From: Halanaerobium saccharolyticum subsp. saccharolyticum DSM 6643
GTDB taxonomy: Bacteria; Bacillota; Halanaerobiia; Halanaerobiales; Halanaerobiaceae
Reading direction: 5' to 3'
NCBI RefSeq assembly: GCF_000350165.1
Contig: NZ_CAUI01000005.1
Coordinates: 124,001-188,000 of the forward strand
DNA length: 64,000 nucleotides
This document shows, piece by piece, positions 1 through 64,000 of this stretch (positions within the stretch are counted from its first letter, which is position 1; each line of letters starts with the position of its first letter). Under the pieces are notes generated by a model, which was not told the DNA's origin, did not search any database, and saw nothing but the letters and a program-made list of their open reading frames with translations. Made by a program: the position numbers and the translations under genes.

Positions 1-1
1 A

Positions 2-115
2 AATGGGATTTCAAATATCAACTATCTATTACTTCCATCTAAAGAAGATTACAAAGTTAAGTATCCCTGGATTGTTGATCAGGGTAGACAGTATAAATCT
101 TTTAATATGATTTAA
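2..115 (+). CDS. C-terminal end of an unknown protein (cut by window edge)
   Basis: An open frame enters from the left edge and ends at a TAA at 113-115, giving 37 residues rich in Tyr, Lys and Asn. The last residues read YKSFNMI. It is followed by a good terminator at 135-168, which supports it as the end of a real gene. Nothing in so short a tail identifies the family. Confidence 0.5.
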   Translation, partial: NGISNINYLLLPSKEDYKVKYPWIVDQGRQYKSFNMI

Positions 116-134
116 ATAACAAGTAATTTTTATC

Positions 135-168
135 AGCCAGGTTTGCTAAAATCTGGCTAATTTCTTTT
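135..168 (+). terminator. Rho-independent terminator
   Basis: AGCCAGGTTT (135-144) and AAATCTGGCT (149-158) form a 10-bp stem with one G-U pair and a 4-nt loop, followed by a T-rich tail. It ends the gene entering from the left edge. Confidence 0.8.
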
Positions 169-218
169 GGTTAAGTTTTAAGAAATTTTAAAATATTTGA
201 ATTTATGGGAGTGGTTTA

Positions 219-1229
219 ATGAATTTTGTGCGTAGTGGTCCCAGATATTTATTTTTTAAAGTAAAATCACCAGAATTATTTTGGCAAAAACTTTCTCAAA
301 AAACAGAACTAAAAAAATTGGATTTTCAAACTGCCATTAAACTTGCAGAAGAAGAATCGGTAATTATTTTTTTAAGTGATTACCAAAAAGAAAGTTTTAA
401 AGTGAAAGATTCTGATTTGATTTTATATCTTCCCATGAATGCTACTACTTTAATGACAATGATTTTGAACCAGCAAGATCTAAGTCAGTCAGTTGATAAG
501 GTTACTGCTGGACCGGGACAGTTGGTTATGAGAATACCTAAGCCAGGCAAAAAAGTAATCGACGAAATTATAGATAATTATCAGGCTGAAGAAATGTCAA
601 TTTTAGAAGGCATTGATAAAGGTAGTGCTGATAGTACAATTATTTCTTTTACAGATCAACCAATTAAATCTAGATTGAAGTCTTTAAAAAAAGTGCAAGA
701 TAATATTTTAATTAAAAAAAATACTACTTTAGTTTTTGAAGAATTAAGGCGTGATGCTATAAGATATATTACTCATGGCTTGGAAAATCAACAGTGGTCT
801 GAACTTAAAATAAATATTTTTGATTCAGATGAATTATATGAATTAAAATATAATCGCTTGATTACTATTTTATCAGACTTAGAAGCTGGAATTATACTTG
901 GTGAATCATGGACTAAAGATCATGCATTTGCTTTATTTTCAATTACTGCTTATCAGGTTAAGCTATTTACTTTTTTAGACCCGCTTGAAATAAAAAAAAT
1001 ATTGTTTGCATTTGAATATAATAGTGAAGGTGAAAGAATTGTTGATTATGATCTTTTTAATAAAAGCAATAAAATTAGTTGGTCTGAAATTTTAAATGAT
1101 AATAAATATCATGATCGCAAAGCATTAGCTTTTAAATATAGAGAAAAAATAATGAAAGAATTATCTGAAGCTGCAAAAAATAGATATTTTGCAATCGAAG
1201 AAAAAATTAAAGCTGAGTCTAAAAAATAA
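219..1229 (+). CDS. Hypothetical cytosolic protein, 336 aa
   Basis: I do not recognise this protein. It has no signal peptide and no membrane segment, and it is rich in Lys, Glu and Ile, so it is probably soluble and cytosolic. The start is ATG 219 with GGGAG at 207-211, 7 nt upstream. The first half carries a mixed alpha/beta pattern with a glycine-proline stretch near residues 97-110 (AGPGQL, then PKPGKK), and the second half is mostly helical with a strongly charged C-terminal helix ending in KAESKK. It stands alone as a one-gene unit between two terminators (135-168 and 1234-1262). Base composition is like its neighbours. No function is proposed. Confidence 0.7.
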   Translation: MNFVRSGPRYLFFKVKSPELFWQKLSQKTELKKLDFQTAIKLAEEESVIIFLSDYQKESFKVKDSDLILYLPMNATTLMTMILNQQDLSQSVDKVTAGPGQLVMRIPKPGKKVIDEIIDNYQAEEMSILEGIDKGSADSTIISFTDQPIKSRLKSLKKVQDNILIKKNTTLVFEELRRDAIRYITHGLENQQWSELKINIFDSDELYELKYNRLITILSDLEAGIILGESWTKDHAFALFSITAYQVKLFTFLDPLEIKKILFAFEYNSEGERIVDYDLFNKSNKISWSEILNDNKYHDRKALAFKYREKIMKELSEAAKNRYFAIEEKIKAESKK

Positions 1230-1233
1230 CTTT

Positions 1234-1262
1234 AAAGCCGGATAGTTCCCGGCTTTTTCTTA
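1234..1262 (+). terminator. Rho-independent terminator
   Basis: AAAGCCGG (1234-1241) pairs with CCGGCTTT (1249-1256) around a 7-nt loop, and a T-run follows. It starts 4 nt after the stop codon of the upstream gene. Confidence 0.9.
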
Positions 1263-1325
1263 TGAAATAAATAATATTTAACAAAAAATTATATAACTAA
1301 AATCTTTGTTCTAAAAATCACATAT

Positions 1326-1354
1326 TTGCGATATATTGTATTTTGAGTTAAAAT
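1326..1354 (+). promoter_or_regulatory. Sigma-A-type promoter for the ywlG-like gene
   Basis: TTGCGA at 1326-1331 and TAAAAT at 1349-1354 are separated by exactly 17 nt. The likely start of transcription is near 1361, leaving a leader of about 30 nt with the ribosome site AGGAAGGAG just before ATG 1392. Confidence 0.55.
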
Positions 1355-1391
1355 AGAAATATATACTTAAGTTTAGGAAGGAGATTTATTA

Positions 1392-1937
1392 ATGCAGACA
1401 GAGAAAATATTAACTGATGTTGAAAAAGCCATCAGAGAACTAATAGATAATGTAAAACCGAAAGCTGGTTCAATTTTCATATTAGGTGGGAGTACAAGTG
1501 AAATTCAGGGTAAAAAAATTGGCTCAGCCACTGATGTAGATTTAGGAGATAAGATTATAAGAAAAATAATGAAAATTTTAAAAGAATACGGGCTTTATCT
1601 TGCTGTACAGGGTTGTGAACACATAAATAGATCTTTAGTTATAGAAAGAGAATGTCAACAGAAATTTTCTTTTAATGAAGTAAATGTAATACCCCATAGA
1701 ACCGCTGGAGGAGCATTTGCTACAGCGGCCTTTAAAGAATTTTCAGAGGCTGTTACTGTGGAAAATATGGAAGCTGATTTAGGAATTGATATAGGTGATG
1801 CTTTAATTGGAATGCATCTTAAAAATATAGCTGTACCAGTTAGATTATCAATTAAAGAAATTGGAGAAGCGCATCTTACTGCTGCAGAAACTAGGTTAAA
1901 ACTTGTAGGTGGAGTTAGAGCAAAATATAGAGATTAA
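1392..1937 (+). CDS. ywlG: UPF0340 / YwlG-like protein (TIGR01440)
   Basis: The 181-aa protein matches the UPF0340 (YwlG) family from end to end. Conserved stretches visible are GGSTSEIQG (around residues 32-40), the segment VQGCEHINRSLVIER near residues 75-90, and the glycine/alanine-rich part HRTAGGAFATAAF near 103-115. The family is widespread in Firmicutes, is about 180 residues long, and its biochemical role is not established as far as I know. ATG 1392 follows a strong AGGAAGGAG site. It is the first gene of a likely operon with the small hypothetical and the iron alcohol dehydrogenase that follow, 19 nt away. The family call is firm; no reaction is assigned. Confidence 0.85.
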   Translation: MQTEKILTDVEKAIRELIDNVKPKAGSIFILGGSTSEIQGKKIGSATDVDLGDKIIRKIMKILKEYGLYLAVQGCEHINRSLVIERECQQKFSFNEVNVIPHRTAGGAFATAAFKEFSEAVTVENMEADLGIDIGDALIGMHLKNIAVPVRLSIKEIGEAHLTAAETRLKLVGGVRAKYRD

Positions 1938-1956
1938 GAAAAGGGAGGCTTTAATT

Positions 1957-2457
1957 TTGAAATATTTGCACCATTGTATTGATAAATTCATTCTTTCACT
2001 TATAGGTCGCTCTTTTACAGTTTTAACTGACACAGAGCCTATTATAAAAAAAGAATTAGCATATTTACCTGAAAATTTCACTGCTGCAGTTGCAGTAGAA
2101 AAAGAATCACCCTCTATTATATTAAAAAAAGAAAATGATGAATTTAAATATTATGGATATCACCATGAGCCAGAAAATATTGATTTAAAATTATATTTTA
2201 AAGATGAAGAATTTGCTTACGAGGTTTTAGGAGCAAAAGAGGGTATAAGACAGGCATTTTCTGAACACAAGATACTATTAGAAGGTAATTTAGAATATGC
2301 AGTTTCTTTAATTTATATTTTTGAGCTTGTTGAGGCATATATCATGTCAGATAAATTTTCTGAAAAAATTTTAGATTATAAGTTTAAAAGAAATATATCT
2401 CGCTTAAAGCTGATATTAAGGGCCTTATTTTTATATAGAGAAAAGGGTGAAATTTAA
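1957..2457 (+). CDS. Small hypothetical protein between ywlG and an alcohol dehydrogenase
   Basis: This 166-aa protein starts at TTG 1957, placed 8 nt after GGGAGG (1943-1948). A longer in-frame version reaching back to 1909 would overlap the upstream gene and has no ribosome site, so I reject it. It has no signal peptide; the pattern is an alpha/beta N-terminal half and a helical, basic C-terminal half. A small ligand-binding (SCP2-like) fold is conceivable but I cannot support it from motifs. Its stop codon TAA overlaps the ATG of the next gene (TAATG at 2455-2459), so the two are translationally coupled. Confidence 0.65.
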   Translation: MKYLHHCIDKFILSLIGRSFTVLTDTEPIIKKELAYLPENFTAAVAVEKESPSIILKKENDEFKYYGYHHEPENIDLKLYFKDEEFAYEVLGAKEGIRQAFSEHKILLEGNLEYAVSLIYIFELVEAYIMSDKFSEKILDYKFKRNISRLKLILRALFLYREKGEI

Positions 2458-3647
2458 TGTATAAGTCGGATTATTTTGAGTTTTTTAGTCCTGTTAAAAT
2501 CATTTCTGGAGAGCATGCCTTATCTACTTTAAATTATGAGCTTGATCGTTTACATGTTAGTAATCCTTTGATATTAACCAATCAAAGCTTAGATGAATTA
2601 AAGATATTAGATACACTATTAACACATATTGAAAATAAGTCAATAAATCAGCGACAGATAATTAAAACTATTCCTAATCAGGCAACACTAGAGATTGTAA
2701 AAAAAGCTGCTCAACGTTATGAAGACCTAGAGTGTGATGGTATTATTGCACTTGGTGGAGAAGCAATTATTGATACAGCTAAAGGGATTAATTTAATGAT
2801 ATCTGAGCAGATTGAAGACTTAAAAAAATTAGCTGGGGTGGAAACTGCTCATGCAGATATGCAGCCCTTTATTGTAATTCCAACTACAAGTGGTACGGGA
2901 TCTGAAGCTGCTTTAACTGCTGTAATTAGTGATCAAAAAAACAAAAATGATCTAGAGTTTGTTTCCAGTAGATTGATACCAGATCTTGCTGTTATAGATC
3001 CGAAGATGACCTTTGCTTTACCGCCAAGACTTACAGCTTCGACTGGAGTAGATGCTCTTGTACACGCTGTTGAAGCCTATACTGGACTTCAGACTAATCC
3101 GCTTAGTGATGCTTATGCTTTTGCTGCTTTAAAGTTAATAGGAAAGAACTTAAGAGAATTAGTTAATGACGTAAACAATCAAAAGTACCGAGTCGCTATG
3201 AATAATGCAGCTGTGATGGCTGGGATAGCCTTTTCCAATTCTCATGCAGGTATTATTCATGCAGTTGGTGATGCTTGTGAAAAAATAGCTGGGGTTTCAC
3301 ATGGTGATGCATTATCTGTACTTTTGCCACATGGAATGTTCTATAACCTTAAGTTTGACTACTGTAGGAATGCGTATCAGGATATTTTGCTTGCTCTAGA
3401 AGGCAGAGATAAATTTATTGATACTGATCCAGATGATCGAGCCTTAATTGCTGTAAATGCTGTGGTTAGTATTTTAAATGAACTTAGGGCTATAACAGGG
3501 ATTCCTGTCACTTTAGAAGAAATAGGGGTAAAAAGAAAACAATTTGAAGATATTATTGATAAAGCAATGCATAATAGTTCTATTTTAAATTCTGCTGGTC
3601 AAGTTAATAGAATAGATATTAAGAGTATTTTAGAAGCATCTTTTTAA
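2457..3647 (+). CDS. Iron-containing alcohol dehydrogenase
   Basis: The 396-aa protein is a group III (iron-type) NAD(P)-dependent alcohol dehydrogenase, which interconverts alcohols and aldehydes or ketones. The nucleotide-binding part shows GGEAIIDTAKG near residues 99-109 and TTSGTGSEA near 143-151. The metal ligands are all present: Asp and His in GVDALVHAVEAYT, His in HAGIIHAVGDA and His in VLLPHGMFYN. It is coupled to the preceding small gene and followed by a terminator. It is only distantly similar in sequence to the DhaT-type enzyme at 52936-54111, so it is a separate subfamily. Substrate is unknown; butanol, ethanol or propanol dehydrogenase are all possible. Confidence 0.85.
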   Translation: MYKSDYFEFFSPVKIISGEHALSTLNYELDRLHVSNPLILTNQSLDELKILDTLLTHIENKSINQRQIIKTIPNQATLEIVKKAAQRYEDLECDGIIALGGEAIIDTAKGINLMISEQIEDLKKLAGVETAHADMQPFIVIPTTSGTGSEAALTAVISDQKNKNDLEFVSSRLIPDLAVIDPKMTFALPPRLTASTGVDALVHAVEAYTGLQTNPLSDAYAFAALKLIGKNLRELVNDVNNQKYRVAMNNAAVMAGIAFSNSHAGIIHAVGDACEKIAGVSHGDALSVLLPHGMFYNLKFDYCRNAYQDILLALEGRDKFIDTDPDDRALIAVNAVVSILNELRAITGIPVTLEEIGVKRKQFEDIIDKAMHNSSILNSAGQVNRIDIKSILEASF

Positions 3648-3653
3648 AGTAAT

Positions 3654-3687
3654 GGACATTTGTCAAAATTGACAAGTGCCCCTTTTT
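3654..3687 (+). terminator. Rho-independent terminator
   Basis: The arms at 3654-3664 and 3671-3681 pair over about 11 bp (one mismatch, one G-U), with a 6-nt loop AAAATT, followed by CCTTTTTATA. It closes the ywlG-to-dehydrogenase unit. Confidence 0.7.
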
Positions 3688-3723
3688 ATAGATTGTTGCA
3701 GATTAATAATGGGGGTGTCCGTA

Positions 3724-4854
3724 GTGGAAGAGGTTATTAAATTTTATGGATTAGGTCCATTTTATTTTAAGTATCATAATAAAACAGTTAGTGGAAGTGC
3801 TTGGGTTTCGAAAAGAGCTTTATCTATTTTTATGTATCTTTTATTGGAGAAAAAAAGAACTGTAAGTGTAGAAGAATTAATCGACATTTTTTGGGAAGGT
3901 TCAGACTTAGAGGATGGTAAAAACAAATTATATAATACTATCTATCTTTTAAGAAGATCTTTAGCAAAAGATGGGATTCCAAAGGATATTATCGAATCAG
4001 TAAGTGGTGGTTATTCAATAAATAATGCTTATGAAATTTGGGCTGACTGGGATTATTTTGAAAAAAAGACTGACCAGATGATTCATGAAAAAGAATTAGA
4101 AGTAGAGGAGCTTGAAGAACTTTTTCAGCTATATAGAGGAGATTTTTTTCCTGCACTACGCTATGAGGATTGGACTGAAATTCAGCGGGAAAAATTAAGA
4201 GAGAATTACTTAAATTTAATAGAAATACTTAGCAATAAATTATATCAGGCACAAAAATTTAGGGATACAGTTAATTATCTGCACCGTGGTATAGAATATG
4301 ATCCTTATCGAGAAAATTTTTATTTACTTTATATTAAAGCTCTTGTTAAATTAGGAAGGATTGCTGAGGCGATAAATAGTTATAAAAAGTGTGAGCAAAT
4401 TCTAAAAGACGAGCTTGATGTTTTGCCAGGTCAAGAATTAAAAAATGAATATCACAAAATTAAATTAAGTCGAGAATTATCTGAAACAATCGAAGAAGAT
4501 TTAACTTTTGAAAATAATGATGATTCTGGCGCGATAATTTGTAATGTTGATGTTTTTAAAAAAATATATGATGTCGAACTGCGTCATGTTAGAAGGCAAA
4601 AAGGGGAATTTGTTTTGATCAAAATTGATTTTAAAGGGGTTAAGCTTCCGATTACTTTTTCTGAGGCCGCCGTTAAAATAAGCTTTATGCTTCGATCTTG
4701 TGACGTCATTTGTATTAATAATTATAAAATATACTTATTGCTGCAGGATATGAATCTGATAAATAGTGGAATAATTATGAATAGAGTTAATTCATTTTGT
4801 GAAGCCTTAGAACTAACTAAAAAACCTTCCATAGATATTAAAGAAATAAGTTAA
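3724..4854 (+). CDS. SARP/BTAD-family transcription regulator with degenerate GGDEF-like C-terminus
   Basis: The protein (376 aa from GTG 3724, 7 nt after GGGGTG) has three parts. Residues about 1-100 form an OmpR-type winged-helix DNA-binding domain (KRTVSVEELIDIFWEG, then YNTIYLLRRSLAKDG). Residues about 110-250 are a bacterial transcriptional activator (BTAD) domain of TPR-like helices (YRGDFFPALRYEDW, LYIKALVKLGRIAEAINSY). The last about 110 residues look like a decayed GGDEF domain (VELRHVRRQKGEFVLIKIDF) without the GGDEF signature, so catalysis is unlikely. A start at ATG 3709 or GTG 3676 is possible, but the latter lies inside the upstream terminator. The gene sits just before the secreted-fibre locus and is its best candidate regulator; that link is an inference. 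Confidence 0.8.
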   Translation: MEEVIKFYGLGPFYFKYHNKTVSGSAWVSKRALSIFMYLLLEKKRTVSVEELIDIFWEGSDLEDGKNKLYNTIYLLRRSLAKDGIPKDIIESVSGGYSINNAYEIWADWDYFEKKTDQMIHEKELEVEELEELFQLYRGDFFPALRYEDWTEIQREKLRENYLNLIEILSNKLYQAQKFRDTVNYLHRGIEYDPYRENFYLLYIKALVKLGRIAEAINSYKKCEQILKDELDVLPGQELKNEYHKIKLSRELSETIEEDLTFENNDDSGAIICNVDVFKKIYDVELRHVRRQKGEFVLIKIDFKGVKLPITFSEAAVKISFMLRSCDVICINNYKIYLLLQDMNLINSGIIMNRVNSFCEALELTKKPSIDIKEIS

Positions 4855-4887
4855 TCATAAAAAATATAATAATTTGTAACAAACTTC

Positions 4888-4915
4888 AAACCACCTTTTG
4901 GTGGTTTTTCTTTTT
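4888..4915 (+). terminator. Rho-independent terminator
   Basis: AAACCACC (4888-4895), loop TTTT, GGTGGTTT (4900-4907), then TTCTTTTT. A textbook terminator behind the SARP-type regulator. Confidence 0.95.
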
Positions 4916-5045
4916 GGATAATTATAGTTATTAACAGAAAATAAAGGTAAAAAATATAAAATTCGTGTTTTTTTCGAGGAGATAACAAGAATATTTTTAG
5001 GTTAAACTGTTAGTATTAACTTATCAAAGAGGAGGTGGGAAAGAT

Positions 5046-5846
5046 ATGAAATTGAGAGTTATTATTATTATTTTATTTATGATTTTCCTGTCTCAGTTGA
5101 ATGTGGAAGCTGCAGGAGTTTATCTCGGCAGTTATGCTCCAGATGAAGATCAAAGCATAAATATTTCAGTTCCTATCCAAGATATTAAAGCTGAAATAAT
5201 AAAAGTTTATGCTCAGAATAATTATTTTACTTCTGCATCTAAAAAGATCAATTCTACAAACTTAAAAATATTGGGTAGAAATAATTTATTTCCCATAAGT
5301 AGTAGAAGCTTTGAAGCAGAAAAAAATAATTTATTTTTCAATAGAGCAATTAATTTTCAATTTGATTTAAAAAATGAATATGAACCAGGATTATATGAAA
5401 ATATTCTTTATATCGATAATGGAAATAAAATTGATGAATATAAGCTAGTTTTCGAAATTCAACCATGGAAAAAAATGGTTAAAGCTGATCAAAGTACTGC
5501 TGTTATTAATAACTTAAATAATAGAACTCATGAATTATATAGTTCTGGACAGCAAAAATTGATAATAATTTCTAATACAGATTGGAAACTTAAAGTGGTT
5601 TTAAACAATGACTATCAAGATGGAATTTCAATTAAAGTGGCTGCTGATTCTGAAAGCAGAAAAGCGGCTAATTTTGATAGAGATTTTAAAAGTCTTAATA
5701 GTAAAGATGTTTTTATAGCAAGTGGCAGCAGCACAACATTTCTAGATTCTGGGCAGGTAGAAATATTTTATCAATTTAAAATTGATGACTTTAAAAAGAT
5801 TCAGGCTGGAGAAAAAAATTATCAATTTAATTTTATCCTCGAATAA
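5046..5846 (+). CDS. Secreted protein of the chaperone-usher-like locus (candidate minor subunit)
   Basis: This 266-aa protein begins with a type I signal peptide: basic start, a run of Ile/Leu/Phe to about residue 18, and likely cleavage after VEAA near residue 23. The rest is predicted mostly beta (alternating Asn, Ile, Lys, Tyr), with a central segment TDWKLKVVLNN and a final strand KNYQFNFILE. I do not recognise the family. First in a run of four exported proteins that includes a PapD-like chaperone and a usher-like barrel, it could be a minor pilin, tip protein or adhesin. AAGAGGAGGTGG lies just before ATG 5046. A terminator follows at 5869-5893, so it may be expressed at a different level from the next gene. 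Confidence 0.7.
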   Translation: MKLRVIIIILFMIFLSQLNVEAAGVYLGSYAPDEDQSINISVPIQDIKAEIIKVYAQNNYFTSASKKINSTNLKILGRNNLFPISSRSFEAEKNNLFFNRAINFQFDLKNEYEPGLYENILYIDNGNKIDEYKLVFEIQPWKKMVKADQSTAVINNLNNRTHELYSSGQQKLIIISNTDWKLKVVLNNDYQDGISIKVAADSESRKAANFDRDFKSLNSKDVFIASGSSTTFLDSGQVEIFYQFKIDDFKKIQAGEKNYQFNFILE

Positions 5847-5868
5847 TTGCTTTCCAAATGGGCAAATA

Positions 5869-5893
5869 ACATCAGCTCTGCCTGATGTTTTTA
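5869..5893 (+). terminator. Rho-independent terminator between two fibre genes
   Basis: ACATCAG (5869-5875), loop CTCTGC, CTGATGT (5882-5888), then TTTTATA. It separates the two secreted subunit candidates, so it either ends a one-gene transcript or works as a partial attenuator. Confidence 0.8.
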
Positions 5894-5945
5894 TATAAAT
5901 GTTTTGGTGGGAACAAATTTCATAAAATAAAAGGAGGAGTTTTAA

Positions 5946-6779
5946 ATGAGGATTAAAGTATTAGCTTTAACAATGGTATTGGTGATGATATTTGCAGGTG
6001 CAGCAATGGCTCAGTATACCGGGGTGTTTACAAATCCGTTAGAATTTGATGACAGTGCTTATTTTGGTGATGGTGGAGCTTATGCAGCTTATGATCAGCA
6101 TAAAGATGATGATGGTACAGTTTTCTTTAATGATGTAGATTCTGACAACCCTGGTGACTATACTCATTTAGAAGGCTTGAATAGAGATGCAAATTATGAT
6201 ACAAATGGAAGAAATCAAGATGTATCAGTTAGAATAGACACTCGAGCTTATATCCCTTGTTTTTTAGAGCTAAAATTACAGGGTAATCAGGGTACAACTT
6301 CTGCAATTAGTTATGGTCCAAATGCTGATGCTGCGACAAATGCTACTGGTTATATAATTGCATTTGACAATGAAATTGGTGGCTTCCTTGATGAAAACTG
6401 GGTATCATTAGGTCATGGCGGTAATGCTCAAATTAATCCTGCCGATTCTGGCGTATATATTGGTGCTTGTGATATCTTCTCAGTCGAAGTTGTTTCTAAT
6501 GATAACTACAGATATTCTGTAGAAGCTCAAGCTTTAGAAGCACAAGATAATACTGGTGCAGTATTACCAATGCATATGAGAACAAGTTTAGACGCAGGAG
6601 CAACTTGGGAAAGTGGTTTTGATGCATTTACCACAAGTTCACTTGTTAAAGTTGACAAGTATGATGGAGATCCAGGCGAAAAATTAACAGCACTTCATAA
6701 CTTCCGAGTTCCATTCACAATGAGTACAAACCATGGTTACTATAATGGTGAAGTTATCTTTAGAGCAGCTACAATTTAA
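5946..6779 (+). CDS. Secreted acidic protein, candidate major fibre (pilin-like) subunit
   Basis: The 277-aa product has a clear signal peptide (MRIKVLALTMVLVMIFAGAA, cleavage likely after AMA at residue 22). The mature protein is acidic and rich in Asp, Gly, Asn and Tyr, as expected for a protein exposed to high salt, and has two cysteines (IPCFLELK near residue 105 and GACDIFS near 177) that could form a disulphide. It is predicted to be mostly beta, ending in the strand NGEVIFRAATI. I recognise no named family. Position directly before the chaperone and usher, a strong AAGGAGGAG site, and a stable hairpin behind it all suggest an abundant fibre subunit; this is an inference from context. 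Confidence 0.7.
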   Translation: MRIKVLALTMVLVMIFAGAAMAQYTGVFTNPLEFDDSAYFGDGGAYAAYDQHKDDDGTVFFNDVDSDNPGDYTHLEGLNRDANYDTNGRNQDVSVRIDTRAYIPCFLELKLQGNQGTTSAISYGPNADAATNATGYIIAFDNEIGGFLDENWVSLGHGGNAQINPADSGVYIGACDIFSVEVVSNDNYRYSVEAQALEAQDNTGAVLPMHMRTSLDAGATWESGFDAFTTSSLVKVDKYDGDPGEKLTALHNFRVPFTMSTNHGYYNGEVIFRAATI

Positions 6780-6824
6780 CAAGCTCTAAATAATATAAGT
6801 AAATACAACTTTTCCACTACAAGG

Positions 6825-6848
6825 CAGGGGCTGTATATTCAGCCCCTG
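6825..6848 (+). other. Strong intercistronic hairpin without a U-tail
   Basis: CAGGGGCTG (6825-6833) and CAGCCCCTG (6840-6848) form a perfect 9-bp, GC-rich stem with a 6-nt loop in otherwise AT-rich DNA. No T-run follows, so it is a poor terminator. Such a structure between a subunit gene and its assembly genes is typical of an mRNA processing or 3'-end stabilising element giving more subunit than chaperone and usher. Confidence 0.65.
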
Positions 6849-6872
6849 AATAAGTAGAAAGGGGTAATATTT

Positions 6873-7688
6873 ATGAAAAAAATTAATAAAATTTTCAGTT
6901 TTATTTTCTTTAATTTAGTAATTTTCTTAATTTTTATTACAATTTTTTCGGGAATAAGTTGGGCAGCAGTCAGAATTGAACCAGCGAGAATTATTTTGAA
7001 TGCTTTGGATAAAAAACACAGCACTGGTTTAATAGAAGTTATAAATACAGGCGAAGAAGAAATTGAACTCAAAGCACTGCTTAATGATTGGGCACTTGAT
7101 GAAAATGATGGCTTGATTTTTTATGAGGCAGGAGAAACAGATTACAGTTTAGATGGCTTGATAAAATTTAATCCTAGGGAGTTTAAAATACCTCCGGGGA
7201 AAAAACAGATAGTTAGATTTACAATTTCTAATCCAGAAACAGCAGAAACTATTAGAGAACGTAGAGGAGTAGTTTTTTTTGAGCAAGAAACAGGTCTTAT
7301 TGATGCTGCAACAGGTTCCAATGTTAAAAGTCAGGTTGGTTCAGTAATTTATTATATTCCTGAGAGTGTTAAATATGATTTTAAATTTAATGGTTTGAGA
7401 GTATATAAGACTTCAGATTCTATACCTCAGGGAATAACAATTAGAGTTAAAAATGATGGGGAAGCACATTTGCGTTATTACCCTTCTTATAAAATAATTA
7501 ATTCAGAGAATAAAGTTGTTATGGAAAAAAGTTTTAGTGAATTAATAATCCTTCCAGGCTATGAAAGGCAATTTGCTTTTTATTTAGAAGATCGTTTAAA
7601 AAAAGGGGATTATACTTTTATACTCAGCTTCAGACTTTATAATACAAGTTATGAGCCTGAATATCAGATTCCGATAACAATAGAGTAA
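6873..7688 (+). CDS. PapD-like periplasmic fimbrial chaperone
   Basis: The 271-aa protein has a hydrophobic signal peptide ending near AAV (residue 30). The mature part fits two Ig-like domains of periplasmic pilus chaperones: the N-terminal motif VRIEPARIILNA, the strand pattern TGLIEVINTGEEEIELKA, and the family-typical segment FNPREFKIPPGKKQIVRF near residues 90-107, which corresponds to the F1-G1 edge that donates a strand to subunits. The C-terminal domain carries IRVKNDGEAHLRYYPS and a final strand EPEYQIPITIE. In known systems this protein folds secreted subunits and delivers them to the usher. It lies 12 nt before the usher-like gene. Sequence similarity to classical PapD is low, so this rests on motif pattern plus context. 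Confidence 0.78.
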   Translation: MKKINKIFSFIFFNLVIFLIFITIFSGISWAAVRIEPARIILNALDKKHSTGLIEVINTGEEEIELKALLNDWALDENDGLIFYEAGETDYSLDGLIKFNPREFKIPPGKKQIVRFTISNPETAETIRERRGVVFFEQETGLIDAATGSNVKSQVGSVIYYIPESVKYDFKFNGLRVYKTSDSIPQGITIRVKNDGEAHLRYYPSYKIINSENKVVMEKSFSELIILPGYERQFAFYLEDRLKKGDYTFILSFRLYNTSYEPEYQIPITIE

Positions 7689-7700
7689 GTGGGTGAAAAG

Positions 7701-10700
7701 ATGAAAAAATTAATAATATTAATTTTAATATATTTAATCTTTTTTTTCGCAGTTCAAATAGTATTTTCTCAGGGTTTTGAAGAAAGTAATCCTGAAATTG
7801 AAACAAGTATAGTTTTATTAACTCTTTTTGATATAAATAAAGAAATGGTATATGAAAAAAATGATTTTTTTGAATTATTTTATTTTAAAGAGGAAGACTA
7901 TGTCTTATTACCTGCTAATTTGATTGTACCCTACCTTGATGTGGAACTAAATTTTAACAGAGAATTATCTATTTTAATTTTAACAAAAGCAAACAAAGAA
8001 GTAATAATTGACTTAAAAGATAAAAAATATATAGATCATCCAGAATGGGATACTGAAGAGCCAATTATTTATGGAGGCGAATTTTATTTAAGTAAAAAAG
8101 TTTTTTCATATTTAACTAATTATAAGATCAGCTGGAATAATTCATTTCAAGAATTACTTGTAGAGGGTGAGTTTATTGAAGATCTTAGTCAAGATCAAAT
8201 CCTAGATTTAGATGAAAAAAAAGATTTATATCAAAAAGAAAAGGAAGAAATTTTAGGTGATGAACTAAGAGGCTTTCAGCTTAGTTCTGTTCATTACCGA
8301 GTTGAGCTTGAATTAGAAGATAGAATTTTTTCAGAATTGAGCAAAAATATTAGGGGAGATTTAAACTTTTATGGACGTGTTAATAATTGGGCTTATTTTA
8401 TAAATAACAACCTTAGTTATAATTTAAATAATCAAGATGTCGAATATGAGCTTGATAAGATAAAATTTAAATATCAAGAGAATAACATGTTAATTATAGC
8501 AGGTGACCATGATCTTAATTTAAAAAACACAATGGGTAAAATTGATATGCAGGGACTTTATTTCTCTCTACCTGATAGACTTTCATTTAAACTTATACCT
8601 TATACTACTTTAAAAATTAATGTAAAAAAAGGTGATGATTTAAGTATAATTATTAATAATAAATTAGCAAAAAAAGAAGTAATTAAAAGAGATCGAGAGT
8701 TTTTAATAGAAAATTTAGAGTTAAGAGCTGGTTATTTAAATAAAATTGAGATAATTATAATAGATGAAGATGGAAATAAAAGCATTAAAACAAAATATCT
8801 AGCAGGTTCAAGTAATATATTGCAGCCTAAAGTTAAAGAAATAGAACTAATGGCAGGTCGTTTTAGGGATAGTAATTTTTCGGATAATGAGTGGGAAGGT
8901 TATTTTGGATCAATTAGATCTAATTATGCTCTAAATGACAAATTATCATTTAATTTAGAATCTACAATTTATAATGAATCAGAAAATCCAGACAGTGAAT
9001 CAGAAAATGAAATATTATCATCAATAACAGGTTTTGCATTAAGATTAGGTGGTAGCACAGTAATTAATTTAGATTGGCTGGTAGCAGGAGAATTTGATAA
9101 TCTAGAAAATGGTGCTCAAGCTGAACTGTTATTTTCAATGTTAAAAGGATATATTAAAGGTGTATATATATATTTTCCACCTGAAATTGAAGAATATATG
9201 GAAGAAGAAGAAGGGGAAGATAAATCAATTTCAATGAAATTAGATTTAACTAATAACTGGAGTATTAATCCAACTATTGGTCAGAGAAAGACTTTGGAAA
9301 ATCGATTAGATGAAAGCGATTATTACAAATTCAGAGTTATTTATAATCCTAATTGGAGAAATTATAATTCTGTTTCTCTTTTATATGAAGATAACAGACA
9401 AGATTATTTAATTTCTGATACAGAAAACAATTTATATTTATTTGAGGGTAATGAAATTAAAAAAGGAGTTGCTTTAGTTAATAATCTCTATGGTAATACA
9501 TTTAGAATAACAAGTGAGTTGGCTTATTATGATAATGATTTAGAAATATATAATTTTCCCCCAGATAATTATCAAGGAAATTACCAGGATTATGAAGCTG
9601 AACTATCAGTTTATAAAAGAATCAATAATTATTTATTTATATCTTTAAATTATGACGGGGAACAGCAGCGTGACAATTTAGGCTTGAGATATTATGATAG
9701 AATTTATGATGGCCAAATAAGATTATCTTTTTCTGATAGAGCTTCTTTAACTTTATCAACTGAGAGGAGAGAAGAAGAATCAGAAAACTTAATAAGTGAA
9801 GAAAGTTCATTGAAGTTAAAATATTATTTTAACAGAGAATTTAGTGTATCAGCAGAGTTAAATGACTATCAGGGTGAACTTTTAGCAGATTATCAATCAC
9901 TTTTATTATCAGGTGATTATTATTTTCCAGATAACCCTGGTTATATCAGATTGTTTGGAGAATATATAGTTCCAGAAGACGGTCAAAATGGAATTTCTTT
10001 TGGAGGGGCCTATGATATTATTCGTGATGATGAAAGTGGAATAGTAATTGAAGCAGGTAGAGAATATCAAAATTTTCTTAATGGTGAATATGAAGAATAT
10101 GTTACAATCTCTTATTCTCATGCTCTTTCTTTCATAGGAAGTGAAAAGAAAAACACAAGATTTACTGATTTTGAACCAAGACCAATTGTAGCAGGATATG
10201 TATATCTAGATCAAAATTATAATGGAGTTATGGATCCAGGAGAAAAAAGACTTAAAGATATTTCGATGCGTTTAGACAGTATTATGACTGAAACTGATGA
10301 AGATGGTTTCTTTATTTTCAAACCATATTTTAATGATCTATATCTTTTGAATTTTGATTATAGAAATTTAATTGCAGATTATACACCAGTAACTAAAGAA
10401 ATATTAGTTAGAGTTAAAGATAACCAAAATATTATGCAAAATTTTGGTCTTACAATTAATGGTTCAATCAGTGGTAAAGTATATTTAGATAAAAATGCTA
10501 ATGGAAACAAAGATGAAAATGAGGAATATCTTGTCTGGGCAGGTTTAGCAGTAGGAAATTTAAATAAAAAAGATTATACTGATCAAAGAGGAGAATTTTA
10601 TTTTGAAAATATTCCTTTAGGATATCACAAACTGAATCTTTTAAAAGAATCTCTACCAAAAGGAACTAGACCATTAAATGGATATGAACAGGATATTTAT

Positions 10701-10760
10701 ATTACCGAGGATCGACTTGATCATCATGATATTGATATTCCAATAATCTATGGAGATTAA
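7701..10760 (+). CDS. Usher-like outer-membrane beta-barrel protein
   Basis: The 1019-aa protein starts at ATG 7701 (GGGTG 5 nt upstream; a GTG at 7689 is less likely) with a signal peptide ending near FSQ (residue 25). Residues about 60-155 resemble copper-amine-oxidase-type N-terminal domains. Residues about 300-370 have the layout of a usher plug domain (SIIINNKLAKKEV, then LELRAGYLNKIEIIIIDEDG). The long middle part is made of alternating beta strands rich in Tyr and Asn, as in a large barrel. The end has two beta-sandwich modules with SdrD-like calcium-type loops (GYVYLDQNYNGVMDPGE near residue 832; GKVYLDKNANGNKDENEE near 924), as seen at the C-end of archaic-type ushers. It should secrete and assemble the subunits encoded upstream. 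Alternative: another surface barrel protein. Confidence 0.75.
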   Translation: MKKLIILILIYLIFFFAVQIVFSQGFEESNPEIETSIVLLTLFDINKEMVYEKNDFFELFYFKEEDYVLLPANLIVPYLDVELNFNRELSILILTKANKEVIIDLKDKKYIDHPEWDTEEPIIYGGEFYLSKKVFSYLTNYKISWNNSFQELLVEGEFIEDLSQDQILDLDEKKDLYQKEKEEILGDELRGFQLSSVHYRVELELEDRIFSELSKNIRGDLNFYGRVNNWAYFINNNLSYNLNNQDVEYELDKIKFKYQENNMLIIAGDHDLNLKNTMGKIDMQGLYFSLPDRLSFKLIPYTTLKINVKKGDDLSIIINNKLAKKEVIKRDREFLIENLELRAGYLNKIEIIIIDEDGNKSIKTKYLAGSSNILQPKVKEIELMAGRFRDSNFSDNEWEGYFGSIRSNYALNDKLSFNLESTIYNESENPDSESENEILSSITGFALRLGGSTVINLDWLVAGEFDNLENGAQAELLFSMLKGYIKGVYIYFPPEIEEYMEEEEGEDKSISMKLDLTNNWSINPTIGQRKTLENRLDESDYYKFRVIYNPNWRNYNSVSLLYEDNRQDYLISDTENNLYLFEGNEIKKGVALVNNLYGNTFRITSELAYYDNDLEIYNFPPDNYQGNYQDYEAELSVYKRINNYLFISLNYDGEQQRDNLGLRYYDRIYDGQIRLSFSDRASLTLSTERREEESENLISEESSLKLKYYFNREFSVSAELNDYQGELLADYQSLLLSGDYYFPDNPGYIRLFGEYIVPEDGQNGISFGGAYDIIRDDESGIVIEAGREYQNFLNGEYEEYVTISYSHALSFIGSEKKNTRFTDFEPRPIVAGYVYLDQNYNGVMDPGEKRLKDISMRLDSIMTETDEDGFFIFKPYFNDLYLLNFDYRNLIADYTPVTKEILVRVKDNQNIMQNFGLTINGSISGKVYLDKNANGNKDENEEYLVWAGLAVGNLNKKDYTDQRGEFYFENIPLGYHKLNLLKESLPKGTRPLNGYEQDIYITEDRLDHHDIDIPIIYGD

Positions 10761-10767
10761 GTTATCC

Positions 10768-10823
10768 CAGGGCAGAAATGTCCTGTTTAGCCCCGGCTTA
10801 AATGCTGGGGTTTATTATTTTTT
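10768..10823 (+). terminator. Double hairpin terminator after the usher-like gene
   Basis: A first stem CAGGGCA/TGTCCTG with a GAAA tetraloop (10768-10785) is followed by AGCCCCGGC (10789-10797), loop TTAAAT, GCTGGGGTT (10804-10812), then TATTATTTTTTT. The second stem plus T-run is the terminator; the first may be a stabilising hairpin. Confidence 0.85.
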
Positions 10824-10851
10824 TGACAAAAATATTTTTTTATTATATAAT
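10823..10851 (+). promoter_or_regulatory. Consensus sigma-A promoter for the CoA-transferase/malonate transporter operon
   Basis: TTGACA at 10823-10828 and TATAAT at 10846-10851 match both consensus hexamers exactly with a 17-nt spacer. Transcription should start near 10858. Such a strong promoter would need repression, which fits the dyads that follow directly. Confidence 0.9.
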
Positions 10852-10882
10852 TCGACTATGAGTCAAATTGACTACAAGTCAA
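10852..10882 (+). promoter_or_regulatory. Two tandem 15-bp dyad operators over the transcription start
   Basis: TCGACTATGAGTCAA (10852-10866) and TTGACTACAAGTCAA (10868-10882) share the form TTGACT-N3-AGTCAA; the second is a perfect inverted repeat and the first has one mismatch. They are 16 bp apart start to start and begin one base after the -10 box, so a bound repressor would block initiation. No regulator gene lies next to them. Confidence 0.75.
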
Positions 10883-10939
10883 CTTAGTTTTTTAACTAGA
10901 AATTTATTATTTTAATATTTTATAGGAGGAGATTTTTTA

Positions 10940-12145
10940 ATGGGAGCTTTAGACGGGATTAAAGTTATTGACTTAAGCCATGTATTGGCAGCACCATTTG
11001 CAACAATGATTATGGCAGACTTAGGTGCAGAGGTTGTTAAGGTAGAGCCACCATTTGGTGATGATTCAAGACAATTTGGTCCTTTTGTTGAAGATGAAGC
11101 TGGAGAACAGCAGAGCGGCTATTTTATTAGTATTAACCGCAACAAAAAAAGTATTGTTTTAAACTTGAAGGAAGAAAAAGGTAAAGAAATATTAAGAGAT
11201 TTAATAAGTGATGCAGATGTGGTTGTAGAAAATTACCGCCCTACCACAATGAAAAAACTTGGTTTTTCATATGAAGAAATGAAAAAAATTAAAAAAGATA
11301 TAATATACTGTTCAATTTGCGGATTTGGTCATGATGCTTTAGAAGAATATGCCAGTAAACCTGCTTATGATATGGTAGCTCAGGCATATAGTGGTTTGAT
11401 GAGTATCACCGGACCTGAAGGTGGAGAACCCTGCCGTGTTGGTAGTTCTATTGGTGATATTATGGCAGGACACCAGGCTGTTATTGGTATTTTAAGTGCC
11501 TTACGTCATCGTGATCGAACTGGTAAAGGACAGCATGTTGATATGTCAATGGTAGATGGACTTGTTTCTGTTTTAGAAAATGCTATTGCTCGCTATACAA
11601 TGGAGGGAGAGATTCCTGGTCCACTTGGTGGAGCACATCCAACAATTGTACCATTCCAGTCATTTAAAACTAAAGATAATTATATTGTAACTCCAATTGG
11701 GAATGATAGTTTATGGAAAAAGTTCTGTGATGCTCTTGAAATGCCTGAGTTAGCAGATGATGAAAGATTTAAAACAAATCCATTAAGAGCAGAAAACAAG
11801 GATGAGCTAATACCAATTCTTGCAAAAAGAATAAAAGAAAAAAATACTGCTGAATGGGAAGAAGTTTTCGAAGAATATGGACTCCCTTATTCACCAGTTA
11901 ATACAGTAGATAAAGTTGTCGAAGATGACAACTTGAAATACAGAGATATGATAGTGGATCTTGAACAGCCTGGAATTGGTAAAGTTAAGGTTGCTGGTTC
12001 CCCATTCCACTTGTCAGAGACCCCAGGAGAAATTAAAAGTCATGCCCCTGCAAAAGGTGAGCATACTGATTCAGTGCTTAAAGGAAGTTTAGGTTTAACT
12101 GATGCTCAAATTAAAGAAATGAAAAGCCAAGGAATTATTGGCTAA
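10940..12145 (+). CDS. CaiB/BaiF-type (class III) CoA-transferase
   Basis: The 401-aa protein is a family III CoA-transferase, which moves CoA between organic acids through a mixed anhydride on an aspartate. Visible signatures are the N-terminal GALDGIKVIDLSHVLAAPFA, GAEVVKVEPP near residue 30, VVENYRP near 95, and the catalytic Asp144 in PAYDMVAQAYSG. The C-terminal part carries LPYSPVNTVDKVVEDD, typical of the family. It is the first gene of an operon with the two malonate transporter subunits (34 nt away) and has a strong AGGAGG site. Context suggests a dicarboxylate, perhaps malonate, as acceptor; the sequence alone does not fix the substrate. Confidence 0.88.
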   Translation: MGALDGIKVIDLSHVLAAPFATMIMADLGAEVVKVEPPFGDDSRQFGPFVEDEAGEQQSGYFISINRNKKSIVLNLKEEKGKEILRDLISDADVVVENYRPTTMKKLGFSYEEMKKIKKDIIYCSICGFGHDALEEYASKPAYDMVAQAYSGLMSITGPEGGEPCRVGSSIGDIMAGHQAVIGILSALRHRDRTGKGQHVDMSMVDGLVSVLENAIARYTMEGEIPGPLGGAHPTIVPFQSFKTKDNYIVTPIGNDSLWKKFCDALEMPELADDERFKTNPLRAENKDELIPILAKRIKEKNTAEWEEVFEEYGLPYSPVNTVDKVVEDDNLKYRDMIVDLEQPGIGKVKVAGSPFHLSETPGEIKSHAPAKGEHTDSVLKGSLGLTDAQIKEMKSQGIIG

Positions 12146-12178
12146 AAATAATATTAGATAAAAGTTTTAAGGAGTGAG

Positions 12179-12538
12179 ATGATGGAAATTATCGGTATGG
12201 GCTTTGTAGCATTTTTTATGCTGCTTGGCTCATTTTTAGGGAGAATTTTAGGTCAGTTCATTGGAACTGGTGGAGATGTTGGTGGAGTTGGACTTGCAAT
12301 GTTATTTATGGTTTTAACAGTAAATTATCTTGAAAACAGAGGCAGAATGTTTAAACCTAGAACTGAAAATGGTATTAAGTTCTTAAGTGCTTTATATATT
12401 CCGATTATTGTTGCTATGGCTGCACGTTTAAATGTTGTTGGTGCTATTAATGGTGGGTTAGTTGCTATTTTAGCAGGTGGTGTAGCGACAATAGGTGCAA
12501 TGTTTTTAGTACCTTTATTATCAAAACTAAAAAAATAA
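12179..12538 (+). CDS. madL: Malonate transporter subunit MadL
   Basis: A 119-aa membrane protein with about four hydrophobic segments and glycine-rich joints (LGRILGQFIGTGGDVGGVG near residues 21-40). Length, the GGDVGGVG motif and the pairing with MadM match the MadL family of sodium-dependent malonate:Na+ symporters. Two ATG codons in a row (12179 and 12182) follow GGAGTG; either could be used. It has no function without MadM, which starts 30 nt downstream. No malonate decarboxylase genes are in the window, so the imported acid is probably activated by the CoA-transferase upstream. Confidence 0.85.
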   Translation: MMEIIGMGFVAFFMLLGSFLGRILGQFIGTGGDVGGVGLAMLFMVLTVNYLENRGRMFKPRTENGIKFLSALYIPIIVAMAARLNVVGAINGGLVAILAGGVATIGAMFLVPLLSKLKK

Positions 12539-12567
12539 TTTTATTAAAGAAACGGAAGTGATTTAAA

Positions 12568-13338
12568 TTGTTAACAGATGCATTTAATTCTTTTGCTGGA
12601 GCAGATCATTTAATTATTTCTATAGCTCTAGTTGCATTAATAATGTTTATAACTAAGAAAATTTCGATTATGCTGGGAGAAGAGCGAATAGCTTCGGCTC
12701 TTGCAATTATTACAGGTTTAGTCTTAGCATTCATTGGTGGTAAAGTAACTGGTGGAAGTAGTGGACTGGCAGATATATCAATTTTCAGTGGTGCTGGTAT
12801 TGGTTTATTAGGTGGTAGTATGCTGAGAGACTATACAATTATCTCTACTGCGTATGGTGTTAAACTTAAAAACCTTAAAAAAGCTGGCCCAGTAGGAGTA
12901 ATTTCTTTATTAGTGGGAGTAATTTTCTCTTTTATAGTTGGTAGTGGAGTTGCTATGGCTTTAGGTTATACAGATCCGGCTGAAGTTACAACAATTGGTG
13001 CTGGAGCAGTTACCTTTATTGTTGGTCCTGTAACAGGAACCGCACTAGGTGTAAGCTCGGAGATTATTGCTATTTCTGTAGCTGCTGGATTGGTAAAATC
13101 AATTATGACCATGGTAATAACACCTTTCATAGCAGATCTAGTTGGCCTTGATAATCCGACTTCTGCCATGGTTTATGGGGGATTAATTGGAACAACAAGT
13201 GGTGTTGCAGGTGGTCTTGCAGCAACAGCACCTGAGCTAGTTCCATATGGAGCAATGACTGCAACTTTTTATACTGGATTAGGAACTCTAATAGTACCAT
13301 CACTTGGATTTATTATAATTAGATCTATTTTGCTATAA
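12568..13338 (+). CDS. madM: Malonate transporter subunit MadM
   Basis: The 256-aa protein is very hydrophobic with about seven to eight membrane segments and matches MadM, the larger subunit of the MadLM malonate/sodium symporter. Typical parts are MLGEERIASALAIITGLVLA (about residues 35-54), GGSMLRDYTIISTAYG (near 85-100) and GAGAVTFIVGPVTGTALG (near 147-164). It begins at TTG 12568 after GGAAGTG, and a strong terminator follows at 13365. MadM-like proteins can carry other small dicarboxylates, so malonate is the family expectation rather than proven here. Confidence 0.87.
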   Translation: MLTDAFNSFAGADHLIISIALVALIMFITKKISIMLGEERIASALAIITGLVLAFIGGKVTGGSSGLADISIFSGAGIGLLGGSMLRDYTIISTAYGVKLKNLKKAGPVGVISLLVGVIFSFIVGSGVAMALGYTDPAEVTTIGAGAVTFIVGPVTGTALGVSSEIIAISVAAGLVKSIMTMVITPFIADLVGLDNPTSAMVYGGLIGTTSGVAGGLAATAPELVPYGAMTATFYTGLGTLIVPSLGFIIIRSILL

Positions 13339-13364
13339 TATAATTAATATATTTATATAATTTT

Positions 13365-13395
13365 ACTCCCCTCCCCCGGGGAGTTTTTCTTTTTT
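13365..13395 (+). terminator. Rho-independent terminator
   Basis: ACTCCCC (13365-13371), loop TCCCCC, GGGGAGT (13378-13384), followed by TTTTCTTTTTT. It closes the CoA-transferase/madLM operon. Confidence 0.92.
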
Positions 13396-13510
13396 AAAAT
13401 CATTTTAAATGGTAGGAGCAATTATAGCTTTCATGACAGAGTATTTTAAAGTAATCGATTAATAATTATCTTTAATGAATGATAAAGATTAAATTAAGAC
13501 TCAGAAATAC

Positions 13511-13539
13511 TTGAAATATTTTTCAGAATATTTTATAAT
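13511..13539 (+). promoter_or_regulatory. Sigma-A promoter of the ribose operon
   Basis: TTGAAA (13511-13516) and TATAAT (13534-13539) are 17 nt apart. The stretch before it (13396-13510) shows nothing I can assign. The leader after it is about 100 nt long and contains the operator-like sequences at 13546-13572. Confidence 0.75.
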
Positions 13540-13545
13540 TATAAT

Positions 13546-13572
13546 TGTAAACGTTACCGGAAGCGTTAACGT
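13546..13572 (+). promoter_or_regulatory. LacI-type / cre-like operator pair in front of rbsR
   Basis: TGTAAACGTTACCG (13546-13559) fits the catabolite-responsive element pattern TGWAANCGNTNNCA except for the last base, and GCGTTAACGT (13563-13572) contains the perfect palindrome CGTTAACG. Both lie at or just after the expected transcription start, where RbsR (encoded next) and possibly CcpA would repress. Which protein binds which site cannot be read from sequence. Confidence 0.65.
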
Positions 13573-13650
13573 AAATATTTTTACACAGATTTTTATATTA
13601 AATATTTTCAATAAATAATTTAGATAATTCAATTTAAATTAGGTGATATA

Positions 13651-14643
13651 ATGAGAGTTACAATAAAAGATATAGCAAAAGAAGCTGATGTATCAATTAC
13701 AACAGTCTCTAGAGTTTTAAATAACAAACCTGATGTTGGAGATGATACAAGAGCCAAAATATTAAAGATTATTGAAGAAATGAATTACAATCCAAATAGT
13801 GTAGCAAGAGGACTTGTAATGCAGAAAACCCATACTATTGGTTTGATTATTCCTGATATCAGTAATCCGTTTTTTCCTCAAATAGTCAGAGCTGTTGAAG
13901 ATAAAGCACAGCAGCTTGGTTATTCTGTTATATTATTTAATACAGATAATCATTTAGAAAGGGAAAGAAAAGCAGTTGAATTGTTTAAAAGCAAACAAAT
14001 AGATGGTTTAATTGTTTCTCTTTCTCTTGGAAATGAAGAAATATTAAAAAATCTTAAGGCTTCTAATTATCCTGTAGTTCAGATAGATAGATCGGTACTT
14101 GATCACATATACCCTCTGGTAAGTATTGATAATATAAAATCTGCCTATCAAATGGTAGAATATTTGATTAAAAAGGGACATAAAAAAATAGCTCATCTAA
14201 GTGGTGATCTTAACACTACTACTGCCAGGGATAGACTTTCAGGTTATAAAAAAGCTTTAAAAGATTATAAGATAGAGATTAAGAAAGATTATATTATTGA
14301 GGGAGATTATACACAAGATTCAGCTTATAAAGCTACCCAAAATTTATTGGGATTAAAATCGCCTCCAACAGCAGTTTTTGCAGCTAATGACTTAAGTGCA
14401 GCTGGTGTTTATAAAGCATTGTTTGAAGCTGACTTAAAAATACCGGCAGATATGGCAGTAGCAGGTCATGATGATATTAACCTTGCTTCACTTTTAAAGC
14501 CGGAATTAACAACAATGCGTCAGCCAAAATATGAAATGGGTGAAAGAGCAGTATCTGTTCTTTTAAAAATGATTGATGATGAAGATGCTGAAATTGAAGA
14601 TCAAATATTAAATACAGATTTAATTATTCGCGAATCAGTTTAA
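13651..14643 (+). CDS. rbsR: LacI-family ribose operon repressor RbsR
   Basis: The 330-aa protein has the LacI-family N-terminal helix-turn-helix and hinge (VTIKDIAKEADVSITTVSRV, residues 3-22, then NYNPNSVARGL) and a periplasmic-binding-protein-like sensor domain (THTIGLIIPDISNPFFPQIV, residues 60-79; VAGHDDINLASLLKPELTT near 270-288). It heads an rbsKDACB operon, so ribose is the natural effector and autoregulation through the sites at 13546-13572 is likely. The start ATG 13651 follows AGGTGATATA. The family call is firm; the ribose assignment comes from the neighbours. Confidence 0.88.
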   Translation: MRVTIKDIAKEADVSITTVSRVLNNKPDVGDDTRAKILKIIEEMNYNPNSVARGLVMQKTHTIGLIIPDISNPFFPQIVRAVEDKAQQLGYSVILFNTDNHLERERKAVELFKSKQIDGLIVSLSLGNEEILKNLKASNYPVVQIDRSVLDHIYPLVSIDNIKSAYQMVEYLIKKGHKKIAHLSGDLNTTTARDRLSGYKKALKDYKIEIKKDYIIEGDYTQDSAYKATQNLLGLKSPPTAVFAANDLSAAGVYKALFEADLKIPADMAVAGHDDINLASLLKPELTTMRQPKYEMGERAVSVLLKMIDDEDAEIEDQILNTDLIIRESV

Positions 14644-14670
14644 AATAGGATTAAAAGGTAGGTGATTAAG

Positions 14671-15588
14671 TTGTCCCAAATACTTGTAATTGGTAGTATG
14701 AATATGGATTTAGTTGTTGAAACAGATAGATACCCTAAAAAAGGGGAAACTATTATTGGCGGAAAATTTGAGCAGATACCAGGTGGCAAAGGAGCAAATC
14801 AAGCTCTTGCAGCTGCAAAATTAGGAGAAGATGTAGAATTTATTGGTGCCTGTGGAAATGATAGTTTTGCTCCTAAATTAATATCCAGCTTAAGAAATGG
14901 TGGGGCAAAAATTGATAATATTTTTAAAGTAGATGGTGTAAGTACGGGTGTTGCAGTTATTACAGTTGATAAAAAAGGAAATAATCGAATAATTGTTTCG
15001 CCAGGAGCTAATTATCAATTAGATGAAAATAAGATAGAAAAGATAAAAGACAAAATAATTGAGGCAGAAATTTTGCTTTTGCAATTAGAAATACCAGTTG
15101 AAACAATAAAAAAAATAATTGAGATTGCTGCAGTTAATAATACTAAAATAGTTTTAGATCCTGCTCCAGCTCAAAAATTACCAGATTATATTTTATCTAA
15201 AGTAGATTATCTGCTGCCTAATGAAGGGGAATTAGATTTACTATTAGATGATATTAATCTAGAAGAACGATCTGAAAAAATTGATATCTTGCTTGATAAA
15301 GGAGTAAAAAATATTATAGTAACTGAAGGAGAAAAAGGAATAAATTATTACAGCAGAAATGAAAAATTACATCTAGATTCTTTAAAAGTTAAAGCAGTTG
15401 ATACTACAGCTGCAGGTGATGTTTTTGCAGGAGCTTTTGCTGCTAGTTTAATGGAGAAAAATGACATTAAAAAATCTTTGGAGTTTGCAGTAGAAGCTGC
15501 AGCTTATTCAGTTACTAAAATGGGTGCTCAAAGTTCGGTACCTAATAAAGAAGATTTAAATAAATTCCTTGCTGAAAGGAGTAAATAA
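14671..15588 (+). CDS. rbsK: Ribokinase
   Basis: The 305-aa protein is a PfkB-family sugar kinase that phosphorylates D-ribose at O5 with ATP. Motifs seen: GSMNMDLV near residue 8, the glycine-rich GGKGANQALAAAKLG near 38-52 (sugar and phosphate loop), and the catalytic signature DTTAAGDVFAGAFAAS near 245-260, where the second Asp is the base. TTG 14671 is chosen because AGGTAGGTG sits 6 nt upstream; a GTG at 14662 would lie inside that site. It overlaps nothing and is followed one base later by rbsD. Ribokinase rather than another PfkB kinase is supported by the full rbs operon. Confidence 0.92.
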   Translation: MSQILVIGSMNMDLVVETDRYPKKGETIIGGKFEQIPGGKGANQALAAAKLGEDVEFIGACGNDSFAPKLISSLRNGGAKIDNIFKVDGVSTGVAVITVDKKGNNRIIVSPGANYQLDENKIEKIKDKIIEAEILLLQLEIPVETIKKIIEIAAVNNTKIVLDPAPAQKLPDYILSKVDYLLPNEGELDLLLDDINLEERSEKIDILLDKGVKNIIVTEGEKGINYYSRNEKLHLDSLKVKAVDTTAAGDVFAGAFAASLMEKNDIKKSLEFAVEAAAYSVTKMGAQSSVPNKEDLNKFLAERSK

Positions 15589-15589
15589 G

Positions 15590-15985
15590 ATGAAAAAAAA
15601 TGGAATAATAAACAGTCAACTATCAAGATTAATTGCAGAAATGGGTCATAAAGACAGTCTTGTTGTTGCAGATTGTGGCCTGCCAATTCCACCGACTGTT
15701 GAAAGAGTAGATTTATCATTAACAAAGGGTTATCCAAAATTTATAAAAATACTTGAAGCTACTTTAGAAGATTTAGTTGTTGAAAAAGCAATTTTGGCTT
15801 CAGAAATTAAAGAAAAAAGTCCTGAATTAGAAGCAAAAATAATAGAGATGCTTCCGACAGCAGAGATTGAGTATATTTCACATGCTCAATTTAAAAAGGA
15901 AACAAATAACTCCAGGGCAGTAGTTCGCAGTGGAGAAATTACTCCCTATGCAAACATCATTTTAATATCAGGAGTTGATTTTTAA
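15590..15985 (+). CDS. rbsD: D-ribose pyranase
   Basis: The 131-aa protein is RbsD, which interconverts beta-pyranose and beta-furanose forms of ribose so that ribokinase can use it. It has the normal family length, the catalytic His20 in AEMGHKDSLV, the LPIP motif after CG near residues 30-33 and the ending NIILISGVDF. ATG 15590 is 8 nt after GAAAGGAG; an in-frame TTG at 15569 lies inside rbsK and is rejected. Its stop codon touches the ATG of rbsA, indicating coupled translation. Confidence 0.93.
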   Translation: MKKNGIINSQLSRLIAEMGHKDSLVVADCGLPIPPTVERVDLSLTKGYPKFIKILEATLEDLVVEKAILASEIKEKSPELEAKIIEMLPTAEIEYISHAQFKKETNNSRAVVRSGEITPYANIILISGVDF

Positions 15986-17485
15986 ATGGGAGCAGAAAAA
16001 GTACTTGAAATGAAAAATATTACTAAAACTTTCCCTGGGGTTAAAGCTTTAGATAAAGTTAATTTTTCTCTTAAAAAGGGAGAAGTGCATGCTTTACTTG
16101 GTGAAAATGGTGCTGGCAAATCAACTTTGATGAAAGTTTTGAATGGTATTCATCAACGAGACGAAGGTGAGATCATTTTAAGAGGTAAATCAGTTGAATT
16201 CAATGATACAAAAGAAGCTCAAAATGCAGGACTTGCAATAATTCACCAGGAGTTAGAATTAATACCACATCTCAATGTTGCAGAGAATATATTCCTGGGA
16301 CGTGAAGAAAAAAAAGGAGTTTTTATAGATTATAAAAAACTCTATCAAAATACAGAAGACGTATTAAATATGCTGGGAGTAAATATTGATCCGAAGTCAA
16401 AAATTAAGGACCTAAATATTGGTAGTCAGCAGATGGTTGAGATTGCAAAAGCTGTTTCGCAGGATGCTGAAATTCTGGTAATGGATGAACCTACTTCCTC
16501 TCTAACAAATCAAGAAATTGAAATATTATTCAAATTAATTGAGCGTTTAAAGGATCAGGATATTGCAATAGTTTATATTTCTCATCGTTTAGAAGAAGTT
16601 TTTGAGATATGTGATCGGGTTACAGTTTTAAGAGATGGAGAATTTGTTGGTGAGGTAGAAACTGTAGAAACTGATGAAGATGAATTAATAAATATGATGG
16701 TGGGCAGAACAATTGAAGATCGTTTTCCTAAAATGGAATTTAATCCAGGAGAAGAAATTTTAAAAATTGATAATTTATCGGTACCCGATGAAATCATTAA
16801 TGCATCTTTTTCTCTGCGTAAAGGAGAAATATTAGGTGTTGCAGGATTAATGGGATCTGGAAGAACTGAATTAGCTAAATCTATTTTTGGAGTTTTTAAA
16901 ACCAAAACTGGTGGAATTTATTATAAAGGAGAAAAAATAGAAATTAATTCACCAGCTGATGCGATAAATAAAGGGATTTATTATTTAAGTGAGGATCGTA
17001 AAGATGAAGGTTTAGTACTTAGTCTTTCGGTTGCTAACAACATTAGCATTTCTATTTTAAAGCAAATGTTAAAAGCTAATACTTTTATTAACTCAGCTTC
17101 TGAAAAAGAACTTGCTCAAAAATATATTAATGATTTAAATATAAAGACTCCTTCAGAAAAGCAACTAGTTAAAAATTTAAGTGGAGGGAATCAGCAGAAG
17201 GTTGTTATTTCTAAGCTCTTATCAACAAAGCCAGAAGTAGTAATTCTTGATGAACCAACAAGAGGAATAGATGTGGGAGCCAAAAGAGAAATATATAATT
17301 TAATGCAGGAGTTAATTGATAAAGAGGTTGCTGTAATTTTAATATCATCAGAACTACCTGAGGTATTAAATTTAAGCAATAGAGTTATAGTAATGCACGA
17401 AAAGGAAATAATGGGAGAACTGGATGCCGCTGAAGCAGATCAAGAAGCTGTAATGAAGCTGGCAACTGGAAGGAGGAGTCAGTAA
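15986..17485 (+). CDS. rbsA: Ribose ABC transporter ATP-binding protein
   Basis: The 499-aa protein has two fused ABC ATPase domains, as in RbsA. The first has Walker [10 protein letters not shown] near residue 38, signature [12 protein letters not shown] near 146 and Walker [12 protein letters not shown] near 163. The second has the degenerate P-loop [10 protein letters not shown] near 289, signature [14 protein letters not shown] near 398 and Walker [15 protein letters not shown] near 418. The weak second P-loop is normal for sugar transporters of this family. It powers ribose import with RbsC and RbsB, and lies directly between rbsD and rbsC with no gap. Confidence 0.93.
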
Positions 17486-17486
17486 A

Positions 17487-18449
17487 TTGAATAATCTTAA
17501 TAATAATATAAACAAAAAAAATGTTATAGAAATTTTAAATAAATTTAAAACTGGTATTGGACTTTTAATTTTAGTTACTGTTTTATCTTTTATGAGTCCT
17601 TATTTTTTAACAATACCTAATCTACTAAACGTAGTGAGACAGGTTTCAATTATTGCAATAATATCTTTTGGTATGACAATGGTAATTTTAACCGGAGGTA
17701 TTGATCTTTCAGTTGGTTCAATGCTTGCTTTCTCGGGAGCAGTAACTGCTGGAATGATTGTTAATTCAGGTCTTAATGTATTTGTAGCTATTTTGATTGG
17801 TCTGGCGGCTGGTACAGCGCTTGGCTTATTTAATGGAATTGCAGTTGCCAAAGCTAAATTACCAGCATTTATTGTAACTTTAGCAATGATGACAGTAGCC
17901 CGAGGTTTTACTCTGATTTATACAAATGGACGGCCTATTTCAGGTTTTGATGAAACTTTTAGATTCTTTGGTGCTGGCTATTTGGGTAGAATTCCAGTTC
18001 CAGTTATTATTATGTTTATACTTTTGTTTATAATATATATTTTACTAAAAAAGACACCATTAGGCCGCTACATTTACGCAATTGGTGGTAATGAAAAAGC
18101 AACTAAATTATCAGGTATTAATACAGATCGAATAAAAATAGCAGTTTATGCTTTAAATGGTTTTTTAGCTGCAGTCAGTGGAATTATTCTAACTTCAAGA
18201 TTAAATTCAGCCCAACCGATGGCTGGAGAAGGTTATGAGTTAGATGCAATTGCAGCTGTTGTACTTGGTGGAACCAGCCTCTCAGGTGGTAGTGGGGGCG
18301 TAGTTGGTACAATTATTGGTGCTTTGATTATAGCGGTTTTAAATAACGGTTTAAATCTCTTAAATGTATCATCATTTTATCAGTTAGTCGCTAAAGGTGC
18401 TGTTATTCTGCTTGCTGTCTTCTTAGATCGTAAGAGTCAGCAGCAGTAA
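17487..18449 (+). CDS. rbsC: Ribose ABC transporter permease
   Basis: The 320-aa protein is an integral membrane permease with about eight to ten membrane segments. Family motifs are MTMVILTGGIDLSVGSMLAF near residues 64-82, the GIAVAKAKLPAFIVTLAMM stretch near 112-130 and the cytoplasmic loop GRYIYAIGGNEKATKLSGI near 193-211 that contacts the ATPase. TTG 17487 follows AGGAGGAG, one base after the rbsA stop. It forms the channel for ribose across the inner membrane. Confidence 0.93.
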   Translation: MNNLNNNINKKNVIEILNKFKTGIGLLILVTVLSFMSPYFLTIPNLLNVVRQVSIIAIISFGMTMVILTGGIDLSVGSMLAFSGAVTAGMIVNSGLNVFVAILIGLAAGTALGLFNGIAVAKAKLPAFIVTLAMMTVARGFTLIYTNGRPISGFDETFRFFGAGYLGRIPVPVIIMFILLFIIYILLKKTPLGRYIYAIGGNEKATKLSGINTDRIKIAVYALNGFLAAVSGIILTSRLNSAQPMAGEGYELDAIAAVVLGGTSLSGGSGGVVGTIIGALIIAVLNNGLNLLNVSSFYQLVAKGAVILLAVFLDRKSQQQ

Positions 18450-18482
18450 TAATATAGATTAAGAAAAATACTCCAAATAGGA

Positions 18483-18507
18483 GGTGATCTTTTCACCAGC
18501 TTCTTTT
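18483..18507 (+). other. Weak hairpin with T-run between rbsC and rbsB
   Basis: GGTGA (18483-18487) and TCACC (18493-18497) pair around 5 nt, followed by AGCTTCTTTTT. The stem is short, so it could at most be a leaky terminator or processing site that alters rbsB level relative to the upstream genes. Confidence 0.3.
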
Positions 18508-18552
18508 TGACAGAATTCATTAAAAGAATTAAATTCAAGGAGGAATAAAAAA

Positions 18553-19443
18553 ATGAGAAAAATTATTGTATTAGCTTTATCTTTAATGTTGGTAGTCGGA
18601 CTTTCTGTAGGTGCTGCAGCTCAGGATATTAAAATTGGTTTGGCTGTATCTACCTTAAATAACCCGTTCTTTGTTGACTTAAAAGATGGTGCTGAAGCTA
18701 TGGCAGAAGAAATGGGAGTAGAAATTTTAACAGTTGATGCTCAGAATGATGCAGCAGCTCAGTTGAGCAGTGTTGAAGACTTATTAATTAAACAGATTGA
18801 TGTTTTAATTGTGAATCCTGTTGATGGCAATGCTGTAGTTTCTGCAATTACAGCTGCTAAGGATGCAGGAGTACCTGTAATCACAGTTGACCGTGCAGCA
18901 GAAGGTATTGATGTTACAAGTCATATTGCTTCTGATAACGTTGCTGGTGGAGAAATGGCTGGAGACTTTATTGCTGAGCAGTTAGGTGAAGAAGGTAATG
19001 TTGTAGAACTTCAGGGTATCCCTGGAACCTCTGCTGCAAGAGATAGAGGTAAAGGTTTTAACCAGGCTATGGATAAATATTCTGGTATGGAAGTAATAGC
19101 AAGACAGCCTGCTGGTTTTGATCGTGCAGAAGGTATGACAGTTATGGAAAATATCTTACAGGGTAATCAAAACATTGACGCTGTATTTGCTCACAATGAT
19201 AACATGGCTTTAGGTGCAATGGAAGCTATAGCAGCAGCTGGTCGTTCTGATGAGATTATGATTGTTGGTTTTGATGCTATTGATGATGCAAGAGAAGCTG
19301 TAAAAGAAGGAGAAATGGCAGCTACTGTTGCTCAAAAGCCAGGATTAATGGGTGAAATGGCAGTTGAAACAGCAATTAAGGTAGTAAATGGAGAAGAAGT
19401 TGCTGAATATACTCCAGTACCTTTAGAATTAATTACTGAGTAA
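18553..19443 (+). CDS. rbsB: Periplasmic ribose-binding protein
   Basis: The 296-aa protein is a type I sugar-binding protein for the RbsABC importer. It has a signal peptide with an A-X-A type cleavage site (SVGAAAQ, about residue 23) and no lipobox cysteine. The ligand-binding landmarks are VSTLNNPFF (residues about 34-42), VNPVDGNAV, VDRAAEG, the hinge segment GTSAARDRGKGF near 157-168 and GFDAID near 238. The lack of a lipid anchor means it floats in a periplasm, consistent with a two-membrane cell. It is last in the operon, separated by about 100 nt from rbsC and followed by a strong terminator. Confidence 0.92.
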   Translation: MRKIIVLALSLMLVVGLSVGAAAQDIKIGLAVSTLNNPFFVDLKDGAEAMAEEMGVEILTVDAQNDAAAQLSSVEDLLIKQIDVLIVNPVDGNAVVSAITAAKDAGVPVITVDRAAEGIDVTSHIASDNVAGGEMAGDFIAEQLGEEGNVVELQGIPGTSAARDRGKGFNQAMDKYSGMEVIARQPAGFDRAEGMTVMENILQGNQNIDAVFAHNDNMALGAMEAIAAAGRSDEIMIVGFDAIDDAREAVKEGEMAATVAQKPGLMGEMAVETAIKVVNGEEVAEYTPVPLELITE

Positions 19444-19482
19444 ATAAATTTAATTAAAACTAATCAGAGATAAAAAAATTAA

Positions 19483-19520
19483 CAAACAAAACCCTTCCAA
19501 ATTTTGGAAGGGTTTTGTTA
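19483..19520 (+). terminator. Strong Rho-independent terminator of the ribose operon
   Basis: A 14-bp perfect stem (arms 19487-19500 and 19504-19517) with a 3-nt loop ATT; the A-run before and T-run within the stem let it work on either strand. Confidence 0.95.
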
Positions 19521-19547
19521 TGTCTATGTGTATTAAATTAATGATAT

Positions 19548-19577
19548 TTGTATTTAGGTAACTAAATTATATATAAT
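19548..19577 (+). promoter_or_regulatory. Probable sigma-A promoter of the sigma-54 activator gene
   Basis: TTGTAT (19548-19553) and TATAAT (19572-19577) are separated by 18 nt, about 40 nt before the GTG start at 19618. Confidence 0.5.
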
Positions 19578-19617
19578 GTAAATTAGAAGCTTTAGTTTAA
19601 TATAAGGAGATGGTTAT

Positions 19618-21699
19618 GTGAAAGTTTTTCAAGCAATGACAAAAGATCCTATGACATTGACCCCAGATAGTACAATAAAAATGGCTGCTAAAATTTTCTA
19701 TAATAATAAGATTGATGGAGCGCCAGTGGTTTCTAAAGAAAAAAAGGTTATTGGTATTTTTACAAAAAGCCATATTATGAAATCTTCTATCGAAGGTATA
19801 AATACTAATAATAAAATTGAAACCATAATGACAAAGGATGTTATTACAGTCAGCAAAAATCAAAGTCTGGAAGAAGTATGGAATATTAAAGTTGGAAGAC
19901 TTCCTGTAGTTGATGATAATAATAAATTAATTGGTATTTTAACAAGAACAGATCTTTTAACCAATTTTTCTGATAAATATAAAAAAATTGCTGAAAAGTA
20001 TAATGCAATATTTAACTTTACTCATAATGGAATTATAAGTGTTAATTTAGATTCTAAAATAGTTAGTTGTAATCAAGCTGCAAAGAATATGTTAGAAAAG
20101 AAACAGGAAGATTTAGTTGGGCAAAAACTCACAGATTTAATTCCTGATAATGGTATTAAAGAAGTCATAGAATCTCAAACTAAAAGTTTAAGTCAAAAGG
20201 TTAAATATAAAGATAAAACTTTTTTAACTAATCGGAGCCCTTTATATAAAGATGGAAAAATAGATGGTGCAATCTCAGTTTTTCAGGATATTTCTGAATT
20301 AGAAGAAGTTTCAAAAGAATTAAATTATGTTAAAAACCTTAATAAAGAGTTAGATGCCATTATAGAATCTGTTTCAGATGGTATTTATATAACAAATGGT
20401 AATGGTGATACACTAAGAATAAATAGTAGTTATGAGAAAATAACTGGAATTAAAAGTGAAGAAGTTCTTGGTAAAAATATGAAAGAACTTGTGGAAAATG
20501 GTGTTTTTTCTGAATCAGTAACTTTTAAAGTTTTGGAAAAAAAAGCACCTGTTAGTGTAATGCATGAAATTAAAACTGGTCAAAAAGTTTTGAGCACAGG
20601 TCATCCAGTTTTTAATGACGAGGGTAATATTGTAAGAGTAGTAACTACTGCCCGTGATGTTAAAGAGTTAAATCATTTAAAACAAGAGCTGAATGAAGCA
20701 AAAAAATTAAGTGAAAAGTATTATTCTGAATTAGAGAAATTAAGAAAGCAACAAATTCAAATGGATGATATTATATTTAAAAGCAATAAAATGAAAAATA
20801 TAATCGATTTATCTATTCAGATGGGTAGAGTAGATTCTACTATATTCATAACAGGAGAATCTGGTGTTGGAAAAGAAGTTGTTGCAAATGTTATTCATGA
20901 ATCTAGTGAACGGACTTCAGGTTCTTTAATTAAAGTAAACTGTGGTGCTATTCCTGATAATTTATTAGAAGCAGAATTATTTGGTTATTCTGAAGGTTCT
21001 TTTACAGGGGCTAAAAAAGGTGGGAAGCCTGGAATGTTTGAACTAGCTGACGGAGGGACATTGTTTTTAGATGAAATTGCTGAATTACCATTAAATTTAC
21101 AGGTTAAATTACTTAGAGTTTTACAGGAAGAAGAGATTATAAGAGTTGGCGGAACAAATACAATAAAGATTGATGTTAGAATAATTGCTGCTACAAATCA
21201 AGATCTAAATAAAATGTTAAAAAAAGGAGAATTTAGAGAAGATTTATTTTATCGTTTAAATGTTGTTCCAATTAACATTCCACCTTTAAGAGAGCGGAGA
21301 GAAGATATTAGTCAGTTGATTTATAAATTTCTAGATGATTTTAATAAAAAATATAAAAAAAATAAAAAAATAACACTTGATACAATTAATTTTTTAGAAA
21401 ATTATGAATGGCCTGGCAATGTGCGAGAATTAAAAAATCTAATCGAGAGATTTGTTGTCATTTCTGAAGAAGATACAATTGACTTAAACTTTTTACCCAA
21501 TACAATTTATAACAAAAAAGAAAAAAATAACTACTATTTAAATGAAATTATGCCTTTAAGGAAAGCTATTGCAATAGCAGAAAAGTCTTTATTAGAAAAG
21601 GCTTTTTCAAAATTTGATACTACTTATCAAGTAGCAAAAGTTCTTGAAGTGAGTCAGCCAACTATAGTTCGAAAAAAAAAGAAATATGATATAAAATAA
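19618..21699 (+). CDS. Sigma-54-dependent activator with CBS pair and two PAS domains
   Basis: The 693-aa protein holds, in order: two CBS domains (residues about 5-118), two PAS domains (about 125-230 and 243-350), a short coiled linker, an AAA+ sigma-54 interaction domain (about 385-620) and a TyrR-like helix-turn-helix (TTYQVAKVLEVSQPTIVRKK near the end). Walker A is GESGVGKE at about 412-419 and Walker B is LFLDEI near 483. The sigma-54 contact loop reads GSFTGA at about 460 instead of GAFTGA, a mild change that keeps the key Phe and Thr. CBS domains suggest adenosyl ligands such as ATP, AMP or SAM. It lies next to a sigma-54 promoter and dyads in front of the lysine fermentation genes, so it very probably activates them. 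GTG 19618 follows AAGGAG. Confidence 0.9.
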   Translation: MKVFQAMTKDPMTLTPDSTIKMAAKIFYNNKIDGAPVVSKEKKVIGIFTKSHIMKSSIEGINTNNKIETIMTKDVITVSKNQSLEEVWNIKVGRLPVVDDNNKLIGILTRTDLLTNFSDKYKKIAEKYNAIFNFTHNGIISVNLDSKIVSCNQAAKNMLEKKQEDLVGQKLTDLIPDNGIKEVIESQTKSLSQKVKYKDKTFLTNRSPLYKDGKIDGAISVFQDISELEEVSKELNYVKNLNKELDAIIESVSDGIYITNGNGDTLRINSSYEKITGIKSEEVLGKNMKELVENGVFSESVTFKVLEKKAPVSVMHEIKTGQKVLSTGHPVFNDEGNIVRVVTTARDVKELNHLKQELNEAKKLSEKYYSELEKLRKQQIQMDDIIFKSNKMKNIIDLSIQMGRVDSTIFITGESGVGKEVVANVIHESSERTSGSLIKVNCGAIPDNLLEAELFGYSEGSFTGAKKGGKPGMFELADGGTLFLDEIAELPLNLQVKLLRVLQEEEIIRVGGTNTIKIDVRIIAATNQDLNKMLKKGEFREDLFYRLNVVPINIPPLRERREDISQLIYKFLDDFNKKYKKNKKITLDTINFLENYEWPGNVRELKNLIERFVVISEEDTIDLNFLPNTIYNKKEKNNYYLNEIMPLRKAIAIAEKSLLEKAFSKFDTTYQVAKVLEVSQPTIVRKKKKYDIK

Positions 21700-21747
21700 A
21701 CCTTGATTCATTATTGAATCTAATAATACAAAAATGAATCAAGGTTT
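21698..21747 (+). terminator. Long inverted repeat after the activator gene
   Basis: AAACCTTGATTCATT (21698-21712) and AATGAATCAAGGTTT (21733-21747) are perfect 15-bp complements around a 20-nt loop, starting at the stop codon. Only a weak T-stretch follows, so it may be a poor terminator. It also contains the GATTCA/TGAATC half-sites described as activator sites, so it may serve both as mRNA end and as DNA site. Confidence 0.55.
21705..21720 (+). promoter_or_regulatory. Upstream activator dyad 1 for the sigma-54 promoter
   Basis: GATTCATTATTGAATC is a perfect inverted repeat GATTCA-N4-TGAATC. It is repeated with the same 4-nt spacer at 21800-21815. Its centre is about 275 bp upstream of the predicted transcription start. 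Confidence 0.65.
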
Positions 21748-21799
21748 AAGTTTGTCAAAACAGGATTCATAAATAAAAAATCATAAAAAAAAGCATAAT

Positions 21800-21815
21800 G
21801 ATTCAAAAATGAATC
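21800..21815 (+). promoter_or_regulatory. Upstream activator dyad 2 for the sigma-54 promoter
   Basis: GATTCAAAAATGAATC repeats the GATTCA-N4-TGAATC dyad exactly in both arms. Its centre is about 180 bp upstream of the predicted start, a usual distance for enhancer-type sites. Further single half-sites lie at 21735-21740 and 21764-21769. The rest of this 333-nt gap (21816-21960) is A/T-tract DNA, which would bend easily; I see no gene in it. Confidence 0.7.
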
Positions 21816-21960
21816 GAAATCCGACAATTTAATCAATTTTATGGATTAAAAATATTTTGAATATATATAATTTAGCTAAAAAAATGACTAAAAAGTTTTT
21901 TTTAACTAAAAATGCATATTATTATACAAAAAAAGAATGAAAAACACAGTTTTAAGGGCT

Positions 21961-21978
21961 TTGGCACGAATTATGCAT
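21961..21978 (+). promoter_or_regulatory. Sigma-54 (-24/-12) promoter of the lysine fermentation genes
   Basis: TTGGCACGAATTATGCAT has GG at 21963-21964 and GC at 21975-21976 with exactly 10 bp between them and TTGGCACG as the -24 element, close to the consensus TTGGCACG-N4-TTGCW (first T of the -12 block is A). Transcription should start near 21988, about 45 nt before kdd. Confidence 0.85.
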
Positions 21979-22032
21979 TTTATTAAGAGTGAGTGATTAA
22001 AATATAAATTTCAAAAAAGGAAGGTGTTAAAA

Positions 22033-23067
22033 ATGAAAGGTAGCAAGTATGGAACTCACAGAGTAATTAAAAACAAAGGAGATTTACCACAACCAGCAGA
22101 AAAAATTGACAATAATATGGAAATTTATGATAATGAAATTTTGATAGAGGTAAAAACTCTTAATATTGATTCAGCAAGTTTTACTCAGATTAAAAAGGAA
22201 GCTGGAGGAGATGAAAAACAAATTGAAAAAATTATGCAGAGAATTGTAAATAATAGAGGTAAACATCACAATCCAGTTACAGGTTCTGGAGGAATGTTAG
22301 TTGGAATTGTTGAAGAAATCGGTGAAGATCTTAAAGGGAAGATTGAACTGGAAGTTGGAGATGAAATTGCAACTTTAGTATCTCTTTCTTTAACTCCCTT
22401 ATTAATTGAAGAGATTTTAGAGATAAGAAAAGATACAGATCAGGTAGATATTAAAGGAAAGGCAGTTTTATTTGAAAGTGGAATTTATGCTAAACTTCCA
22501 GAAGATATGTCCAGAAACTTAGCTCTGGCTGTTTTAGATGTTGCAGGCGCACCAGCTCAGACTGCTAAGTTAGTTGAGCCAGGAGACAGTGTACTAATTA
22601 TTGGTGCGGGTGGAAAATCCGGAACATTATGTTTACATGAAGCTCAAAAGAGAGCTGGAATTTCAGGTAAAGTAATTGCTCTTGAATATAGTCAGGAAGG
22701 TTGTGAAAGAGTAGAAAGTTTAGGTCTTGCAGATGCGATCATCCAGGCTGATGCTACAAAACCAACTGAGGTCTTAAATAAAATTGAAGAAGTAACAAAT
22801 GGAGAGTTGGTAGATCTAACAATTAACTGTGTTAATATACCAAATACTGAATTGTCATGTATTTTAGCAACTAAAGATAGTGGTAAGGTTTATTTCTTCA
22901 GCATGGCTACAAGCTTTACAGCAGCTGCTTTAGGTGCCGAAGGTGTTGGTAAAGACACAGAAATGTTAATTGGTAATGGTTATACTAAAAACCACTCAGA
23001 AATTGCACTTCAGGTGCTTAGAGAAAATGAAGATATAAAAGAACTTTTTGAAAAGATTTATCTTTAA
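22033..23067 (+). CDS. kdd: L-erythro-3,5-diaminohexanoate dehydrogenase
   Basis: The 344-aa protein matches Kdd, which oxidatively deaminates L-erythro-3,5-diaminohexanoate to 5-amino-3-oxohexanoate, making NAD(P)H and ammonia. The N-terminal MKGSKYGTHRVI and the segment HHNPVTGSGGMLVG near residues 77-90 are family-typical, and the nucleotide-binding loop is GAGGKSGTLCLHEAQ near 193-207. ATG 22033 follows GGAAGGTG; a TTG at 22024 would overlap that site. It is the first gene after the sigma-54 promoter and precedes the aminomutase genes, exactly as its substrate order suggests. Confidence 0.93.
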   Translation: MKGSKYGTHRVIKNKGDLPQPAEKIDNNMEIYDNEILIEVKTLNIDSASFTQIKKEAGGDEKQIEKIMQRIVNNRGKHHNPVTGSGGMLVGIVEEIGEDLKGKIELEVGDEIATLVSLSLTPLLIEEILEIRKDTDQVDIKGKAVLFESGIYAKLPEDMSRNLALAVLDVAGAPAQTAKLVEPGDSVLIIGAGGKSGTLCLHEAQKRAGISGKVIALEYSQEGCERVESLGLADAIIQADATKPTEVLNKIEEVTNGELVDLTINCVNIPNTELSCILATKDSGKVYFFSMATSFTAAALGAEGVGKDTEMLIGNGYTKNHSEIALQVLRENEDIKELFEKIYL

Positions 23068-23118
23068 TAATAAATCTACATATAAATGAAAAAAGGTACT
23101 TTCAAAGGTGAATACAAA

Positions 23119-24195
23119 ATGAGTTTATTAAAGCAGATTCAGGAAGAAAAAATCAAATCAGTATCTATTATAGGTATGGCTAAAAACACTGGAAAAACAG
23201 TTACTTTAAATCATCTTTTAAAGTTGGCTGAATTGTCAGGGAAGCAGACTGCTCTGACAACTATCGGTCTTGATGGTGAAGATAAAGATAAAGTAATGGA
23301 TAATCCAAAACCTAATATACTAGTTTTGGAAAACACAATAATTGCAAATGCAAAAAAACTACTTTTAGAAAGTGATCTCAACTTTGAAATTTTAGCAGCT
23401 ACAGGGATTGAATCTCCTCTGGGAGAAATAATCATTGCCAGAAATAAAGAAAGAGGTTTTATTAAACTCAGTGGTCCAAGTTCTAAAAATGACCTGAAGC
23501 TGATCAAAAAAGAATTTTTGAAATATAGTCCTGATTTGATCTTAATTGATGGTGCATTGGACAGAAGATCTTTTTCGTCTCCCGCCTTAACTGATGCGAC
23601 TATTTTGGCCACAGGAGCGGTTGTTGCAAATAATCCCAGTTCTATAGTTAATAAAATAAGTTATCAAAGTGAACTTTTTAAAATCAAAAAAAGTCGAGAT
23701 CAAAAAATTAATAAAATTATCTCAGGAATTTCGCAGGGTGTTAAAGTAGTGATAATAGATAAAGATTATCATAAGAAAATTCTGGATTTGAAAACAATTT
23801 TAAATAATATGGAAGAGGTTATTAACCATATTGATAAAGATACGAAGGCTGTTTATTTTAATGGTGCCCTGGTAAATGACATGATAAATACTTTAATTAA
23901 TAAATGTGCTTTTATTAATCAATTTGAAATTGTTGTTAATGATGCTACTCATATCTTTATTAGCCCAATGATTTTTAATAGATTCAGTGCTAAAAAGGGT
24001 AATATTAAAGTAAAAGATGAAATTAATCTTTTAGGAATAACTATTAACCCCTTTTCGCCAAATGGAACTTACCTTAACCCTTTAAAACTATTGAGAAAAA
24101 TATCTGATGCTGTAGCTCCTATACCCTGCTATGAAGTAGTTTTAAATAAAAAAAGTTCTGCAAAAGGAGTTGAAGATATTGAAATTTTTAAATGA
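23119..24195 (+). CDS. kamB: KamB, lysine 5,6-aminomutase-associated P-loop protein
   Basis: The 358-aa protein carries a P-loop GMAKNTGKT (residues 19-27) and a likely Walker B region PDLILIDGALDRR near 138-150. It corresponds to KamB of lysine fermentation operons, which with the MutS-like KamC is annotated as a reactivase for the B12-dependent lysine 5,6-aminomutase. The exact mechanism is, to my knowledge, based mainly on gene context. ATG 23119 follows AAAGGTG by 8 nt; an earlier ATG at 23086 has no ribosome site. It overlaps kamC by 17 nt, so both are made together. Cytosolic; no membrane segment. Confidence 0.82.
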   Translation: MSLLKQIQEEKIKSVSIIGMAKNTGKTVTLNHLLKLAELSGKQTALTTIGLDGEDKDKVMDNPKPNILVLENTIIANAKKLLLESDLNFEILAATGIESPLGEIIIARNKERGFIKLSGPSSKNDLKLIKKEFLKYSPDLILIDGALDRRSFSSPALTDATILATGAVVANNPSSIVNKISYQSELFKIKKSRDQKINKIISGISQGVKVVIIDKDYHKKILDLKTILNNMEEVINHIDKDTKAVYFNGALVNDMINTLINKCAFINQFEIVVNDATHIFISPMIFNRFSAKKGNIKVKDEINLLGITINPFSPNGTYLNPLKLLRKISDAVAPIPCYEVVLNKKSSAKGVEDIEIFK

Positions 24196-25831
24196 TGAAA
24201 TCTCAAAAAGTATAGGTTTTAAAGAGATTTGGCAGAGTATTGAGCCTGTTTCTGAGTTAGGAGTAAGAGCAAAGAAAAAATTTGTTCCTTATTTACCCAA
24301 AGAGGAGCAGGAACTTAAAACTGAGCTTGAAAAATTGGGGATATTAATAAATATAATTACTGATAACAACTCAGAAATTCATAAAATTAAAAATTTATTA
24401 ATTGATGTAAAAAATATCTATGGCATAATTAATCAGAGTCGAAGCAAAAAAACTATTTTAGATGATGTTGATATTTTTGAAGTCAAAAACATAATAATTC
24501 AGAGTAATAAAATCAAAGAAATAATTCAGAAATTAAAGCTAAACAATTTATTTGAAAAAACTTTTAAAGAGGTCCCTGATCTGCTATCTTTTCTGAGCCT
24601 AGGCCAGAATAATAGTGAGAGTTTCTATCTTTCAAACCAATATGATGAAGATCTTGAGCTAATCAGAAAAAAACGTCAAAAACTTGAAAAAGAATTAATT
24701 GGAGAAAAGAATGATTTAACTTCAGAAATTGAAAAAAAATGCAACCGCCATTTTTCATTGGATAATAAACTAAGCGTAAGTAAGAATGATCAGGATGTCA
24801 TTGAGTATTTAAAAGGATCAGATAAAGTATCATTGATGAGTGAAAACTTTGCTGTATTAACTTTTAAATTAATTGAGACTGAAACGATTTCTGAATTAAA
24901 AAGTAAGATTACTGAAGTAAAAAAAGAAGAAGAGATTAAGAAAAAACTTGTTAGAAAAAAAATAACCAATGAAATCCAAAAACATTCTCTAAGTCTATTA
25001 GAAAATCTTGATAATATAGCTTACTTAGATTTTATGATAGCCAGAGCTGAATTTTCTATAGAAAATTCAGCTGTTAAACCTAAAATAACTTCTGAAAAGT
25101 TGATAAAGATTAAAAATGGGAGACATTTAGTAATTGAAAATGAATTAAATAAAAAAGGTACAGAATTTACTCCAATTGACCTTAAATTCAAAGAAGGTTC
25201 AACATTAATTACAGGGCCTAATATGGGGGGGAAAACCGTTAGCTTAAAGCTAATTGCACTTTTAACAGTGATGGCTCAATACGCTCTTTTTGTGCCTGCA
25301 GATAATTTTGAATTTAATCTCCGCAATTATATATATTTTAGTTTAACTTCAGATGATATTAAAAGTGGTTTAAGTAATTTTGGTACAGAGATTAGAAATT
25401 TAAAATATGTTGTTGCTGCAGGGAATGATAAGGGATTAATTTTAATTGATGAGATTGCACATGGTACTAATCCTGCTGAGGGTTATGCAATTGCCTATGG
25501 AATAATTAAAAAACTGGACACGATGAATTCAATTTCAGTTATTACTACTCATTATCAGAGGTTGGCCAATAAATTGGAGATTACACATTTTCAGGTCAAA
25601 GGATTAGATAAAGATCTCTTAGATAAATATCATAATCATATTAGAGAAAAGGGAATAGATATTTTAAATAAATGTATGGATTATCGACTTGAGAGGGTAA
25701 AAAGTAAAAGAGATTTTCCTCAGGATGCAATTTGCATTGCAGGTTTGTTAGGCTTTGATCAAGAAATTTTAGTAACAGCAAAAAATATTATGAATAGTGA
25801 TTCAACTGGAGGGATTGAAAATAATGGTTAA
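24179..25831 (+). CDS. kamC: KamC, MutS-like ATPase of the aminomutase operon
   Basis: The 550-aa protein has the ATPase core of MutS proteins: Walker A TGPNMGGKT near residues 345-353, Walker B GLILIDEIAHGTNP and the late motif VITTHYQRLA. It lacks the mismatch-recognition domain of MutS and the Smr nuclease of MutS2; the front is helical and charged, like the lever/core helices. In lysine and ornithine aminomutase operons such MutS-like proteins are thought to reactivate the B12 enzyme rather than repair DNA. TTG 24179 is 9 nt after AGGAG; the TTG at 24170 touches that site. Overlaps kamB by 17 nt and kamD by 8 nt. Confidence 0.82.
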   Translation: MKFLNDEISKSIGFKEIWQSIEPVSELGVRAKKKFVPYLPKEEQELKTELEKLGILINIITDNNSEIHKIKNLLIDVKNIYGIINQSRSKKTILDDVDIFEVKNIIIQSNKIKEIIQKLKLNNLFEKTFKEVPDLLSFLSLGQNNSESFYLSNQYDEDLELIRKKRQKLEKELIGEKNDLTSEIEKKCNRHFSLDNKLSVSKNDQDVIEYLKGSDKVSLMSENFAVLTFKLIETETISELKSKITEVKKEEEIKKKLVRKKITNEIQKHSLSLLENLDNIAYLDFMIARAEFSIENSAVKPKITSEKLIKIKNGRHLVIENELNKKGTEFTPIDLKFKEGSTLITGPNMGGKTVSLKLIALLTVMAQYALFVPADNFEFNLRNYIYFSLTSDDIKSGLSNFGTEIRNLKYVVAAGNDKGLILIDEIAHGTNPAEGYAIAYGIIKKLDTMNSISVITTHYQRLANKLEITHFQVKGLDKDLLDKYHNHIREKGIDILNKCMDYRLERVKSKRDFPQDAICIAGLLGFDQEILVTAKNIMNSDSTGGIENNG

Positions 25832-27386
25832 GAAGATGTTAGATCTTGATAAAAATAAGATTGATAAAGCAAGAGAAGCTGCTCATGAAATTACTATGGA
25901 TATCCAGAAAGAAATCGACTTAAATACTACAACCAGTGTTGAAAGAACTGTTGCCAGATTTTTTGGGATCGATGGTGTTAATGCTGAAGAAATTCCACTG
26001 GCAAATGTTTTAGTAGATCAATTAAAACAAGAGGGAGAATTAAATCGCGGTTTAGCTTTCTGGTTAGGAAATGCTATGGCCTATCACGATCTAGATGCAC
26101 AGGAAGTAGCCGAAGAGGTTACAAAAGGCAGTTTTAAGCTGACTGAAATACCACTTCAGGATGAAAAGGAAGTAAAAGAATTAATTGATGTTAAAGCAAA
26201 AGAAATGATTGATTTAATTAAAAAGAATCGTCAGGATAGAGAAGACTATATTGGTAGACTTGGTGAGGGCGAAAGCCCGCAAAAATACGTTATAGTTGCA
26301 ACAGGAAATATCTATGAAGATATTGAACAGGCTAAATCAGCTGCAAGACAGGGAGCAGATATTGTTGCAGTTATTAGAACAACAGGACAGAGTCTTCTTG
26401 ATTATGTTCCCTATGGTCCAACCAAAGAAGGTTTTGGCGGTACATATGCTACTCAAGAAAACTTTAAAATTATGAGAGAAGCCTTAGATGAAGTTGGAGA
26501 AGAGGTTGGAAGATATATAAAATTAGTTAATTACTGTTCCGGACTCTGCATGCCAGAGATAGCTGCTATGGGGGCTATTGAAAGACTTGATATGATGTTA
26601 AATGATGCGATGTACGGTATTCTTTTTAGAGATATTAATATGAACCGTACCTTTATTGATCAGTATTTTTCTCGGATGATTAATGCATTTGCAGGTGTAA
26701 TTATTAATACAGGTGAAGATAATTATTTAACAACAGCTGATGCTTTTGAGCAGGCACATACTGTTTTAGCTTCAGATTTCATTAATGAACAGATGGGACT
26801 TCAGGCAGGATTAAGTGAAGAACAATTAGGTTTAGGTCATGCTTTTGAAATGAATCCAGATATCGAAAATGGATTCTTATATGAAATTGCTCAGGCTCAA
26901 ATGATCCGCCAGATTTTCCCTAACTCACCTTTAAAATATATGCCTCCAACAAAGTATATGACTGGAGATATTTTCAAAGGACACTTACAGGATGCGTTAT
27001 TTAACTTAGCTTCTGTAATGACAGGCCAGGGAATTCAGCTTTTAGGTATGTTAACTGAGGCTATTCATACTCCTTTCTTAAGTGAAAGAGCACTGGCATT
27101 GGAAAATGCTGAATATGTAATGAATAATGCCCGTGATTTAGGTTCTGAGATCGAATTTAAAGAAGATGGAATTATTCAAACAAGAGCTCAAACTGTTTTA
27201 GAAGAAGTTGTAGAAATGCTTGAAGATGTAAATAATAAAGGCCTAAAAACTGCAATTGCAGATGGTGATTTTGCTGATGTTAAAAGACCGATCGATGGTG
27301 GTAAAGGTGCTGATGGTGTAATTAAGAAAAGCAAAGATTACTATAATCCTTTCTTAGAAATGATGCGGAATGAATTAAGTAAATAA
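25824..27386 (+). CDS. kamD: Lysine 5,6-aminomutase alpha subunit
   Basis: The 520-aa protein is the large subunit of the adenosylcobalamin- and PLP-dependent lysine 5,6-aminomutase, which moves the terminal amino group of beta-lysine (or D-lysine) from C6 to C5. It matches the family in length (about 516-520) and in conserved parts such as IRTTGQSLLDYVPYGPT near residues 187-204, NYCSGLCMPEIAAMGA near 236-251 and PPTKYMTGDIFKG near 376-388. The fold is a TIM barrel that holds both cofactors with the beta subunit. ATG 25824 follows GGAGGG by 9 nt and overlaps kamC by 8 nt. kamE follows after 24 nt. Confidence 0.95.
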   Translation: MVKKMLDLDKNKIDKAREAAHEITMDIQKEIDLNTTTSVERTVARFFGIDGVNAEEIPLANVLVDQLKQEGELNRGLAFWLGNAMAYHDLDAQEVAEEVTKGSFKLTEIPLQDEKEVKELIDVKAKEMIDLIKKNRQDREDYIGRLGEGESPQKYVIVATGNIYEDIEQAKSAARQGADIVAVIRTTGQSLLDYVPYGPTKEGFGGTYATQENFKIMREALDEVGEEVGRYIKLVNYCSGLCMPEIAAMGAIERLDMMLNDAMYGILFRDINMNRTFIDQYFSRMINAFAGVIINTGEDNYLTTADAFEQAHTVLASDFINEQMGLQAGLSEEQLGLGHAFEMNPDIENGFLYEIAQAQMIRQIFPNSPLKYMPPTKYMTGDIFKGHLQDALFNLASVMTGQGIQLLGMLTEAIHTPFLSERALALENAEYVMNNARDLGSEIEFKEDGIIQTRAQTVLEEVVEMLEDVNNKGLKTAIADGDFADVKRPIDGGKGADGVIKKSKDYYNPFLEMMRNELSK

Positions 27387-27410
27387 TTATGATATAAAGA
27401 GGTGTTATAA

Positions 27411-28148
27411 ATGGAACTGGATATGAAAAAAATTAAGCCTTACGGTGATACTTTAAATGATGGAAAAGTTCAGATGAGTTTTACCCTTCCCATTCCTGCA
27501 AGTGATGAAGCAAAAGAAGCAGCAAAAAGATTAGCAGAAAAAATGGGAATGACTGATGTAGAGATTCCTCACATGAAAGATTTACACAACTTCTCTTACT
27601 TTGTGATTTATGGAAGTCTTGAGCACACTGTAAATGTTGAGGAAATTGATATTCCAAAGGTAAATGAAGAGGTAATGGATTATTACGAGATTAATGATTT
27701 TATTGAAGAAAATATCGGCAGAAACATTGTTGTAGTTGGGGCTTGTACTGGTACAGATGCTCATACAGTAGGACTTGATGCAATAATGAATATGAAAGGT
27801 TATGCTGGGGAATATGGATTAGAAAGATATCCTAAAATAGATGCTTATAATTTAGGTAGTCAGGTTCCAAATGAAGAGCTGATTGCAAAGGCAATAGAAT
27901 TAGATGCAGATGCAATTTTGGTTTCACAGGTTGTTACACAAAAAAATGTTCATATTAAAAACATGACCGAACTAATTGAATTAATTGAAGCAGAAAACTT
28001 AAGAGATAAAATGATCATTGCTGCTGGTGGGCCGCGTATTGATCATGAACTTGCCACAGAATTAGGTTTTGATGCTGGTTTTGGTCAGGGATCTTTATCA
28101 CCAGATGTAGCAACTTTTTTAGCTAAAAGAATAGCAAAAAGTGTTTAG
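27411..28148 (+). CDS. kamE: Lysine 5,6-aminomutase beta subunit
   Basis: The 245-aa protein is the small, cobalamin-binding subunit. It has the B12 base-off motif DAHTVG at residues 116-121 (Asp116, His118, Gly121), and Lys129 follows His118 by 11 residues, the same spacing as between the cobalt-binding His133 and PLP-binding Lys144 in the Clostridium sticklandii enzyme. The typical Rossmann-like end GGPRIDHELATELGFDAGFG near residues 206-225 is present. Together with KamD it makes 3,5-diaminohexanoate from beta-lysine. The B12 adenosyltransferase at 49090 could supply its cofactor. A 135-nt gap with no clear signal follows. Confidence 0.95.
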   Translation: MELDMKKIKPYGDTLNDGKVQMSFTLPIPASDEAKEAAKRLAEKMGMTDVEIPHMKDLHNFSYFVIYGSLEHTVNVEEIDIPKVNEEVMDYYEINDFIEENIGRNIVVVGACTGTDAHTVGLDAIMNMKGYAGEYGLERYPKIDAYNLGSQVPNEELIAKAIELDADAILVSQVVTQKNVHIKNMTELIELIEAENLRDKMIIAAGGPRIDHELATELGFDAGFGQGSLSPDVATFLAKRIAKSV

Positions 28149-28283
28149 TAACAAAGGGGGTGATTGAGGAAGAATCATTAGTGCTTCAGAAATAATAATT
28201 AAATAAGATTATCAGAGAGAATACGAGTACCTAAGAACAAATGATATGTTTAAATTACAAACAAAAACACTAGGAGGATTAAA

Positions 28284-29738
28284 ATGTCTGAAAGTAAACT
28301 TGATAATGTAAATCAGAAGAAAGTACCGAGCTTTTCAAGTGTCATATTTGTATTTTTATATTTAATTATTTCAATGGGGATTTCAGTATTGTGGCTTGAT
28401 ATTCCAATACATATAACTCTAGTATCAGCTGCGATTGTTGCAACTATAGTAGCAATGTCTCAAGGTTATACCTGGGATGAAATTCAGGATGCAATTTTAC
28501 ATGGATGTAGTATAGCAATGCTGCCTATGCTAATCTTGATGATTATTGGTGCAATTATTGGTGCCTGGATCTCTGCAGGAACAATCCAGACAATTATTTA
28601 TTATGGTCTGCAGTTGATTAGTCCAAGATGGTTCCTGGTTGCAGCAGCACTAATGTGTTCAATAACCTCTTTAGCTACAGGAAGTGCCTGGACAACTTCT
28701 GGTACAATTGGTGTTGCTTTAATGGGAATTGGAGCTGGTCTTGGAGTTCCTGCTGGAATGACAGCTGGTGCAGTTGTTTCTGGTTCTTACTTTGGTGATA
28801 AAATGTCACCTCTATCTGACTCTACAAACCTGGCAGCAGCAGTAGCAGAAGCAGATCTATTTGATCATATAAAGCATATGGTTTATACAGTTGGACCTGG
28901 TTTATTACTCTCGCTTATTGCTTATGCTGTTTTAGGAGCTCAGTTTGGTGGAAGTACAATCGATCCAGTTCAAATGTCAGTGATTAATGAAACTCTCACA
29001 GGTTTAGAACAGAACTTTAACTTAAGCTTGTGGTTATTAATTCCACCAGTTGCAGTAATTATTATGGCTGCAAAGAAAGTTCCAGCTCTAGCATCACTAA
29101 TTATTTCAGCACTTATGGGTGCAGTATTTGCTTTGATTTTCCAAGGTGCTTCAATTCACGAAGTAACTCAGGCTATGAACTGGGGCTTTGTTTCAGAAAC
29201 AGGTATTGAATCTGTAGATTCTCTCTTAAGTCGTGGTGGAATGCAGAGCATGATGTGGACAGTTTCTCTTGGATTTATAGCTTTATCTTTTGGTGGTATT
29301 TTAGAAAAGACATATATGCTGGAAGTTATCTTAAATAAAATTCAGCCAGCAATCAAAAACACTGGAAGTCTTGTTATTACAACTTTGCTTGGAAGTTTAG
29401 CTACAAACTTCTCAATGGCAAGTCAGTATATGGCTATTATTATTCCGGGTAGAATGCTTGCTCCTGCCTATAAGAGATTAAACTTAAAAACTAAAAACTT
29501 ATCTAGAGCTCTTGAGGATGGGGGAACAGTTTTCGCTCCCTTAGTACCATGGAGTTTATCAGGTGCTTTTTCAGCTGGGGTTTTAGGTGTTGCGACATTA
29601 GACTATGTTCCTTATGCATTTCTTTGTTTCTTTGTTCCTATTATTTCTGCAATTTATGGAATGACCGGATTTACTATGGAAACAGAGGATAAAGAAATTA
29701 CAGAAGATAGAGATGTCAAAAAAACAGTTAGCAAATAA
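28284..29738 (+). CDS. NhaC-family transporter, probable lysine uptake or exchange
   Basis: The 484-aa protein is an NhaC-type Na+/H+ antiporter-fold carrier with about eleven membrane segments. The signature core is GSYFGDKMSPLSDSTNLAAA near residues 168-187, with SLATGSAWTTSGTIG near 128-142 and a second half ending ALEDGGTVFAPLVPWS near 408-423. Position inside the lysine fermentation operon suggests it imports lysine with sodium or exchanges it for a product; classical NhaC swaps Na+ for H+, which also suits a salt-loving cell. The upstream gap (28149-28283) has only a small TGATT/AATCA hairpin. AGGAGG precedes ATG 28284. Confidence 0.8.
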   Translation: MSESKLDNVNQKKVPSFSSVIFVFLYLIISMGISVLWLDIPIHITLVSAAIVATIVAMSQGYTWDEIQDAILHGCSIAMLPMLILMIIGAIIGAWISAGTIQTIIYYGLQLISPRWFLVAAALMCSITSLATGSAWTTSGTIGVALMGIGAGLGVPAGMTAGAVVSGSYFGDKMSPLSDSTNLAAAVAEADLFDHIKHMVYTVGPGLLLSLIAYAVLGAQFGGSTIDPVQMSVINETLTGLEQNFNLSLWLLIPPVAVIIMAAKKVPALASLIISALMGAVFALIFQGASIHEVTQAMNWGFVSETGIESVDSLLSRGGMQSMMWTVSLGFIALSFGGILEKTYMLEVILNKIQPAIKNTGSLVITTLLGSLATNFSMASQYMAIIIPGRMLAPAYKRLNLKTKNLSRALEDGGTVFAPLVPWSLSGAFSAGVLGVATLDYVPYAFLCFFVPIISAIYGMTGFTMETEDKEITEDRDVKKTVSK

Positions 29739-29781
29739 TTATTAGAAAATAAATAATAATCTAATAATAAAACAAAAAAAG

Positions 29782-29880
29782 AGTCAGCAGAATAAATATA
29801 ATTATAAATAAGATAAAAATATTAATTGACTTAGAAATCAAAAAAATATTTTTAAGCATAGTTATTTTGCTGACTTTTAA
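29782..29880 (+). other. Structured intergenic element between the transporter and kal
   Basis: AGTCAGCA (29782-29789) pairs with TGCTGACT (29868-29875) and encloses a second stem AAAAATATT/AATATTTTT (29815-29823 with 29845-29853). TTTTAATTT follows the outer stem, so the whole could act as an inefficient terminator or leader structure for the kal-kce unit. It fills most of the 208-nt gap; no open frame is seen. Confidence 0.4.
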
Positions 29881-29946
29881 TTTAATAATCTTGAAATTAT
29901 AATTAATACTTTATTAAAATATATAACTTTAAAAAGGAGAATGAAA

Positions 29947-30336
29947 ATGAGTAAAGCAATGATCAGAATGAGAATGAGTTCAGCTGATGCACACTATGGT
30001 GGTGGGTTAGTTGACGGAGCTAAAATGTTAGAATTATTTGGTGATGTTGCTACTGAACTATTAATTCGTCAGGATGGTGATGAAGGTTTATTTGTTTCAT
30101 ACACTAATGTAGAATTTACTGCTCCTGTTTTTGAAGGAGATTATATAGAAGCAGTTGGAGAAATAGTTAAAGTCGGTAATAGTTCCAGAAAAATGGAATT
30201 TGAAGCTAGAAAAGTTATTACTTCACCAGACAATAAAGAACTAGCTGATTCAGCCAGAGATGTTTTAGATGAGCCTGTTGTTGTAGCAAAAGCAAAAGGT
30301 GTCTGTGTTGTTCCAAAAGATAAACAAAGAAATTAG
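29947..30336 (+). CDS. kal: 3-aminobutyryl-CoA ammonia-lyase
   Basis: The 129-aa hot-dog-fold protein matches Kal, which removes ammonia from L-3-aminobutyryl-CoA to give crotonyl-CoA. Family features are the N-terminal [19 protein letters not shown] (about residues 7-25), the long helix [16 protein letters not shown] and the strand [18 protein letters not shown] near 47-64. The start ATG 29947 is 7 nt after GGAG; ATG 29941 is only 1 nt away from it and is unlikely. It lies 10 nt before kce, the enzyme that makes its substrate. Confidence 0.93.
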
Positions 30337-30346
30337 GGGGTAAAAA

Positions 30347-31159
30347 GTGGATAAATTAATTATTACTGCAGCTTTAACAGGAGCAGAAGTTACTAAAGAA
30401 ATTCAGCCCAATCTACCAATAACAGCTGAAGAAATTGCTGTTGAGGCAGAAAAAGCATATGAGGCAGGAGCAGCTATAGTACATGTTCACGCTAGAGAAG
30501 ATAATGGCTCTCCAACTCAGGATATTGAATATTATAAATCTATAAAAGAAGAAATTGGAAAAAGATGCCCTGTAATTTTTCAACCCTCCACTGGAGGAGC
30601 AACCTGGCATACAGCAGAAGAAAGATTACAGCCAGTTGATTTAAAACCTGAAATGGCAACTTTAAGTACAGGAACCTGTAACTTTGGTGATGATGTTTTT
30701 ATGAATTCCAAAGAGTATATTGTTAAATTTGCCAAAAAAATGAAAGAAAATAGAGTGAAACCAGAAATTGAAGTTTTTGAACCTGGGATGATTGCTAATG
30801 CTGAATATTTAATAAAAAATGATTTAGTGTCAACACCACTTCATTTTGATTTTGTACTTGGAGTTCCCGGAGCAATGCCTGCTTCAGCAAAAAATTTAGT
30901 TTTTATGGTTGGAAGTATTCCTGCAGGATCTACCTGGACTGTAGCTGGAATTGGCAGACATGAAACTCCTCTGGCTATGATGGGAATTGCTATGGGAGGA
31001 CACGTTAGAGTTGGCTTTGAAGATAATATCTATTATAAAAAAGGTGAAATTGCAAAAAGTAATGCTCAATTAGTTGAGAGAGTTGCAAGAATGGCAAATG
31101 AATTAGGAAGAGAAGTTGCCACACCAGATGAAGCAAGAGAAATTTTAAATCTTAAATAA
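30347..31159 (+). CDS. kce: 3-keto-5-aminohexanoate cleavage enzyme
   Basis: The 270-aa protein is Kce of the BKACE (DUF849) family. It uses Zn2+ to convert 5-amino-3-oxohexanoate plus acetyl-CoA into L-3-aminobutyryl-CoA and acetoacetate. The zinc ligands are visible: His46 and His48 in VHVHAR and Glu225 in VGFEDN. The family segment GVPGAMPASAKNL near residues 168-180 is also present. GTG 30347 follows AGGGGGT. Its place between kal and the CoA-transferase pair matches the pathway order, so the substrate assignment within the BKACE family is well supported. Confidence 0.94.
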   Translation: MDKLIITAALTGAEVTKEIQPNLPITAEEIAVEAEKAYEAGAAIVHVHAREDNGSPTQDIEYYKSIKEEIGKRCPVIFQPSTGGATWHTAEERLQPVDLKPEMATLSTGTCNFGDDVFMNSKEYIVKFAKKMKENRVKPEIEVFEPGMIANAEYLIKNDLVSTPLHFDFVLGVPGAMPASAKNLVFMVGSIPAGSTWTVAGIGRHETPLAMMGIAMGGHVRVGFEDNIYYKKGEIAKSNAQLVERVARMANELGREVATPDEAREILNLK

Positions 31160-31183
31160 TTTAATGTTGAAAGGAGCTTTGAA

Positions 31184-31837
31184 ATGAGTAAAATTATTTC
31201 ATTAGAAAAAGCAGCTGCAAAAGTTGAATCTGGAAGTAGAGTTATGATTGGAGGCTTTTTAGCTTGTGGTACTCCAGAAAAAATTGTAGATAAATTAATT
31301 GATAACGGAGTTGAGAATTTAACAATTATTGCTAATGATACATCTTTCCCAGATAGGGGACTCGGAAAGTTAGTTTCTAATAATTGTGCGAAAAAAGTAA
31401 TCGCAAGTCATATTGGTACAAATCCTGATACTGGGGAAAAAATGAATGATGGCAGTATGGAGGTTGAATTAGTTCCCCAGGGAACCCTTGCAGAAAGAGT
31501 AAGAATAGGGGGAGCAGGTCTTGGTGGATTCTTGACACCAACTGGTGTAGGAACCGTAGTTGAAGAAGGTAAAGACGTAATAGAAAGCAATGGGGAAAAA
31601 TATTTATTAGAACTTCCAATCAAAGGAGATGTAGCACTGGTTAAAGCCTGGAAAGCTGACAAAAAAGGTAATCTGATTTACAGAAAAAGTGCCAGAAATT
31701 TTAATCCTTTAATTGCTAAGGCTTGTGATACTGTGATTGTAGAAGCAGAAGAAATTGTAGAAGTTGGAGAAATTGATCCTGATCATGTAATGACTTCTTC
31801 AATTTTTGTAGATTACATCGTAAGAGGTGATAATTAA
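31184..31837 (+). CDS. atoD: Butyryl-CoA:acetoacetate CoA-transferase subunit A
   Basis: The 217-aa protein is the alpha subunit of a class I CoA-transferase. The glycine-rich CoA-binding segments are SRVMIGGFLACGTPEKIVD near residues 18-36 and GLGGFLTPTGVGT near 112-124. With the beta subunit that follows one base later, it transfers CoA from butyryl-CoA to the acetoacetate released by Kce, which frees butyrate as the final product. Naming varies (atoD, ctfA). Start ATG 31184 follows GAAAGGAG. Confidence 0.9.
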   Translation: MSKIISLEKAAAKVESGSRVMIGGFLACGTPEKIVDKLIDNGVENLTIIANDTSFPDRGLGKLVSNNCAKKVIASHIGTNPDTGEKMNDGSMEVELVPQGTLAERVRIGGAGLGGFLTPTGVGTVVEEGKDVIESNGEKYLLELPIKGDVALVKAWKADKKGNLIYRKSARNFNPLIAKACDTVIVEAEEIVEVGEIDPDHVMTSSIFVDYIVRGDN

Positions 31838-31838
31838 A

Positions 31839-32501
31839 ATGGATGTTAAAGAAAAGAAAGAAATTATAGTTAAAAGAATAGCTAAAAGTTTAGAAGATGG
31901 TGATGTTGTTAATTTAGGGATAGGGATGCCAACTTTAGTTGCTAACCATATTTCAGATGAAATAGATATAATGCTGCAGTCAGAAAATGGATTTCTCGGT
32001 TTGGGGCCAAAACCTGAAGCAGGTAAAGAAGATAAAGACTTAACTAATGCTGGGGGAGAAGCAGTCAGTGTAAAAGATGGTGCTATGTTTTTTGATAGTG
32101 CAGAATCTTTTACAATTATCAGAGGCGGCCATGTTGATAAAACAATTTTAGGAGCACTTCAAGTAGATGCTAAGGGTAACTTAGCTAACTGGATGATACC
32201 TAATAAAATTGTTCCCGGTATGGGAGGGGCAATGGATCTTGTGGTAGGTGCAAAAGAAGTAATTATTGCTACACTTCAGACTACAAAACGAGGGAATTCA
32301 AAAATTTTAGCAGAGTGCACTCTTCCACTAACAGCAAAAAAAGAGGTTGATTATATAGTTACAGAAATGGGTTATTATAAGATTGAGGATGAAAAATTAA
32401 TCCTAAAAGAAATAAATCCTGATTTTACTATTGAAGAAATAAAAGAAGCAACAGATGCAGAATTAATTGTAGCAAAAGATTTAAAGGAAATGATTTATTA
32501 A
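31839..32501 (+). CDS. atoA: Butyryl-CoA:acetoacetate CoA-transferase subunit B
   Basis: The 220-aa beta subunit carries the catalytic glutamate in LQSENGFLGLG near residues 47-57, which forms the thioester with CoA, and the family motifs VNLGIGMPTLVANH near 24-37 and VPGMGGAMDLVVGA near 127-140. It pairs with the alpha subunit just upstream, as in Fusobacterium and Clostridium lysine clusters. ATG 31839 follows AAGAGGTG; an in-frame ATG at 31827 would lie inside the alpha subunit gene. A 114-nt gap with a weak hairpin (32530-32554) separates it from kamA. Confidence 0.92.
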   Translation: MDVKEKKEIIVKRIAKSLEDGDVVNLGIGMPTLVANHISDEIDIMLQSENGFLGLGPKPEAGKEDKDLTNAGGEAVSVKDGAMFFDSAESFTIIRGGHVDKTILGALQVDAKGNLANWMIPNKIVPGMGGAMDLVVGAKEVIIATLQTTKRGNSKILAECTLPLTAKKEVDYIVTEMGYYKIEDEKLILKEINPDFTIEEIKEATDAELIVAKDLKEMIY

Positions 32502-32615
32502 AATCAATCTTTATGATAGCTAAAATATTAAATACAAGAAAACAATCTGTATTTATCTGAAACAATAATTAATTTCCTAAAACTATAAATCTATAATCAA
32601 AGGAGATATTATTAA

Positions 32616-33878
32616 ATGTTAACAAAATTTAAAGCTGTTAATAAAGAAGAGATATATGAAATTTGGGATTGTACAGAAGAAGAATGGAATGACTGGAAAT
32701 GGCAGGTGAAAAACCGAGTTACTGATGTAGAAAAATTATCAGAAATTATTAATCTAGAAAAGGAAGAAAAAGAAGAGATTAAAGAGGTGCTTGATAAATT
32801 CAGGATGGGTATTACTCCTTATTATGCTTCTTTAATGGACAAAGAAGATCCTAATTGTCCGGTCAGAAAGCAGGCTGTACCTACAATTAAAGAAACATAT
32901 TTAAGTAATAGTGATATGGAAGATCCATTAGATGAAGATGCAGACTCTCCTGTTGATGGTTTAACCCATCGCTACCCAGATAGAGTATTATTTTTAATTA
33001 CAGACCAGTGTTCTATGTATTGTAGACACTGTACTCGCAGAAGATTTGCCGGTCAAAATGATTCTGGGGTGCCTCTTGATAGAATTGATAAATGTATTGA
33101 GTATATTCGAAATACTCCAGAAGTTAGAGATGTTCTGCTATCAGGGGGAGATTGCCTTTTGATTTCTGATGATAAATTAGAATATATTATAAAAGAATTA
33201 ACCCAGATTTCGCATGTTGAGGTTGTGAGATTAGGGTCTAGAACACCGGTTGTTATGCCTCAGCGAATTACAGATAAGCTTGTAAATATGCTAAAGAAGT
33301 ATCATCCAATCTGGTTAAATACACATTTTAATCACCCAAAAGAAATTACAAAAGAAGCAGTTGAAGCATGTGCTAAACTTGCAGATGCAGGTATTCCACT
33401 TGGTAATCAATCAGTTTTAATGAGAGGGATAAATGACTGTCCAAATATTATGTTGGAGTTAGTACAAAAGTTAGTTCAGATTAGAGTCCGTCCTTATTAT
33501 ATTTACCAGTGTGACCTTTCAATGGGAATTGAGCACTTTAGAACAAAAGTTTCTAAAGGTTTAGAAATTATGGAATCACTTCGTGGTCACACATCTGGTT
33601 ATGCAGTTCCAACTTATGTAGTTGATGCACCAGGAGGGGGCGGTAAAACTCCAGTTATGCCTCAGTATTTAATTAGTATGTCACCGACTAAAGTTGTTTT
33701 AAGAAATTATGAAGGAGTTATTACCACTTACACTGAGCCTCAATATATAGAAGAAGAATGTCAGTGTCCTGATTGTCAGGGTGAAAGTCCCAGAAAAATT
33801 GGAGGAGTTGCTGATTTATTAAAAGGAAAAGAAATTAAGTCATTAGAACCATCATATCTCAAAAGAAAAAACAGATAA
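32616..33878 (+). CDS. kamA: Lysine 2,3-aminomutase
   Basis: The 420-aa radical-SAM, PLP-dependent enzyme converts L-lysine to L-beta-lysine, the first step of lysine fermentation. The iron-sulphur motif CSMYCRHC places ligands at Cys132, Cys136 and Cys139, the PLP lysine is Lys344 in GGGGKTPVMP, and the C-terminal zinc-type cysteines are in ECQCPDCQGE near residue 385. Length is normal for KamA. It is close to AblA of methanogens, which makes beta-lysine for an osmolyte, so it could serve that purpose as well. It sits mid-island, 23 nt before thiolase. Confidence 0.96.
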   Translation: MLTKFKAVNKEEIYEIWDCTEEEWNDWKWQVKNRVTDVEKLSEIINLEKEEKEEIKEVLDKFRMGITPYYASLMDKEDPNCPVRKQAVPTIKETYLSNSDMEDPLDEDADSPVDGLTHRYPDRVLFLITDQCSMYCRHCTRRRFAGQNDSGVPLDRIDKCIEYIRNTPEVRDVLLSGGDCLLISDDKLEYIIKELTQISHVEVVRLGSRTPVVMPQRITDKLVNMLKKYHPIWLNTHFNHPKEITKEAVEACAKLADAGIPLGNQSVLMRGINDCPNIMLELVQKLVQIRVRPYYIYQCDLSMGIEHFRTKVSKGLEIMESLRGHTSGYAVPTYVVDAPGGGGKTPVMPQYLISMSPTKVVLRNYEGVITTYTEPQYIEEECQCPDCQGESPRKIGGVADLLKGKEIKSLEPSYLKRKNR

Positions 33879-33900
33879 ATAATATCTAGGAGGTTATAAA

Positions 33901-35082
33901 ATGAAAGAAGTTGTTATTGTAGAAGCTTTAAGAACTCCAATTGGTAAATTTGGTGGAAAGCTAAAGAACATATCTGCTATTGACCTTGGTGCACACGTAA
34001 TTAAAGAAGTATTAAAAAGAACATCAATTCCTAAAGATAGAATAAATGAAGTTATTTTTGGCAATGTACTTCAGGCAGGACTTGGACAGAATCCTGCAAG
34101 ACAGGCTGCTATTAAGGCTGGTATTCCTGAAGAAGTTCCTGCTGTTACCATCAATAAGGTCTGTGGTTCAGGACTAAAAACTGTAAATTTGGCTGCTCAG
34201 GCTATTAAAGCAGGAGACGGAGATATTTATGTAGTTGGTGGAATGGAAAGTATGAGTCAGGCTCCTTATGTTAATCAGAAAAACCGTTGGGGAGCAAAAA
34301 TGGGAGACTTTAATATGGTTGATATAATGATCAAAGATGGTCTTTCCTGTGCTTTTAATGACTATCATATGGGTATTACAGCAGAAAACATTGCAGAACA
34401 GTGGAATTTAAGTAGAGAAGATCAGGACAAATTTGCTGCTACCAGTCAGCAGAGAACTGAAAAAGCAATGAGTGAGGATAAATTTCAGGATGAAATTGTA
34501 CCGATAGAAATTCCTAAAAGAAGAGGGGATAACGAAATCTTTGCAAAAGATGAATTCCCACGCTCAGGAGTTACTAAGGACGGCTTAGCTAAACTTCGCC
34601 CAGCATTTAAAAAAGATGGAACTGTTACTGCAGGAAACTCTTCTGGTATCAATGATGGAGCTGCAGCTTTAATTGTAATGTCAAAAGAGAAAGCTGAAGA
34701 ATTGGGTTTAGAAATTTTAGCAGAGATTGCTTCCTATGCTTCAGCCGGAGTCGACCCTAAAATTATGGGTACAGGACCTATTCCAGCAACTAGAAAAGCA
34801 ATTTCTAAAATTGATCTAGAAATTGAAGACCTTGAACTTATTGAAGCAAATGAAGCTTTTGCTTCTCAATCATTAGCAGTAATTAAAGAACTCGGGTTAA
34901 ATACAGATATTGTTAATGTAAATGGAGGCTCTATTTCTTTAGGTCATCCTATTGGAGCAAGTGGAGCTAGAATATTAATTACTTTATTACATGAAATGAA
35001 AAAAAGAGATTCTAAAACCGGTCTGGCTACCTTATGTATTGGTGGGGGACAGGGTGCAGCTACTGTAGTAAAGCGTAAATAG
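33901..35082 (+). CDS. atoB: Acetyl-CoA C-acetyltransferase (thiolase)
   Basis: The 393-aa protein is a degradative/biosynthetic thiolase. The active-site residues are Cys88 in [10 protein letters not shown], His349 in GHPIGASGA and Cys379 in [10 protein letters not shown]. In this setting it splits acetoacetyl-CoA, made by the CoA-transferase, into two acetyl-CoA, one of which feeds back to Kce and the other to ATP formation; the reverse direction is possible with Hbd and Crt. Strong AGGAGG site before ATG 33901 and a terminator-like hairpin behind it at 35134. Confidence 0.94.
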
Positions 35083-35133
35083 ATTATGGAGATCTATTTA
35101 TTTAAAATATATATATAAAATTCCAAAGACCAG

Positions 35134-35171
35134 CAGCCTGAATAGTTAGAGTTGATTCAGGCTGTAATTTT
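35134..35171 (+). terminator. Terminator-like hairpin after thiolase
   Basis: CAGCCTGAAT (35134-35143) and ATTCAGGCTG (35155-35164) form a perfect 10-bp stem with an 11-nt loop, followed by TAATTTT. The moderate tail suggests partial read-through into the next genes. The rest of the gap 35083-35274 shows no further signal. Confidence 0.6.
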
Positions 35172-35274
35172 CACTCAAAACTTAGCTAGATATAAACATA
35201 TAATAATTTTTATCTCAGTAAATAGGCAGTTAATATTTAAGCGTTTTGATGAAGAATCAGGAGGTAGAAAAATA

Positions 35275-36474
35275 GTGATAAAAGAAATCATTAATAGAGA
35301 AAATGTTGAAAATCTTTTGGCTGATTTAATTAAAATTCCCAGTCATTTCTTTAGAGAAGATGAAGTAATGGAATTTGTTTTTAAGTGGTTTAAAGATAAA
35401 GATTTACCAGTTAAAATACATAATTTTCATGAAAAAAAAATTACTGATTTTGATGGGAAAAATGTTGTCGGCAGCTTAAAAGGTAATGATGAAGGCCCTA
35501 AAGTTTTACTTAATGGCCACCTTGATACAGTTGAAATTTGTGAGGGCTGGACCAAAGAACCGCTGGGTGCAGAAATTGAAGGAGATAAAATGTATGGAGT
35601 AGGATCTCTGGATATGAAAAGTGGCTGTGTAGCTATAATGCTTGCCGTTGAAGCATTTTCTAAAACTGTTAATAATTTTAATGGAGAAATTTTATATACT
35701 TTAGTCAGTGATGAAGAAGGACCTTTTGGTCTAGGTACAGACAACTTAATACTTGATGGTTATACAGATGATGTTGATGTAGCAATTGTTCCAGAGCCCA
35801 GTTCTGGTTTTGCAGGAGAAGATTTTCCATGTCTCTGTTTGGGAGCTCGTGGTGGCTGGAAGTATAAAGTTAATGTAAAAGGAAAATCTGCCCATGGAGC
35901 AAATCCTGAAAAAGGTATTAACGCAATCAGTGAGCTTTCAAAGATTCTTTTAGAAATAGAAAATTCTGATTTACAGGGCCACGAAAAGTTGGGATCCGGT
36001 TCTATTTGTGTAATCGATGTCGATGGGGGAGGGGCACCATTATCTGTTCCTGATAAATCATCTTTTTCAGTCTTTAGACATGTAACTATCGGGGAAGATA
36101 AAGCCTATATTCGAAAAGAATTTGAAGAGGCAGTGAAAAAAGCTAAAATAAAGGGGACAGCTACTTTAGAGTTTAGAGATGCCCCTCATAAAAATTGTGA
36201 TGGCTTTTTGCCTTATGTAGTTTCTGAAAGCAACCCATATACTCAGTCTTTTAAAAAGAGTGTGCTTGAAGTAACTGAATCTAATCCCCAGATAGCATAT
36301 TTCTCTAGTGTAGGCGACTTTAATTATCTTGGTTCAAGAGTAAAAGTTCCAACCTTTGTTTTTGGACCGAATGGAGAAAATTATCACAGTGCAGATGAGT
36401 ATGTTGAGCTAAATACAGTAGTAAAAACTGCAGAAGTTATATATGATTATTTAGTAAATATATTAGTTGATTAA
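35275..36474 (+). CDS. M20-family metallopeptidase / deacylase
   Basis: The 399-aa protein belongs to the M20 (ArgE/DapE-like) zinc amidohydrolases, which remove acyl or aminoacyl groups from amino acids or peptides. Metal-binding motifs seen: GHLDTVEICEGW near residues 80-91, the Asp in GVGSLDMKSG, the catalytic pair DEEGPFG near 145-151 and EPSS near 172. GTG 35275 is 10 nt after AGGAGG; an earlier TTG at 35152 would add 41 residues that fit no family and lie in the hairpin region. Inside a lysine operon it may release lysine or beta-lysine from an acylated form or dipeptide, but the substrate is unknown. Confidence 0.85.
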   Translation: MIKEIINRENVENLLADLIKIPSHFFREDEVMEFVFKWFKDKDLPVKIHNFHEKKITDFDGKNVVGSLKGNDEGPKVLLNGHLDTVEICEGWTKEPLGAEIEGDKMYGVGSLDMKSGCVAIMLAVEAFSKTVNNFNGEILYTLVSDEEGPFGLGTDNLILDGYTDDVDVAIVPEPSSGFAGEDFPCLCLGARGGWKYKVNVKGKSAHGANPEKGINAISELSKILLEIENSDLQGHEKLGSGSICVIDVDGGGAPLSVPDKSSFSVFRHVTIGEDKAYIRKEFEEAVKKAKIKGTATLEFRDAPHKNCDGFLPYVVSESNPYTQSFKKSVLEVTESNPQIAYFSSVGDFNYLGSRVKVPTFVFGPNGENYHSADEYVELNTVVKTAEVIYDYLVNILVD

Positions 36475-36495
36475 TCTATAAAGGGGGATTATCAG

Positions 36496-37341
36496 ATGTT
36501 TAAAAAAATAGGTATTTTAGGTGCAGGAACGATGGGAAATGGAATTGCTAATGTTATAGCTAAAAATGATAATCAGGTAATAATGGTTGATATAGATAGG
36601 GATAATCTTGAAAAGGGTTATCAGAGTATAGAAAAAAATTTTAACCGTTCAGTAAAAAAAGAGAGAATGACTGAGTCAGAAAAAGAAGCGGCTTTAGCTA
36701 GAATAACCACTTCTACTAAAATGGAATCTTTATCAGATGTTGATCTGGTTATTGAAGCAGCAGTAGAAAATTTAGAGATAAAAAAAGAAATATTTACTAA
36801 CTTAGATGAAATTGTTAAAGATGACGCTGTATTAGCAACTAATACTTCTGCTTTAAGCATTACAGAAATTGCAACTGTAACCGACAGAAAAGATAAGGTT
36901 ATCGGAATTCACTTTTTTAATCCGGTGCCAATGATGAAACTGGTGGAAATTATTAGAGCTGCAGAAACTTCAGATGAATGTTATAATCAGGTAAGTGAAT
37001 TTGTAGCTTCAATTAATAAAGAAGCAGTAAAAGTTAATGAGGCACCAGGTTTTGTAGTTAACAGAATTTTAATTCCTATGATTAACGAAGCTGTTTATAT
37101 TTTACAGGAAGGTGTAGCTTCTGCTGAAGATATTGATCTCGCTATGAAGTTAGGAGCAAATCACCCAATCGGACCATTAGCTTTAGCAGATTTAATTGGA
37201 CTTGATGTTTGTCTAGCTATTATGGAAACTTTACATGAGGAATTAGGAGAAGATAAATATCGTCCTTGTCCTCTATTAAGAAAGAAAGTTAGAGCAGAAC
37301 AATTAGGAAGAAAAACAGGTAAAGGATTCTATAACTACTAA
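36496..37341 (+). CDS. hbd: 3-hydroxybutyryl-CoA dehydrogenase
   Basis: The 281-aa protein has the NAD-binding GAGTMGNGIANVI at residues 9-21, the HFFNPVPMMKLVEI stretch near 137-150 with the catalytic His, and the C-terminal dimer segment GPLALADLIGLDVCLAI. It reduces acetoacetyl-CoA to 3-hydroxybutyryl-CoA (or the reverse). Lysine fermentation as such does not need it, so with Crt it links acetyl-CoA to crotonyl-CoA and lets the cell balance electrons between butyrate and acetate. It lies 21 nt after the M20 gene. Confidence 0.95.
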   Translation: MFKKIGILGAGTMGNGIANVIAKNDNQVIMVDIDRDNLEKGYQSIEKNFNRSVKKERMTESEKEAALARITTSTKMESLSDVDLVIEAAVENLEIKKEIFTNLDEIVKDDAVLATNTSALSITEIATVTDRKDKVIGIHFFNPVPMMKLVEIIRAAETSDECYNQVSEFVASINKEAVKVNEAPGFVVNRILIPMINEAVYILQEGVASAEDIDLAMKLGANHPIGPLALADLIGLDVCLAIMETLHEELGEDKYRPCPLLRKKVRAEQLGRKTGKGFYNY

Positions 37342-37348
37342 AAATGTA

Positions 37349-37376
37349 TCAGCTGTCTAAGTGTTTAGGCAGCTGA
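37349..37376 (+). other. Intercistronic hairpin between hbd and crt
   Basis: The arms 37349-37360 and 37365-37376 pair over 12 bp with one G-U and a GTGT loop. No proper T-run follows, so it is more likely a processing or stabilising element than a terminator. Confidence 0.5.
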
Positions 37377-37439
37377 GCTAAAATTATTTCTCAATATTTT
37401 TATTAAAATATAAGCTCAAATCTTAGGAGGAACAGTAAG

Positions 37440-38222
37440 ATGAATTATAATAATCTAAATATTAAATTTGATGGCAGCTTAGCTATTTTAAAAATCAATA
37501 GACCAAAAGCATTAAATGCTTTAAATAAAGAAACACTTACAGAGCTTGAAATAGCAGTTGATGATTTAAATAATAATAAGGAAATTAAAGCTGTAATAAT
37601 TAGCGGTGAAGGAAAAAAAGCTTTTGTTGCAGGTGCTGATATTTCTGAAATGAAAGATATGAATGTTAAAAAAGCTAAAGAATTTTCCTTACTTGGTCAT
37701 CGAGTTTTTAATAAAATTGAAGAATCAAATAAAATTTTTATTGCAGCAGTCAATGGTTATGCTTTGGGAGGAGGTTGCGAATTAGCTCTTGCCTGTGATC
37801 TAAGAATTGCTGCTGAAACAGCAAAGTTTGGTCAGCCAGAAATTAATCTGGGAATTATACCTGGATTTGGTGGAACTCAACGTTTAGCGAAAATAGTTGG
37901 GAAACCCCAGGCACTGGAGTTAGTATTAACAGCAGAAAATATTGATGCTCAAAAAGCAGTTGAGTTAAAATTAGTTAATCGAGTTGTTGAAACTGATCAG
38001 CTTATTTCAGAAGCTAAATCACTTGCTCAAACAATTGCTCAAAAATCTGCTCCAATAATTTCTCTTGCAAAAGAAGCAGTTAATTTTGCTTTAGAACATC
38101 CAGCCGCAGAAGGTAGTAAATATGAAGCTAACTTATTTAGCAGCTGTTTTAGTACTCTTGATCAAGAAGAAGGTATGCAGGCTTTTTTAGAAAAAAGAAA
38201 AGCAGAATTTAAAAATGAGTAA
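37440..38222 (+). CDS. crt: Crotonase (3-hydroxybutyryl-CoA dehydratase)
   Basis: The 260-aa enoyl-CoA hydratase has the oxyanion-hole segments FVAGADISEM near residues 63-72 and GYALGGGCELALACDLRIA near 104-122, and both catalytic glutamates are in place (Glu in GGGCELAL and Glu in QPEINLGIIPGFGGTQRL near 133-150). It interconverts 3-hydroxybutyryl-CoA and crotonyl-CoA, joining Hbd to Bcd. AGGAGG precedes ATG 37440. The YtcJ-like amidohydrolase begins 26 nt downstream. Confidence 0.94.
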   Translation: MNYNNLNIKFDGSLAILKINRPKALNALNKETLTELEIAVDDLNNNKEIKAVIISGEGKKAFVAGADISEMKDMNVKKAKEFSLLGHRVFNKIEESNKIFIAAVNGYALGGGCELALACDLRIAAETAKFGQPEINLGIIPGFGGTQRLAKIVGKPQALELVLTAENIDAQKAVELKLVNRVVETDQLISEAKSLAQTIAQKSAPIISLAKEAVNFALEHPAAEGSKYEANLFSSCFSTLDQEEGMQAFLEKRKAEFKNE

Positions 38223-38247
38223 GACTCTATAAAAGGATGAGATAATT

Positions 38248-39831
38248 ATGTTAAAACTTTTATGCAATGCTGATATCTATACAATGGATAGATCTAATCC
38301 TATTGTTGAGAATGTGCTGGTTGAAAATGGTAAAATTGTTGCTCTAAATGTAGATAATAAGATTGAATATCAAAAAGTAGATCTTGAAGGAAAAACTTTA
38401 ATTCCTGGTTTATGTGACAGTCACTTACATACTGTAATGTATGGCTCCGAATTAGATAAAATAGATTTAAGTGCTGCCAAATCAATTGCTGATTTAATAG
38501 AACTTGGAAAAAACCACATAGAAGATAAAGATTTAAAAAAAGATGACTGGATATTTGGTTGGGGCTGGAATCAGGAAAACTTTGAAGAAGATAGTTTACC
38601 AACAGCTAAAGATTTAGATGAAATTTCTAAAAATTACCCTATAGTTTTAAAAAGAGAATGCAGGCATGTTTTAACTGCAAATACAGCTGCTTTAAAAGCA
38701 GCAGGTCTTTATAAAAAAAATATAGCTAATAAGAGAGTTTATAAAGATGAAAAGGGTAATCCAAATGGAGTTTTGTGCGAAGATGCACAAAAACTAATTT
38801 TAGATGCCGCTCCGAAAACTACTGTAGAAGATATTAAAAATTATATTATTGACGCTTCTAAAAAATATCTAGAGTATGGATTAACTTTTGTTCAGTCTGA
38901 TGATCTGGCTGATTCTAGTATTTCTTTTCACAAAACATTACAGGCTTACTTTGAATTAGCAGATAGTGGAAAGCTGCCATTAAGATATAACTTACAGCTT
39001 CGTTTAACAAATGAAAAAGATCTAAAAGAATTTATTGCTAATTATAAGACGGGTAATTATAATGATTATTTAACTCTAGGGCCTTTAAAAATTTGGGCTG
39101 ATGGGTCTTTAGGAGCAAGAACTGCTGCTTTAAGAGAAAGTTATAACAATCTCGATTCTGCTTATGGAGAACTTTTATGCAGCAGAGAAAAGATGGAGAA
39201 CTTAGTTAAAATAGCCTGTGAAAATAAGATGCAGGTTGCCTGTCATGCTATAGGTGACAGAACCATTGAACAATTTGTAGAAATAGTCGAATCAATGCAG
39301 GAAGAATATACCGATAATCTAAGGCACAGAATTATTCACTCTCAGCTTGCAGATTATCAACTGCTTAAAAGAATGAAAGCTACAGGAATTAATACAGATA
39401 TCCAACCTGCATTCACAGCAAGTGATTGGGAAATAGTTGAAAACAGAATTGGTAAGGACAGAGAACAGCAGAGTTATTTATGGAAGGATATGATTGATTT
39501 AGGTATTAACACTGCTGGTAGTTCTGATTCTCCGATCGAAAAGCCGGATCCAATCTGGGGAATTAGCTGTCTGGTTAGCAGAAAAGATGAGCTTTTAAAA
39601 CCGGAATTTGGCTGGCTGCCCAATCAAAAAGTAACAGTACAGGATGCACTAGAAATTTATACTAAAAATGGAGCTTATAATGCTTTTGTAGAAGATAAGT
39701 TCGGTCAGATAAAACCTGGCTATAAAGCAGATTTTAGTATTTTATCGCAAAACCCGTTTTATGTAAAGGAAGATAAGTTGAGGGAAATTGAAGTGTGTAA
39801 TACCATTATTGATGGTAATCTAAGTAAATAA
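38248..39831 (+). CDS. YtcJ-like amidohydrolase
   Basis: The 527-aa protein is an Amidohydrolase_3 (YtcJ-type) enzyme with the metal-binding DSHLHTVMYGSELD near residues 58-71, a KIWADGSLGARTAA segment near 281-294, the His-rich CHAIGDRTIEQF near 332-343, HRIIHSQL near 354-361 and the late Asp in GSSDSPIEKPDP near 424-435. Members hydrolyse amide or cyclic amide bonds, with very varied substrates. It lies between crt and bcd in the same direction, so it belongs to the fermentation unit by position. I cannot name its substrate; an acylated or lactam form of lysine is a guess from context. Confidence 0.82.
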   Translation: MLKLLCNADIYTMDRSNPIVENVLVENGKIVALNVDNKIEYQKVDLEGKTLIPGLCDSHLHTVMYGSELDKIDLSAAKSIADLIELGKNHIEDKDLKKDDWIFGWGWNQENFEEDSLPTAKDLDEISKNYPIVLKRECRHVLTANTAALKAAGLYKKNIANKRVYKDEKGNPNGVLCEDAQKLILDAAPKTTVEDIKNYIIDASKKYLEYGLTFVQSDDLADSSISFHKTLQAYFELADSGKLPLRYNLQLRLTNEKDLKEFIANYKTGNYNDYLTLGPLKIWADGSLGARTAALRESYNNLDSAYGELLCSREKMENLVKIACENKMQVACHAIGDRTIEQFVEIVESMQEEYTDNLRHRIIHSQLADYQLLKRMKATGINTDIQPAFTASDWEIVENRIGKDREQQSYLWKDMIDLGINTAGSSDSPIEKPDPIWGISCLVSRKDELLKPEFGWLPNQKVTVQDALEIYTKNGAYNAFVEDKFGQIKPGYKADFSILSQNPFYVKEDKLREIEVCNTIIDGNLSK

Positions 39832-39889
39832 TCATTAGTTTTGAAATAAATTTAATTAAAGCAATAAAGTAAAATTTGGAGGTAAAAAA

Positions 39890-41029
39890 ATGGATTTTAA
39901 TTTGAATGGTACTCAGGAAATGATAAAAAAAGTTGTTAGAGATTTCGCTGAAAATGAAGTTAAAGATATAGCTGCTGAAATTGATGAAAGTTGTGAATTT
40001 CCAAAAGAAAATGTGGAAAAAATGGCAAAAGCTAATATGTTAGGTATTCCTTTTCCAAAAAAATATGATGGAGCAGGTGCTGATACATTAAGTTATGCTA
40101 TAACAGTCGAAGAATTATCCAAAGCATGTGCAACTCATGGAGTAATTGTTTCTGCTCATACTTCTTTAGGTGCTCATCCAATTTATCAATTTGGAAATGA
40201 AGAACAGAAGGAGAAATACTTAAAACCACTAGCAAGAGGAGATAAACTAGGTGCTTTTGGTTTAACTGAGCCAGATGCAGGTACTGATGCATCAGCGCAA
40301 AAGACTACTGCAGTATTAGATGGTGATGAGTATATAATTAATGGTTCCAAAATATTTATTACCAATGCTGGAGAAGCTGATACTTTTATTGTTTTTACAA
40401 TGACTGATAAGAGCAAAGGAACAAGAGGAATCAGTGCCTTTATTATTGAGAGAGATACCCCAGGCTTTAAACTTGGTAAAAAAGAAAATAAACTGGGGAT
40501 TAATGCATCAGATACCAGAGAGTTGATCTTCCAAGATTGTAGAGTTCCAAAAGAAAATCTTCTTGGCAAAGAAGGAATGGGTTTCAAAATCGCTATGGCA
40601 ACATTAGATGGCGGTAGAATTGGAATTGCTGCTCAAGCTTTAGGTATAGCTCAAAGAGCTTTAGATGAGACTGTTCAGTATGTTAAAGAAAGAGAACAAT
40701 TTGGCAGACCTATTTCTAAGTTCCAGGGTTTACAGTGGGAAATAGCTGAAATGGGCACTAAAGTTGAAGCTGCAAGATTATTAGTTTACAAAGCAGCAAA
40801 AGCTAAAGATTCAGGTCAGAGATATTCTAAAGAGGCAGCAATGGCTAAATATTATGCTTCAGAAGCTGCTGTATATGTTGCAAATAAAGCAATTCAGCTC
40901 CATGGTGGTTATGGATATATGAAAGAATATCCAGTTGAACGTTTATTACGTGATGCAAAGATTACAGAAATTTATGAAGGAACAACTGAAGTACAGAAGA
41001 TGGTTATTGCAGATTCTTTATTAAAATAA
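39890..41029 (+). CDS. bcd: Butyryl-CoA dehydrogenase
   Basis: The 379-aa acyl-CoA dehydrogenase has FAD/substrate motifs FGLTEPDAGTDASAQKT near residues 123-139, ITNAGEADTF near 157-166, LHGGYGYMKEYPVERLLRDA near 338-357 and the catalytic base Glu363 in IYEGTTEVQ. With EtfB and EtfA just downstream it reduces crotonyl-CoA to butyryl-CoA; in clostridia this complex also reduces ferredoxin by electron bifurcation. Strong GGAGGT site before ATG 39890; gaps to etfB and etfA are short (28 and 19 nt). Confidence 0.95.
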   Translation: MDFNLNGTQEMIKKVVRDFAENEVKDIAAEIDESCEFPKENVEKMAKANMLGIPFPKKYDGAGADTLSYAITVEELSKACATHGVIVSAHTSLGAHPIYQFGNEEQKEKYLKPLARGDKLGAFGLTEPDAGTDASAQKTTAVLDGDEYIINGSKIFITNAGEADTFIVFTMTDKSKGTRGISAFIIERDTPGFKLGKKENKLGINASDTRELIFQDCRVPKENLLGKEGMGFKIAMATLDGGRIGIAAQALGIAQRALDETVQYVKEREQFGRPISKFQGLQWEIAEMGTKVEAARLLVYKAAKAKDSGQRYSKEAAMAKYYASEAAVYVANKAIQLHGGYGYMKEYPVERLLRDAKITEIYEGTTEVQKMVIADSLLK

Positions 41030-41057
41030 ATCTGATTTACTAACAGGAGGTAATATA

Positions 41058-41846
41058 ATGAATATATTAGTATGTGTAAAACAGGTACCAGACACAAATG
41101 AAGTAAAAATTGATGAAGAAAAAGGAACATTAATCAGAGATGGTGTCCCAAGTATTATAAATCCAGAAGATAAGATTGCTTTAGAAGAAGCAGTAAGATT
41201 GAAAGAAAAAAATGGTGGGAAGGTTACTGTAATTAGTATGGGACCTCCTCAGGCTAAAAACGCACTTTTAGAAGCTTATGCGATGGGAGCTGACGAATGT
41301 ATACTTCTTTCAGATAGAGCATTTGCAGGTTCTGATACATGGGCAACTTCTTATACATTAGCACAAGGAATTAAAGAGGCAGGAGAGTTTGAGCTTATTT
41401 TCTGTGGCCGTCAGGCAATTGATGGAGATACAGCACAGGTAGGACCCCAAATTGCTGAAAAACTAGAAATTCCTCAGATTACATATGTCAAAGGTCTGAA
41501 AGTAGATGGTAAAAAAGTTAAAGCAAAAAGAGCTTTAGAAGATGGTTATAGTGTTGTAGAAACTGAACTACCAGTATTATTAACAGTAATTGATGATCTT
41601 AATAAACCACGCTATCCTTCTATTTCAAGAGTTGTCTCAGCTTTCCAAAAAGAAGATTGTATTAAGGTTTGGACAGTAGAGGATTTTGAAGTTGATAAGA
41701 CAAAGCTTGGTCTTGATGCATCTCCAACTCAGGTATATGATACCTTTGTGCCTACAAATGAAAAAAAAGGTGAAATCTTAGAAGGAAATAAAAAAGAAAA
41801 AGTTAAGAAATTATTAGAAAAATTAAAGATGGAACAGGTAATATAA
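41058..41846 (+). CDS. etfB: Electron transfer flavoprotein beta subunit
   Basis: The 262-aa protein is EtfB. Landmarks are MNILVCVKQVPDTNEVKID at the start, INPEDKIALEEAVRLKE near 34-50, the FAD/AMP-site segment CGRQAIDGDTAQVGPQIAEK near 116-135 and RYPSISRVVSAF near 182. In bifurcating EtfAB this subunit holds the extra FAD where NADH electrons are split. It partners with the ferredoxin-domain EtfA encoded next and with Bcd upstream. Confidence 0.95.
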   Translation: MNILVCVKQVPDTNEVKIDEEKGTLIRDGVPSIINPEDKIALEEAVRLKEKNGGKVTVISMGPPQAKNALLEAYAMGADECILLSDRAFAGSDTWATSYTLAQGIKEAGEFELIFCGRQAIDGDTAQVGPQIAEKLEIPQITYVKGLKVDGKKVKAKRALEDGYSVVETELPVLLTVIDDLNKPRYPSISRVVSAFQKEDCIKVWTVEDFEVDKTKLGLDASPTQVYDTFVPTNEKKGEILEGNKKEKVKKLLEKLKMEQVI

Positions 41847-41865
41847 TTATAGGAGGAATAGTTGA

Positions 41866-43122
41866 ATGCTGAAAATATTTGAAGATAATTGTGTCGGATG
41901 TGGAGTTTGTGTAAGTAACTGTCCATTTGATGCTTTAAAAATGGAGAATGATATAGCGGTTGTTGATTCTGAAAAATGTACTATGTGTGGAATTTGTGTT
42001 AAAGAATGTAAATTTGATGCAATGGAAATTGAAAAAGAAAACAAAGTTGAAAAACAAGAAATCTCAGGTTATGAAGGTGTTTGGGTTTTAGCAGAACAGA
42101 GAAACAATAAATTAATGGATGTTGCTTTTGAATTATGTAGTGAGGGTAGAAAGTTAGCTGATGAACTGGATACAACTTTATCAGCAGTTGTCTTAGCATC
42201 AAATATTAAAGAAGAAGCAAAAGAATTGTTTGCGTATAAAGCAGATCACGTATATATTGTAGAGGATGAAGAATTAAAAGATTATAGAACAGAAACTTAT
42301 ACATCTGTCATTTGTGATTTAATTAATGAGTTTAAACCTGAGATAGTTCTTTTAGGTGCTACTCACAATGGTAGAGATCTTGGGCCAAGAATTTCGGCTC
42401 GTTTAGATACTGGTTTAACAGCAGACTGTACTAAATTAGCAATTGATAAGGAAAGAGAAATTTTATTACAGACTAGACCAGCTTTTGGAGGTAATTTAAT
42501 GGCAACAATTATTTGTCCTGACCACAGACCTCAAATGTCAACTGTAAGGCCTGGAGTTATGGAAAAGGCAGAGCCAGATTATTCTAGAAGTGGAGAAATC
42601 GAAGAGATTGAAGTAGACATTTCTGACAAAAATATCAAATCACATATTACAGATAGTGGTAAAATTATTAATCTAAAATCTGATCTATCTGACATTGATA
42701 TTTATACTACTATTAAAGAAATTATCAAAGAGGCTAAGGGTAGTGTTAATCTAGAAGAAGCCGAAATTATTGTTTCAGGTGGTCGGGGTGTTGGCAGTCC
42801 TGAAAACTTCAAATTGATTGAGGAACTTGCTTCTGTTTTAGGTGGAGAAGTAGGTGCTTCCCGTGCTGTAGTAGATGAGGGTTGGATCGATAAAGCTCAT
42901 CAGGTAGGACAGACCGGAAAAACAGTTAAACCAAGAGTTTATTTTGCCTGTGGTATCTCTGGAGCAATCCAGCACAAAGCAGGTATGGAAAACTCTAATT
43001 TAATTATTGCTATTAACACAGATGAAGATGCTCCAATTTTTGAAATTTGTGATTATGGTCTTGTTGGAGATCTAAAGAAAACTGTCCCAATGCTTAGTAA
43101 GGCTTTTAAAGATTTAGAATAA
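41866..43122 (+). CDS. etfA: Electron transfer flavoprotein alpha subunit with N-terminal two-cluster ferredoxin domain
   Basis: The 418-aa protein is EtfA with an extra front domain of about 60 residues holding two 4Fe-4S motifs, CVGCGVCVSNCP (residues about 9-20) and CTMCGICVKECK (about 38-49). The normal EtfA part follows, with the FAD-binding end SGGRGVGSPENF, SRAVVDEGW, GQTGKTV and YFACGISGAIQHKAGM. Similar ferredoxin-bearing EtfA proteins occur in caffeyl-CoA reductase (CarE) of Acetobacterium. The clusters would give a built-in route for low-potential electrons to or from ferredoxin. A perfect terminator follows 21 nt later, ending the island. Confidence 0.94.
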   Translation: MLKIFEDNCVGCGVCVSNCPFDALKMENDIAVVDSEKCTMCGICVKECKFDAMEIEKENKVEKQEISGYEGVWVLAEQRNNKLMDVAFELCSEGRKLADELDTTLSAVVLASNIKEEAKELFAYKADHVYIVEDEELKDYRTETYTSVICDLINEFKPEIVLLGATHNGRDLGPRISARLDTGLTADCTKLAIDKEREILLQTRPAFGGNLMATIICPDHRPQMSTVRPGVMEKAEPDYSRSGEIEEIEVDISDKNIKSHITDSGKIINLKSDLSDIDIYTTIKEIIKEAKGSVNLEEAEIIVSGGRGVGSPENFKLIEELASVLGGEVGASRAVVDEGWIDKAHQVGQTGKTVKPRVYFACGISGAIQHKAGMENSNLIIAINTDEDAPIFEICDYGLVGDLKKTVPMLSKAFKDLE

Positions 43123-43143
43123 TAAAAGTTTAATAAACAAAAT

Positions 43144-43179
43144 AATAAAACCAGCAGGAAATTTCCTGCTGGTTTTATT
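43144..43179 (+). terminator. Strong bidirectional-type terminator of the lysine/butyrate island
   Basis: A 36-nt perfect palindrome with arms 43144-43161 and 43162-43179 (core CCAGCAGG/CCTGCTGG) begins with AATAAAA and ends with TTTTATT. Confidence 0.95.
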
Positions 43180-43269
43180 AAGTAAAATATATATAATTAC
43201 TAAAATAGTAAATTAATTATTCTAGATAGAAGTTAACTTTTAATGTGACTAATAATTGGAGGTAGAAGT

Positions 43270-43773
43270 ATGAGGTATACTACAGATATACAAAATTTTA
43301 AGATTAGATTTGCAGAAAAAAATGATGTATCTCTAATTTTAAAATTTATTAAAGAACTAGCTGATTATGAAAAATTATTAGATCAAGTTGTAGCAACTGA
43401 AGATGTACTTTATAAATCCCTGTTTATTAAAAAAGAGGCTGAGGTAATAATTGGCGAATATGAACAAGAAGAGATTGGATTTGCTTTGTTTTTCCAAAAC
43501 TTTTCAACATTTATTGGTAAATCTGGATTATATTTAGAAGATCTATATATTAAACCAGAAGTACGAGGTGAAGGGTTAGGAAAAGAAATGCTATCATTTC
43601 TTGCGAAAATTGCTAAAGATAGAAATTGTGAAAGATTGGAATGGTGGTGTTTAGACTGGAATAAATCATCTATTCATTTTTATAAGAGTATTGGTGCTGA
43701 GCCTATGGAAAATTGGACTGTATATAGGCTTAGTGGAGATGATTTAAATAATTTAGCTAAAAATAGTAAATGA
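43270..43773 (+). CDS. GNAT acetyltransferase, diamine (SSAT-like) type
   Basis: The 167-aa protein has the GNAT fold and closely follows the spermidine/spermine or thialysine N-acetyltransferase subgroup: LEDLYIKPEVRGEGLGKEML near residues 96-115 (acetyl-CoA loop RGEGLG), CERLEWWCLDWNKSSIHFYKSIGA near 118-141, and the starting pattern RFAEKNDVSLILKFIKELADYEK. Such enzymes acetylate the terminal amine of diamines or lysine-like compounds. Next to lysine genes and a racemase, lysine, beta-lysine or diaminohexanoate are fair candidates. GGAGGTAG lies before ATG 43270. It appears to be its own unit after the terminator at 43144. Confidence 0.82.
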   Translation: MRYTTDIQNFKIRFAEKNDVSLILKFIKELADYEKLLDQVVATEDVLYKSLFIKKEAEVIIGEYEQEEIGFALFFQNFSTFIGKSGLYLEDLYIKPEVRGEGLGKEMLSFLAKIAKDRNCERLEWWCLDWNKSSIHFYKSIGAEPMENWTVYRLSGDDLNNLAKNSK

Positions 43774-43874
43774 TTTTGAAAAATATTGCTTATAAATATA
43801 TTTGAAACTGTTTTGTTTTCTCTGCTTTATATTTATTATTTTCAAAACTTTAAATATCTTGAGAGGTGAAAAAA

Positions 43875-44945
43875 ATGAAATATCCACTTATTGATATTGA
43901 TTTACAAAAATTAAAATATAATTTTAATGAATTAAATAAAAAATGTTCTAAAAAAAATATTAAATTAACTGTAGTTACAAAGGGCTTTGCTGGTGATCAA
44001 AAAATAATGAAAACCCTTATGATGGCTAATGTTAATAGTATAGCTGATTCTCGCTTAGATAATATCAAGGAATTCAGAGATTTAAACTATAATGGGGAAG
44101 CAATATTATTAAGAATTCCCAAAAAGTCAGAAATAAAAGAGGCTATAAATTATATTGATTGTAGTCTTGTCAGCGAGAAAGAAAGTTGTATTTATTTATC
44201 TGAAGAAGCTAAAAAAATAAATAAAAAAATTGGTGTTATAGTTATGGTGGATATTGGGGATCGAAGAGAAGGAGTAATGCCTGAAAATTTAATGAATTTT
44301 ATAAAAGAAATAATTAAATTTCCAGGGATTTATTTAGAGGGAATAGGAACGAATTTAGGCTGTTATGGTGGTGTTATTCCTGATCTAAAAAACACTCAAA
44401 AAATTATAGAATTAAAAAAGGAAGTAGAAAACGAACTGGGAATTGAAATTAATCGTCTTTCTGGTGGGAATACTGCTACTACCAATTTATTTGGACAGGG
44501 TTTACTAGAATCTGAAGTTAATAATTTAAGAGTTGGAGAAGCAATATTATTAGCTAATGATATTACTAATCAACGTCAAATAGAATATTTAAAAAGAGAT
44601 GTATTTAAAGTCAGAGCAGAAATAATTGAATTGAAAAAAAAGCCTAGCTTGCCATCAGGATCTCAAGGATGTAATTTTAGTGGTGAAAAAGTACAGTTTA
44701 AAGATAAAGGGATCGTCAAAAGAGCAATTTTAGCTATAGGTAGTCAAGATATTGATCACAGTTCTTTAATACCTGAATTAAAAGGAGTAGAAATTTTGGG
44801 CAGTAGTAGTGATCATTTATTAGTAGAATTAAGTAATTGCAAAAAAGAATTAAATTATGGAGATGTATTAAATTTCAAATTGGGTTACAGTGCTTTATTA
44901 AGAGCAATGACTTCTCCTTATGTAAAAAAGAATTATTTATATTAA
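43875..44945 (+). CDS. Alanine/ornithine-racemase-family PLP enzyme (possible lysine racemase)
   Basis: The 356-aa protein has the N-terminal alanine-racemase barrel with the PLP lysine in VVTKGFAGD (Lys near residue 36) and the segments SIADSRLDNI, MVDIGDRREGV and RLSGGNTATTNL typical of the ornithine racemase (Orr) group. It would interconvert L and D forms of a basic amino acid. Because lysine 5,6-aminomutase also accepts D-lysine, a lysine or ornithine racemase makes sense here, but substrate is not readable from sequence. ATG 43875 is 6 nt after GAGAGGTG; the GTG at 43866 is inside that site. Confidence 0.82.
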   Translation: MKYPLIDIDLQKLKYNFNELNKKCSKKNIKLTVVTKGFAGDQKIMKTLMMANVNSIADSRLDNIKEFRDLNYNGEAILLRIPKKSEIKEAINYIDCSLVSEKESCIYLSEEAKKINKKIGVIVMVDIGDRREGVMPENLMNFIKEIIKFPGIYLEGIGTNLGCYGGVIPDLKNTQKIIELKKEVENELGIEINRLSGGNTATTNLFGQGLLESEVNNLRVGEAILLANDITNQRQIEYLKRDVFKVRAEIIELKKKPSLPSGSQGCNFSGEKVQFKDKGIVKRAILAIGSQDIDHSSLIPELKGVEILGSSSDHLLVELSNCKKELNYGDVLNFKLGYSALLRAMTSPYVKKNYLY

Positions 44946-44971
44946 ATAACAAATATAAAGGTGTGATTGTT

Positions 44972-45767
44972 ATGATAAAAATTTCAGCTGATAATTTTAT
45001 TTATCAAATGGCTGCTAAGAATGAGCTGGTAGCTGAAGTTCTTTCTGGAGATAAAGTATTATTTGAGACAAATGACTATTTTAAAAATCAATTAAACCCC
45101 AATAATCTAAATTTAGATAAAGTAAATTGGAATCAAATAAATCCAGCCCAGCTACTGGGCCTCTAAAAATTAAAAAACCTAAAACTAAATTAATAGAAAT
45201 TAAAAATAATAAAGCAACTTTTAATGAAGTGATACAATTAGACTTAAACCCAATGATTGGAGTAATTGGAGTTGCACCTTCTAAAGAAAAAGGGTTAATC
45301 CCATGTGATACTCTTGACTCTCATGGCGGTAATATGGATGCTAAAATAATAACTGAAGGTTCTACTTTGTATTTACCGGTCTTGGCAGAAGGTGGTCTTT
45401 TAGCTTTAGGTGATTTGCATGCATCTATGGCAGATGGAGAAATGGTTACAGGGCTCGAGGTAGCAGGGAGGTAACATTAACTGTTAGCTTAATTAAAGAA
45501 AAATTAATTCCTAATCCAATGTTAGAAAATGAAAAATATTTATATACAATTGCTTCTGAGGAAGACATTTATCAGGCCTGTAAAATTGCTTCGAAAAATA
45601 TGTTTTCTTTTTTAAAACAAAAAATTAAAATTGATGAGACAGAATTATTAATGCTAATGGGGTTAATTTGTGATATTGAAATTTATCAGGTTGTTGACCC
45701 AAAACTAACAGCAAGAATCAAAATAAGAAAAGATAATTTGAAAAATTTTAACCTGAATTTTTTATAG
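44972..45767 (+). pseudogene. Acetamidase/formamidase-family gene broken by two frameshifts
   Basis: Three neighbouring reading frames together make one FmdA/AmdA-type amidase of about 260 residues. The first part (ATG 44972 to about 45142) ends before the expected NPATGP motif; a tandem CCAGC duplication at 45143-45152 shifts the frame, and removing one copy restores NPATGPL. The second part holds the family motifs GVIGVAPSKEKGLIPCDT, DSHGGNMDAK and LYLPVLAEGGLLALGDLHASMADGE, then one missing base near 45464-45471 sends it to a stop at 45472. The third frame continues EVTLTVSLIKEKLIPNPML and ends at 45767. Two independent shifts make a sequencing error less likely but not impossible. The intact protein would hydrolyse formamide or short amides. 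Confidence 0.85.
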
Positions 45768-45800
45768 ATTAATATTTTAAATCAACCGGGAGTGATATTA

Positions 45801-47000
45801 ATGAAAATTTTTGTTATTAACTGTGGGAGTTCATCTTTAAAATATAAATTATTTGATATGAGAGATGAAGATGTTTTGGCTGAGGGGATTATTGAAAGAA
45901 TTGGAATTGAAAATTCATTTTTGCAATATGAAACAAAAGAAGGAACAGATATTAAAATTGAGCATGAAATACCAACTCATAAAGAAGGGATAGAATTATT
46001 AATTGAGACACTTCTTTCTGATGAACACGGTGTTTTAAAAGATATGGATGAAATTAAAGCAGTTGGTCATAGAGTTGCTCATGGGGGAGAAAAATTTGCA
46101 CATTCTACTTTAATTGATGATGAAGTAATGAAAAAAATCGAGGATATTTCTGATTTAGCTCCACTTCATAATCCAGCAAATTTAATGGGGATTGAAGTTT
46201 GTAAAGAATTAATGTCTGAAACATCTCAGGTTGCTGTATTTGACACAGCATTCCATCAAACTATGCCAGAAGAAGCATATACTTATGCTCTTCCTTATGA
46301 ATATTATGAAAAATATGGAGTAAGAAGATACGGATTTCATGGTACATCTCATGGTTATGTAGCTAGAAGAGCTGCTGAGATGATGGACAAAGATTTTGAA
46401 GATCTTAAAATTGTTACCTGTCATTTAGGAAATGGAGCTAGTATTGCTGCTGTTAAAAATGGCCAATCAGTAGATACAAGTATGGGTTTTACTCCACTAG
46501 AAGGTTTGGTAATGGGTACACGATGTGGAGATATTGATCCAGCAATCATTCCATTTATTATGGATAAAGAAGATATGACAACTTCTGAAATTGATGGTGT
46601 TTTAAATAAAGAGAGCGGTCTTTATGGAGTATCAGGTGTTAGCAGTGATATGAGAGATATAGAAGAAGCTGCTGATAATGGTAACAATCAGGCAAGAGTT
46701 GCTCTAGACATTTTTAACTACCGGGTTAAAAAATATATCGGATCTTATTCAGCTGCTATGGGTAGAATAGACGCAGTAGTATTTACAGCAGGTATCGGTG
46801 AAAATGCAATTGAGACTAGAGAAGAAATTCTAAGCGGTTTAGAATATATGGGAATTGAACTTGATAAAGAAGCTAATGATTGTAGAGGAAAAGAACAAAT
46901 AATTAGTACTTCTGATTCTAGAGTTAAAGCAATAGTTATCCCAACAAATGAAGAGTTAGTAATTGCTAAAGATACTGAAGAAATTTTAGGGAGGTATTAA
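45801..47000 (+). CDS. ackA: Acetate kinase
   Basis: The 399-aa protein interconverts acetyl phosphate plus ADP with acetate plus ATP. Family signatures are [14 protein letters not shown] at residues 4-17, [13 protein letters not shown] near 90-102, [11 protein letters not shown] near 146-156 and the nucleotide-site block [20 protein letters not shown] near 206-225 with the catalytic Arg in [13 protein letters not shown] 45801 follows GGGAGTG by 6 nt; a GTG at 45792 lies in that site. No phosphotransacetylase is in the window. It could harvest energy from acetyl-CoA of lysine and sugar fermentation. The chemoreceptor gene starts within 3 nt of its stop. Confidence 0.96.
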
Positions 47001-47002
47001 TT

Positions 47003-48997
47003 ATTAAGTACTCTGAGAACTTTAAAATAAAGCTGATTAGTATATTAGTTGTTGTATCGATTTTACCGCTAATATTTGCAGGAGGATATTTTTATTATAA
47101 AGAAAAAAATACAATTACAAATAATATATATGCTAATAATCAAAATATAGCTAAAATAGTAAATGAAGAAATTAACAACTATTTGTATAATAATATTAAA
47201 GCATTAAAATATCTGGCAGATAATAATATAATGATCTCTAATAACAGTAATTTAATGAAAGATATTGTAAAAAACTTCAAAAATCATTTTCCAGTTTTTG
47301 AAATTGTCTATAGTACTGATAACAAAGGGATTTTAAACGCTAGTAGTACATCTGTTAAAGTTGAAAATTATAAAAATTATAATTATAGTGATCGAGATTG
47401 GTTTAACTATCCTCTTGAAACTGGTAAAGTTTTTTTATCATCTTCAACATATATTTCTACTCAAACAAATCAGCCAGTTATTACTATTTCTACTCCAATT
47501 GAAAAAAATGGAGAGGTTACTGGAGTTTTAGGAGGCGATATTAACTTAAATAAGTTACAGGAAATTATCATCAATACAGATGTTGATAATGATGGCATTA
47601 TTTTTTTAGCAGATGGAGAAGGAAAATTAATAGCACATCCTGATTTTGATGAAAGGGTACTTAAACAAGAGTATATGAATGATAATCCTTTAGTTAAGAG
47701 CGGTTTAAATAAGAATAGTAAAACAATAGAATATTCAACTAAAGCCGGAAATAGAGTTATTGGAAGCTCTAGTAATATAGAAAAATCAAACTGGGCTTTA
47801 GTAGTTCAACAACCTGTGGAAACTGCTTTTAAACCCTTAAAAGATTATGCAAAAAGTATTATCCTATTTATTTTGATTTTTATAATACTAATTACAGTTC
47901 TTTCATATTTAATTGGTAGTAAAATTGTAAAACCAATAACTATGGCAGTCAATTTTGCTCAAAAAATAGCCAATGGTAATTTAGATATTAATCCATTAGA
48001 GGTAAATAGAAAAGACGAAATTGGCGAATTATCAAAATCATTAAATAATATGAAAAGCAGCCTTAAAAATACCATTGAACAGGTGGCTAAGACTTCGTCT
48101 CAATTAGCTGCTTCAAGTAAAGAATTATTAACTTCTGGAGAAGATGTAGAAAAGTCAGCTTACCAGGTAGGTAATTCAATTCAGCAGGTAGCATCTGGGG
48201 CAGAAGAACAGTCTGCTCAGGTGGAACATAGCAGTATTCAGATTGATAATCTTATTAAAGATATTTCTGATGTTAAAAAAATGTCAGATGAGATGAATAT
48301 ACAGGCAAACAATGTTATTAATGATATTGAGATAGGTAATGATTCAGTTGCAGAATCTATCTCAAGTATTAAAATAGTAAAAAATAACACTGAGGACGTT
48401 TCAACTGATATTAATAAATTAGGAAATTTATCAAGTAAAATAGGAGATATAGTTAAAATGATTAATGATATTTCTTCTCAGACTAATTTATTAGCTTTAA
48501 ACGCTGCTATTGAAGCTGCTAGAGCTGGAGAAGCTGGTAGAGGGTTTTCTGTAGTTGCAGATGAAATAAGACAGTTAGCTGAAGAATCTGAAGAAGCAAC
48601 CGATCAAATTAGTAAGCTTGTCAATCAAATTCAATCAGGGGTAAATAATGCACTTACTGGAATGAATGATGCAGAAAAAGTAGTTGCAAAAAGTGTTAAG
48701 TCAATTAATGTTATGGGTAGTTCATTCGAAAAAATAAATAATGTATCTAAAGAATTATCTAATTTAATAAATCTAATTGCATCTAAAGCAGAAAATATTA
48801 ATCAAAATGGTAAGAATGTAAAAACATCTATTAATGAGGTGGCAGCTGTAAGTGATGAAGCTGCAAGTAATTCGGAAGAAGTAGCAGCTGCCAGTCAGGA
48901 GCAGAGTGCTGCTACAGAAGAAATAGTTAATTCAGCTGAAGAATTAGCAGTAATAGCAAATGAATTGGCTCAACAAGTAGATAAATTTAAAATTTAA
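47003..48997 (+). CDS. Methyl-accepting chemotaxis protein (dCache type)
   Basis: This 664-aa chemoreceptor has a first membrane helix ([19 protein letters not shown], residues about 11-29), a periplasmic dCache-type sensor ([46 protein letters not shown]), a second membrane helix near 285-310 ([20 protein letters not shown]), a HAMP domain and a signalling domain with the conserved tip [20 protein letters not shown]. The open frame has no ATG, GTG or TTG before 47183, which would cut off the first helix. AGGGAGG (46988-46994) lies 8 nt before ATT 47003 and 5 nt before ATT 47000, so an AUU start is most likely. dCache sensors often bind amino acids or organic acids. Confidence 0.85.
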
Positions 48998-49089
48998 TTA
49001 GCTAAAGCCGTATAGTTTTTAATTTAAGAATATATAATTAGAACAATAATGATTAGTTAGAATATTATAAATGATAAGAGGTGATTAAA

Positions 49090-49602
49090 ATAAAAGGAAT
49101 GATTCAGGTTTATACTGGTAATGGAAAAGGTAAAACAACAGCTGCTTTTGGATTGGCTATTAGAGCTGTAGGAGCAGAAAAAAGTGTTTTTATAGGTCAA
49201 TTTGTTAAAGGCATGAGATATAGCGAGTTGAAAAGTTTAAAAAGAATTGACAGAATCAAGATTTCACAATATGGATTAGATTATTTTATTAAGGGAAAAA
49301 CAGATAAAAAGAATATTGGTGAAGCACGAAAAGGGCTGAAAGAAATTAAAGAAATATTGAAATCAGGAAAATATGATTTAGTAATATTAGATGAGGCAAA
49401 TATTGCGGTTTATTATAATTTGTTTTCTGTAGAAGAGTTGATTGATGTCATAAATGCTAGAGCTCAAAATGTTGAGGTAGTGATAACAGGCCGTTATGCA
49501 GCCAAAGAAATTATAGAAAAAGCTGATTTGGTAACTGAAATGAAAGAAATAAAGCATTATTATAATCAAGGACTAGAGGCAAGAGTGGGAATAGAAAAAT
49601 AA
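49090..49602 (+). CDS. cobO: Cob(I)alamin adenosyltransferase, CobA/CobO type
   Basis: The protein (170 aa from ATA 49090) is the ATP:cob(I)alamin (or corrinoid) adenosyltransferase that makes adenosylcobalamin. It has the P-loop TGNGKGKTTAA near residues 9-19, GQFVKGMRYSEL near 37-48, the Walker B YDLVILDEANIAVYYN and the late motif VVITGRYAAKEIIEKADLVTEM. AGAGGTG (49077-49083) is 6 nt before ATA 49090, and starting there gives MKGMIQVYTG, the usual family beginning. GTG 49081 lies within the ribosome site and ATG 49099 has no room for one. Its product is needed by both KamDE and the diol dehydratase. No cobalamin riboswitch is visible before it. Confidence 0.9.
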   Translation: MKGMIQVYTGNGKGKTTAAFGLAIRAVGAEKSVFIGQFVKGMRYSELKSLKRIDRIKISQYGLDYFIKGKTDKKNIGEARKGLKEIKEILKSGKYDLVILDEANIAVYYNLFSVEELIDVINARAQNVEVVITGRYAAKEIIEKADLVTEMKEIKHYYNQGLEARVGIEK

Positions 49603-49611
49603 ATAAATATT

Positions 49612-49655
49612 AAATATAAAGACCTTTAATATAATAATTAAAGGTCTTTATATTT
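49612..49655. terminator. Bidirectional terminator between cobO and folD
   Basis: Arms 49612-49630 and 49637-49655 form a 19-bp stem (AAAGACCTTTAAT core) with a 6-nt loop. A-rich and T-rich ends allow use by the convergent genes on both strands. Confidence 0.92.
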
Positions 49656-49663
49656 TTATTAAA

Positions 49664-50506
49664 TTAAATTGTTATTCCATGCAGGATTTTAAATGATTTA
49701 ACTATATTGCGCATTAAAATCTGATTGGTTACTGTTCCGACACCACCTGGAACAGGAGTAATTGCTTTCACCTTTTCGGCAGCTGAATCAAAATCGACAT
49801 CTCCTAGTAACTTACCATCAATAAAGTTAGTCCCTACATCAATGATTATAGAATTTTCATTTAACATTGTCCCTTTTATCATTTCTGCGCTTCCAACTGC
49901 TGCTATAACAATATCAGCTTGTTTTAATTCCCATTCTAAATCTTTAGTTCGAGAATGGCACATTGTTACAGTAGCGTGTTTTTGCTGCAGCAAAATGGAA
50001 ACAGGTTTACCAACAATATTGCTTCTGCCAACAACAACTGCTCGCTGACCCTTGATTGGAATATCATAATAATCTAAGATTTCCATGCAGGCTTCAGCTG
50101 TGGCAGGATTTAATGTTTCAAGACCAACAAAAAGTTTGCCTAAAGAAGCAGAAGTAATTCCTTCAACATCTTTTTGGGGGTTAATCATCTCTAAACTGTC
50201 CTTTAAATTTTTGGGAAGTGGCTGTTGGACCATTATTGAAGTTATTTGAGGATCTTGATTTGCTTTTTTTAATATTTCTTTAAATTTACCAGGTTCTTCT
50301 ATAAACTGCTGATATTCAAATTCAATTCCGATATTTTTGCAATTTTTTTCTATTCTTTGAGCATAGGCTTTGCTTGCCTCATCTTCTCCATACTGTAATA
50401 CAACTAAATGAGCTGCTTTACCTGTTTTTTCTTTTAATTTTTTCACTTCTTCAATCAGATTATTTTTTATCTTTTCTGCTATTATTTTACCATTTAATTT
50501 TTTCAT
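49664..50506 (-). CDS. folD: Methylenetetrahydrofolate dehydrogenase FolD with altered cyclohydrolase site
   Basis: The 280-aa protein has the FolD fold: MVQQPLPKN near residues 92-100, GRSNIVGKPVSILL near 160-173, and the end PVPGGVGTVTNQILMRN. Normal FolD both oxidises 5,10-methylene-THF and hydrolyses methenyl-THF. Here the active-site Tyr48 is kept, but the catalytic lysine four residues later is Ile52 (KAYAQRIEKNC), and the aspartate of the KDVDG motif is Glu115 (KDVEG). In the human enzyme mutants of that lysine lose cyclohydrolase activity, so this one is probably a dehydrogenase only. The cyclohydrolase would be supplied by fchA, 44 nt upstream in the same operon. GTAGGAGAG precedes the start. 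Confidence 0.93.
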   Translation of the reverse strand: MKKLNGKIIAEKIKNNLIEEVKKLKEKTGKAAHLVVLQYGEDEASKAYAQRIEKNCKNIGIEFEYQQFIEEPGKFKEILKKANQDPQITSIMVQQPLPKNLKDSLEMINPQKDVEGITSASLGKLFVGLETLNPATAEACMEILDYYDIPIKGQRAVVVGRSNIVGKPVSILLQQKHATVTMCHSRTKDLEWELKQADIVIAAVGSAEMIKGTMLNENSIIIDVGTNFIDGKLLGDVDFDSAAEKVKAITPVPGGVGTVTNQILMRNIVKSFKILHGITI

Positions 50507-50550
50507 AAATCTACTCTCCTACTTTTAGATGTGTTATCGAAAAATTTAAA

Positions 50551-51141
50551 TTATTTATTAGCTAGTTCAATAATTTCTTCTTTGAGGCGTGAACTTTCAT
50601 TTTTTAATTTTAAATATTCACTTTTAATATTTTCCTTATATTCCTGATCATCTAAGCTTTTAAGGTTTATTTTAATATTTGCTATTGCACTACCAACTGC
50701 TGCATCACCTATATAGGCTGCTACCTCAAAATCACTTGCCAGCATTCTATTTCCAATTTCACTAATTTCTAGACTGAGGCGCATTAATCTAACTGCCTTT
50801 TTGGTCATATCCATTGAAAATTCTACAGCATCTTGACAGACTGCTTTAACTTTGTTTTTGTCTCCAGCTTTATAGCTGTCTAAGATATCTCCCAGAATTT
50901 TACTGTCTTTGTCAATCATTAAAAGCATTTCTTTTTTTAATTCTTCACTTTCAACAAGAATTTCTTGGGCTTCAGTTTCAACATTAGCATATTTTTCTTT
51001 ACCTATCGTTAAATTTGCTATGAAACTTATAACTGCAGCATTTAAAGCTCCACTTAAGGCTGCTGCACTGCCGCCACCAGGAATTGAGTTGCTTGAGCTT
51101 AAATCATTCAAGAATTCTTCGATAGTCTTTTGAGCATACAT
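50551..51141 (-). CDS. fchA: Methenyltetrahydrofolate cyclohydrolase / formiminotetrahydrofolate cyclodeaminase family
   Basis: The 196-aa, all-helical protein belongs to the cyclodeaminase/cyclohydrolase (FTCD C-terminal, FchA) family. The signature SIPGGGSAAALSGALNAAVISF is at residues about 19-40, with MIDKDSKILGDIL near 76-88 and AAYIGDAAVGSAIANIKIN near 141-159. FchA converts 5,10-methenyl-THF to 10-formyl-THF; the related cyclodeaminase acts on formimino-THF. It is first of two genes, before folD, and the altered FolD favours the cyclohydrolase reading. No histidine or glycine/purine degradation genes are near to support the alternative. Confidence 0.85.
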   Translation of the reverse strand: MYAQKTIEEFLNDLSSSNSIPGGGSAAALSGALNAAVISFIANLTIGKEKYANVETEAQEILVESEELKKEMLLMIDKDSKILGDILDSYKAGDKNKVKAVCQDAVEFSMDMTKKAVRLMRLSLEISEIGNRMLASDFEVAAYIGDAAVGSAIANIKINLKSLDDQEYKENIKSEYLKLKNESSRLKEEIIELANK

Positions 51142-51316
51142 AATAAAACTCCTTTCTAAAATATATTTGCATAAATTAAAATATTAAATTATCCTTATAT
51201 TAGGTTAATTATATTAAAGGAAGCGTCTATAAACAAGTATTAATTTGCTTTAAGCAGTTATCTTAATTATTTTATCAAAAAATTAATTTAAATATTATGA
51301 GGGAAAAGGTGTTTAT

Positions 51317-51946
51317 ATGGAAATTTTAAGTCAGTTAAAAGAAAAAATTATAAGTGCAGTTTTATATTATTATATTGATTTTGTTTATAAAACTAGTAAA
51401 ATTGAAAAAAAAGGGAACCTGAAATATCTAGAATCTGACTATCCAGACAAATTTGTTTTATTTATCTGGCATGGTGATAGCTATTGTTATTATCCGTTCT
51501 TAAAAAGAAAGAAATTAAATATTGTAACAACTCAAAATAAAAGAGGGGGAGTAATTACTCGAATCAGTAATCATTTTGGTTATGATGTTTTGAGACTGCC
51601 AGATACTGCTGCTGATGGTAACTATATGTTTCAGTTAAAAAGTCAAATTAATAAAACAAATAATGCGAATCTAGTTCTTTCAGTTGATGGTCCTGAAGGA
51701 CCTGAACATCAAATAAAAGACTTTGCTATTATTATGGCTCTTTTTTCAGATAGAAAAATACTTCCTTTGACTGTTGATATAAAACACAGTGTAAGTTTGA
51801 AGAATAGATGGGATAAATTGAAAATCCCACTACCATTCAATAAAATAACTATTAATGTAAAAAAACCTTTTAAAATTGAAAGAAAAGATAGAAAAGAAAA
51901 GTTTAAATCTTTAAAAAAGGAAATTAAGAAATCAATGGAAAATTAA
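51317..51946 (+). CDS. DUF374 lysophospholipid-acyltransferase-like protein
   Basis: The 209-aa protein matches DUF374, a group related to lipid A and phospholipid acyltransferases. Conserved parts are LFIWHGDSYCYYPFLK (His-acid type site near residues 50-65), TTQNKRGGVITRISNHFGYDVLRLP near 74-98 and SVDGPEGPEHQIKDFAIIMALF near 120-141. DUF374 proteins occur mainly in bacteria with an outer membrane, and a role in acylating an envelope lipid is expected but not proven for this family. It stands alone, divergent from fchA across a 175-nt gap with no confident promoter, and runs toward deoR with only 17 nt between the stops and no terminator seen. Confidence 0.8.
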   Translation: MEILSQLKEKIISAVLYYYIDFVYKTSKIEKKGNLKYLESDYPDKFVLFIWHGDSYCYYPFLKRKKLNIVTTQNKRGGVITRISNHFGYDVLRLPDTAADGNYMFQLKSQINKTNNANLVLSVDGPEGPEHQIKDFAIIMALFSDRKILPLTVDIKHSVSLKNRWDKLKIPLPFNKITINVKKPFKIERKDRKEKFKSLKKEIKKSMEN

Positions 51947-51963
51947 GAAAAAAACAATTCAAT

Positions 51964-52725
51964 CTAAGCTCCTGCTCTAAATATTTTTGTATATTGTTGA
52001 TATTTTTTGAATTTATTTTCACTTAAATTTTCATCAGTTATAACTTCGTTTATATCTTTAAAATCTGCTATTTTATAGAACGAAGCATTATCAAATTTGT
52101 TGCTTTCGCTCAAAATATAACTCTGATCACTGCATTCTATCATTGCTTTTTTGCTGCTTGCTTCAATTGGGCTGGCAGTTGATAATGCTAGATTTAAATC
52201 AATACCATTTACACCTAAAAAAGCTTTATCAAAATGCATTTCTCTAATCTGTTTTTCAGTTATTGGCCCCTCTATAGTTCGAGCTATATGAAAATAATCC
52301 CCTCCCAAAACAGAGATATCATAATCATTTTTATTGCTTAACTCCACAATTATATCAACAGAATTTGTAACAATTTTTAAATTTTTAGCTTTTATTTTTT
52401 TTGCCATTAAATAAGTTAAAGTACTGGAGTTTATTGCAATTATCTCACCGTCTTTTATCAAATTAGCGGCATATTTAGCAATTGCTGTTTTTTCTTCAAT
52501 GTTTTCCTTAGTTTTTTTAAGAAAATTATATTCATTGTTAAATTTGTCAATTAAAACTGCTCCCCCATGTGTTCTTTTAACATAGCCTTTTTTTTCTAGT
52601 TCATCCAGATCGCGTCTGATAGTTGACTCTGAAACATTAAAGTTATTTGATAATTTTTTAATAGTAATAGTTTTATTTAAATTTAGTTTGTTAATTATTT
52701 TGAGTAGACGTTCTTCTTTTAGCAT
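51964..52725 (-). CDS. DeoR/GlpR-family transcription repressor
   Basis: The 253-aa protein has the DeoR-family helix-turn-helix (TIKKLSNNFNVSESTIRRDLDELEKKGYV, residues about 21-49, followed by RTHGGAVL) and a sugar-phosphate-sensing domain (EIIAINSSTLTYLMAKKI near 94-111, SVLGGDY near 138-144, FLGVNGIDLNLALST near 168-182). Such repressors respond to phosphorylated sugars or glycerol-type metabolites. It is divergent from the 1,3-propanediol dehydrogenase gene, and two AACTT/AAGTT dyads lie between them, so it is the natural candidate to control that gene. AAGGAGAGG precedes its ATG. Confidence 0.85.
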   Translation of the reverse strand: MLKEERLLKIINKLNLNKTITIKKLSNNFNVSESTIRRDLDELEKKGYVKRTHGGAVLIDKFNNEYNFLKKTKENIEEKTAIAKYAANLIKDGEIIAINSSTLTYLMAKKIKAKNLKIVTNSVDIIVELSNKNDYDISVLGGDYFHIARTIEGPITEKQIREMHFDKAFLGVNGIDLNLALSTASPIEASSKKAMIECSDQSYILSESNKFDNASFYKIADFKDINEVITDENLSENKFKKYQQYTKIFRAGA

Positions 52726-52860
52726 CTAAACCTCTCCTTTTTTATACCTAATTATAATTTTAACAATTCTTTTAAATATAATCAAGAATTATGATATTTT
52801 TTGCAATAAATAAACTTTAAAAGCTGAATAAATGCTAGTTATTGAAATATTTTGCTCAAA

Positions 52861-52903
52861 AACTTGCAAAAGTTGTCATAATATAGTAAACTTAATCCAA
52901 GTT
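52861..52903 (+). promoter_or_regulatory. Paired dyads in the promoter region of the dhaT-like gene
   Basis: AACTTGCAAAAGTT (52861-52874) and AACTTAATCCAAGTT (52889-52903) are inverted repeats AACTT-N4/5-AAGTT about 28 bp apart. Possible -10 boxes are CATAAT at 52877-52882 or TATAGT at 52882-52887; no good -35 box is seen. Binding by the divergent DeoR-type regulator is an inference. The rest of the 210-nt gap (52726-52935) shows nothing further. Confidence 0.5.
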
Positions 52904-52935
52904 AAATTATTCACAATTATAAGGAGGAAATTTTT

Positions 52936-54111
52936 ATGTCAGATTATTACGATTATATGTTACCAACAGTTAATTTTATGGGTGCCGGTTGTGTAGAAGT
53001 AGTTGGAGAGAGATGTAAAATTTTAGGAGCTGAAAAAGTTTTATTAGTTACTGATGATTATTTAAACAGTTTAGAATCAGGACCAGTCCAGATAGTTGGA
53101 GATTATTTAAATAAATCTGGCTTAGAATATGTTATTTTTGATGGGGTAACTCCAAATCCTAAAGATAAAGATGTATATGCAGGATTAGAAATTTATGAAA
53201 AAGAAAATTGTGACATGATTGTTACAGTTGGTGGAGGAAGTCCACATGATTGTGGTAAAGCAATTGGGGTAGCAGCTACCCACGATGGTGACTTGTATCA
53301 GGATTATGCGGGGATTGAGAAACTAGAAAATGAAACACCACCGATGGTCTGTGTTAATACAACAGCGGGAACTGCTAGTGAAGTTACCAGACACGCTGTA
53401 ATTACTGATACTTCTCAGACTCCAAATGTGAAATTTGTAATTGTTAGTTGGAGAAATACTCCTGATGTTTCAATAAATGATCCGGAGTTAATGGTTGATA
53501 AACCAGCTGGACTTACAGCAGCTACTGGAATGGATGCTTTAACTCATGCTTTAGAGACTTATGTTTCTACAGGTGCTAATCCTTTAACTGATGCAGCAGC
53601 CTTAGAGGCAATGAAGCTGATAGCTGAAAATCTGAGAAATGCTGTTTATAATGGTCAGGATATTGAAGCAAGAGAAAATATGGCTAATGCTTCAGTTCTT
53701 TCAGGTTTTGCTTTTAATAACGGTGGTTTAGGTTATGTTCATGCAATGGCCCATCAATTGGGTGGATTCTATGATATGCCGCATGGTATTGCAAATGCAA
53801 TCTTACTTCCTTATGTAGAAAAGTTTAATTTAGGAGCTAAATTAGAACGTTTTGCAAAGATAGCAGAAATATTTGGTGTAAATACTGAGGGAATGTCTAC
53901 AAGAGAAGCGGCAGAATCTTCTTTAGAGGCAATAAAACAGCTAGCTAAAGATATTGGAATTCCTACTTCTTTAAGTGAATCAAAATTTGATATTAAAAAA
54001 GAAGACTTTGAAGAAATGGCGAAATATGCATTAGAAGATGGTAATGCAGGAACTAACCCAAGAAAAGGAACTGTAGAACAGGTAAAATCTATTTTCGAAG
54101 ATGCAATGTAA
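52936..54111 (+). CDS. dhaT: 1,3-propanediol dehydrogenase / iron-containing alcohol dehydrogenase (DhaT type)
   Basis: The 391-aa protein follows the DhaT subgroup closely: YDYMLPTVNFMGAGC at the start, TVGGGSPHDCGKAIG near residues 96-110, NTTAGTASEVTRHAVIT near 138-154 and FVIVSWRNTPDVSINDP near 163-179. The iron ligands lie in GMDALTHALETY (Asp, His), YVHAMAHQLGG (His) and DMPHGIANAILLPY (His). It reduces 3-hydroxypropionaldehyde to 1,3-propanediol, or other short aldehydes to alcohols, with NADH. It lies before the regulators and the diol dehydratase operon, so it may remove the aldehyde made from glycerol or propanediol. Preceded by AGGAGG; terminator at 54162. Confidence 0.9.
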   Translation: MSDYYDYMLPTVNFMGAGCVEVVGERCKILGAEKVLLVTDDYLNSLESGPVQIVGDYLNKSGLEYVIFDGVTPNPKDKDVYAGLEIYEKENCDMIVTVGGGSPHDCGKAIGVAATHDGDLYQDYAGIEKLENETPPMVCVNTTAGTASEVTRHAVITDTSQTPNVKFVIVSWRNTPDVSINDPELMVDKPAGLTAATGMDALTHALETYVSTGANPLTDAAALEAMKLIAENLRNAVYNGQDIEARENMANASVLSGFAFNNGGLGYVHAMAHQLGGFYDMPHGIANAILLPYVEKFNLGAKLERFAKIAEIFGVNTEGMSTREAAESSLEAIKQLAKDIGIPTSLSESKFDIKKEDFEEMAKYALEDGNAGTNPRKGTVEQVKSIFEDAM

Positions 54112-54161
54112 ATGTTATATAAATATAAAGTCAATTATAATTTCATAGTATTATAATATTT

Positions 54162-54203
54162 GCCGGGTGAATTATTAATTTAATTTTACCCGGTATTTTT
54201 TTT
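54162..54203 (+). terminator. Rho-independent terminator
   Basis: GCCGGGTGAAT (54162-54172) pairs with ATTTTACCCGGT (54183-54194) with G-U pairs, followed by A and a run of nine T. It ends the dhaT-like transcript. Confidence 0.88.
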
Positions 54204-54280
54204 GAGAAAATATAGATTATTAAATATATATTTGTGTTAGAGTATTAAAAATATTATAATAATAAGAGGAGGTGATAAAT

Positions 54281-55501
54281 ATTAATACTAATTATACTTT
54301 AAATGAATTAATTAATATTGAAATTTTACAGGGGATACAGGATAAATTTGCTGATGCAACAGGGTTAGCAGCTGTAATTGTTAATCGAGAAGGAATACCT
54401 GTCACAAGGCCCAGTAATTTTACTTCTTTTTGTAGTTCAGTTAGATCATGCAGCAAAGGATTTCAAAAATGCAAATTATCTGATTCTCAGGGAGGTATAA
54501 ATGCTAAAGAACGTGGGAAACCAGCTCCTTATGTTTGTGAGCATGGTCTGATAGATGTTGCTGCGCCTATTATTTTGGAAAACAGTTTCATAGGTACTAT
54601 TTTATGTGGACAGATAATTTCAGAAGAGGAAGGAAGAGAAAAAACACTAAATCGGGTTAAAGAAAGAGTTAAAGATCATGATATTGATTTTGAAATTTTA
54701 AAAGAAAAATTTAATGATCTTGAAGTTATGCCTCGTGAAAAAATAATAGCTGCAGCAGAGTTTCTTTCTTTATCAGCAAATTATATAGCTAAAATGGGAT
54801 TAGTCAATATTTATCAACAAGAATTAATAGAAGAATCTAGGAATAGAAGACAATTAGAAGAGCATTTAAGGACTAAACAATTAAAAATACTACAATCACA
54901 AGTAAATCCTCATTTTTTATTTAATGTTCTTAATTCAATTGCAAGATTAGCTTTGATCGAAAATGCTCAAGAAACTGAAGATGTTACTTATGCTCTTTCT
55001 GATCTGTTAAGATATAGTTTGAGAAATATAGAAGAAATAGTCAATTTAGAGGATGAATTAAATTGTGTTAATGATTATATTGTAATTCAAAAAAAGCGTT
55101 ATCGTGATCAATTTAAGTTTGAAATTGACATTGACAAAGAACTATATGATATAAATATTCCTTTATTATCTATTCAACCATTAATAGAAAATGCGATCAT
55201 TCATGGGTTTAAGGAAAGAGACTCCGGGACTATTGAAATAAAAGCGAAAGTAGAGAAAGAAAAAGTTGTAATAATTGTTAAAGATGATGGCGGTGGAATA
55301 AGTAGTAATATTTTAAATAATATTTTAACTTCTGAAGATGAAAATAAAGAAAGAATAACTACTCATATTACTGGTATTGGAGTCAATAATGTGCATAAAA
55401 GATTAAATTATTATTTTGGTAATGAATATGGCCTTGAAATTAATAGTCAATTAGGTCAGGGAACAGAAGTTAAAATTAATCTACCCAAAAATAATGTTTA
55501 G
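54281..55501 (+). CDS. PocR-domain sensor histidine kinase (LytS/YesM type)
   Basis: The protein (406 aa from ATT 54281) starts with a PocR sensory domain (residues about 8-160; Cys-rich segment CSSVRSCSKGFQKCKLSD, then GKPAPYVCEHGLIDVAAPI and GTILCGQI) and continues with a His_kinase domain (QSQVNPHFLFNVLNSIARLA near 205-224; the His in NPHFLF is the likely phosphorylation site) and a HATPase domain (PLIENAIIHGF, then DDGGGIS and GIGVNNVHKRL). No membrane segment, so it is a cytosolic sensor. PocR domains bind small diols in the Salmonella pdu regulator. The SD site AGGAGGTG (54267-54274) is 6 nt before ATT 54281; GTG 54272 lies inside it. Partner of the regulator that follows. Confidence 0.87.
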   Translation: MNTNYTLNELINIEILQGIQDKFADATGLAAVIVNREGIPVTRPSNFTSFCSSVRSCSKGFQKCKLSDSQGGINAKERGKPAPYVCEHGLIDVAAPIILENSFIGTILCGQIISEEEGREKTLNRVKERVKDHDIDFEILKEKFNDLEVMPREKIIAAAEFLSLSANYIAKMGLVNIYQQELIEESRNRRQLEEHLRTKQLKILQSQVNPHFLFNVLNSIARLALIENAQETEDVTYALSDLLRYSLRNIEEIVNLEDELNCVNDYIVIQKKRYRDQFKFEIDIDKELYDINIPLLSIQPLIENAIIHGFKERDSGTIEIKAKVEKEKVVIIVKDDGGGISSNILNNILTSEDENKERITTHITGIGVNNVHKRLNYYFGNEYGLEINSQLGQGTEVKINLPKNNV

Positions 55502-55565
55502 TAATTATTTTTAAATTAAAATCCTTATTAAATTTATAAATTTATCCAAGCGTGGGAGGATTGTA

Positions 55566-57182
55566 ATGTACAAAATAATGATAGTGGATGATGAGTATCT
55601 AGAAAGAAAGGCCCTTTCAATTATTTTAAAAAACAGATGCTCTGTAAAAGACATAGAAATAGTTGGAAAAGTTGCGAATGGTGAAGAAGCTATAGAAATT
55701 GCAAAAGAGAATGAAATCGACATTATATTTATTGATATTAGAATGCCCAAAAAGGATGGACTACAAGCTATAAAAGAAATAAAAAGTATTTTACCTGAGG
55801 CGAGATTTGTTATTATGACAGCTTATGATGAGTTTGAATATGTTCAAGAAGCATTAAAACTTAATATAGAAGAATATCTTTTAAAACCTGTAAAACCAGA
55901 AAAGGTAAATTCTGTAATAGAAAAAATAGTTGAAAAAATAAAAAAAAGAAGAGAAGAAGAGCAGGTAAAAGAAAAGTTGAAAGAAAAACTAGATATGGTG
56001 CTTCCCTATATTAAAATGTCTTTTGTTTTTGATCTTATTTTCTTAGATATAGATACTGTTGAAGAAATTAAAAATAGAACTAGCTTTTTTAATATAAATG
56101 ATCTTCCTTCAGCTGTAATGATTGCTGATATAGATAAGTTTGCAAGAAGAACTGTTGATCAAGACGAAATAGAAAGACAGCTCTTAAAAAAGAAAGTTTT
56201 CAGTATAATAAAAGAATTTGCCGTTGATTATCCTTCTTTAATGATTGTTCCAATGTCAAGTGATAAAATTATAATATTGTATTTTGGTAATCAAATATAT
56301 GATAATAAACATATAAAAAATTGGTTGAGGCAAATTGCTAATAAAATGGTAGATAATATCAAAGAAAGAACTAACTTTACAATTAAAATAGGAATAGGAA
56401 GTTATTATGATGATCCTAAAGTAGTTGGTCGATCTTATTATGAAGCTTTAGGAGCAATTAGAAATTCTTTTTTGCTGGGAGAAAGATCTGTAATTCATTG
56501 GGAAGATGTTAAAAATCAAGATTATGAAGACTTAGCTTATCCTTATGATATTGAGCGCAAATTATTAGAAAAATTAAAATCTAATAAAACAAATCAATTA
56601 TTAGAGTTAATAGACACGCTTTTTGAAAATTGGCAGATAGATGATAATTTTAATTCAATGCTTGTAAAGTCCAGATTATTGGAATTATTGGGGGTTTTAT
56701 CACGTTCAGCAGTAGAAGCAGGTGCAAACTATAAAGATGTTTCACCAGTAAATTATAAATATACGCAGCAGCTTTTTGATATTAATACTATAATTGATTT
56801 AAAAGAGTGGCTTTACTCATTATGTATTAAACTCTTTAAAAAAATTAATGAAGTAGATGAAAAGTTTAAAGAAAAGATAATTTATGGTGGGGTTAAATAT
56901 ATTAATTTGAATTATACAAATGATATTTCTTTAAGTGAAGCAGCAGAAGTATCGAATTTAAGTGTGCATTATTTTAGCCGGGTTTTTAAAAAAGAAATGG
57001 GATGTACATTTAAAGAATATATTACAACATTAAGAATAGAATCAGCGAAGAGAAAATTAAAAAATGAAGATGAAAATATTTCTAATATAGCAAAAGAGGT
57101 TGGATATAATAATTCTGGATATTTTAGTAGAGTTTTTAAAGAATACGAAGGAATCTCACCTTCCACATATAGAAATTCTTAG
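55566..57182 (+). CDS. YesN-like response regulator with AraC DNA-binding domain
   Basis: The 538-aa protein has a receiver domain (VDDEYLERKAL at residues 7-17, phospho-acceptor Asp in FIDIRMPKKDG, Lys in YLLKPVKPEKV), a middle region of about 300 residues of unknown type, and two AraC-type helix-turn-helix motifs at the end (LSEAAEVSNLSVHYFSRVFKK and ISNIAKEVGYNNSGYFSRVFKE). It forms a two-component pair with the PocR kinase 64 nt upstream and precedes the microcompartment operon, so it most likely activates that operon when a diol or glycerol is present. ATG 55566 follows GGGAGG. Confidence 0.9.
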   Translation: MYKIMIVDDEYLERKALSIILKNRCSVKDIEIVGKVANGEEAIEIAKENEIDIIFIDIRMPKKDGLQAIKEIKSILPEARFVIMTAYDEFEYVQEALKLNIEEYLLKPVKPEKVNSVIEKIVEKIKKRREEEQVKEKLKEKLDMVLPYIKMSFVFDLIFLDIDTVEEIKNRTSFFNINDLPSAVMIADIDKFARRTVDQDEIERQLLKKKVFSIIKEFAVDYPSLMIVPMSSDKIIILYFGNQIYDNKHIKNWLRQIANKMVDNIKERTNFTIKIGIGSYYDDPKVVGRSYYEALGAIRNSFLLGERSVIHWEDVKNQDYEDLAYPYDIERKLLEKLKSNKTNQLLELIDTLFENWQIDDNFNSMLVKSRLLELLGVLSRSAVEAGANYKDVSPVNYKYTQQLFDINTIIDLKEWLYSLCIKLFKKINEVDEKFKEKIIYGGVKYINLNYTNDISLSEAAEVSNLSVHYFSRVFKKEMGCTFKEYITTLRIESAKRKLKNEDENISNIAKEVGYNNSGYFSRVFKEYEGISPSTYRNS

Positions 57183-57191
57183 AAGTTAATT

Positions 57192-57234
57192 GATGTCAAT
57201 TATTTTTAGATTATAATAATTGGCATCTTTTTTT
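57192..57234 (+). terminator. Rho-independent terminator
   Basis: GATGTCAATTATT (57192-57204) and AATAATTGGCATC (57215-57227) form a 13-bp stem with one G-U pair and a 10-nt loop, followed by seven T. Confidence 0.92.
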
Positions 57235-57278
57235 ATGGATATTTATTATAATTTTATGTCATAAATATTAAAAAATAT

Positions 57279-57291
57279 GTTATACGATAAC
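57279..57291 (+). promoter_or_regulatory. Candidate activator dyad before the microcompartment operon
   Basis: GTTATACGATAAC is a perfect inverted repeat GTTAT-N3-ATAAC, and a related GTTATGATAAT occurs near 57348. TATAAT at 57323-57328 could be the -10 box but has no good -35, as expected for an activator-dependent promoter. The remainder of the gap 57235-57467 is AT-rich with no other clear signal. Confidence 0.4.
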
Positions 57292-57467
57292 TGCTGCGAT
57301 ATATTATAATTGTCAGAAAAATTATAATATAAAAAATATAACAAAAAGTTATGATAATAGCACAATTTTCTGTAAAGGTAATCATAAAGTTTTTGTTAAT
57401 TATAAGTAGTAAGAGCAAAAAAATAATTAAATATTTTACAAATTTTATCAAGGAAGGGGGAAAGACA

Positions 57468-57743
57468 ATGGGTAGAGAAGCTTTAGGGCTTGTTGAAACT
57501 ATTGGTTTTGTAGCTGCTATAAAAGCTGCTGATGCTATGGTTAAGTCAGCGAATGTTAAATTAGTTGGGTACGAGAAAATAGGTTCTGGATTAATTACCG
57601 TTATGGTAAGAGGTGATGTCGGAGCTACCAAAGCTGCTACAGATGCCGGGGCTGCTGCGGGTAGAAAGGTTGGAGAAGTTGTCTCCGTACATGTAATTCC
57701 ACGCCCCCATGAAGATGTAGATTTACTTCTTCAACAAGAATAA
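57468..57743 (+). CDS. pduA: Bacterial microcompartment shell protein, PduA/EutM type
   Basis: The 91-aa protein is a single BMC domain that forms hexameric tiles of the shell. Typical features: [29 protein letters not shown] at the start, the pore-loop region [18 protein letters not shown] (pore residues GSG near 39-41) and the end [14 protein letters not shown]. The GSG pore lets small polar substrates such as diols and glycerol through in PduA. ATG 57468 follows AAGGAAGGGGG; an upstream in-frame extension to 57351 fits no family. First gene of the operon, 32 nt before pduB. Confidence 0.94.
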
Positions 57744-57775
57744 AAGAATAAAGACGGAGAGGAGGGTTAATTGAT

Positions 57776-58600
57776 ATGGATGATAAGAAGATTAATGAAC
57801 TTGTTAATGAGGTATTAAACAGGATTCAAAAATCTGAAGATGAAAAAAGTACAGAAAAAAAAGTTGAAAAGAGCGCAAATAAAAAAGGTGGTGAAGCTAA
57901 ATTGAATCTGGCTAATGAAGTAACTGAATTTATAGGAACAACTATTGGAGATACAATTGGTCTTGTTATTGCAAATCTTGATCCTAAATTAAGAGAAATG
58001 ATGGGTATTGATAAAAAATATCGCTCTTTAGGTATTATTGGTGCGAGAACTGGTGCAGGTCCTCAGATATATGCTGCAGATGAAGCGGTAAAAGCTTCAA
58101 ATACTGAGGTAGTAAAAATAGAGCTTCCAAGAGACACTAAGGGTGGAGCAGGTCACGGTTCCTTAATTGTCTTTGGAGCTGAAGAAGTTTCTGATGCTAG
58201 AAGAGCAGTCCAGGTATGTTTAGAAGAACTTGATCGTACATTTGGTGATGTTTATGCAAATGAAGCAGGTCACTTAGAGTTTCAGTATACAGCAAGAGCA
58301 AGTAAAGCATTAAATAAAGCTTTTGGTGCTCCTGAGGGTAAGGCATTTGGTATTAGTGTTGGTGCTCCAGCTGCAGTTGGGGTTGTTATGGCAGATGTAG
58401 CTGTAAAAGCAGCAACAATAGATGTTATTGGTTTTGCTAGTCCAGCAGATGGTACCAGTCTAACTAATGAGTGCATATTATTCTTCAGTGGTGATTCCGG
58501 TGCAGTTCGTCAGGCAGTAATTGCTGCAAGAGAAGTCGGATTAAAACTCCTCGGCAGTTTAGGTGATAAACCTGAATCAGTAACTAAACCATATATTTAA
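57776..58600 (+). CDS. pduB: Microcompartment shell protein, tandem-domain PduB type
   Basis: The 274-aa protein has two BMC domains in tandem and forms trimers in the shell. After an N-terminal helix MDDKKINELVNEVLNRIQ and a charged linker to about residue 45, the typical EFIGTTIGDTIGLVIANLD begins, followed by SLGIIGARTGAGPQI and, in the second domain, GISVGAPAAVGVVMADVAVKAA and GFASPADGTSLTNE. In Salmonella the N-terminal extension of PduB joins the enzyme core to the shell, and the extension seen here has the same amphipathic character. Strong GGAGGAGGG site upstream. Confidence 0.93.
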   Translation: MDDKKINELVNEVLNRIQKSEDEKSTEKKVEKSANKKGGEAKLNLANEVTEFIGTTIGDTIGLVIANLDPKLREMMGIDKKYRSLGIIGARTGAGPQIYAADEAVKASNTEVVKIELPRDTKGGAGHGSLIVFGAEEVSDARRAVQVCLEELDRTFGDVYANEAGHLEFQYTARASKALNKAFGAPEGKAFGISVGAPAAVGVVMADVAVKAATIDVIGFASPADGTSLTNECILFFSGDSGAVRQAVIAAREVGLKLLGSLGDKPESVTKPYI

Positions 58601-58648
58601 AAATGACTGCAGTATACTATCTTAAAAATTGTTTAAGGAGGGAAAAAA

Positions 58649-60319
58649 TTGAAGAGATCCAAGCGATTTGAACTATTAGATCAACGTCCAGTCCATCAAG
58701 ATGGATTTATTAAAGAATGGCCAGAAGCTGGCTTAGTAGCTATGGAAGGCCCAGAAGATCCAAAACCAAGTGTAAAAATAGAAAATGGCAAAATTGTTAA
58801 CCTAGATGGCAAAAAGCGTGAAGATTTTGATATGCTTGATCAGTTTATTGCCGATCATACACTTGATATAGATATTATTGAAGATGTAATGGCTCAGGAT
58901 TCCCGTGAGTTGGCCCATAAAATTGTTGATGTAAATGTGAGCAGAGATAAAGTAAAGAAATTAGGACTTGGTATGACACCTGCAAAAATGGTCGAAGTTG
59001 TGGGACATATGAATGTTGTAGAAATGATGTTTGCTGTGCAAAAAATGAGGGCCAGAAAAACTCCCTCAAATCAGTGTCACGTTACTAATGTAAAAGACCA
59101 TCCAGCTCTACTTGCTGCAGATGCAGCTGAAGCAGCATTGCGTGGTTTTGACGAATTAGAAACAACAGTAGGTATTGTTAGATATGCTCCTTCTAATGCT
59201 ATTTCCATTATGGTTGGTGGTCAGACCGGCCGCGGTGGAGTTTTAACTCAGTGTGCTGTTGAAGAAGCAATGGAATTAGAAATGGGGATGCGTGGTTTTA
59301 CAGCTTATGCTGAAACAGTTTCAGTTTATGGTACAGAACAGGTATTTGTTGATGGTGATGATACTCCATGGTCGAAGAGTTTCCTAGCATCAGCTTATGC
59401 TTCTCGAGGATTAAAAATGAGATATACATCTGGTACTGGCTCTGAAGCAGAGATGGGTTTTGCTGATGGTAAATCAATGCTTTATCTTGAAGCCCGCTGT
59501 CTCTACATGACAAAAGGTGCAGGAGTTCAGGGCATTCAAAATGGTTCAATCAGTTGTGTTGGTGTTCCTGGTGCAGTTCCTTCTGGAGTTAGAGCAATGC
59601 TTGCAGAAAATTTAATTGCAATGCTGCTTGACCTAGAATGTGCATCTGGTAATGACCAGACATTTACTCACTCTCGTACAAGAAGAACAGCAAGAATGTT
59701 AATGCAGTTTTTACCAGGGACTGATTTTATCTTCTCTGGTTACAGTGCTGTTCCAAACTATGATAATATGTTTGCGGGTTCAACACATGATGTTGATGAT
59801 TATGATGACTATTTGGTCCTACAGCGTGATCTCAAGGTTAATGGTGGATTAGTACCTGTAGATGAAGAAGATGTTATCAAAATAAGAAACAAGGGAGCTA
59901 AAGCTTTACAGGCAGTATTTAAAGAATTAGGGATGCCTGATATTACAGATGAAGAAGTAGAAGCTGCCACATATGCACATGGAAGTAAAGATATGCCTGA
60001 TCGTGATGTAAGAGAGGACTTTAGAGGCATTGAAGATATGTTGAAAAGAGGTACTACTGGTGTAGCTATTGTGCAGGCTCTAGAAAAGAATGGATTTGAA
60101 GATGTTGCAGAGAACTTCTTTAATCTTCTAAAACAGAGAATCGCAGGAGATTATCTTCATACAGCTGCTATCTTTGATGAAAATTTCCACTGTATCAGTG
60201 CTGTAAATGATCAAAATGATTATGCTGGACCTGGAACTGGATATAGAGTATCAGATGAACTTTGGGAAAAACTAAAAGATATCAGATTTGCCAGAGATCC
60301 AGAAGACATTGGAGAATAA
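58649..60319 (+). CDS. pduC: B12-dependent propanediol/glycerol dehydratase large subunit
   Basis: The 556-aa protein is the large subunit of the adenosylcobalamin-dependent diol dehydratase, which converts 1,2-propanediol to propionaldehyde or glycerol to 3-hydroxypropionaldehyde. It opens with KRSKRFELLDQRPVHQDGF and keeps the catalytic neighbourhood: NQCHVTN (His), LTQCAVEEA (Glu), GVQGIQNGSISC (Gln), SGNDQTFTHS (Asp) and FSGYSAVPNYDNMFAGS (Ser). TTG 58649 follows AAGGAGGG. Length and surroundings (shell genes, PduDEGH) favour the Pdu type, but glycerol and propanediol use cannot be separated by sequence alone, and the DhaT-like gene argues for glycerol as one substrate. Confidence 0.95.
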   Translation: MKRSKRFELLDQRPVHQDGFIKEWPEAGLVAMEGPEDPKPSVKIENGKIVNLDGKKREDFDMLDQFIADHTLDIDIIEDVMAQDSRELAHKIVDVNVSRDKVKKLGLGMTPAKMVEVVGHMNVVEMMFAVQKMRARKTPSNQCHVTNVKDHPALLAADAAEAALRGFDELETTVGIVRYAPSNAISIMVGGQTGRGGVLTQCAVEEAMELEMGMRGFTAYAETVSVYGTEQVFVDGDDTPWSKSFLASAYASRGLKMRYTSGTGSEAEMGFADGKSMLYLEARCLYMTKGAGVQGIQNGSISCVGVPGAVPSGVRAMLAENLIAMLLDLECASGNDQTFTHSRTRRTARMLMQFLPGTDFIFSGYSAVPNYDNMFAGSTHDVDDYDDYLVLQRDLKVNGGLVPVDEEDVIKIRNKGAKALQAVFKELGMPDITDEEVEAATYAHGSKDMPDRDVREDFRGIEDMLKRGTTGVAIVQALEKNGFEDVAENFFNLLKQRIAGDYLHTAAIFDENFHCISAVNDQNDYAGPGTGYRVSDELWEKLKDIRFARDPEDIGE

Positions 60320-60343
60320 ATTATATTATATGGAGGTGCAAAA

Positions 60344-61000
60344 ATGCAGTTAAATGAAGATGCTATTCGCCAGATAGTTGTTGATGTGCTGTCGGGTATG
60401 TCTGATCAGGGCGGTAACTCTGAAACAAAATCATATTCTCCTGATAGATCAGGTAATATGGTTATCAGCGAAACAGGCCAAGCAGCAGAAGGCAGAAATA
60501 ATGATGAAGTTGTAATTGCAATAGGTCCTGCTTTTGGAAATAAATTGTCAAAAACTATGATAGATGTTGACCATAGTGAGATATTAAGAGAAGTTATGGC
60601 TGGTATTGAAGAAGAAGGAATTAAGGCAAGAGTTGTTAAGAACTATATCACAGCTGATGTTGGTTTTATGGGACATCAGGCTGCACAAATTAGTGGTTCA
60701 GGTATTGGTATTGGATTACAGTCTAAAGGTACAATTTTAATACACCAGAAAGATTTAAATCCACTGGCCAACTTAGAACTTTTCCCACAGGCACCACTTG
60801 TAGATTTACCAACTTATAGACGGATTGGTAAAAATGCTGCCAGATATGCTAAAGGAGAAAATCCAGAACCTGTAACAACAAAAAATGATCAGATGGCCAG
60901 GCCAAAATATCAGGCAATATCTGCTGTGTTATACAATAAAGAAGTTAAGTATCTTGACCCAACTAAAAAAGTAGTAGAAATTGAAGTATCATTTAAATAA
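60344..61000 (+). CDS. pduD: Diol dehydratase medium subunit
   Basis: The 218-aa medium (beta) subunit binds part of the cobalamin. After an N-terminal helix (MQLNEDAIRQIVVDVLSGM) and a Gly/Ser-rich linker to about residue 45, the conserved part reads VVIAIGPAFGNKLSKTMIDVDHSEIL, then VGFMGHQAAQISGSGIGIGLQSKGT and LFPQAPLVDLPTYRRIGKNAARYA. The front helix resembles the known targeting peptide of Salmonella PduD that brings the enzyme into the microcompartment. 24 nt after pduC and 27 nt before pduE. Confidence 0.95.
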   Translation: MQLNEDAIRQIVVDVLSGMSDQGGNSETKSYSPDRSGNMVISETGQAAEGRNNDEVVIAIGPAFGNKLSKTMIDVDHSEILREVMAGIEEEGIKARVVKNYITADVGFMGHQAAQISGSGIGIGLQSKGTILIHQKDLNPLANLELFPQAPLVDLPTYRRIGKNAARYAKGENPEPVTTKNDQMARPKYQAISAVLYNKEVKYLDPTKKVVEIEVSFK

Positions 61001-61027
61001 TTTTTTAAAAATCAGGAGGTGGATTTA

Positions 61028-61531
61028 ATGGATAAAGAATTAATAGAATCTATTGTACGTGATGTTCTCGGTAATTTTGAAGAATCAGGTAATTCAGCTT
61101 CTCCGAAAAGAGGTAGTGGATTAACTGCAAGAGATTATCCGATGGGTGAAAAAAGTAAGGATAAAGTTAAAACTCCTTCAGGACAAACATTAGATGATAT
61201 TGAGTTTAAAAAGATAGTTTCTGGAGAAACACCTGGTTCCGAATTAAGAATTACTGCAGAAACACTTAATCATCAGGCAGAAATCGCAAGATCAGTGGAT
61301 AGAGAGCAATTTGCTAAAAACTTAGAAAGAGCTGCAGAATTGACAAAGGTCGGAGATGAAAGAATTCTTGAAATATACAATGCATTACGTCCTTATCGTT
61401 CAACAAAACAGGATATGCTTGAGATTGCAGATGAATTAGAAAATGAATATGATGCTAAAATAAATGCTGCGTTTATTAGAGAGGCTGCTCAAGTATATGA
61501 AAAACGGAAGCGTCTAAAAGGTGATAGATAA
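61028..61531 (+). CDS. pduE: Diol dehydratase small subunit
   Basis: The 167-aa small (gamma) subunit starts at ATG 61028, 6 nt after AGGAGGTG (a GTG at 61019 lies inside that site). It begins with MDKELIESIVRDVLGNF, again an amphipathic targeting-like helix, followed by a linker and the conserved GLTARDYPMGEKSKDKV near residues 30-46 and ALRPYRSTKQDMLEIADELE near 118-137. It completes the alpha2beta2gamma2 dehydratase. The reactivase gene pduG follows after 23 nt. Confidence 0.95.
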   Translation: MDKELIESIVRDVLGNFEESGNSASPKRGSGLTARDYPMGEKSKDKVKTPSGQTLDDIEFKKIVSGETPGSELRITAETLNHQAEIARSVDREQFAKNLERAAELTKVGDERILEIYNALRPYRSTKQDMLEIADELENEYDAKINAAFIREAAQVYEKRKRLKGDR

Positions 61532-61554
61532 GCTAATAACAGGTAGGTGGGATC

Positions 61555-63396
61555 ATGGAATATATTGTAGGAGTTGATATCGGTAATTCCACTACAGAAG
61601 TAGCTGTAGCCAAGATTTTGAAGGAAAAGCAGAATATTGACTTTATATCACATGGTATATATAAGACAACTGGTTTAAAGGGTACAATCGACAACATAGA
61701 AGGTATTATAAGATCTTTAAATTCTGCACTAAAAAAAGTAGATCTTAACTATGAAGATATTACTCTAATTAGATTAAACGAAGCTACTCCTGTTATTGGT
61801 GATGTAGCAATGGAAACCATAACAGAAACAGTAATAACAGAGTCCACTATGATTGGGCATGATCCCTGGACACCAGGAGGAATTGGACTGGGTGTAGGAT
61901 ATACAATAAAAATAAATAATATAGACAGCTGCACAGCGGGTGATGATGTAATTCTTATTATACCAGGAGATGTAGATTTTGCAGATGCTGCTGAGATTAT
62001 TAATAGGTCTATTGAGCGTGGTGTTAATATTAATGGAGCAGTAGCGCAAAAAGATGATGCAGTTTTGATAGTTAATCGTCTTGATATGCAGATTCCTGTA
62101 ATAGATGAAGTTAAATATATTGATAAGATTCCACTTGCTAAAAAAGCAGCTGTGGAAGTTGCCAGACCAGGAGGAACAATTGAAAAACTGTCTAATCCAT
62201 ATGGAATTGCTACTATATTTGAATTGGATTCTGAAGATACCAAACATATTTTCCCGGTTGCTAGATCTTTAATTGGCAATAGATCTGCTGTTGTAATAAG
62301 AACCCCAGAAGGTGATATTGAAGAACGCAAAATACCAGCTGGTAAAATTACAATACTAGGAGATCGAGGAAAATCTGAAATAGGTGTAGATACCGGTGCA
62401 GAAGATATAATGGATTCACTGGAAAAAATACAACCTATAAAAGATGTTACTGGAGAATCAGGTACAAATGTTGGCGGTATGCTTGATCGAGTTAAAAAAA
62501 CTATGAGCACGGTCACGGATCAGCCACTTTCAGATATCAAGATTAAAGATATTCTTGCTGTAAATACATTTGTTCCCAAAAAAGTTACAGGTGGTCTTGC
62601 AGAAGAGCATGCAATGGAGAATGCAGTTGGTCTAGCAGCTATGGTTAAAACAAGTCAGCTGCCTATGCAAAAAATAGCTGACAGATTAGAAGAAGAAACA
62701 AATGTGGATGTTGTTATTGCAGGTGTTGAAGCAAATATGGCTATCTTAGGAGCGCTTACAACACCTGGCACAGATAAACCGCTTGTTATACTTGATATGG
62801 GTGGTGGCTCAACTGATGCAGCGATGGTTACATCCAGAGATAAAATATATACTACACATCTAGCAGGTGCCGGTGATATGGTTTCGCTTTTAATTAATAT
62901 TGAATTAGGACTCAATGATCTTAAATTAGCAGAACTTATCAAAGAAAATCCTCTTGCTAAAGTAGAAAGTGTATTTCACATAAGACATGAGGATGGAACT
63001 GTTAAATTCTTTGACCAGGCCTTAGATCCAAAATTATTTGGACGAGTTATTATTCTTGCTGATGATGAGAAGATTCCAATTCATTCTGATCATTCATTAG
63101 ATAAGATCAGACAGGTTAGAAGAGAAGCTAAAAATGATGTTTTTGTAAGAAATTCAATAAGAGCATTAAAAAGAATCATTCCAACCGGTAATATAAGAGA
63201 TATTGATTTTGTTGTTATGGTTGGCGGCTCTGCAAAAGATTTTGAAATTCCAACCTTAATATCTAATCGACTTTCTGAGTATAGTGTAGTTGCGGGAAGT
63301 GGAAATATTAGAGGTGTAATGGGACCCCGAAATGCTGTAGCTACTGGATTAGTGCTTTCCTATCTTGAAACGGAGGGAAGTGTCATAAATGGTTGA
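61555..63396 (+). CDS. pduG: Diol dehydratase reactivase large subunit
   Basis: The 613-aa protein is the actin/Hsp70-like ATPase (DdrA/PduG) that removes damaged cobalamin from the inactivated dehydratase. It starts VGVDIGNSTTEVAVAKI (phosphate 1 loop), carries HDPWTPGGIGLGVG near residues 102-115, VIAGVEANMAILGALTTPGT near 383-402, VILDMGGGSTDAAMV near 407-421 (phosphate 2 loop) and GSGNIRGVMGPRNAVATGL near the end. The stop codon overlaps the start of pduH by 8 nt, so the two subunits are coupled. Confidence 0.95.
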   Translation: MEYIVGVDIGNSTTEVAVAKILKEKQNIDFISHGIYKTTGLKGTIDNIEGIIRSLNSALKKVDLNYEDITLIRLNEATPVIGDVAMETITETVITESTMIGHDPWTPGGIGLGVGYTIKINNIDSCTAGDDVILIIPGDVDFADAAEIINRSIERGVNINGAVAQKDDAVLIVNRLDMQIPVIDEVKYIDKIPLAKKAAVEVARPGGTIEKLSNPYGIATIFELDSEDTKHIFPVARSLIGNRSAVVIRTPEGDIEERKIPAGKITILGDRGKSEIGVDTGAEDIMDSLEKIQPIKDVTGESGTNVGGMLDRVKKTMSTVTDQPLSDIKIKDILAVNTFVPKKVTGGLAEEHAMENAVGLAAMVKTSQLPMQKIADRLEEETNVDVVIAGVEANMAILGALTTPGTDKPLVILDMGGGSTDAAMVTSRDKIYTTHLAGAGDMVSLLINIELGLNDLKLAELIKENPLAKVESVFHIRHEDGTVKFFDQALDPKLFGRVIILADDEKIPIHSDHSLDKIRQVRREAKNDVFVRNSIRALKRIIPTGNIRDIDFVVMVGGSAKDFEIPTLISNRLSEYSVVAGSGNIRGVMGPRNAVATGLVLSYLETEGSVING

Positions 63397-63976
63397 TCAA
63401 TCAAATAAACCTTCTGTTTATATAGGGCTGCAGAAAAAGTATGAATCTAATCATCTTTTTTATAATGTCTGTTATGGTTTAGAAGAAGAAGGAATACCCT
63501 TTGATTCTTATTTCAGTGAAGATAAGGTTAATCAAATTGCCCATGATGCAGCCCAGAAATCTAGACTTGGTGTAGGAATTGCTGTCGGAGATGATGACCA
63601 GATAGTAATTCAGCATAAAAAAATGAATGTTGACAATCCTTTTTTCAAAAAAAAGATTGAAAAATATTTTCAGGCAAAGATTATGGGCTCAAATGCAGCA
63701 AGACTGGTAAAAGGGATTCCGATTAAAGAAATTTCTAAAGAAGATGATTATTATACTATCAGCAAAAGTGAAGATACAGAAAATAATTCAGTTACTAAAA
63801 ATATAGAAAAAAATACTACAAAAAGTGCAGAAAAAAATATAGCAAACAGTAACTCTGAAAACAACGAAAAATTAGATTCTAAAAAAAATATAGATTCTAA
63901 CGATGAATCAGACGCTGTAAAAGAAATAACAAAACTAGTAATGGAAACACTAAAAAATATAGAAAATAGTAATTAA
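63389..63976 (+). CDS. pduH: Diol dehydratase reactivase small subunit with long linker and C-terminal helix
   Basis: Residues 1-118 match PduH/DdrB (KPSVYIGLQKKY, EEGIPFDSYF, AQKSRLGVGIAVGDDDQIVIQHKKM, MGSNAARLVKGIPIKEI), which swaps with the dehydratase beta subunit during reactivation. The usual protein ends about there. Here about 55 residues of low-complexity Asn/Lys/Ser/Glu sequence follow, then a final helix ESDAVKEITKLVMETLKNI that looks like the targeting helices at the front of PduD and PduE. The reactivase may thus be drawn into the microcompartment by its own tail; this is an inference. ATG 63389 overlaps pduG by 8 nt. Confidence 0.9.
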   Translation: MVDQSNKPSVYIGLQKKYESNHLFYNVCYGLEEEGIPFDSYFSEDKVNQIAHDAAQKSRLGVGIAVGDDDQIVIQHKKMNVDNPFFKKKIEKYFQAKIMGSNAARLVKGIPIKEISKEDDYYTISKSEDTENNSVTKNIEKNTTKSAEKNIANSNSENNEKLDSKKNIDSNDESDAVKEITKLVMETLKNIENSN

Positions 63977-63987
63977 ATAGCTTAGCA

Positions 63988-64000
63988 AAGGAAGGAGGGA
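63988..64000 (+). other. Ribosome binding site of a gene cut by the window end
   Basis: AAGGAAGGAGGGA at the very end is a strong Shine-Dalgarno sequence 11 nt after the pduH stop, so the operon continues; the next gene is expected to be another pdu shell or enzyme gene. Confidence 0.7.

Follow-up and report, generated by a model that had tools for sequence, protein, structure and literature searches.

A locus predicted to encode a chaperone-usher pathway in a two-membrane Firmicute

A four-gene set of exported proteins

We analyzed a 64,000-nucleotide stretch of DNA (hereafter, the window) from Halanaerobium saccharolyticum, a salt-loving, two-membrane relative of Gram-positive bacteria. Four closely packed ORFs on the same strand occupy positions 5046-10760; in order, they encode a tip-like and a main subunit, a periplasmic chaperone with two Ig-like domains, and a 1019-aa usher. 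The genes and the features around them are as follows.

3676-4854, + strand: candidate operon regulator, a BTAD/SARP-type transcription factor (PF03704, E 1.3e-21)
5046-5846, + strand: gene 1, exported tip or minor subunit candidate, 266 aa (first position kept across loci)
5946-6779, + strand: gene 2, main fibre subunit candidate, 277 aa (homologue family adjoining chaperones, G at -14)
6735-6776, + strand: C-terminal beta-strand motif of the main subunit, GYYNGEVIFRAATI, with G at -14 (family comparison)
6873-7688, + strand: gene 3, periplasmic chaperone, 271 aa, two Ig-like domains (AF2 pLDDT 87)
7701-10760, + strand: gene 4, outer-membrane usher, 1019 aa (AF2 pLDDT 79.5, pTM 0.54)
10789-10812, + strand: intrinsic-terminator-like hairpin after the usher (consensus scan)

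Each of the four proteins begins with a Sec-type signal peptide, as read from the sequence. For the usher, the ORF list gives a GTG start at 7689; because the ATG at 7701 is preceded by a Shine-Dalgarno-like GGGTG, we kept the latter start and a length of 1019 aa. Terminator-like hairpins flank the set at 4888-4907 and 10789-10812, in a consensus scan that found 10 such hairpins in the scanned region versus 2.5 expected. All four genes are under purifying selection (pN/pS 0.33-0.49), their products share 50-65% protein identity with the closest Halanaerobium relatives, and the gene order is kept in other species. An earlier, sequence-only reading had taken the four adjacent exported proteins for a set, and the ORFs, signal peptides, conserved order, and purifying selection bear this out: the arrangement is not a chance one. 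A BTAD/SARP-type gene is also found upstream of the fibre genes in another genome (G016; 60% identity), and the gene at 3676-4854 may possibly regulate the operon. The genome further encodes an Omp85/BamA homologue (E 1.8e-52).

Structural and profile comparisons of the usher and the chaperone

When searched alone against Pfam, NCBIfam, and the PDB, the sequences of the window proteins matched only WxLIP, Cu_amine_oxidN1, SdrD_B, and, weakly, PapD_N/EcpB. The usher domains, as delimited by Pfam matches and the AF2 model, are listed below.

7800-8168, + strand: N-terminal domain, residues 34-156, Cu_amine_oxidN1-type match (PF07833, E 5.6e-5, just under the cut-off)
8274-10136, + strand: beta-barrel, residues 192-812 (AF2 strand list)
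8601-8807, + strand: plug domain, residues 301-369, between barrel strands 6 and 7 (AF2)
10188-10487, + strand: first C-terminal beta-sandwich, residues 830-929, SdrD_B match (PF17210, E 3.7e-8)
10542-10751, + strand: second C-terminal beta-sandwich, residues 948-1017 (PF13715, E 1.7e-4; AF2)

The AF2 model of the gene 4 product is an outer-membrane barrel of about 29-30 strands (an uncertain number, versus 24 in FimD/PapC), with its plug between strands 6 and 7. In a Foldseek search of the PDB, the first 17 matches were all FimD/PapC (best E 1.3e-26), and the next class was LptD (1.9e-8); against FimD, VIA gave a Z of 17.0 with 622 residues aligned, in an alignment that does not span the N-terminal domain. 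Profile comparison by hhalign scored 97.3% against four archaic ushers (E 2.4e-11, 521 columns; shuffled control maximum, 0.2%) and 94.2% against five K-12 ushers. The plug aligned with the plugs of FimD and of the archaic ushers, and the first C-terminal beta-sandwich is collinear with the C-terminal region of the latter. The barrel-plus-plug architecture and the two C-terminal beta-sandwich modules that the sequence-only reading had proposed are thus both recovered, the former by the very structure prediction it had named as a check.

That reading had also remarked on an unusual amine-oxidase-type front domain. The domain is most likely the N-terminal domain of an usher, because of its place and because its end (from residue 131, ∼27 residues) aligned with the end of the FimD N-terminal domain from residue 135; beyond this aligned end, the equivalence is inferred. 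A genuine amine oxidase domain was ruled out, as the short N-terminal module sits where the usher N-terminal domain belongs. The protein accordingly has the predicted features of an usher, namely a barrel whose plug lies between strands 6 and 7, a C-terminal periplasmic domain and, most likely, an N-terminal one.

The usher profile PF00577 had no match in the organism's own genome and none over its curated cut-off in any of 249 Bacillota genomes, although it weakly matched one family member (G232; genome search, E 1.6e-4; protein scan, E 1.6e-3). Since profile and structure methods detect the family, we rejected this silence as a sign that ushers are absent. Likewise, Pfam matched none of the PapC_N, Usher, and PapC_C domains in the window usher, which lies outside the classical clade, and TcfC (PF16967) and CooC_C (PF15976), both present in EcpC, are absent from the window and family ushers. 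The failure of PF00577 to recognize the large protein, together with the LptD and TonB-type receptors found lower in the structure lists, would fit a different type of outer-membrane barrel (LptD-, TonB-, or SlpA-like) lying by chance beside Ig-fold proteins. However, the best Foldseek E-value for ushers is lower by about 18 orders of magnitude, the 521 aligned columns show the plug and the C-terminal domains to be collinear with those of archaic ushers, and the chaperone gene is adjacent in about 25 loci, which leaves this explanation largely refuted and highly improbable.

The AF2 model of the gene 3 product matched WxLIP, CfaA, CsuC, FimC, and PapD in the PDB, with VIA Z values of 12-14 to the last four over ∼180-200 residues; the Ig-type chaperone fold, the other structural check named beforehand, was therefore found, in two domains. 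The chaperone profile from diderm Firmicutes reached, by hhalign, (i) WxLIP of monoderm Firmicutes at 99.1% (E 5e-19, both domains), (ii) archaic chaperones at 98.7% (E 4e-16, spanning both domains; shuffled control maximum, 0.6%), (iii) classical chaperones at 93%, and (iv) the alternative chaperone EcpB at 92%. P101 aligned with EcpB Pro60, a superfamily-invariant residue of chaperones (PMC4654587), and is kept in 26 of 27 sequences; R201, which aligned with EcpB Arg148 of the Arg/Tyr carboxylate anchor in the second domain, is kept in 20 of 27 and in all 18 of the core clade. The "super-conserved" Arg89 of archaic and alternative chaperones (CsuC/EcpB) corresponds to G132, with an R or K at position 131 in 18/18, and EcpB Tyr169 is not conserved in the family, as read from the alignment. 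The invariant Pro and an NxGxxHxR motif are common to this protein and archaic chaperones. Gene 3 thus encodes a predicted periplasmic chaperone with two Ig-like domains and the superfamily-invariant Pro, and, by these computational comparisons, chaperone and usher are both shown to be homologous to archaic and classical proteins.

Subunits and the predicted assembly pathway

The gene 1 product apparently consists of two beta domains and carries an SNTDWKLKV motif. Its profile scored 98.1% (E 1.3e-13, profile-profile hhalign) against gene-1 proteins from other loci in Bacillota, where its homologues likewise occupy the first position, and it may be the tip subunit. The gene 2 product has an Asp-rich N-terminal part followed by a pilin-like domain. 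In the main subunit family, defined as 20 homologues adjoining chaperones, a glycine lies at -14 from the C-terminus in 19 members, as it does in 9/9 E. coli K-12 classical pilins; the background frequency is 29/263 ORFs (family enrichment, Fisher p 1e-15). The C-terminal strand of pilins is the one clasped by chaperones.

The sequence-only reading had assigned the subunits to no family, and in our searches they match no pilin family, PF05229 (SCPU) included, the latter appearing at E 0.16 in one distant relative. The pooled, wider subunit set scored 88.9% over 153 columns against archaic SCPU pilins by hhalign, and the core subunit profile alone scored 1.5%, i.e., no link. Because the subunit profile scored 92% against the chaperone profile from these loci, in a cross-control among Ig-like families, scores near 90% are not specific alone, and we discounted them where support from length or structure was absent.

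Taken together, we consider it probable (∼0.88) that the locus is a complete, though highly divergent, chaperone-usher pathway, a predicted builder of surface fibres in a two-membrane Firmicute, which represents a deep, separate branch of the superfamily rather than a recent proteobacterial import. In E. coli, such machinery builds adhesive hairs. In this reading, Sec would carry both subunits over the inner membrane, where the gene 3 chaperone would lend a beta-strand to the incomplete Ig fold of each subunit, gripping its C-terminal strand, and would hand it to the outer-membrane usher, the gene 4 product. The plug of the usher would then open, and the subunits would link by donor-strand exchange and exit via the barrel, with the gene 1 protein probably at the fibre tip. 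Donor-strand exchange and polymerization are inferred, as is a function in adhesion or biofilm formation.

An alternative is that the usher-like pore and the two-Ig protein export and stabilize nonpolymeric surface proteins, in a manner closer to a WxL/WxLIP complex set in an outer membrane than to a pilus; the chaperone would remain on its clients as a scaffold, with no fibre formed. Orphan ushers with no detectable chaperone are present in related genomes, and the nearest PDB relative of the chaperone, by fold as well as by sequence, is WxLIP, which binds WxL proteins at the surface (PMC10599100). Yet the chaperone is homologous to archaic pilus chaperones too and ends with its second domain, lacking the C-terminal membrane helix of WxLIP; the subunits bear the pilin C-terminal motif; and in more distant loci of the family (L108, L112, and L113), each operon carries genes for four small subunits resembling pilins, in keeping with the needs of a fibre. 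We regard this alternative as unlikely.

Distribution, phylogeny, and relationship to known systems

The family was found in 37 of the 249 Bacillota genomes, with a patchy spread. About 16 loci, drawn from several Bacillota families, show the order TIP-SUB-CHAP-USHER. In the usher tree, Bacillota ushers are split from the archaic plus classical ones with 100/100 support on a branch 1.3 changes per site long; the archaic clade (98/97) excludes them, and the window usher groups with Halanaerobiales within the Bacillota clade. As placed by this tree, the Bacillota ushers are a new, deep, separate branch, a sister branch rather than part of the archaic class. The archaic likeness first proposed for the usher therefore holds as profile homology and fails as class membership; similarly, the little-described Firmicute branch stands as a separate clade, but it is no one-off, with members in many Bacillota lineages. 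In chaperone trees that included EcpB, WxLIP, and K-12 sequences, branches were long and the deep forks lacked resolution.

Chaperone-usher systems are classically proteobacterial, and this, with the patchy occurrence in Bacillota, could point to recent acquisition of the operon from a Proteobacterium. The deep split and the position of the window usher inside Halanaerobiales argue against such a transfer, as do the GC content and skew of the locus, which resemble those of the surrounding DNA, and the lack of a close proteobacterial relative among the matches listed (contig scan, two short patterns). Recent import is largely refuted and retains only a slight probability. A 2015 structural study confined these systems to Proteobacteria, Cyanobacteria, and Deinococcus-Thermus (PMC4654587), and we found no description of one from Firmicutes in the open-access literature, a weak negative. 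A conserved branch in diderm Firmicutes that is invisible to Pfam would make the pathway older and wider than annotation suggests, offer an outgroup for rooting the archaic, alternative, and classical classes, and bring a surface-fibre system into the debate about a possible outer membrane in the Firmicutes ancestor.

The branch also bears on WxL/WxLIP complexes, such as those in lactobacilli and enterococci; in the predicted complex, a hairpin strand of WxLIP is inserted into WxL (PMC10599100). Compared directly by hhalign, WxLIP and proteobacterial chaperones show no detectable similarity (0.1-0.7%), and the diderm-Firmicute chaperone profile reaches both. The window chaperone is not itself a WxLIP, since DUF916 plus DUF3324 are not over the cut-off (PF06030, 19 bits versus 27.3), but it is homologous nevertheless. 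WxL scored 84-86% against the distant small subunits, 16-26% against the pooled set, and 2.4% against the core subunits; this similarity is weak (2-86% by subunit set), and we do not claim direct WxL-to-pilin homology. The chaperone comparisons suggest, without proving, a common origin of the two systems. A more speculative proposal, which we hold as a tentative and testable origin for WxL/WxLIP, is that the diderm-Firmicute pathway links pilus assembly to these complexes, such that after loss of the outer membrane and usher, the chaperone might have become the membrane-anchored WxLIP and the pilin the wall-bound WxL.

Among known systems, the archaic one (sigma; CsuC/CsuD, SCPU) shares with the locus (i) chaperone and usher homology along most of their length, (ii) the plug, the C-terminal domain, DW, and the PxxxxxxGxxQxxR and NxGxxHxR chaperone signatures, and (iii) the order subunit-chaperone-usher, with the main subunit before the chaperone. 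The locus differs in that the Bacillota ushers lie outside archaic plus classical, the subunits fall short of the SCPU model, the tip-like gene is first rather than last, and the usher exceeds its archaic counterparts by about 200 aa and has C-terminal modules of SdrD_B type. The classical system (FimC/FimD, PapD/PapC) shares the plug position, the fold matches, and the pilin glycine at -14, whereas identity is about 10%, and PF00577, PapC_N, and PapC_C are unmatched in the window usher. With the alternative system (CS1/ECP), the likeness lies in the chaperone fold (Z 14.1 to CfaA), in EcpB, found by sequence profile (E 2.6e-4), and in EcpC, which also has a CarboxypepD_reg-like C-terminal domain; the EcpC profile comparison gave 0.8%, weak evidence from a single sequence, and EcpA, without a profile link, is likewise uninformative. 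WxL/WxLIP differs in having no usher, a membrane helix on WxLIP, and a WxL protein that binds peptidoglycan, while its small WxL gene lies directly before WxLIP, as the subunit gene does before the chaperone gene.

The four-gene locus and its usher

The locus, in a Halanaerobium genome, comprises four genes on the same strand, each with a Sec-type signal peptide at its start, spaced by 99, 93, and 12 bases and lying between two terminator-like hairpins:

4888-4907, terminator-like hairpin upstream of the set
5046-5846, gene 1, tip candidate
5946-6779, gene 2, main subunit candidate
6873-7688, gene 3, chaperone
7701-10760, gene 4, usher
10789-10812, terminator-like hairpin downstream of the set

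The GC content and skew of the locus are those of the flanking DNA. The 1019-aa length given to gene 4 by the sequence-only reading agrees with an ATG at 7701, which is preceded by a ribosome-binding-like GGGTG. The flanking genes (1392-3647 and 10940-13338) are metabolic and, from their sequences, unrelated to fibers: a CitX/CitG-like or MdcB-like pair, an iron-type alcohol dehydrogenase, a CoA-transferase, and two small membrane proteins.

AlphaFold2, with 12 natural relatives as input, modeled the usher (mean pLDDT 79.5, pTM 0.54) as an N-terminal domain (residues 34-156), a barrel (residues 192-812) whose sixth strand is followed by an inserted six-strand domain (residues 301-369), and a pair of C-terminal sandwiches. 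The plug of FimD and PapC occupies the same insertion point. FimD and PapC also filled ranks 1-17 of the PDB matches (best E 1.3e-26), with LptD as the next class (from 1.9e-8). In VIA, FimD aligned over 622 residues (Z 17.0), whereas other barrels reached up to Z 15 over shorter lengths. Profile comparison matched 28 Bacillota ushers to five E. coli K-12 ushers (94.2%) over a region that begins at the end of the N-terminal domain and includes the plug, and to four archaic ushers (97.3%, E 2.4e-11) over 521 columns reaching the C-terminal domain; shuffled profiles gave a maximum of 0.2%. The modeled barrel has ∼29-30 strands versus 24, the strand-rich part exceeds that of FimD by ∼110 residues, and the post-plug barrel length is 351-485 residues across the family.

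The chaperone and the subunits

The AlphaFold2 model of the chaperone (pLDDT 87) consists of two β-sandwiches. Its top Foldseek match is an Enterococcus WxLIP, a surface protein of monoderm Firmicutes (E 3.7e-12), followed by EcpB, CfaA, PapD, and CsuC. Both domains aligned in VIA with WxLIP (Z 15.3) and with pilus chaperones (Z 11.7-14.1), while Ig proteins of unrelated kind aligned over ∼100 residues. In profile comparisons, the Bacillota chaperones matched archaic (98.7%, E 4e-16), classical (93.2%), and EcpB (92.4%) chaperones, against a shuffled maximum of 0.6%. One proline is invariant throughout chaperones (PMC4654587), and its counterpart, P101, is kept in 26/27 sequences. R201, the counterpart of EcpB Arg148, is present in 20/27 overall and in 18/18 of the core clade, inside an NxGxxHxR motif common to Bacillota and archaic chaperones. 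The Arg89 column is occupied by G132, with position 131 basic in all core members; the carboxylate anchor thus appears conserved in part.

Neither window subunit matched a Pfam family. In the main subunit family, 19 of 20 members have a glycine exactly 14 residues from the C-terminus, the exception being a disrupted copy; this glycine occurs in 9/9 K-12 classical pilins used as controls versus 29/263 other ORFs. Pooled subunits matched archaic SCPU pilins (88.9%, 153 columns), and gene 1 is homologous to gene-1 proteins from remote Bacillota loci (hhalign 98.1%, E 1.3e-13). We infer an N-terminal donor strand in the subunits and a tip role for gene 1. Gene 2 carries an Asp-rich N-terminal stretch (∼75 residues) ahead of its pilin-like domain, perhaps a halophile adaptation, which is missing from its relative in 'Clostridia bacterium DTU065'. 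Distant loci encode several subunits of 160-190 aa, with C-terminal ends such as AGEYSSTVTYTLVTL. At the distant loci L108, L112, and L113, a single chaperone gene is surrounded by four pilin-like genes, and the usher is encoded on the other strand; the first subunits of these loci contain W-x-L-x-V (GWALKV, GWELKV), reminiscent of the first WxL motif.

Because this is the established mechanism of the homologs, Sec would export the subunits, the chaperone would donate a strand to each and hand it to the usher, and donor-strand exchange would take place at the usher barrel. The same genome encodes an Omp85/BamA homolog (E 1.8e-52), which would insert this barrel.

Distribution and classification

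Usher relatives occur in 13/38 Halanaerobiales genomes. On contigs fetched from these genomes, the window's tip-subunit-chaperone-usher order recurs in five Halanaerobium genomes (G010, G012, G016, G018, and G019); in a sixth genome (G037), the contig breaks off at the chaperone and usher, and another (G007) has a full but distantly related set. Beyond Halanaerobiales, DTU065 (L051) carries genes for a subunit, a chaperone, and an usher. Comparison of the window genes with G016 gave pN/pS of 0.33-0.49. Chaperone profile matches were found in 37/249 Bacillota genomes, in neighborhoods holding ushers and pilin-like subunits, often with the four-gene order repeated (L097-L103, L111, and L118). 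In these 249 genomes, the Pfam Usher model (PF00577) found nothing above its cut-off; its sole weak match (E 1.6e-4) is an usher adjoining a chaperone-profile match.

Archaic systems have been assigned to Proteobacteria, Cyanobacteria, and Deinococcus-Thermus (PMC4654587), and in our search of open-access literature no chaperone-usher system turned up for Halanaerobiales or for any other diderm Firmicutes. The usher tree splits Bacillota from archaic plus classical ushers (support 100/100, branch 1.3). We classify the window locus as a new branch inside the chaperone-usher superfamily, outside the archaic, classical, and alternative classes.

Orphan ushers of 1011-1032 aa (L016 and L022-L026; G019, G025, G013, G024, G011, and G030) form a separate clade (100/100) and keep the plug and C-terminal modules, with no adjoining chaperone; they may be adapted to another use. 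No chaperone was detected genome-wide in G011, G013, G024, or G025, and G030 has one weak partial match inside a 1211-aa ORF. A second, distinct fiber-like set occurs in other Halanaerobiales (L017/L152 in G012, L146 in G015, L147 and L150 in G004, L148 in G002, and L149 in G003) and was not found in the window's genome. It encodes pilin-like subunits with C-terminal ends such as IAGEYRGEIIYTVSAV, a 505-515-aa protein with chaperone/WxLIP-like domains (WxLIP_HBD E 4e-5), a 440-aa protein of unknown type, and, in L017/L152, L146, L148, and L150, a ∼390-aa secretin (PF00263 E 5e-36); it may be a chaperone-secretin pathway, with the secretin in place of the usher. In G016, Halanaerobium saccharolyticum WC1, a curli operon (curlin-repeat proteins, CsgF, and CsgG; L018 1814-4976) separates the BTAD regulator from the chaperone-usher operon; in G012, a curli operon (L152 6233-9430) adjoins the secretin set. 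Two or three fiber systems are adjacent in these genomes.

Relation to WxL and WxLIP proteins

The Bacillota chaperone profile matched a nine-sequence WxLIP profile over both domains (99.1%, E 5e-19; reversed control, 1.9%), whereas WxLIP compared directly with classical, alternative, and archaic chaperones gave 0.1-0.7%. The Bacillota chaperones therefore bridge both groups, an effect to which the greater diversity of their alignment may contribute. The paper defining WxLIP predicts insertion of a WxLIP strand into WxL, with no reference to chaperones (PMC10599100). Homology of WxL to pilins is suggestive at best. In most monoderm clusters fetched, a small WxL gene lies immediately 5′ of WxLIP, just as subunit precedes chaperone in the window.

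Follow-up and report, generated by a model that had tools for sequence, protein, structure and literature searches.

A FolD protein without the catalytic lysine and an adjoining predicted FchA-like cyclohydrolase in Halanaerobium saccharolyticum

The fchA-folD locus

The window analysed here is a stretch of 64,000 nucleotides from Halanaerobium saccharolyticum subsp. saccharolyticum DSM 6643, and all coordinates refer to it. Two co-oriented genes lie on its minus strand: fchA (50551 to 51141, an ORF of 196 aa), predicted to encode an FTCD_C-family methenyltetrahydrofolate (methenyl-THF) cyclohydrolase, and, downstream of a 44 bp spacer (50507 to 50550, minus strand), folD (49664 to 50506, 280 aa), predicted to encode a monofunctional methylenetetrahydrofolate dehydrogenase. 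The interval separating folD from the convergent cobA/cobO genes holds, immediately past the stop codon of folD, a terminator-like hairpin of 19 pairs (49612 to 49655, minus strand), called by its match to a consensus for which approximately one such match is expected by chance. The two genes are presumably carried on one transcript, as their arrangement suggests. No RNA element was found upstream of fchA, and a single sub-threshold match elsewhere is ascribed to chance. The genome contains one gene each for FolD, FTCD_C and Fhs, and its nearest relatives are H. saccharolyticum strains (protein identity 84-86%).

Both FolD domains were detected with Pfam above their gathering scores (PF00763, 90 bits; PF02882, 204 bits). 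Alignment to the FolD of E. coli K-12 paired Y48 with Y50, I52 with K54, Q94 with Q98 and E115 with D121, which confirmed the Tyr48, Ile52 and Glu115 read in a preliminary description of this DNA; the FchA-type gene that it placed next to folD was also found, on the same strand and with a PF04961 domain. The bifunctional E. coli enzyme belongs to the same family (35% identity) and shares the tyrosine, the glutamine and the nucleotide-site motifs, but has Lys54 and Asp121 where the Halanaerobium protein has Ile52 and Glu115. The Tyr-x-x-x-Lys motif of bifunctional FolD is therefore absent (YAQRI, with Ile52 replacing the lysine), and the folate-binding aspartate is a glutamate. Lys54, equivalent to E. 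coli Lys56, is retained, the NAD(P) site and the TPVPGGVG signature are present, and the conserved positions 153-168 and 223-257 match. Halanaerobial FolD retains the canonical invariant residues, the nucleotide site included, except at positions 52 and 115 and at some sites with hydrophobic or small residues. Since identity to solved FolDs is 35-40%, the fold was regarded as settled.

The PF04961 domain of FchA scored 160 bits, above the gathering score. The NCBIfam FchA model was the sole NCBIfam match to this protein, but at 132 bits against an equivalog cut-off of 275, and for this reason the protein was filed as FTCD_C-family and FchA-like. Its conserved positions are retained (PGGG at 21-24, Lys48, Asp79, Ser136-Asp137 and Asn159). 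The cyclodeaminase of histidine degradation (FTCD_C) belongs to the same Pfam family, and its genes sit beside formiminotransferase and hut genes; in a tree of FchA proteins the window FchA may group with folD- or fhs-linked FchA (support 91/92, on a long branch), and most hut-type copies fall outside the clade that holds it. As the residues of FolD and FchA are otherwise retained, the two genes represent a conserved pair and not decay.

Distribution of the pair and of the FolD residues

Every FolD of 14 Halanaerobial species, 13 from one family (f1, three genera) and one, G015, from another, has Ile52, Gln94 and Glu115, and fchA lies directly upstream of folD in 13 of the 14. Ile52 and Glu115 were identical in 35/35 fchA-adjacent Halanaerobial loci (duplicates counted, 14 species in all), whereas Lys52 and Asp115 are usual in canonical FolDs, so that neither chance nor sequencing error explains them; a frameshift or misreading as the source of the residue changes was ruled out by their fixation in the 14 species. 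Halanaerobiaceae have no canonical FolD. In the remaining families of the same order and class, all 24 FolDs read (L082-L105) have Gln94 and Asp115, 23 of them have Lys52 (the exception, L104, has Gln52), and fchA is next to folD at none of these 24 loci. The fchA-folD pair is an old inherited arrangement that is not peculiar to this genome and, because it replaces canonical FolD throughout the Halanaerobiaceae, it is at least as old as the ancestor of that family.

One of the Halanaerobiaceae (G012, locus L142; 96% complete) has fchA-folD, but Fhs was not found in it, and the pair may thus be the sole de novo route to 10-formyl-THF there. The single-contig Halanaerobium genome G008 (L147, L283) encodes an Ile52/Glu115 FolD and has lost the folD-adjacent fchA, its only FTCD_C gene lying in a hutU-FTCD_C-formiminotransferase-hutI cluster. 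As G008 has Fhs, 10-formyl-THF can come from formate in this strain. Its FolD branch was longer than those of its closest sisters in a quick tree of 103 rows.

A wider sample of 199 Bacillota genomes was drawn, and FolD residues could be read in 195. When Lys/Gln/Asp was taken as canonical, 120 genomes had a canonical FolD and 75 had only a non-canonical one. In none of the 120 was fchA found beside folD. An FTCD_C gene was present in 73/75 of the only-non-canonical genomes as against 44/120 of the canonical ones, where it lay elsewhere than folD and, where context was read, about half of the time beside hut genes. Presence of FTCD_C anywhere in the genome was rejected as a predictor on account of these 44.

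The full Lys and Gln catalytic pair occurs in 0/48 Bacillota FolDs that adjoin fchA. In 26 of the 48 the lysine is lost, its place being taken by Ala, Ile, Leu or Val; the other 22 keep it and have Glu instead of Gln. The rule therefore becomes loss of Lys or Gln, and not of Lys, and the simpler rule that an adjacent fchA means a lost lysine was rejected. Among the best 30 FTCD_C loci of Actinomycetota, 20 adjoin folD and the other 10 lie beside formiminotransferase; all 20 fchA-adjacent FolDs have lost both residues, so that 0/68 in the two phyla together keep both. The expectation in the preliminary description that lysine loss would track fchA was thus borne out for the catalytic pair, but not for lysine by itself, as 22/48 keep it, Lys-less Glu115 FolDs occur without fchA, and G008 has Ile52 without an adjacent fchA. 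An intact lysine is found in 46% of the adjacent-fchA cases in Bacillota, which is not most of them, but is close.

The order fchA-folD is found in the Lys-lost Clostridia and the Halanaerobiaceae; the group that keeps Lys but has Glu for Gln, together with its relatives with Leu52, shows the order folD-fchA. The clostridial fchA-folD class has Ala52, Phe, Leu or Met in place of Gln94, and Asp115 kept. The large Lys-kept Glu94 class in folD-fchA order has the motif MVELPL (L177, L201, L202, L208, L209, L236-L251, L253), and several of the Lys-kept Glu94 genomes have FTCD_C genes beside hut-type neighbours.

The Lys-less Glu115 FolDs of genomes without FTCD_C usually adjoin a canonical FolD or share the genome with one. 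Paralogues that combine Gln52 or Ile52 with Gln, His or Asn at 94 and with Glu115 were read at L215, L219, L223-L228, L232, L233, L235, L330, L344 and L350; a canonical folD in tandem or a nusB-like neighbour is frequent at these loci, and their host genomes are mostly without FTCD_C. Such paralogues might take part in mixed dimers or act as dehydrogenases only. One genome (G188; L224, L228 and L235) has three FolDs, none of them with the catalytic lysine, and an FTCD_C gene was not found in it.

A probable two-gene split of the folate step

In our judgement fchA-folD is very probably a two-gene split of the step from methylene-THF to 10-formyl-THF, which in Halanaerobiaceae replaces the two-function FolD. 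With its NAD(P)-binding half retained, FolD would oxidize 5,10-methylene-THF to 5,10-methenyl-THF and, without the catalytic lysine, would carry out little or no methenyl-THF hydrolysis, whereas FchA would hydrolyse methenyl-THF to 10-formyl-THF. The preliminary description had likewise proposed that a two-function enzyme was split into separate proteins. The absence of the full catalytic pair from all 48 and all 20 fchA-adjacent FolDs and the reported monofunctional relatives favour this; the variant is, however, fixed family-wide and not special to this genome. The split may be 'clean' and the lost activity 'redundant'. Points against the split are that some non-canonical FolDs coexist with only a histidine-degradation FTCD_C gene, as in G008, that Lys-less Glu115 paralogues are found where fchA is missing, that the retained Lys54 might substitute, and that the lysine is also credited with a part in the dehydrogenase reaction (PMC3368264).

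The main alternative, which we consider unlikely, is that the lysine was lost first in a Glu115-type, dehydrogenase-only FolD paralogue in a cell that obtained 10-formyl-THF from Fhs, and that fchA joined it only afterwards or adjoins it by coincidence. Ile52 or Gln52 with Glu115 does occur in paralogues of FTCD_C-free genomes, some of them beside a canonical FolD, and fhs is present in Halanaerobium. Phylogeny bears on both sides. The 103-row quick tree of FolD was set aside because constrained trees scored better, and a smaller, careful tree of 52 rows with the three trait columns left out was used. In this tree Halanaerobial FolD pairs, without support (79/49), with three fchA-free Ile52-Gln94-Glu115 FolDs, and a single origin of all Glu115 FolDs was not rejected (p-AU 0.187), both as this alternative would have it. 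Against it, Halanaerobial FolD groups with fchA-partnered clades, first with the Ala52 class together with the small fchA-free Ile52/Glu115 group (96/92) and then with the Lys-kept Glu94 class (91/96), although the Halanaerobial branches are long (more than 1 change per site) and make the placement unsure. A grouping of the Halanaerobial and Ala52 FolDs alone was also not rejected (p 0.269). The FchA partners fall into the same three clades as the FolDs (91/92), which would fit old co-inheritance with the same uncertainty from long branches, and Halanaerobiaceae hold no canonical FolD.

The matching trees fit one old fchA-folD association that may have been followed by differing active-site changes, and FchA may have been present before the lysine was lost. 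The survey tree has only 4 changes in the non-canonical state, and with so few independent changes a paired comparative test had no power. A more tentative extension of the split, somewhat short of an even chance in our view, is that FchA-partnered FolDs lose the cyclohydrolase by at least three routes: loss of Lys with a hydrophobe in place of Gln (Clostridia, Actinomycetota); retention of Lys with Glu in place of Gln; and, in Halanaerobiaceae, loss of Lys combined with an intact Gln and an Asp-to-Glu change. The Asp-to-Glu change would offset the absent lysine by moving the folate to a position that still permits hydride transfer.

It is improbable that this FolD is still two-functional, with another residue such as Lys54 substituting and FchA only adding capacity. 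Lys54 and Gln94 are indeed kept, and 44 genomes have both a canonical FolD and an FTCD_C gene at another locus, but 0/68 fchA-adjacent FolDs keep both Lys and Gln, and a study of Clostridium perfringens is said to have reported a monofunctional FolD dehydrogenase in that species. Less probable still is that the substrate of FolD is a different folate or a pterin, with Ile52 and Glu115 as marks of the change, or that the protein is inactive; the change of Asp115 to Glu is unusual, the aspartate being called invariant in PMC6443876, but nearly all other signature residues are kept, including the nucleotide site and TPVPGGVG, and the genome encodes no other FolD.

Relation to known enzymes

In the human enzyme Lys56 and Gln100 act together, Lys56 may pass a proton in the cyclohydrolase step, and it is said to aid the dehydrogenase reaction too (PMC3368264). 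Asp125 binds the pterin and is termed invariant (PMC6443876). The division of labour between FolD and FchA is already known. No earlier report of this combination of residues in Halanaerobial FolD, of its fixation or of a 'Lys or Gln' rule was found in the literature covered, which excludes most subscription journals. FolD is labelled 'bifunctional' across databases, and a rule on the presence of Lys and Gln would allow FolDs that depend on a separate FchA to be recognized by sequence. Such a rule would be useful in metabolic modelling of fermenters and acetogens and in the choice of enzymes for formate-assimilation pathways. The residue classes also provide natural separation-of-function variants of an active site that catalyses two steps and has been well studied.

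FolD, FchA and Fhs of C. perfringens are the subject of a study listed as reference 20 in PMC7219735 (Aluri et al. 2016, Microbiology 162:145); this species, like Halanaerobium, is reported to have a FolD-family dehydrogenase and a separate FTCD_C-type cyclohydrolase in one genome. The clostridial fchA-folD class read in this survey differs from Halanaerobium in having Ala52, Phe/Leu/Met94 and Asp115 against Ile52, Gln94 and Glu115. The NADP-dependent methylene-THF dehydrogenase of Peptostreptococcus productus, now Blautia producta, is called monofunctional in a mention of Wohlfarth (1991) in PMC6443876. Blautia FolDs are, as in Halanaerobium, encoded beside fchA and without the lysine, but belong to the Ala52 class, those read having Ala52/Phe94/Asp115. 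Yeast MTD1 (1EDZ), a FolD-family NAD-dependent dehydrogenase reported as monofunctional, is very distant from Halanaerobium FolD (a match of E 2e-11 that covers part of the chain).
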